Shown piece after piece: positions 1 to 19,384 of a DNA stretch of 19,384 bases. Source of the stretch: Microcaldota archaeon (lineage in GTDB: Archaea; Micrarchaeota; Micrarchaeia; Norongarragalinales; Norongarragalinaceae); NCBI GenBank assembly GCA_016214445.1, contig JACROM010000104.1:1-19384 (forward strand). The letters are read 5' to 3'. Numbering within the stretch: the stretch's first letter is position 1; each line of letters begins with the position of its first letter. The position numbers and the translations under genes are program-made. Below the pieces are notes generated by a model that saw only the letters and a program-made list of their open reading frames with translations, made no database searches and was not told where the DNA came from.

Positions 1-2
1 TC

Positions 3-89
3 GTGCGCATTGACCGCGGCAAGTATAAGCTGTTTCATCATTTGCTAGGCCAATACATACGGGAAAAGTCCGGGTTCGGCGTGACTTAG
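3..89 (+). CDS. C-terminal end of an unidentified protein (partial)
   Basis: An open frame enters from the left edge and runs 28 codons to a TAG stop. The fragment is basic and polar (it contains KYKLFHHLLGQYIREK) and has protein-like composition. It ends 26 nt before the convergent end of the glycosyltransferase, which is normal spacing for two facing genes. I do not recognise the family; the start and most of the gene lie outside the window. Confidence 0.45.
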   Translation: MRIDRGKYKLFHHLLGQYIREKSGFGVT

Positions 90-115
90 GGATAAACAAG
101 CAAACGTTTGCGCGC

Positions 116-829
116 CTAAATCTCCCTGACAATCGCGTACCTTTTGGTTTTGATGCCGAAGACGTAGTTGAAGGTGGTCTTGCCCCAGTCGAGCAGGAGC
201 CCAACCCAGCCCATCTTCTTGAGCCGTCGGCTTGAGGTGTAGGCGGTGTGCTGCGGTAGTAAAACCACTCTGCCTATCTTCGCCATCCTGCGGGACAGGT
301 CCTGGTCTTCGGAAGCGAACATGCTCTCGTCGAAACCTTTCGCTTTCCAGAAAGAGGCCGCCCTGTAGAAGACGCAGTTGCCGGATATTGCCGGCTGGCC
401 AAGGCTTCCAGCTACGCGCACGATGAGGTTTAGGAATTTGAAGAACACGTTCGCAATACAGCTTTCGTGCAAAGGCATAATGTTGCAGCCCACGCTCGCC
501 ACTTCCGGTTGCATGCGGAAAACCTCAAGCGCCTCTTCCACGAACGCCTTTGAGGGCATTGTGTCGGCGTCATTGAACAATAGTATTTCTCCTTTCGCTG
601 CCTTTGCGCCTGCATTGCGTCCTGCTGCTATGCTCTTCTTGTACGGGAAGTCTATGTGTTTCCACACTATCTTCGCGTATTTTTTCGCTATTTGGCGGGT
701 GTGGTCGGAGCTGTCGCCGTCCGAAACTATGAACTCCGCGTCGCGCGGCACCCGCTTCCTCAACTCTTTCAGGGTGTTCTCGATAACTCGTTCCTCGTTC
801 AACGTTGGTACTATTACGGAGAGTTTCAT
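116..829 (-). CDS. Family 2 glycosyltransferase (GT-A fold)
   Basis: This is a 237-residue inverting GT-A glycosyltransferase, which transfers a sugar from a nucleotide donor to a lipid, glycan or protein acceptor. The N terminus has the family signature VIVPTLNEE (residues 5-13), then VSDGDSSD for nucleotide binding near 35-42, the metal-binding DXD as NDAD (86-89), GNCVFYR near 150, and SEDQDLSRR (about 173-181), which holds the usual catalytic-base ED. The C terminus has hydrophobic and aromatic stretches that may touch the membrane, but there is no clear multi-span domain. An AT-rich box (TTTAATAAC on the minus strand, about 857-866) lies some 30 nt upstream of the ATG, so the transcript probably has a very short leader. 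Donor and acceptor cannot be read from the sequence. Confidence 0.9.
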   Translation of the reverse strand: MKLSVIVPTLNEERVIENTLKELRKRVPRDAEFIVSDGDSSDHTRQIAKKYAKIVWKHIDFPYKKSIAAGRNAGAKAAKGEILLFNDADTMPSKAFVEEALEVFRMQPEVASVGCNIMPLHESCIANVFFKFLNLIVRVAGSLGQPAISGNCVFYRAASFWKAKGFDESMFASEDQDLSRRMAKIGRVVLLPQHTAYTSSRRLKKMGWVGLLLDWGKTTFNYVFGIKTKRYAIVREI

Positions 830-879
830 GTCAAGAATAAGCGTTTGTTGTTATTAAACCCCGCTTGTAATGCCGGGTT

Positions 880-3800
880 TCAATCATCGTCTTCGTCAGT
901 TGCGGGTGTTTGGGCGCGAAGCCGCTCCAGCATTATCTTCTGTTCTGCCGAGGCAACTATCTTGCGCGTGACGTCGATCACGTCCGGGTTAACTGATACG
1001 CTGTCTATTCCAAAGCGTACGAGCGCTTCGGCGAACTCCGAATAAACAGAAGGCGCCTGGCCGCAGCACGACACTTTCACTCCGTACTTCCTGCATGCCT
1101 TGATTACCCGTTCGATCGACTTTATGACCGCTGGGTCGCGTTCGTCGAACAGTTCAGCTACTAAACTGGAGTCCCGGTCCAAGCCAAGAGTGAGCTGGGT
1201 GAGGTCGTTAGAGCCTATGCTCATGAAGTCAACACCTAGGCGGCAGAAATCCTCCGCGAGTATGGCTGTCGAGGGAACTTCGCACATTATCCCGAGCTTG
1301 AAGTCCTTGTTCTGGTTGAGGCCAGATTTCTTGACGAGCCTCTTGCAGAGCTTGTACTCGTGAAGGGTGCGGACGAACGGGATCATCAGCCACAAATTGA
1401 AAAGGCCGTATTCCTCGCGGACTTTCTTTATTGCTGCCAGTTCCATGTTGAACACTTCGGGGTCCTTGATGTAGCGGTAACAGCCGCGGAAACCGATCAT
1501 CGGGTTCTCTTCCTTCGGCTCGTACTTCTCGCCGCCTTCCAAGTTCCTGTATTCGTTGGTTTTGAAGTCTGTTGCGCGGTAAATTACCGGCCGCGGGAAG
1601 AATTCCGAGCACACTTTGCGGAGGCCGTTGGCCAAGGCGTCGATGAACTCTTTTTGCCTTTTTTCCTCTATGAGCTTGCGCGGGTGCACTCCTAAGCCCG
1701 CGATCATGAATTCTGCCCGCAAAAGCCCTACTCCGTCGACGTTCTTGCTCGCAACTCTGTCGCATATGTCCGGCTCAGCCAGGTTGACGTATATTTTCGT
1801 GCCCGTAACCACCTGCCCGGGTGATGAAGCGGATGTTTGTTCTGTCTTGCTGCTCTCGAGCTGGACTTTGCCTTCGAATATCACTCCGCGCTTGGCGTCT
1901 ATGGTGATAGTCTGGCCTTCCTTGAGCGTGGAGGTAGCCTTGCCGGCCCCGACGACGCATGGTATGCCGAGTTCGCGGGAGACTATGGCCGCGTGGCACG
2001 TCATTCCGCCCTCGTCCGTCACTATGCCCAAAGCGCGTTTCATTGCTGGCACGAAGTCAGGGGAAGTCATTTTCGCTACGAGTATGTCGCCTTTCTGCAC
2101 CTTGTCTAGCTCTTTTGCCGAGGCGAGTATCTTTACTGTCCCGGTTGCTATTCCGGGCGCAGCTCCGAGGCCGCGCAAAAGTATGTTGGCGTCTTTTACT
2201 TCCACTTCACTCCCCTCCTTGGCCTGAGTATTGAGCGTAGTGACCGCCCTTGTTTGGACGATGTACACTTTCGAGTCTTCTACTGCCCACTCTACGTCCT
2301 GTGGCGAGCCATAGTGCTGTTCTATCTTTTTGCCGTATTCAGCAACTTCCTTTATTTCCTCGTCGGAAAGCTTCTGGTTTTCCTGCATTTCCTCGGGCAC
2401 GTCCTCCTCCCTCGTCACTTTTCCTACGCGTACCACCATCCTGTCCTGTTTGAAGATTTTCTTGTCCGTGATTTCGCCGGTCCGCTTGTCGACGACGTAG
2501 TGGTCAGGGGAGATGCTTCCGGAAACAATTGCCTCGCCGAGCCCGAAGCCGGCTTCTATCACTATTTTTCCGCGGTCATTTGACATTGGGTCTACTGTGA
2601 ACATCACGCCGCTTTTTTCGCTTTGGACCATCTTCTGCACTACTGCTGCCAAGCCTACCTTGTTGTGGTCGAAACCCTTGTCCTGCCGGTAGTATATTGC
2701 GCGCGCTTCGAAGAGCGAGGCCCAGCATTTTTTTACCGCTTCCACCACGTCGTCCTGTCCCTGGATGTTGAGGTATGTCGACTGTTGGCCCGCAAACGAG
2801 GCGGTATTGTGCGTGATAACTCCGCCGAATCCAGCTAAAAAGTTTTCAGTTCCCGGAACCGTGAAGTCGTAGACGTAACCGTTGTAATCTACCTCCTCGA
2901 TTTTTTCAACCGCATCCCAGATTACGTCGCTTTCAGCAATTTTTTTGAGTTGTTTTGAGCCTAGTTTTCCAGCTATTGCGTTTAGGTAGCCGTACCCGTA
3001 TGTCTGCGGAACCCGGTCGCCCATATTCCAGGGAATTGATCCTTTCTTAAAACGCCCTTTTTCGTCTAGATCGCTTGTTGTTTCAACATCGCGCTCGATT
3101 TTTTCGAATATTCCCTCGGAAAAGGATTTTCCGCACGTCGAGCACATGTATCTCTGTTTCTCGCTGCTGCTTTTCCCGTTTCTGCGCATTTCGCCCCCGC
3201 ATGTCGTCGGGCAAATTACGGCTTTGATCTGTTTTTTGGGCAAGTCTTTCCTTATTTCCTCCCCGATAATTTCAGATACTTTTTGGCTTGGCGGCAGTGT
3301 TTCGATAAAGTCCTGGTGTTTTTTTCTTATGGCGTATTCTTCAACCATTTTTTCCAATTTTGCCTTGTCCTTCTCTTCTGTTGCACCGATTTTTTCGTAG
3401 AACTTCTTGGCCTCGCTTTGAGGAACACTGATTATGAAATACTGTTTTTTCGTTCTCAGGTAGCATTTTATTCCCAATGAGGCGAGCAGGTATGCTAGGC
3501 CGTTTGCTAGGTCTTTGGAAGCGGTTACGGCGGAGATTTCTCTTCTGGAAACGTAACCGTCTCCATCGAAATAACCTTTGATGAATTCTGCAATGAATTC
3601 TTTGTTTTGCTTGAAGACCAGTTGGGGAACTTGTTTTATTCTTGCACTTTTCCCCTTTCCTTTTATTGGAAGCGGGTCTCCAAAGGATTTTTGTAACAAT
3701 TTTACGAGTGTTTGGCTGAATGCGCGGATGTTTTTTTCGTTTTTGGATGTTCCGAGGCCGATATTTTTGAAATAGGTTTTGAGGCGCGCTGTGATTTCTC

Positions 3801-4761
3801 GGGATTCGCAGGAAACGTCCACACAATTTATGTCATAGGTGGAGCCTTCTGCAGCGTAAACGCCCAAAAAGTAAGCGAAGTCCTTGTTTATCGGTATGGT
3901 TTTCGGAAACGGCTTTTGTATGCTCCATTTTCCTCGGCGTATCCTTATTCCTTTTTCGTCAATCACGAGCTCGTCGCCGTTTAATGTTGCGGCCACGTCT
4001 AGCATGCTCGTTTCTCGTTTTTGAGTTGTGGCGGGCAGCTTCTTGAGAACAGGTATTCTCGTGTCTGAAGTCACGTCGTGCACTCTGATTGTTTCGAGTT
4101 TTAGTGTGTCGGGGTTTAACGCTACCAATGAGTGGTCCGGAGTTATTGTAATGCTTCTGCCGCTTCTTGTTGTAATCTTGTATAATTTGCATTTTGCATG
4201 ATGTCGGTACATTCCGGCTTCCATCCACTTTATCTTGTTTTTTTCAAGAGAAGGAACTTGTAGTGCGACGTTATTTCCCGCATAAATATTCCACAGGTTT
4301 TCCATTGTCGTGTATACCTGTTCGCCGTTGACCATTGCAACTGCTTGTTCCTGTCCGCTGATGCTTGGAAGGTCCTCGGCAGTTGCAGAGGAGCGTACTG
4401 CTACGAGTACTTCGTTTTCGGATGAAGGTATGAGCGAAGCGCCGCCGAGCTTGTTGTATGCGCGGATTATTTCCGCGCGTATGTCCGACGGAACGTCCTG
4501 TTCGAGTATGGCGTCCTTTATTTCCTGGCTCGTCTGCTGCAGTGTCTTGGAGTCTTCGGGGTCGAGCCCGTCGGTTTTGACTTTCACGAGCGCAGCTAGG
4601 TTGGTTTGCTCCATGAACTGGTAGTAGGCCTGTGCGGAAACGATGAAACCTGGCGGAACCGGAAAACCAGCCTGGGTCATCTCGCCCAGGTTCGCGCCTT
4701 TGCCGCCTGCGATGCTCAGTGAGTTCTTGTCGATTTCATTAAACCAGTAAACAATCTTCAA
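880..4761 (-). CDS. ppsA: Phosphoenolpyruvate synthase precursor, intein-containing
   Basis: PEP synthase converts pyruvate, ATP and water to PEP, AMP and phosphate, feeding gluconeogenesis in the cytoplasm. I place the start at the TTG ending at 4761 (reads MKIVYWFNEIDKNSLSIAGG), because homology begins there and GGGGTAAGC precedes it; the open frame reaches 5025, but that part is leader. The precursor has 1293 residues; removing the 520-residue intein (residues 133-652) leaves 773, a normal PpsA length. Visible motifs: GGKGANLGEM, AVRSSATAEDLP, then after the intein TASFAGQQSTYLN (ATP-grasp domain); the phosphohistidine motif GGMTCHAAIVSREL with His923 of the precursor, His403 after splicing; and the C-terminal TIM barrel with SIGSNDLTQ and CCGQAPS. 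The intein sits in the conserved ATP-binding loop, so activity should depend on splicing. Confidence 0.95.
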   Translation of the reverse strand: MKIVYWFNEIDKNSLSIAGGKGANLGEMTQAGFPVPPGFIVSAQAYYQFMEQTNLAALVKVKTDGLDPEDSKTLQQTSQEIKDAILEQDVPSDIRAEIIRAYNKLGGASLIPSSENEVLVAVRSSATAEDLPSISGQEQAVAMVNGEQVYTTMENLWNIYAGNNVALQVPSLEKNKIKWMEAGMYRHHAKCKLYKITTRSGRSITITPDHSLVALNPDTLKLETIRVHDVTSDTRIPVLKKLPATTQKRETSMLDVAATLNGDELVIDEKGIRIRRGKWSIQKPFPKTIPINKDFAYFLGVYAAEGSTYDINCVDVSCESREITARLKTYFKNIGLGTSKNEKNIRAFSQTLVKLLQKSFGDPLPIKGKGKSARIKQVPQLVFKQNKEFIAEFIKGYFDGDGYVSRREISAVTASKDLANGLAYLLASLGIKCYLRTKKQYFIISVPQSEAKKFYEKIGATEEKDKAKLEKMVEEYAIRKKHQDFIETLPPSQKVSEIIGEEIRKDLPKKQIKAVICPTTCGGEMRRNGKSSSEKQRYMCSTCGKSFSEGIFEKIERDVETTSDLDEKGRFKKGSIPWNMGDRVPQTYGYGYLNAIAGKLGSKQLKKIAESDVIWDAVEKIEEVDYNGYVYDFTVPGTENFLAGFGGVITHNTASFAGQQSTYLNIQGQDDVVEAVKKCWASLFEARAIYYRQDKGFDHNKVGLAAVVQKMVQSEKSGVMFTVDPMSNDRGKIVIEAGFGLGEAIVSGSISPDHYVVDKRTGEITDKKIFKQDRMVVRVGKVTREEDVPEEMQENQKLSDEEIKEVAEYGKKIEQHYGSPQDVEWAVEDSKVYIVQTRAVTTLNTQAKEGSEVEVKDANILLRGLGAAPGIATGTVKILASAKELDKVQKGDILVAKMTSPDFVPAMKRALGIVTDEGGMTCHAAIVSRELGIPCVVGAGKATSTLKEGQTITIDAKRGVIFEGKVQLESSKTEQTSASSPGQVVTGTKIYVNLAEPDICDRVASKNVDGVGLLRAEFMIAGLGVHPRKLIEEKRQKEFIDALANGLRKVCSEFFPRPVIYRATDFKTNEYRNLEGGEKYEPKEENPMIGFRGCYRYIKDPEVFNMELAAIKKVREEYGLFNLWLMIPFVRTLHEYKLCKRLVKKSGLNQNKDFKLGIMCEVPSTAILAEDFCRLGVDFMSIGSNDLTQLTLGLDRDSSLVAELFDERDPAVIKSIERVIKACRKYGVKVSCCGQAPSVYSEFAEALVRFGIDSVSVNPDVIDVTRKIVASAEQKIMLERLRAQTPATDEDDD
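2806..4365 (-). mobile_element. Intein with LAGLIDADG homing endonuclease in PEP synthase
   Basis: The intein is exactly 520 residues in frame. It starts at a Ser (block A, SISGQEQ...VNGEQV) after host ...AEDLP and ends with block F/G (NFLAGFGGVITHN) before host Thr (+1) in TASFAGQQ. Block B is TPDHSL (His78). Two DOD endonuclease motifs are present: FLGVYAAEG (166-174) and FIKGYFDGDG (261-270), the second with both acidic residues, the first with Glu173 in the usual Asp place. Residues 385-411 hold a zinc-ribbon-like module (CPTTC...CSTC) between the endonuclease and the C-terminal splicing block. The nucleophiles are Ser1 and Thr+1, with terminal His-Asn, so it should be splicing-competent. 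PEP synthase is a known intein host in other archaea. Confidence 0.95.
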
Positions 4762-5021
4762 GCTTACCCCGCCCTTTGTAATTAAGTGACGGCTATAACA
4801 GCAAACCACGGAAGTTTCACGACAGAATTGTCGTTGTTTGCAGTCTAGCAAAGCCAACCTTTTCATGAAATTTGTTGGCTTTGCTATAACGCCGCGAGCG
4901 TTTAAAACCTGTTTGGTCAGCCGGATTCGTTTAGCCTCTACCACGAGTATGGCAGCAGGCGCCAGCGCACCATTTCCCCTCCCGCCCGAGGCAGTGAAAG
5001 GATAGAAAATAGGGGGATTTT
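4762..5021 (-). promoter_or_regulatory. ppsA leader with 13-bp hairpin and archaeal promoter
   Basis: This gene-free stretch lies between the ATPase stop and the ppsA TTG start. On the minus strand an AT-rich TATA-like box (GGTTTTAAACG, 4901-4910) would start transcription near 4880. A perfect 13-bp inverted repeat, TAGCAAAGCCAAC at 4846-4858 with GTTGGCTTTGCTA at 4874-4886 (15-nt loop), sits at the predicted RNA 5' end. A second stem follows: ACGACA/TGTCGT (4819-4824 with 4829-4834), itself enclosed by GCAAAC/GTTTGC (4801-4806 with 4836-4841). The leader would be about 120 nt, long for an archaeon whose other genes here look leaderless. It may be an operator or an RNA element acting on ppsA. 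Confidence 0.5.
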
Positions 5022-6347
5022 TCAAAATGCTAGCAACGCCAAGTGCAGCGGAATCCTGTTGCCGCCTTCCTTGCGGGAGGAAGTTACGAGCGTGAACGTG
5101 TTTAGTTTGGGCAGTGTTCTTTCGGTTGCCTTGTTGCCCACTTCGAACGCGAGTTTCTTGTCCGGCACGACGAAGTCGGCCGCGTGGCTGTATTGGACCG
5201 AGCCTGCTCCGAAGACTGAAGCAAGCGCGGCGAAAACACAGTCTTCACGCAAGTTGCCGGTCAAATCGCTTTCCAAGCCCAAGTCTTTGGCAAGCGCGTA
5301 CCGTATAGACGGCGACTGGAACAGCCACTTCTTCGGCAGCTTGACTGCCTTCCTGCGGCCGTGCGCTTCCACGCCTTTTATGAGCAGCGATTTTTCCATG
5401 AGGTCAAGCACTTTCGAAACGCTTTCCTTCGAGATAGTGAAGTGATTGGCTAGGTTTTCCAGCCGGACGGCGTCGCAAGGGATTCTGGCGAGGAAAACTG
5501 CCATCTGTTCCGCTTTTGGCAGGAGGCTTGCGTCGAGTTTGCCGTATTTCGGGAAGTCTTCGTAAACGATTTTTTTGACTACTGACTTCATTCCCTCCAA
5601 ATAGTCTTGCCCGCTGGTCTGCAGTGCGAGCGGCATGTCTTCATGCAGGTAGTCTTCGAAGAGCCCTGCCAGGTTCTTGGTTCCTGCCGCAGCCATTGCT
5701 TGCGAGAATTCCTTCAATGGCGTTTGGCCGCGGGATAATCCGGCAAGCATTTTTCGTGCTAGGTCTTCCGGCACGCTGATGCCGTGTTTCAGGAGCAGGT
5801 ATTCCTTGAACGACAATGGTGAAACCGTCAGCGTCGTGCTTCGTCTGGCGATGTCCGGAGGGAATGCTAGGGCGAGCGAGGAAGAGGACGTCAGTACTAG
5901 GGACAAGTCGGGCCGGGTGTCGTGGAGTACTTTTGTCTTGAGCGTCCAGTCCGGCAGGTAGGTTACTTCGTCAACAAACAGGACGTATTTCTTTCCCACG
6001 CCGGTTTTCTCGCGGTTTATCTTGTCGAGTGCCTCAACCAGCTTCAACAAGTCGACGTTGTTTGCCAAGAGTTCGTCGCCGCGCGCGTAAAACGCCTGCG
6101 CCGGGCTGTCACGCAATTCGGCCAGCTGGAGCAGGCTCACGGTTTTCCCTGTGCCGCGCAAGCCGCACAGTATCGTTATGCGCATGCCTTTTCCGGACTC
6201 GTTTCTCTCAAGTTTTTTTTCGAGGAGGTTGACGAAGCTACGGCGGTGCGTGATGTTTTTCAGGCGTGCGCTGGTGAACGGGCGGAGTTCCGCAGATGAC
6301 CGCAAGACAAAACTTTCAGCATCCTCGCTCGTTCCCGGTTCCAACAA
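5022..6347 (-). CDS. AAA ATPase with DUF4143-type C-terminal region
   Basis: This is a P-loop ATPase of the large prokaryotic AAA_14/DUF4143 group; the cellular role of these proteins is largely unknown. Seen: Walker A GLRGTGKT, Walker B YVLFVDEVTYLPDW, a sensor-like LVLTSSS, the typical SPLSFKEYLLLKHG segment after the ATPase core, a winged-helix-like stretch (LENLANHFTISKESVSKVLDLM), and a C-terminal ADFVV...AFEVG that resembles the PD-(D/E)XK-like end of DUF4143, but with Gly where EVK is usual. The frame is open to an ATG at 6503. I prefer the TTG ending at 6347 because GGGCGGTG precedes it, a TATA-like box lies about 35 nt upstream, and the residues upstream do not look like the family. 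That gives 441 residues; the longer form would give 493. Confidence 0.85.
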   Translation of the reverse strand: MLEPGTSEDAESFVLRSSAELRPFTSARLKNITHRRSFVNLLEKKLERNESGKGMRITILCGLRGTGKTVSLLQLAELRDSPAQAFYARGDELLANNVDLLKLVEALDKINREKTGVGKKYVLFVDEVTYLPDWTLKTKVLHDTRPDLSLVLTSSSSLALAFPPDIARRSTTLTVSPLSFKEYLLLKHGISVPEDLARKMLAGLSRGQTPLKEFSQAMAAAGTKNLAGLFEDYLHEDMPLALQTSGQDYLEGMKSVVKKIVYEDFPKYGKLDASLLPKAEQMAVFLARIPCDAVRLENLANHFTISKESVSKVLDLMEKSLLIKGVEAHGRRKAVKLPKKWLFQSPSIRYALAKDLGLESDLTGNLREDCVFAALASVFGAGSVQYSHAADFVVPDKKLAFEVGNKATERTLPKLNTFTLVTSSRKEGGNRIPLHLALLAF

Positions 6348-6377
6348 ACACCGCCCGCTACGAATATATGTCCTGGC

Positions 6378-6427
6378 CTTTTTAAGGTTTCCGTTTAAAC
6401 GGAAAGAAAGAGCCGTTTCTTTCCGTT
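6378..6427 (-). promoter_or_regulatory. Promoter with palindromic operator for the AAA ATPase gene
   Basis: The minus strand reads CCTTAAAAAGG (about 6378-6387), a good archaeal TATA box. Directly upstream, in the position of the BRE, is a perfect 18-bp palindrome, TTTCCGTTTAAACGGAAA (6388-6405). A third half-site, TTTCCGTT, lies at 6420-6427; with the second half-site it forms a 12-bp inverted repeat (6398-6409 with 6416-6427, 6-nt spacer). Three regularly placed half-sites next to a TATA box suggest a dimeric regulator; which one is unknown. Confidence 0.6.
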
Positions 6428-6509
6428 CCGGCGGAAGAGATTGTCCGACTGCCGGCGTAAACGGTTCAAAGCAAGCCCATGATTTTGCGGAGTCCTCTTC
6501 CATTCGGGT

Positions 6510-7493
6510 TTAGGCTTCTACTTGTTCTGTTTTTCCTGTCTTGGCAGACTTGACGCATGCTTCCGCGACAGCAATCGCGGCGAGTCCGTCATCTATGGTG
6601 CAGAGCGGCTTCTTTTTCTGTCCGGCGCACTCGAGGAAGTGCTCGAGTTCCAGCTTGAGCGGCTCGTCTTTCGCGAAGTACGGCTTCACTTCCGTTCCCC
6701 TTCCAACTCGCCAGAGTATCTCGTCGAAGTTTTTAGCGCCGTGAACCGGCTTGTCGGTCAGCGTAAGGGTGAGTTCCTGGGAAATGTAGTCGAGTTCGGC
6801 CATTCCCTTGGTTCCCAGAAGAAGGAGTTTCCTTCTCTTGACCGGAACAACGCGGTTTACTTCCACGCCCGCGTAGAAGCCTTCGTACTCCACTATTGCC
6901 GAGCCCAGGTCGTTGGTTTGGTTGAAGCTCTGCTGCACCGCTTGTGCGCTTTTGGGTTTTTTGCCGGTGACGAAGCTGATGATGTCCATGTCATGAACCC
7001 CTTGGTCGTAGAACGCGTTGCCCAAATCGCGCGGGCCCGGGATTCCGAACCTCTGCGCTGAGGCGTACACTATTTCGCCAAGCTCGTTCACTTTGTCCTT
7101 CAGCGCGAGGACGCCCGGGTTGAAGCGCTCGATGTGGCCCGCCATGACGATTGTTTTTTTCGCTTCAGCTAGCGCCTTGATTTTCTTGCCTTCCTCCATG
7201 CTTGCGGCTATGGGCTTTTCTATGAGGCAGGGTATTCCCTTCCCTATCAGTTTGGTTGCGACCTCGTAGTGGAGTTTGGTCGGGACCGCTACGCTGGCCG
7301 CGTCAGGCTTCTTTTCCAGCGCCTCTTCAATTGTCGAACAGAACGTTATCCCTTCGAGCTTCATTTCCGCCAGTTTCGTCCTTGATTCCTCGCCCGGCTC
7401 CACTACCATTACCTCGTCCACGTCCTTGAAAGAAGAATAGTTTCTCGCGTGGTGCCTTCCCATTACTCCCGCGCCTACAACCATTACTTTCAT
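6510..7493 (-). CDS. Gfo/Idh/MocA family NAD(P)-dependent oxidoreductase
   Basis: A 327-residue member of the sugar and inositol dehydrogenase superfamily. It has an N-terminal Rossmann domain with VMVVGAGVMGRHHARNY for dinucleotide binding, the conserved EKPIA (the lysine of EKP is catalytic in the family), and the DQGVHDMDIISF segment that carries the active-site Asp/His pair. The C-terminal alpha/beta domain is of normal length. I place the start at the ATG ending at 7493, because GGTGA lies 5 nt before it and the Rossmann fold begins at once; a start at 7523 is possible but would add an unlike MFFLEKTVTK. The substrate cannot be read; such genes often act in nucleotide-sugar synthesis. 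The gene may be controlled by the structured region just upstream. Confidence 0.92.
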   Translation of the reverse strand: MKVMVVGAGVMGRHHARNYSSFKDVDEVMVVEPGEESRTKLAEMKLEGITFCSTIEEALEKKPDAASVAVPTKLHYEVATKLIGKGIPCLIEKPIAASMEEGKKIKALAEAKKTIVMAGHIERFNPGVLALKDKVNELGEIVYASAQRFGIPGPRDLGNAFYDQGVHDMDIISFVTGKKPKSAQAVQQSFNQTNDLGSAIVEYEGFYAGVEVNRVVPVKRRKLLLLGTKGMAELDYISQELTLTLTDKPVHGAKNFDEILWRVGRGTEVKPYFAKDEPLKLELEHFLECAGQKKKPLCTIDDGLAAIAVAEACVKSAKTGKTEQVEA

Positions 7494-7528
7494 TTTAGTC
7501 ACCGTTTTTTCCAAGAAAAACAAAGGGA

Positions 7529-7625
7529 CTGGGAGGTTTCAAACTGACTCAACGATTCAACTGTCAAGTCGGTTTGTTTGGCGGAAGGCGAATTGAGGGG
7601 TGCGTACCTCCGGCCTTTCTCCCAG
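7529..7625. ncRNA. Candidate three-way-junction RNA element upstream of the oxidoreductase
   Basis: The region can fold into a closed three-way junction. P1 pairs CTGGGAG (7529-7535) with CTCCCAG (7619-7625). P2 pairs CAAACTGACT (7540-7549) with AGTCGGTTTG (7567-7576), ten pairs with one G-U if read on the plus strand. P3 pairs AAGGC (7585-7589) with GCCTT (7613-7617), capped by GAGG/CCTC (7595-7598 with 7607-7610). On the minus strand it would form the first ~100 nt of the leader of the oxidoreductase gene, because a TATA-like box at 7651-7661 would start transcription near 7630. The wobble pair in P2 rather favours the plus strand, so strand is left open. It matches no riboswitch I know. 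Confidence 0.35.
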
Positions 7626-7627
7626 CC

Positions 7628-7670
7628 AATGTAAAACATTATTTACATTAAGTATATAAGGCTTTACATT
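7628..7670. promoter_or_regulatory. Possibly bidirectional promoter with three TTTACATT half-sites
   Basis: A strong TATA box (AGTATATAAGG on plus, CCTTATATACT on minus, 7651-7661) works in either direction. It is flanked by AATGTAAA (7628-7635), TTTACATT (7642-7649) and TTTACATT (7663-7670). The first two form an 8-bp inverted repeat with a 6-bp spacer. To the right the box lies about 20 nt before the ATG of a microORF; to the left it would produce the structured leader of the oxidoreductase gene. The half-sites would let one dimeric regulator cover both directions. Confidence 0.5.
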
Positions 7671-7674
7671 TTGT

Positions 7675-7818
7675 ATGATTGGTTTGACTTTTTGGTTTTT
7701 GTTGGTCATTGGTTTTTTGTTTGGAACGGTTGCGTATCCGCGTAAGGGTGTATTGCGCGGGAGGAAAAAGGAAATAAACCAACGAAGGCAAGCTTTTCCA
7801 GAAGCGGCTGTGGTCTAG
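7675..7818 (+). CDS. Possible 47-residue single-span membrane peptide
   Basis: The ORF begins with an ATG about 20 nt downstream of a TATA box, as in a leaderless archaeal transcript. Its first 21 residues (MIGLTFWFLLVIGFLFGTVAY) form one strong membrane span, followed by a basic tail (PRKGVLRGRKKEINQRR), which fits a positive-inside topology. The stop TAG lies inside the 5' part of the tRNA gene (15-nt overlap), which argues for caution: the same transcript may only be a tRNA precursor. I do not recognise a family. Confidence 0.35.
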   Translation: MIGLTFWFLLVIGFLFGTVAYPRKGVLRGRKKEINQRRQAFPEAAVV

Positions 7819-7913
7819 AAGAGTTTGAGCCGGATTTTTGGCGCCAACTCTGGATTATGGTATGACGCGAGCTTCCCAAGCTCGCAATTCGGGTTCGATT
7901 CCCGGCAGCCGCA
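7804..7913 (+). tRNA. tRNA-Gly (anticodon CCC) with an intron in the D-loop
   Basis: The acceptor stem is GCGGCTG (7804-7810) with CAGCCGC (7906-7912) and discriminator A at 7913. The anticodon arm is CGAGC-TTCCCAA-GCTCG (7868-7884), with anticodon CCC at 7875-7877. The T arm is TCGGG-TTCGATT-CCCGG (7889-7905), ending in a wobble pair. Without the insert the D arm reads GTCTAGTGGTATGAC, a normal tRNA-Gly D arm with G18G19. CCA is not encoded. A T run (7914-7918) follows and may end transcription. No other tRNA is visible in the window. Confidence 0.93.
7819..7857 (+). other. tRNA intron in the D-loop, bulge-helix-bulge-like
   Basis: About 39 nt interrupt the D-loop after G15; exact ends may shift by 1-3 nt. 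The exon-intron pairing suits the archaeal splicing endonuclease: exon CTAG (7815-7818) pairs with intron CTGG (7850-7853), a 3-nt bulge AAG (7819-7821) follows, and intron AGTT (7822-7825) pairs with AACT (7846-7849). The 3' bulge would lie near 7854-7857, a relaxed form of the bulge-helix-bulge motif. Most archaeal tRNA introns lie next to the anticodon (37/38), so this position is unusual. Confidence 0.8.
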
Positions 7914-7924
7914 TTTTTTATTTC

Positions 7925-8134
7925 TCAAATCTCCTCGCGGCTTACGCCGATGCTCTTCAGAATCTTCAACGTCAAGCCTTTCTTTAATGGTTTTTGCCCA
8001 TGTACCGGGATAACCACTAGTGTGTCACATTTGGAAAGAATGACGTGGCTTCCTTTCTGGCGTTCGATTATGAAACCGCGTTTCAGCGCTAGCCTGATTG
8101 GCTCTGGCCCGCTTAGGACTGGCAACTTGGTCAT
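7925..8134 (-). CDS. hicA: HicA-type mRNA interferase toxin
   Basis: A 69-residue protein of the HicA/YcfA family, small double-stranded-RNA-binding-like toxins that cleave mRNA. Seen: LPVLSGPEPIRLALKRGF at the start and the catalytic-histidine segment QKGSHVILSK, followed by VVIPVHGQKPLKKGLTLKILK, all typical of the family. GGAGCTGACAACC precedes the ATG, giving a good ribosome site. It lies 14 nt after hicB and is surely co-transcribed with it. The order is antitoxin first, the reverse of the classical E. coli hicAB order. Confidence 0.93.
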   Translation of the reverse strand: MTKLPVLSGPEPIRLALKRGFIIERQKGSHVILSKCDTLVVIPVHGQKPLKKGLTLKILKSIGVSREEI

Positions 8135-8148
8135 TGGTTGTCAGCTCC

Positions 8149-8367
8149 TTAAAGTTGGATTACTTCAGCCTTTGGAACGACCTGTTTGTTTTTGGCTTTC
8201 ATTGTTTCCAAATACAAGTCGGACGCTTCCTTGATATTTTCCAGAACTTCTTTTCTTGTTTCGCCTTGCGTGTGGCATCCGGGAAGCTCCGGGATGTACG
8301 CGACAAAACCGCCCTCTTCCTGTTTTTCCAATACGACGTGCAACTTCATCCAACTTTCAACCTGCAT
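8149..8367 (-). CDS. hicB: HicB-type antitoxin
   Basis: A 72-residue HicB antitoxin with the partial RNase H-like fold of the family: VVLEKQEEGGFVAYIPELPGC, then the conserved HTQGETRKEVLENIKEA. It binds and neutralises HicA. No separate DNA-binding domain is visible at the C terminus, which is short (VVPKAEVIQL), so any autoregulation would have to come from elsewhere. AGCGGGGGGATAGTC precedes the ATG at 8367; an internal ATG (MKLHVVLEK) is a weaker alternative. A TATA-like TTAAATTATA lies about 20 nt upstream (8381-8392). Confidence 0.92.
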   Translation of the reverse strand: MQVESWMKLHVVLEKQEEGGFVAYIPELPGCHTQGETRKEVLENIKEASDLYLETMKAKNKQVVPKAEVIQL

Positions 8368-8490
8368 GACTATCCCCCCGCTATAATTTAAGTTAGCGAC
8401 GCCTGTTTCGTGTAAAGTTTTGCGTCACTTGCTATATGTGTTCCGTCTGCGAGGCGGCGGATTAAAACCTTGGGGAGAAAAAAAGTTTAC

Positions 8491-9564
8491 TCAACTGTTC
8501 TTTTTCCTTACAATCCCCTTGTCCAAGTCAACTTCCACCAATTGACCGTCCTCGAACACGTCGGTTGCGCAATGGGTGCCGATGATGCACGGCTTCTTCA
8601 GTTCGCGGGCGATGATTGCAGCGTGGCACGTCATTCCGCCCTCGTCGGTGACGATGCAGGAAGCGTTTTCAAGCGAAGGAACGAATTCAGGCGAAGTCAT
8701 AGGCGTGATTACTACGTCTCCCTTTTCCACCTTGCCGAGTTGAGAGCGTTTCATTACTATTCTCGCAATTCCTTTGAGTTTTCCTTTTCCTGAAACAGTT
8801 GTGCCCCTGACTTCCGTCAATTGTTTCTTGTTTTTCGTTTCTCCTATTTCCTTTCCGTAAAACCGTTCAGCCTCTTCGCCCGAGTAAACGAAAAGTTCGC
8901 CGTGTTTCTTGAGTATTATCCAGCACTTTTTCCTTTTCGCCAGTTCTTCAAGGTTCGGCTGTTTTCCTTCCAGTGCGGCAATGAGTTCGTCAGGCAAAGC
9001 ATAGTGCAGGAGTTCTTTGGAGATTTTGGTTTTCTCTTCCAATTTTTCCGCTGCTTTCCCGACCAGTTCGTCGTACAGGCCTTCCGCTCCTTTCTTTCTG
9101 GTGGAGCCCCCTGTAATGTGCCTTGTGTTGATTGCAAGCTCGAAGAGTTCTTTCGCTTTCGGCTGTTTTTCCAGTGCAACGCCTAAGAACATCGGCGTGA
9201 TGTAAACGCCCCACAGGTTTTCCATTGCTTTTGTTGCGTCTGTGAATGTTTCCGCGTTGAGGAGCGACATTGCGCGTTGCTGTTTTTCCTCGAACTCACG
9301 GAAGCGCTTGACTGTTTCTCCGCATTTTTCCCTGACGTAGCCCGGGTCGTAGGATTTCCTGTCGAAAAAAGCTTCCAGTTCGGCTTCCGCCTTCGCACTG
9401 CGGTAGCTCCGCATGTAACCGTCCCTTCCGACGTAAATAATGTGGTCGTAGGTTTTCCCGCATTCCTTTTCCATGCGAAGGTAGCCGCGGGCTATGGAGT
9501 AAACAGTTGCCGGCAATATCTCGCGCGTGAACTTCAGGAACCAGTCCATCTCAAACTCACTCAA
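8491..9564 (-). CDS. Stand-alone PEP-utilising mobile (phosphohistidine) domain protein
   Basis: The last ~90 of 357 residues form the swivelling phosphohistidine domain of PEP synthase and pyruvate phosphate dikinase: GTTVSGKGKLKGIARIV, then MTSPEFVPSLE, then TDEGGMTCHAAIIAREL with the phosphorylatable His intact. Neither the ATP-grasp domain nor the PEP-binding TIM barrel is present. The first ~260 residues are mostly helical and charged and not recognised. The start is a TTG that overlaps the TGA of the upstream PIN gene (TATTGAGTG), so the two are translationally coupled; an ATG five codons in is an alternative. A phosphohistidine domain without its usual partners suggests phosphotransfer to or from another protein, or a regulatory role; that is inference. 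Confidence 0.82.
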   Translation of the reverse strand: MSEFEMDWFLKFTREILPATVYSIARGYLRMEKECGKTYDHIIYVGRDGYMRSYRSAKAEAELEAFFDRKSYDPGYVREKCGETVKRFREFEEKQQRAMSLLNAETFTDATKAMENLWGVYITPMFLGVALEKQPKAKELFELAINTRHITGGSTRKKGAEGLYDELVGKAAEKLEEKTKISKELLHYALPDELIAALEGKQPNLEELAKRKKCWIILKKHGELFVYSGEEAERFYGKEIGETKNKKQLTEVRGTTVSGKGKLKGIARIVMKRSQLGKVEKGDVVITPMTSPEFVPSLENASCIVTDEGGMTCHAAIIARELKKPCIIGTHCATDVFEDGQLVEVDLDKGIVRKKNS

Positions 9565-9983
9565 TATTCCGTTTCGAACTGCTTCATCTTCAGGGTTTTC
9601 ACGAATTGCTTTGGCGTGACGTATTCTTTGAACGGCTCGAAATCGCGGTCGAAAGCGACTATTGTCGCCCCGAACTTTTTTGCGGTTGCCAGGTGTTCCA
9701 GGTCTTTTTCCTTTATTTGGCCCCTGTACTTGGCGATTTCTCTTTCAACTTCCGCCCTTGGAACAACCCTGAAGTTTTTCTTGAGGAACCGTTCAGTAGC
9801 GTAAGCGAATTTTTCGCCGCGTTTGGCAAGGAAGAAGCGTTTTACTTCAAGCAATGCTTTTTCTGAAATTATGGCTTCGGCCTTTCCTCCCCCTATGAGC
9901 CCAAGCACTCTGGCGGAATTGGTTTCAGGTTGCGTGATGCCTATTATTATCGTCGAGCTATCTACGAACAGCGGCTTTTGCAT
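9561..9983 (-). CDS. vapC: PIN-domain ribonuclease toxin (VapC-like)
   Basis: A 140-residue PIN domain, the Mg-dependent RNase fold of VapC toxins. The first acidic residue is in FVDSSTIII (Asp8). A mid-protein acidic site follows the helices, and the C-terminal half has KDLEHLATAKKFGATIVAFDRDF, which carries the remaining metal-binding Asp residues. It overlaps the upstream antitoxin by 23 nt and the downstream phosphohistidine gene by 4 nt, so all three form one operon. The target RNA is unknown. Confidence 0.88.
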   Translation of the reverse strand: MQKPLFVDSSTIIIGITQPETNSARVLGLIGGGKAEAIISEKALLEVKRFFLAKRGEKFAYATERFLKKNFRVVPRAEVEREIAKYRGQIKEKDLEHLATAKKFGATIVAFDRDFEPFKEYVTPKQFVKTLKMKQFETEY

Positions 9984-10206
9984 CCTCTATGCCCCCCAAC
10001 ACCTCTTCTATGCTTATTGGTTTCTTTTGAAATTCCGCTTGCAGCGTTTTCAGCGTAATCTTGTCGCTGATGACGCCGCACTCTATTGCCGTGTTGAACA
10101 AGGCGAACCGTATGGCTTCCGTCTTCGTTTTGGCCAAACCGGAGCTTATAAGGGCGTCCAGAATCTTCTCGTATACGCCGGTAAAGCGCAGCGTTATTGC
10201 AGTCAT
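9958..10206 (-). CDS. vapB: VapB-like antitoxin
   Basis: An 82-residue protein (MTAITLRFTGVYEKILDALI...) whose N-terminal half resembles a ribbon-helix-helix: a short strand, then helices with AKTKTEAIRFALFNTAIE. The C-terminal half (ITLKTLQAEFQKKPISIEEV) would wrap the PIN toxin. I choose the ATG ending at 10206 because AGGTGG lies 5 nt upstream; a GTG at 10215 is the alternative. The stop lies inside the PIN gene. Paired palindromes in its promoter suggest autoregulation by the antitoxin-toxin complex. Confidence 0.8.
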   Translation of the reverse strand: MTAITLRFTGVYEKILDALISSGLAKTKTEAIRFALFNTAIECGVISDKITLKTLQAEFQKKPISIEEVLGGIEDAKAAVRR

Positions 10207-10224
10207 TTTTACCACCTATTATTT

Positions 10225-10275
10225 ATAGCAAAATGCTATATTTAACTGTTGCGGGTTTTTATAGCAAAATGCTAT
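10225..10275 (-). promoter_or_regulatory. Tandem palindromic operators of the vapBC operon
   Basis: Two identical 15-bp palindromes, ATAGCAAAATGCTAT (arms ATAGCA/TGCTAT), lie at 10225-10239 and 10261-10275, 36 bp apart centre to centre. The nearer one overlaps the TATA-like box of the operon (minus strand TTAAATATAG, about 10235-10244). Spacing of 3 to 3.5 helical turns puts both sites on about the same face. This is the usual layout for autorepression of a toxin-antitoxin operon; the binding protein is inferred to be VapB. Confidence 0.7.
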
Positions 10276-10280
10276 GCGTT

Positions 10281-10382
10281 TCAAACCCACTTGTCCAGCG
10301 AGCTCTGCTTGACCATCTTCTTTTCTTTGCGAAAGAAAAGAAGCTGGTCGGTCCAAGAAAAGAAACCTTCTCGATTTTTCAT
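10281..10382 (-). CDS. 33-codon ORF with a second PCNA-binding tail, in frame after FEN-1
   Basis: Directly after the TAG of FEN-1, in the same frame, an ATG opens 33 codons ending in KQSSLDKWV. The FEN-1 tail is RQSSLDKWF, so the PCNA-interacting (PIP) motif is repeated; 21 of 22 bases match around CCACTTGTCCA. Between the copies lies a 12-bp perfect hairpin (10317-10328 with 10332-10343, loop GCG), lengthened by GACCA/TGGTC after one mismatch. It could be a decayed tail duplication, a stop-readthrough extension of FEN-1, or a PCNA-binding micropeptide. Confidence 0.35.
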   Translation of the reverse strand: MKNREGFFSWTDQLLFFRKEKKMVKQSSLDKWV

Positions 10383-11393
10383 CTAGAACCACTTGTCCAA
10401 CGAGCTCTGCCTCTCATCCTCCTTCCCGAACGCCCGCTCCAATGCTGACGAGACTCGCTCTTCCGAGAAGTCGTTCTCCTCCACCATCAGCCTCTTGAGT
10501 TCCGCCGCGTCCGGCCGCTTTCTCTGGAGCGAATCGACTTTCTCATAAGGCGGGTTCATGAACAGTTCTTCCAACGGGGTGAAGTCGATAGGCTCCTTGA
10601 GCTTGGAGTTGATCTGCTCGAACGTCGAGTTTTCCTTCACTAATTTCAGGGCTTTCTTCGGGCCGATTCCGCGAGCTCCGGGGTTGAAGTCCGTTCCGAC
10701 GAGTATTCCTATCCAGACGAGTTGTTTTCTCGTCAACCCCAACGCCTTGAGGTTTTCGCCAAGGTCGTATTCTTCGGGATAGATTATGGCGTAGGCGTTG
10801 GTGCGGGGCAGCTTGCGTTTTCCGGAGAAGGTGAGGTTGCGTAGAAGTTTCGGTGCGCCGAAAAGCAGGGCGTCGAAATCCTGTGTCGCTGCGGCGTTGA
10901 CTATCTTCTGCTGTGCCATCCACGCGCACTGCGCTTCCCCTTCCGAGGGCGCCTGCACCCACGGCAAACCCATTGCCTCAAGCAGCGTTTTGCTTTGTTC
11001 CACCATGGGCCGCGTCAGCTTGGCTGTCCTCTGCGCCAGCCTTGCGGCCTCCTCGATTCTCCCTTCTTCCTTTGCTTTCCTCATCAGTTGTTCCGCTTCT
11101 TCCTTCACAGCTGCCCGCTCCGCTATTGTCCTGCGTTTCAGTTCGCTCGGTTCGCCGTCGAACACGTAGATTGGCACGATGTTTTTTTCCATCAGCGAGC
11201 ATGTCCGGTAAAACAGCCCGCTCAAATGCGAAGTGATTTCCCTTTTGCGGTTCAGGAGCGGAGTGCCGTCCGGCTGGCGGATGATGGTGAGGAACTGGTA
11301 AAGCGCGTTGAACGCATCCACTGCATAACGACCTTTGAGTTCGTCGAGCGAGCGTTCCTTTTTCACCAGAATGTTCTTGATGTCTACTCCCAT
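10383..11393 (-). CDS. fen: Flap endonuclease 1 (FEN-1)
   Basis: A 336-residue FEN-1, the structure-specific nuclease that removes 5' flaps in Okazaki-fragment maturation and long-patch repair. Seen in order: MGVDIKNIL; the N-domain with AVDAFNALYQ (Asp26) and VFDGEPSELK (Asp79); the helical arch (EEAEQLMRKAKEEGRIEEA); the I-domain acidic cluster PSEGEAQ and QDFDALLFG; GTDFNPG; the helix-hairpin-helix GIGPKKALKLV; and a C-terminal PIP box QSSLDKWF for binding PCNA. All catalytic residues are intact and the length is normal. A TTTAAAA box about 25-30 nt upstream suggests a leaderless transcript. Confidence 0.97.
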   Translation of the reverse strand: MGVDIKNILVKKERSLDELKGRYAVDAFNALYQFLTIIRQPDGTPLLNRKREITSHLSGLFYRTCSLMEKNIVPIYVFDGEPSELKRRTIAERAAVKEEAEQLMRKAKEEGRIEEAARLAQRTAKLTRPMVEQSKTLLEAMGLPWVQAPSEGEAQCAWMAQQKIVNAAATQDFDALLFGAPKLLRNLTFSGKRKLPRTNAYAIIYPEEYDLGENLKALGLTRKQLVWIGILVGTDFNPGARGIGPKKALKLVKENSTFEQINSKLKEPIDFTPLEELFMNPPYEKVDSLQRKRPDAAELKRLMVEENDFSEERVSSALERAFGKEDERQSSLDKWF

Positions 11394-11436
11394 GAGTTTG
11401 TTTAGGTTGTCGGGGTTTTAAACTCGAAGGGCAAGA

Positions 11437-11550
11437 GCCACCGGCCAGCTGCTGTCGCGCGGTTTATTAGCCGTTTTCTCTCTTTTCCATGACGGAACGC
11501 TTTGAAGGAGTTGGTGTGAGTTGAGCGTTCCGCATGTTTTGTCCGGTGGC
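11437..11550. other. Nested inverted repeats between FEN-1 and the AbrB gene
   Basis: GCCACCGG (11437-11444) pairs with CCGGTGGC (11543-11550), and inside this CGGAACGCT (11493-11501) pairs with AGCGTTCCG (11524-11532). All pairs are perfect. A TATA-like TTTATTAG (11463-11470) lies about 25 nt before an ATG of an 11-codon ORF at 11489. The stretch could be a small structured RNA or a leader of the AbrB gene; no known RNA family is recognised. Confidence 0.3.
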
Positions 11551-11573
11551 GAGGGAAACCGGGAACCTTATCA

Positions 11574-11598
11574 AGTTAAACGGTTAAACTGTTTAACT
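11574..11598 (+). promoter_or_regulatory. Repeated GTTAAAC operator before the AbrB gene
   Basis: Three close copies of a GTTAAAC/GTTTAAC unit lie in tandem, within GTTAAACGGTTAAACTG and the following TTTAAC, spaced about 8 bp. They end shortly before the ribosome site AGGTGG (11601-11606) of the AbrB-type gene. Such sites near the start fit autoregulation by an AbrB-fold dimer, which is inference. Confidence 0.45.
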
Positions 11599-11611
11599 GT
11601 AGGTGGTTTGA

Positions 11612-11869
11612 GTGGAAGACTTTGTCAAAATGAGCCCGAAGGGACAGTTGGTGGTGCCTTTGACTATCCGCGAGCGGGAAGAGTTTTATCCCGGCGACCG
11701 TTTTGTTGCTGTGCCTTTGAAAGAGGGGGTTTTGTTCAAGAAAGTCCTGATGCCGGAAGTCAAGGTAGAGTTCGGGAAGCTTGCGAGGGAAATAGAGGAA
11801 CAATTCCGCAAGAGCAAGGTGACCGGAAAGGACGTTGCGAAGGCAGTGGAGTTGGCGCGGAAAAAATAG
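11612..11869 (+). CDS. SpoVT/AbrB-type DNA-binding protein
   Basis: An 85-residue protein with the swapped-hairpin AbrB/MazE fold at its N terminus (VKMSPKGQLVVPLTIRE, then GDRFVAV and GVLFKKV) and a helical C-terminal tail (EIEEQFRKSKVTGKDVAKAVELARKK). This layout is common in archaeal VapB antitoxins, but no toxin gene follows: MBF1 comes next after 45 nt. It may be an orphan antitoxin or a transcription regulator. The start is GTG, supported by AGGTGG 5 nt upstream. Confidence 0.85.
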   Translation: MEDFVKMSPKGQLVVPLTIREREEFYPGDRFVAVPLKEGVLFKKVLMPEVKVEFGKLAREIEEQFRKSKVTGKDVAKAVELARKK

Positions 11870-11914
11870 TCGTAGAGCAAAGGGTTTATAGGATTTGTGC
11901 GGGATAATACGAAA

Positions 11915-12376
11915 ATGGAATCCTGCCACATTTGCGGAAACGACGCCATTGGAACAGGCTACGTCGAGGGGGCCAAGATAGCCCTGTGCGAACGCTGTGC
12001 CGAACACTCAAAGCGTTTCCAGTTGTTCGAGCAGTACCGGCCGCAGCAGCCGAAGCCCGCCCAGCGCAAGGAGAAGCCGGAACAGGAACTGGTAGCCGGT
12101 TTCGGCAGGAAGATAATGAAAGCGAGGGTGGAAACGAAATCGCTTTCCAGGGAGGATTTCGCGAAGCAGATGCTCATTTCGGAACCAGACCTGCGCGCTT
12201 ACGAGGAAGAGCGCCGAAAGCCGCTGCCAGATGTGGCGAAGAAGATCGAGTACGCCCTTGGGATAACCCTAGTTGAGTCGAAGATTGCCGAGGAAGTGGA
12301 GCAGCAGCAGGCGAAATCCGTTCCGTTCAAGAAGGAGTTCACTCTTGGCGACATAATAAAAATCAAGAAGAAGTAA
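11915..12376 (+). CDS. mbf1: Archaeal multiprotein bridging factor 1 homologue
   Basis: MBF1-like proteins link DNA-bound factors and TBP in eukaryotes; the archaeal forms bind the small ribosomal subunit or mRNA. Seen: an N-terminal zinc ribbon with Cys4, Cys7, Cys25 and Cys28 (CHIC...CERC), a basic Gln/Pro linker, and a Cro-type helix-turn-helix (KARVETKSLSREDFAKQ, ISEPDLRAYEEERRKPLP). The family-typical KKIEYALGITL follows. I choose the ATG at 11915, 25-30 nt after a TTTATAGG box, over the upstream GTG. The site-2 protease starts 9 nt after its stop, so they may be co-transcribed. Confidence 0.92.
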   Translation: MESCHICGNDAIGTGYVEGAKIALCERCAEHSKRFQLFEQYRPQQPKPAQRKEKPEQELVAGFGRKIMKARVETKSLSREDFAKQMLISEPDLRAYEEERRKPLPDVAKKIEYALGITLVESKIAEEVEQQQAKSVPFKKEFTLGDIIKIKKK

Positions 12377-12385
12377 CTGGTTGTA

Positions 12386-13861
12386 ATGAAGGAACTGAAG
12401 ACGCCTTTCTGTTTAGGATTGGTTGTGTTGGTTGGTGCTGTGCTTTTCTTCGGCATAGCCTTTTCCACGCTCGACGTCTACCCGAAATCGATTCTGGCGA
12501 TTCTTGTCTTGGTTCTGACTGGTTTCACTATCCACAAGATTACGGGCGTTGACTCGTTTTACGGTTTCCTTATAGTGAGGAGCGAGACTGGCTTTGACTT
12601 GATGAAGGAGGTGGCTAAAAGGCACCCTCGGTTCGTGAGGGATGCTGCTGATTGGGGCACCACTCTCGCATTCGGTTTCCCGTACGGCTGGCGGGTTTTC
12701 GGTTTGAAAAAGGCGATGAAGCACCTTGGCTTCATGTTTTTGCTTCTCGCAATAGCGTATTTCTCTAGGTTCCTTACCGCGCTGAGCGGGTTCTTTCCAG
12801 GCGGCGAAAAGTACCTTTTCGGCGCCGCTGTTCTGGTGGGATTGGCGGGTATGGGCCTGTTGAGCATCGCTTTGCACGCGTACAAGGTTTTCACTGTTCC
12901 GGGCACTCCGCCGGGAGTGCAGCTTCTCATTCCCGGAGTCACTGTTCCGTGGGAGGCGGTTTTCGCAATCGCTATCATAGCGATAGTCCACGAGATGGCG
13001 CACGGCGTCCTGTGCTATGTGGAGAAGCTGAAGCTCAAGTCTTCAGGCATCCTTTTGCTTGGCTTCCTGCCAGTTGGCGCGTTCGTGGAGCCGGACGAGG
13101 AGAAGCTGGACAAGGTTTCGCTTGTGAAGAAGCGCCGCATCCTGGTTGCTGGCAGCACCTCGAACGTCTTGTTTTTCGTCGCGTTCTTCCTGGTTACATT
13201 CGTCTTGGCTTCGCTGCTGCCCGCTTTATCGGACGGCATCGCGGTTTCGTTCGTTCCCCAGAACTCTTCACTGCAGGGGTTGGTTTCCTCGGGAGCGGGT
13301 CTCGTTTCGGTTGACCGCTCGCCTTTGCTTTATTTGAGCGGGCTTTACTCGAACGTCAGCGCCGAACACAACCCCGTCGTGGTGTTGGTTAAGGACGGCA
13401 AGACAATTGAGGGCAACCTGATGGATGTGGTTGTAGTATGCGCCAACAAGTCTTTCCAGTCCGCTTCGGTCTTGTCTGAAGGCGAGAGGCTGTTGAAGGT
13501 CGAAGGCAAGCGGATATTGCTGCCTTCGGACATCGCGTCCGCTCTCGAGGGCAAGTCTGGCGGCGAGGAGGTTTCGCTGGAGACGAACGCCGGTGTGAAG
13601 AAGGTCGCGCTTGGAGCGAATGCCAAGCTCGGGATACAGGCGTCGCTTACTCCGAGCGTATTGTTGGAGAACAAGCCGAAGCAAGGTTTCGGTTTCATTT
13701 ACTCCCTCCTGTCCTTCCTGCTTCTGGTTTTCTCCCTCACCTACCTGTTGAACCTGCTCATAGCTGTTGTGAACCTTTTGCCGCTGTTCATAACCGACGG
13801 CCACAAGACCGGCCAGCTGCTGTCCCTTTTATATTCAGTCCAAGGCAAGCGAACGCCATGA
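12386..13861 (+). CDS. Site-2 protease family (M50) membrane metalloprotease, short C terminus
   Basis: Intramembrane zinc protease that cuts membrane-bound substrates such as anti-sigma-like or signalling proteins. There are several N-terminal membrane spans, then the HEMAH zinc motif (His202, Glu203, His206) in IAIVHEMAHGVLC, a PDZ-like region around residues 290-410, and the second zinc-ligand segment NLLPLFITDG (Asp471). Only 20 residues follow that Asp; M50 proteases usually continue with another span. The end overlaps the PIN gene by 4 nt (ATGA). I think the C terminus was cut off when the PIN gene arrived, though a genuine short form is possible. Confidence 0.88.
   Translation: MKELKTPFCLGLVVLVGAVLFFGIAFSTLDVYPKSILAILVLVLTGFTIHKITGVDSFYGFLIVRSETGFDLMKEVAKRHPRFVRDAADWGTTLAFGFPYGWRVFGLKKAMKHLGFMFLLLAIAYFSRFLTALSGFFPGGEKYLFGAAVLVGLAGMGLLSIALHAYKVFTVPGTPPGVQLLIPGVTVPWEAVFAIAIIAIVHEMAHGVLCYVEKLKLKSSGILLLGFLPVGAFVEPDEEKLDKVSLVKKRRILVAGSTSNVLFFVAFFLVTFVLASLLPALSDGIAVSFVPQNSSLQGLVSSGAGLVSVDRSPLLYLSGLYSNVSAEHNPVVVLVKDGKTIEGNLMDVVVVCANKSFQSASVLSEGERLLKVEGKRILLPSDIASALEGKSGGEEVSLETNAGVKKVALGANAKLGIQASLTPSVLLENKPKQGFGFIYSLLSFLLLVFSLTYLLNLLIAVVNLLPLFITDGHKTGQLLSLLYSVQGKRTP
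13826..13839 (+). promoter_or_regulatory. TATA-like box of the PIN gene, inside the protease end
   Basis: CCTTTTATATTCAG lies about 24 nt before the ATG at 13858, the right distance for a leaderless archaeal promoter. Being inside the last codons of the protease gene, it suggests the PIN gene brought its own promoter. Confidence 0.45.
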
Positions 13862-14482
13862 AAGTGTACCCGGACGCAAACGTGTTCATTGCGCCCATAC
13901 TGGGGGAGAAAAACGCGGAGCGCGCGGAATTGTTTTTCAAGAAAAGCGCGGACTGCCTGTTTGAGCTGGTCGTATCCAAGACGGTTCTTGGTGAAGTGAG
14001 CCAACGTCTCGAAAACCGGGGAACCCTTTGGCTGCAAAAATTCATTCGGAACCGCAGGGGGGCACATCCCCCCTTCAGTTTCACGGTCCTCCTGATTCCC
14101 CCCTGCGGCGAGGATACCTTTGGCATCAGGCCAAAGGAGGAATCGTCGGGGATGTCTGAAGGGGATGTGTAACGCCATCAACATATCAAGGGGATACCGC
14201 AGCCATCCGAGCCATCAGGCGAGGGAGGCTGCGGAGGATGTCATAGATGAGTTCAAGGACGCTAAAAAACTCGAAATCGTCCAGAAAACCGGAAAAGACA
14301 CCGAAGATGCAATCAGGCTCAACAGCTCGGCCGGAGGAGTGTTTGGCGTCAACGACTTCACGCACGCGCTTCTGGCTCAACGCCACGCTGACGTGTTCGT
14401 AACCAACGACCTGAAGTTCATTAAAACCGCGTCCCTGATGGTCAAAACCTTCACGCTCGAACAGTTTCTGGCGGGACTATAG
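13858..14482 (+). pseudogene. PIN-domain toxin gene interrupted by a 138-bp insertion
   Basis: The N-terminal half reads MKVYPDANVFIAPILGEKN (first metal Asp) to LWLQKFIRNR and continues after the insertion as RSHPSHQAREAAEDVIDEF to NDFTHALLAQRHADVFVTNDLKF (the distal acidic residues). The halves lie in different frames (262 nt offset). Removing 145 nt (insert plus one copy of its 7-bp target repeat) joins them exactly as ...IRNRSHPSHQAR..., giving a full-length PIN protein of about 159 residues. As it stands, the first ORF stops at 14172 and the second has no convincing start, so the toxin should be inactive. Confidence 0.85.
14058..14195. mobile_element. MITE-like 138-bp insertion with 7-bp target duplication
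   Basis: The element is flanked by ACCGCAG at 14051-14057 and 14196-14202. It carries CACATCCCCCCTTCAG (14063-14078) opposed to CTGAAGGGGATGTG (14156-14169), an inverted repeat with 2 nt extra on the left. Further stems are CCGCAGGGGGG/CCCCCCTGCGG (14052-14062 with 14098-14108) and CCTTTGGC/GCCAAAGG (14117-14124 with 14130-14137). It encodes no plausible protein. The high palindrome content and the target repeat fit a non-autonomous transposable element. The inverted repeat is subterminal, not at the very ends. Confidence 0.75.
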
Positions 14483-14791
14483 GCGGAGGTCTGAAAGGGC
14501 CTTCTTTTCTTTTTTGTCAAGCAACGCTGCCGCTTTCTGCGCGTCACCGCCGGCCTTCTTTAACGCTTTTTTCCACTCCTGCCTTCGCCAGTCGCCGTCT
14601 GAACCTTTGAACCGCCTGACTTCACCCTTAAGCGCGCCCCTCATGTTTTCAACGGTCTTGTAAAGCTGGCCGCGCAACAACTCGCGGAACACTTCCGTTT
14701 TCGTGGCGTAACCGTTTTCTTTCATGTAGTCTTCCAAATCATCGTCCAGTTTCTTCGGAATTTTGACTGAAACAGTAATCAATTCCGCCAT
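14477..14791 (-). CDS. Ribbon-helix-helix protein (CopG/antitoxin-like)
   Basis: A 104-residue protein with an N-terminal ribbon-helix-helix: LITVSVKIPKKLDDDLEDYM, then TKTEVFRELLRGQL. The tail is basic and helical (EVRRFKGSDGDWRRQEWKKALKKAG...KEKKALSDLRL). It converges on, and overlaps by 6 nt, the broken PIN gene, so it is probably not that toxin's antitoxin. GGTGGTG precedes the ATG. A TATA box CTTATATAC (about 14838-14846) and three AAGTA units spaced about 10-11 bp (14811-14837) in front suggest autoregulation. Confidence 0.8.
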   Translation of the reverse strand: MAELITVSVKIPKKLDDDLEDYMKENGYATKTEVFRELLRGQLYKTVENMRGALKGEVRRFKGSDGDWRRQEWKKALKKAGGDAQKAAALLDKKEKKALSDLRL

Positions 14792-14939
14792 GCTTGCACC
14801 ACCGCGCTGTACTTACCTTGTAGTACTTGGTAATACTTGTATATAAGTCGCCCCGTGCCGTTGGACGGCGGGTCTTAACCGAGCGGGTCGGCCTGACCGA
14901 ACAATATATACTGCAATAATGTAAACTATTTTTTAGTTG

Positions 14940-15269
14940 TCACTTCTTGCACTTCTCTTCCAAAAGCTCTTTCACTTGGTCGATCGTCGCGTACTCCAAG
15001 GGGTTGATGGAGTCGATGACGTAGCGGATTTGTTTTACCTCGCTTTCGAGCTCCTTGATTTTTTCCTCGGTTTCGCTGCTCGCGCCCGTCTGTACAGCAG
15101 CTTTTCCTCCGCCTTCTTTGACTTCCTGCTTCACCTTGAGCAAGGTCTGGCTAAGTATCTCCTGGTTCTTCTCTATGGTTTTCAGTTTCTGGACAAGCAG
15201 GTTTATCTTGGAGTCAAGAGTGCGGAGCTGATTCTTTATGTCATCCACTACGTTCAGCTTGGTTGGCAT
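14940..15269 (-). CDS. Coiled-coil protein, function unknown
   Basis: A 109-residue protein that is mostly helical with heptad-like spacing (DDIKNQLRTLDSKINLLVQKL, then ETEEKIKELESEVKQIR) and a Gly/Ala linker between the helices. The last part (INPLEYATIDQVKELLEEKCKK) is a small conserved-looking tail. No enzyme motif is seen. I start at the ATG ending at 15269, about 25 nt after TTTTTAAG on the minus strand; an upstream start at 15320 would run through the shared promoter. It is divergent from the DNA polymerase gene and may share its promoter region. I do not recognise the family. Confidence 0.7.
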   Translation of the reverse strand: MPTKLNVVDDIKNQLRTLDSKINLLVQKLKTIEKNQEILSQTLLKVKQEVKEGGGKAAVQTGASSETEEKIKELESEVKQIRYVIDSINPLEYATIDQVKELLEEKCKK

Positions 15270-15319
15270 ACCTCTTTTTAACGTTGAGCGGCTTAAAAAC
15301 GTTGATGTCTGCTGTTGCA
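15270..15319. promoter_or_regulatory. Divergent promoter of the coiled-coil and polymerase genes
   Basis: Two oppositely directed TATA-like boxes lie within 30 bp: GCTTAAAAACG on the plus strand (15290-15300), 22-25 nt before the ATG at 15320, and its reverse CGTTTTTAAGC for the minus-strand gene starting at 15269. The repeat AACGTTGA(T/G) occurs at 15281 and 15298. Both genes would be leaderless. Confidence 0.5.
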
Positions 15320-17311
15320 ATGCTTCTGGACGCCGATTACGTGCACTCCAAGCGCGCCATAAGGCTTACCCTGAAAGCCAAAGGGAAGACTTTCCGCGCT
15401 TATGACCCGTCTTTCAAGCCCTACTTCTACCTTCTCGCACGGGACAGCAATGGCATCGGGGACGTTTCGGTGATGGATGAAGGAAAGCAGTACAAGTTCG
15501 GGAAGATGGAGGAAGTGGAGCGAGTTTTGGAGGGAAAGAAAACCAAGCTTTTCCGTCTGGAAGTGGCTCACCCGGGTCTGGTGCCGTTGTTCAGGGAAGC
15601 TGTAAGGGGTTTCGGCGAGGCGTTCGAGAGCAGGATTCCTTTTGTGCGAAGGTACCTCATAGACAAGGGCCTTGTGCCCTGCGGCCTGGTGGAAATAACC
15701 GGAAAGAACAGGATGATAGAGAGCATAACTCCTGTTGAGCGAGTCGAGCCTTTTGTCGTAAACGCTTTGGCTTTCGACATAGAGACCTACAACACGCACG
15801 GCCTGCCGGACGCGAAGAAGGACCCGCTCATAATGCTGAGTTACGCCGACGCAAGTGAAGCGAAGGTGCTCAGCTGGAAAAAGAAGTTCTCCTCCAATTT
15901 TGTGGAATCGCTTTCCTCGGAGAAAGAGGTTCTGGAGGAGTTCGGCAGGCGGCTGAGGGAAAAGAAGGTCGATTTGCTGTGCTCCTACAACGGCGACGTG
16001 TTTGACCTTCCCTATGTTGCGGAAAGGGCCAAGGCAACAGGAGCGAAGCTGCGTTTGGGACGGGACAATTCCCTTCCGAAAAGCAGGCGTTTGGGTGTGC
16101 GCAACGTGACGAAGATAGGCGGAAGAATCCACTTCGACGTCTACAACACCGTTTATTTTCTGGACTACATCGGCGCTGTGAAGCTGCAGCGGCTGACGCT
16201 CGGCAAGGCGTACGAGGGGTTGCTGGGAAAGAAGAAGGAGGACATCAACAAATCCGAGATATTCCAGGCGTGGGACGAAGGCGGGGATGCGTTGGAGCAT
16301 TTGGCGAAGTACTCGCGTTCCGACGCAGTCGCGTGTCTGGAGCTGGCGGAATACGCGCTGCCTCTGTTCGTGGAACTCGCGAGGGTTACGGGCTCGACTT
16401 TGTTCGACGTTTCCCGGTTCTCTTCCGGCCAATTGGTGGAAGCCTTGTTGTTGAGGAAGGCTTTCGAGCGCAACGAAGTCGTACCGAGGAAGCCAACGCA
16501 GGAACAGATAGCATCGAGGATGAGCGAGCCCATAAAGGGCGCGTTCGTGAAGAGCCCGCAGCCAGGGGTGTACGACAATCTAGTTGTGTTCGACTTCAAA
16601 AGCCTGTACCCGTCCATAATCATTTCCCACAACATCGACCCCGCCACCCTTGATTGTTCATGCTGCGAAAACCCTCACCTTTCCCCGCAGGGCTACAAGT
16701 TCTGCAAAAAACGCAAAGGCCTTATTCCCTCGATGCTTGAAGAGGTTTTGGCTGCCCGTTTCGCCATACAGAAGGAGATGAAGAAGCTCGGCAAGGATTC
16801 AGCAGAGTACAAGGCTTTGTACGCGAAGCAGTGGGCGCTGAAGATAACAGCAAATTCCACCTATGGGGTGCTGTTATACCCGCGTTTTCGGTGGTACCGC
16901 CGCGAGTGCGGCGAGGCAGTTACCGCTTACGGGCGGCGATACATCCAAGATACAATGGAAAAAGCCGAGAAGGACGGGTTTAGTGTGCTTTATGCAGACA
17001 CCGACGCCGCATTTTTGCAGTATGGCGGCAATAAGGAAAAAGTTTTGGAGTTCCAGAAAAAAGTGAACGACTCGCTTCCGGAAACAATGAACCTGGAATT
17101 GGAAGACTTTTATCCCCGCGGAATATTCGTCTCAAAAAAACAGGGGGAGGCTGGCGCGAAGAAGAAGTACGCGCTCATCAACGAGGAAGGAAGGATCAAG
17201 ATACGCGGTTTCGAGCTCGTCAGGCGGGACTGGAGCCGCGTCGCTAGGAACACGCAGCGCCAGGTGCTCGAGATTCTTTTGAAGGAAGGCGAGGTGAAGA
17301 AAGCAGCGTAG
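15320..17311 (+). CDS. polB: Family B DNA polymerase, large part ending at an in-frame TAG
   Basis: Replicative-type archaeal PolB with 3'-5' proofreading. Exonuclease motifs: ALAFDIETYN (Exo I), SYNGDVFDLPYV (Exo II), YSRSDAVACLEL (Exo III). Polymerase motifs: FDFKSLYPSIIISHN (motif A), KITANSTYGVLLYPRFRWY (motif B) and LYADTDAAF (motif C). The N terminus is normal when the ATG at 15320 is used (MLLDADYV), 22-25 nt after the TATA box; an ATG at 15305 is an alternative. The 663-residue product stops at TAG in the thumb (...EGEVKKAA), and homologous sequence goes on in the same frame, so the polymerase is split or carries a nonsense codon. Together with the next ORF it has 786 sense codons, a standard length. 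Confidence 0.95.
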   Translation: MLLDADYVHSKRAIRLTLKAKGKTFRAYDPSFKPYFYLLARDSNGIGDVSVMDEGKQYKFGKMEEVERVLEGKKTKLFRLEVAHPGLVPLFREAVRGFGEAFESRIPFVRRYLIDKGLVPCGLVEITGKNRMIESITPVERVEPFVVNALAFDIETYNTHGLPDAKKDPLIMLSYADASEAKVLSWKKKFSSNFVESLSSEKEVLEEFGRRLREKKVDLLCSYNGDVFDLPYVAERAKATGAKLRLGRDNSLPKSRRLGVRNVTKIGGRIHFDVYNTVYFLDYIGAVKLQRLTLGKAYEGLLGKKKEDINKSEIFQAWDEGGDALEHLAKYSRSDAVACLELAEYALPLFVELARVTGSTLFDVSRFSSGQLVEALLLRKAFERNEVVPRKPTQEQIASRMSEPIKGAFVKSPQPGVYDNLVVFDFKSLYPSIIISHNIDPATLDCSCCENPHLSPQGYKFCKKRKGLIPSMLEEVLAARFAIQKEMKKLGKDSAEYKALYAKQWALKITANSTYGVLLYPRFRWYRRECGEAVTAYGRRYIQDTMEKAEKDGFSVLYADTDAAFLQYGGNKEKVLEFQKKVNDSLPETMNLELEDFYPRGIFVSKKQGEAGAKKKYALINEEGRIKIRGFELVRRDWSRVARNTQRQVLEILLKEGEVKKAA

Positions 17312-17680
17312 TTGGTGAGGAAAGTTGTTGCGGACCTGAAGGAAGGCAGGGTTCCGTTGGAAGATTGCGTTGTCTGGACGCAGCTCCGGAAGAAGGTTTC
17401 CGCTTACGAGGTCAAGAGCCCGGAAGTTGCAGCAGTGATTCACGCGAGGAAAAATGGAGTGGACGTGCTCGAGGGTTCCCTTATAGCCTATGTAATCACG
17501 AAGGAAGGGAAGAGCATCTCCGAGAAAGCCCGCCTGCAGGAGCTCGCGAAGGACTACGATCCGGATTATTACATCAACAACCAAGTACTTCCGGCTGTGC
17601 TGAAAATCCTCGGAGCGTTGGGTTTCGACAAGGATTCGATAAAATTGAAAGGCATGCAGACTGGTTTGGGTAGTTGGTGA
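17312..17680 (+). CDS. C-terminal (thumb) part of family B DNA polymerase
   Basis: This 122-residue ORF begins with TTG directly after the TAG that ends the large part, in the same frame, and continues the thumb: VRKVVADLKEGRVPLEDCVVWTQLRKKVSAYEVKSPEVAA. It ends in MQTGLGSW, a PIP box of the kind on archaeal PolB tails, for PCNA. GAGGTGA occurs about 14 nt before the TTG, far for a ribosome site. It could be a separate subunit (as in the split PolB of Methanothermobacter, where the break lies elsewhere), a readthrough product, or a stranded piece of a damaged gene. Confidence 0.85.
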   Translation: MVRKVVADLKEGRVPLEDCVVWTQLRKKVSAYEVKSPEVAAVIHARKNGVDVLEGSLIAYVITKEGKSISEKARLQELAKDYDPDYYINNQVLPAVLKILGALGFDKDSIKLKGMQTGLGSW

Positions 17681-17715
17681 TTGGTAAGTTCTCTTTCAAA
17701 TGTGCCGGAACGATA

Positions 17716-17754
17716 TGTTTTTAAGTCTATATATAGGTAGCATATATAGGTGAG
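17716..17754 (+). promoter_or_regulatory. vapBC promoter with TATATAGGT repeats
   Basis: A TTTTTAAG box (17718-17725) is followed by the palindrome CTATATATAG (17728-17737) and a second TATATAGGT copy that leads into the ribosome site AGGTGAG, 3 nt before the GTG start. The repeats lie where a VapB-VapC complex would block transcription. Confidence 0.5.
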
Positions 17755-17757
17755 CGT

Positions 17758-18015
17758 GTGGGTTACCGGAACATTTCTGTCAGTGATGCCGTTTATCTCA
17801 GGCTGGCGGCGCTCAAGAGCGAGAATGAGTCGTTCAATGCTTTTCTTAGCCGTATGGCTGAGGAAAAAAAATCCCTCAAGGACTTCTGGGGCGCATGGGA
17901 GGACACTCCGGAAACCGCCAAATCGACTGAAAGCAACTTGAAGCTGATGTGGGGTACGTGGAATGAACGTGTTGGACACCGACCTTCTGGTCGCCATCCT
18001 AAGAAAGATGCCTGA
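17758..18015 (+). CDS. vapB: VapB-type antitoxin (UPF0330/DUF217-like)
   Basis: An 85-residue protein with YRNISVSDAVYLRLAALK followed by ESFNAFLSRMAEEKKSLKDFWGAW, the pattern of the archaeal VapB group once called UPF0330. The N-terminal half binds DNA as a dimer and the tail covers the toxin. The start is GTG with AGGTGAG just before it. Its last 53 nt overlap the toxin gene, so the pair is translationally coupled. The final residues (RVGHRPSGRHPKKDA) are read in the overlap and may be little constrained. Confidence 0.87.
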   Translation: MGYRNISVSDAVYLRLAALKSENESFNAFLSRMAEEKKSLKDFWGAWEDTPETAKSTESNLKLMWGTWNERVGHRPSGRHPKKDA

Positions 18016-18349
18016 AGCTCGGAATGCGTTGAATTTGTTGGACCGCAAGGATAATTCCGTAACCAGCATTACCTCGCTGGAGCTTTGGTACGGCGCGTTC
18101 AAAAGTGAGAAGCCTGAAAACGCCGCTTTGCTTTCAAATTTGCTTTCGCAGTTTCCCGTCCTCGAATTCGACCAGGAAAGCTCCAAAATCGCGGCTGCAA
18201 TATGGCGCACGCTGGAAAAGCAAGGGGCTCCTTTGGATATACGTGACGTGTTGACTTCGGGTATTTGCATAAAGAATGACGCGATTCTTTATACGCGCAA
18301 CATTAACCACTTCAAGCGGGTTGAAGGGTTGAAGGTCAAGCAATGGTAG
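17963..18349 (+). CDS. vapC: VapC-type PIN-domain ribonuclease toxin
   Basis: A 128-residue PIN domain with all expected acidic residues: VLDTDLLVAIL (Asp5), SLELWYGA (the Glu), DIRDVLTSGIC (third Asp) and TRNINHFKRV near the end, where many VapCs have TNN.(D/H)F. This is the form most like classical VapC in the window. It is coupled to vapB by a 53-nt overlap. A T8 run after the stop (18351-18359) may end transcription. Confidence 0.93.
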   Translation: MNVLDTDLLVAILRKMPEARNALNLLDRKDNSVTSITSLELWYGAFKSEKPENAALLSNLLSQFPVLEFDQESSKIAAAIWRTLEKQGAPLDIRDVLTSGICIKNDAILYTRNINHFKRVEGLKVKQW

Positions 18350-18426
18350 GCTTTTTTTTGTTCGCGAGCCAGTTCGCGCGTCGGAGCGGTTGGCAAATCC
18401 AAACAAGTCCAACTAAAAGCCGTGAA

Positions 18427-18660
18427 TTACCCGAGGCTGACGCTTTGGGCTTCCTGCTTCAACGACGAGCATGGCTCGTTTCCGCAGGCGTTACTTTCCG
18501 TCATCCCGACGGTAGCTCTCGCGAGTATATTAATCGCAGCGTTCACGTCACGGTCCAACGACAAACCGCAGGAAGAGCAAACGTGTTGCCGTTCCCACAA
18601 CGTCTTTTGCACCAACGACCCGCAACTGCTGCATTCTTTACTAGTGTTCCGGGTTTTCAC
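18427..18660 (-). pseudogene. C-terminal remnant of an IS200/IS605 TnpB
   Basis: The fragment carries the end of the TnpB RNA-guided nuclease: NTSKECSSCG and HVCSSCG (zinc ribbon), then LDRDVNAAINILARATVG with the last RuvC Asp, and the usual ESNACG tail. RuvC I and II and the N-terminal part are missing. An in-frame stop lies two codons upstream of the GTG, and the upstream sequence is the promoter of the next gene. A hairpin CGCGA/TCGCG downstream (about 18363-18378) may be what is left of the right end. No TnpA is seen. It cannot be active alone. Confidence 0.85.
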
Positions 18661-18716
18661 GGCTCAAGATAGCGTATTAAAAACAAGCTCGGAGTAATTG
18701 CCAGAGAGGTGTTTTC

Positions 18717-19193
18717 ATGAAGAGGGGTCAGGCTTTTGAGACCATGATGCTCGTCATCTCGGTCATAGTTGCGATAGCGATTCTGGGTGTTCTGCTGAAC
18801 ATCCTTGGAGGCATAAGCTTCGGTGTCGGGGACCCGAAAGCGGTTATGACGGACGGCCTGAAGAGCATCCAGGCCAAAGGTTTCGGAGTAACCCAGCCGA
18901 AGAAATCGAACTTCGAGGTCAATGCCTACGTTATGCGCGGGGAAGTGATAGGTGACCTGCCGGTTCTGGAGGACGAGCTTGAGTTCGCATGCGCGAGTTC
19001 GAGCGGAATCTGCGATAACGACAAGCTTGTAGTGACCAAAAAATCCGTTGACGCAAAAACCAACATCGAAGTGTACATTACGGTCTGCGGCGACAGCACC
19101 AAGACCCGCAACCCCAAGTACTGTGTGGGCATAGGAAGGCAAGGAGCGGAGTCCCGCGATGAGTGCTTGAAGGCTTGCCAGATAAATAAGTAG
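18717..19193 (+). CDS. Pilin-like protein with class III signal peptide
   Basis: A 158-residue secreted or surface protein. The N terminus (MKRGQAFETMMLVISVIVAI, then AILGVLLNILGG) is a class III signal peptide: the prepilin peptidase should cut after Gly4, leaving Gln5 and a Glu close behind, followed by one membrane-spanning assembly helix. The C-terminal domain is soluble and has six Cys (FACASSSGIC, TVCGD, KYCVG, DECLKAC), enough for three disulfides. GAGGTG lies 5 nt before the ATG, and a TATA-like TATTAAAAAC lies about 35-40 nt upstream. No pilus assembly genes are in view. It is flanked by a TnpB relic and an IS end. Confidence 0.88.
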   Translation: MKRGQAFETMMLVISVIVAIAILGVLLNILGGISFGVGDPKAVMTDGLKSIQAKGFGVTQPKKSNFEVNAYVMRGEVIGDLPVLEDELEFACASSSGICDNDKLVVTKKSVDAKTNIEVYITVCGDSTKTRNPKYCVGIGRQGAESRDECLKACQINK

Positions 19194-19255
19194 TTTTTTG
19201 GGGCGGTCTCCAGTAAAGAGGAGCTGCGGTTCACGGTAACCTCTTGACACTTTCG

Positions 19256-19384
19256 TCATAGCACATAAGCGTAGTACCGTTCATATGGTTTTGCCCAACC
19301 GATGGCGCGGTTGGGCTGTTCGTAATTGTAATGCCTGCGATAGTCTTCGAGCGTGTTGAAACGCCACGCTTGGTGTTTACATAC
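19256..19384 (-). CDS. C-terminal end of an IS3/IS481-like transposase (partial)
   Basis: The last 42 codons of a gene entering from the right edge read RFNTLEDYRRHYNYEQPNRA, then IGWAKPYERYYAYVL and TGA. This matches the tail of DDE integrase-core transposases, in which YN..(R/Q)PH.ALG.....P follows the catalytic Glu; here Asn stands for His. The element's left end should lie between 19194 and 19256, but I cannot fix its terminal repeat from one side only. Confidence 0.75.
   Translation of the reverse strand, partial: VCKHQAWRFNTLEDYRRHYNYEQPNRAIGWAKPYERYYAYVL

Follow-up and report, generated by a model that had tools for sequence, protein, structure and literature searches.

The window, i.e., the whole stretch of 19,384 nt analyzed here, contains a tRNA-Gly(CCC) gene at positions 7804-7913 of the forward strand; its D-loop is split by 39 nt, and the acceptor stem (7804-7810/7906-7912), U8, the CCC anticodon arm and the T arm are all in place. 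A preliminary description of this DNA had proposed a tRNA-Gly(CCC) with a D-loop intron of about 39 nt, and this intron is confirmed as real: removal of positions 7819-7857 yields a 71-nt tRNA that is colinear, without a gap, with the uninterrupted genes of relatives, and it is because of this gap-free match that the boundaries are set at 7818/7819 and 7857/7858. The gene consists of the following elements:

7804..7818, + strand: exon 1 of tRNA-Gly(CCC), tRNA positions 1-15, aligned to intact relatives over 1-15
7819..7857, + strand: 39-nt D-loop intron at 15/16, missing from gap-free intact relatives and supported by bulge geometry
7858..7913, + strand: exon 2, tRNA positions 16-73, anticodon CCC, discriminator A, from alignment to relatives
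7914..7919, + strand: run of six T 3' of the gene, a possible terminator judging from its sequence

The designation 15/16 rests on the numbering of a short D-loop, A14 G15 U16 G18 G19 U20 A21. A search of 29 genomes of the order with the spliced 71-mer gave matches in 26 of them (E of 0.001 or lower), including full-length ones (1-71) in G016 (90%), G026 (86%), and G003 and G027 (both 85%). The window was aligned with eight relatives, seven of them uninterrupted (several being GCC or UCC isoacceptors) and one, G006, with an intron of its own. In its own genome, the exons match the 71-mer as 1-15 and 16-71, spaced by 39 nt. The two best cloverleaf scores (33.4 and 33.2) would place the boundaries at 12/13 or 14/15, and both placements were rejected on the grounds of the intact relatives and the bulge geometry.

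With standard settings, this gene is missed. ARAGORN with default settings reports no gene at this locus, and there is no Rfam match here at the gathering score; the relaxed Rfam search yields no more than a partial match to tRNA (22.2 bits), and ARAGORN with introns allowed finds the exact ends (7804-7913) of a Gly(CCC) gene with the intron placed wrongly. GGG accounts for 53 of the 347 glycine codons across 11 open reading frames of the window.

Two other genes of the window have unusual structures. A PEP synthase-like gene (880-5025) contains an intein with a LAGLIDADG domain, and a family B DNA polymerase (15263-17680) is encoded by two adjoining open frames in the same reading frame with a single TAG (17309-17311) between them, which may reflect a split gene, a mutation or a sequencing error.

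Predicted fold of the precursor and splice motif

In the bulge-helix-bulge motif, cleavage falls between the second and third bases of each bulge. The predicted fold of the precursor is more stable than those of all 200 shuffled sequences (z -3.5), and in the minimum-energy structure GUCU of exon 1 is paired with GGAU of the intron, AGA is bulged, and AGAGUU and AACUCU are paired within the intron:

7813..7816, + strand: GUCU, exon side of the central helix and 5' strand of the mature D-stem (10-13); from the fold, pair probability 0.92-0.95
7817..7819, + strand: bulge AG^A on the 5' side, with cleavage predicted after 7818; from the fold and the general cleavage rule, in agreement with the homology boundary
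7820..7825, + strand: AGAGUU, 5' side of the inner helix of the intron; from the fold
7846..7851, + strand: AACUCU, 3' side of the inner helix of the intron; from the fold
7852..7855, + strand: GGAU, intron side of the central helix, in which 42 of 44 pairs are conserved across 11 introns
7856..7858, + strand: bulge UA^U on the 3' side, with cleavage predicted after 7857 and no closing outer helix; from the fold and the same rule

Thus, a 4-bp central helix is flanked by a 3-nt bulge at each predicted cut site, and the cleavage rule, applied to these bulges, gives exactly the boundaries derived from homology; the predicted spliced junction is GUCUAG/UGGUAUGAC. In the precursor, the central helix has pair probabilities of 0.92-0.95 as opposed to 0.03 for the D-stem. 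When the intron was shuffled with the GUCU/GGAU register fixed, a 4-bp central helix directly next to a helix of 6 bp or more appeared in 183 of 1,000,000 sequences. The strict bulge-helix-bulge, with helices on both flanks, is not what is found here: the minimum-energy fold lacks the outer helix, and the motif is therefore of the relaxed form. Relaxed forms are named hBH and HBh' in a passage of PMC6379350, and HBh' seems to fit the motif of the window.

The preliminary description had also recognized a bulge-helix-bulge-like substrate, and this stands; the register that it gave, CTAG paired with CTGG next to an AAG bulge and an inner AGTT/AACT helix, is probably wrong. These pairs are possible in the window; at this site, 4 of 11 introns have all 4 bp of the corresponding helix, as opposed to 9 of 11 for GUCU paired with the 3' end of the intron. 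In addition, that register differs from the minimum-energy fold, and the cuts that it implies would fall elsewhere and leave a longer D-loop, with 13 nt (a derived value) between GTC and GAC instead of the 9 nt seen in relatives. We regard it as scarcely credible and adopt the GUCU/GGAU register.

Introns at the same site in other Micrarchaeota

An intron at 15/16 of tRNA-Gly(CCC) is present in at least 11 of the 301 genomes of the phylum (the window genome and 10 others), a lower bound given that exact exon letters and gaps of either 25-55 nt or 10-40 nt were required. The first pattern (fixed exon letters, gap of 25-55 nt) matched nine of the 301 genomes, eight of them with real introns; the second (gap of 10-40 nt, any glycine anticodon) matched 10, nine of them real, and added G055 and G056, and the 102-nt intron of G060 was found through BLAST rather than by pattern. 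These introns are 15-102 nt long and are distributed over family f1 (the window genome, G006 and G007), f3 (G002) and f9 (G051, G054, G055, G056, G060, G081 and G091).

Several candidates were discarded. The pattern matches in G210 and G005 are chance upstream matches, the D-arm being intact in letters; of 11 stretches taken as candidates, those of G224, G232, G047 and G112 proved to be uninterrupted, and the one on contig C1 of G005 is another tRNA. G001 and G130 were left out of the 11 as the introns in their tRNA-Gly(CCC) lie at other sites of the D-arm region, by hand reading at about 10/11 in G001 (C23, L132) and at about 20/21 in G130 (C20, L160), where the best site given by the script is 22/23. 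The tRNA-Gly(CCC) of G002 (C21, L176) appears, by eye, to carry three introns, in the D-loop at 15/16, in the anticodon loop and in the T-loop.

Over the 11 introns, in genomes that are related to one another, 42 of the 44 exon-intron pairs of the central helix are kept, with all four pairs formed in 9 of 11; sliding the intron partner reduces this number to 10-22, and 20,000 shuffles gave a mean of 18.8 and a maximum of 31. The intron strand varies among GGAU, GGAC, GGGC and UGAC, and the exon strand is nearly invariant, so that the support for the helix comes mostly from one-sided change in the intron. The inner helix reaches 6 bp in the window genome, G006 and G007, and its letters differ among the three; in the other eight genomes, the helix at the strict register has 4, 3, 2, 2, 1, 0, 0 and 0 bp. 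Folding without constraints gives a strong central helix in the window genome, G007, G002 and G056, and three of the four pairs are strong in G060. The helix is of intermediate strength in G006 and weak in G051, and little or nothing of it is seen in the remaining 4 of the 11 precursors (G054, G055, G081 and G091); several of the folded precursors contain additional unspliced introns.

The recurrence of the site bears on the possibility that the gene of the window is decayed, i.e., that the D-loop insertion is never spliced and GGG is read by tRNA-Gly(TCC). A second intact tRNA-Gly(CCC), in combination with a lack of spliced reads from this locus, had been named in the preliminary description as the observation that would speak against it; no second Gly(CCC)-like tRNA is found in the genome at E up to 10, in an assembly that is 71.8% complete, so another copy could be missing. 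A tRNA-Gly(TCC) gene (L018, anticodon set by hand) is present and might read GGG by wobble, in which case tRNA-Gly(CCC) need not be essential. Such decay is nevertheless improbable: the remaining arms of the tRNA are intact, introns whose ends pair occupy this site in 10 other genomes, and in the 90%-complete G006 a search at E 0.001 detects two Gly-like genes, GCC and CCC, of which the CCC gene has the intron.

Splicing enzymes and intron content of the genome

The preliminary description had assumed an archaeal source and predicted that the genome should encode a splicing endonuclease of broad specificity, whose type was to be inspected. Both expectations hold. A 385-aa endonuclease of the epsilon2 type is encoded on contig C11 of the same genome and matches the enzyme of ARMAN-2 (4FZ2) with E 8.6e-131 over residues 7-385; in the alignment, all of the ARMAN-2 residues Y236, H251, K282, Y160, K161, R275 and W384 are conserved, a set that covers both catalytic and ARMAN-specific-loop residues, with roles described in passages of PMC12397907 and PMC6379350. 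This protein comes from another species than the ARMAN-2 enzyme (4FZ2, 9W2K) and is, judging from its sequence, a putative broad-specificity endonuclease. Its relatives also narrow the archaeal assignment to Micrarchaeota: 80 of the 108 loci among the matches listed are named Candidatus Micrarchaeota, and some of the proteins are named Norongarragalinales. All 12 additional genomes that were examined, namely the ten others with the 15/16 intron and also G001 and G130, encode a relative of the endonuclease. The gene for the RtcB ligase lies on contig C27 (L180, L181); there, the two matched parts of a 947-aa frame are about 460 residues apart and are probably separated by an intein.

We propose that the locus is very probably a functional gene for tRNA-Gly(CCC) whose 15/16 intron, of the non-canonical bulge-helix-bulge kind, would be spliced by the epsilon2 enzyme and RtcB, these 39 nt being probably removable by the broad-specificity enzyme of the cell. 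In the precursor, the GGAU at the 3' end of the intron would capture GUCU, the 5' strand of the D-stem, so that the D-arm could not form and the relaxed bulge-helix-bulge would arise instead. The epsilon2 endonuclease would then cut each 3-nt bulge after its second base, RtcB would seal the exons, and the freed GUCU strand would enter a normal D-arm in a tRNA that could serve in decoding.

In a partial set of 14 tRNA genes recognized in this genome with Rfam and one T-arm pattern (several anticodons set by hand, one of them unresolved), three are uninterrupted (Thr, Lys and Pro), six have an intron near the anticodon only, two in the T-loop only (both Gln), two near the anticodon and in the T-loop (Met and Ile), and one in the D-loop. 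Oddly placed introns are therefore common in this genome. The T-loop introns are 75-222 nt long (tRNA-Met, both tRNA-Gln and tRNA-Ile(UAU); L008 on C113, L010 on C22, L011 on C40 and L012 on C29) and share exact words, of 21 nt between those of Gln(UUG) and Ile, and of 19 nt direct and 26 nt inverted between the two Gln introns, which looks like the spread of introns between tRNA genes. No such source within the genome was found for the D-loop intron, with the longest words shared with ten other interrupted tRNA loci being 7-10 nt.

Like the non-canonical tRNA introns of Thermoproteales, Caldiarchaeum, ARMAN-1/2 and Atabeyarchaeia, as these are described in the passages cited below, the intron of the window is short, lies outside 37/38, has a relaxed motif and co-occurs with a broad-specificity endonuclease; unlike those cases, it occupies 15/16 of tRNA-Gly(CCC) and recurs in 11 Micrarchaeota genomes. 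The canonical introns at 37/38, which occur in other tRNA genes of the same genome, share the bulge-helix-bulge principle, but leave the mature stem paired, whereas the central helix of the present precursor recruits one strand of the D-stem. The exons are contiguous and in order at 7804-7913, so that a split or permuted tRNA was rejected. Group I and group II introns also interrupt RNA genes, and group I introns are reported in archaea (PMC6125680); the intron of the window is only 39 nt long, and neither the gathering nor the relaxed Rfam search shows a group I or II family here, the partial tRNA being the only match. Intron sites in the D-arm and T-arm of archaeal tRNAs are described in passages of PMC3293823, PMC6379350 and PMC12397907, and archaeal D-loop and T-loop introns, multiple introns in ARMAN-1/2 and the cutting of relaxed motifs by epsilon2 enzymes in passages of these works and of PMC4033280, PMC4090602, PMC11291895 and PMC8450103. 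The passage of PMC4090602 that lists sites gives 20/21, 22/23 and others, ending in "etc.", and 15/16 is absent from that passage. Among the matches listed, there are no further works on intron sites in tRNAs of Micrarchaeota, and 15/16 may already be reported. Thus, D-loop introns and epsilon2 enzymes are already known, and the recurrence at 15/16 of tRNA-Gly(CCC) may be new.

Origin of the intron and its implications

Uninterrupted genes with the same exon letters number 45 in 37 of the 301 genomes (28 CCC, 12 GCC and 5 TCC), and all nine real introns detected with the second pattern are in CCC genes, none in GCC or TCC genes. This bias is only suggestive (Fisher p 0.044, with the kinship among the genomes ignored). 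In G006 and G007, GCC genes with an intact D-arm are present beside the interrupted CCC genes. Occupancy is patchy even within the genus g4, where G006 has the D-loop intron, G007 has introns in both the D-loop and the anticodon loop, and the D-loop of G005 is intact. Other tRNA-Gly(CCC) genes in this order are interrupted in the anticodon loop, at 37/38 by eye (e.g., G003, G008, G011, G012, G018 and G019), or in the T-loop (G022).

In G011 (C59, L156, near 1402) and G012 (C33, L146, near 1402), a second 5' half of tRNA-Gly lies directly upstream of the full gene and is followed by a hairpin. One pattern search for an unattached 3' half whose acceptor end would match found none, and these extra 5' halves, in two genera, are perhaps relics of duplication.

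The introns at 15/16 could have been gained repeatedly at a favored site or could descend from one old insertion followed by many losses, a question that concerns origin only and does not compete with the splicing mechanism proposed above. Repeated gain is suggested by the patchiness within g4, by the use of other D-region sites in G001 and G130, and by the wide range of lengths; it is harder to reconcile with the restriction of the second-pattern introns to CCC genes, at the significance and with the neglect of kinship given above, and with the similarity of the intron 3' ends (GGACAA or near) across families. On balance, we give repeated gain close to, albeit somewhat under, an even chance. 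More speculatively, and rather doubtfully, the intron might be an old resident of the Micrarchaeota tRNA-Gly(CCC) that acts as a folding switch: the conserved 3' end of the intron would imitate the 3' strand of the D-stem and hold the D-arm closed until cleavage by the epsilon2 enzyme. If so, maturation of the tRNA that matches GGG would be tied to splicing.

Default gene finders miss such a tRNA, so the tRNA sets of genomes of this kind are probably undercounted. The site is filled, empty or replaced within one tRNA, even within one genus, and thus provides a natural series on the gain and loss of tRNA introns, which also bears on whether a relaxed endonuclease permits intron turnover.
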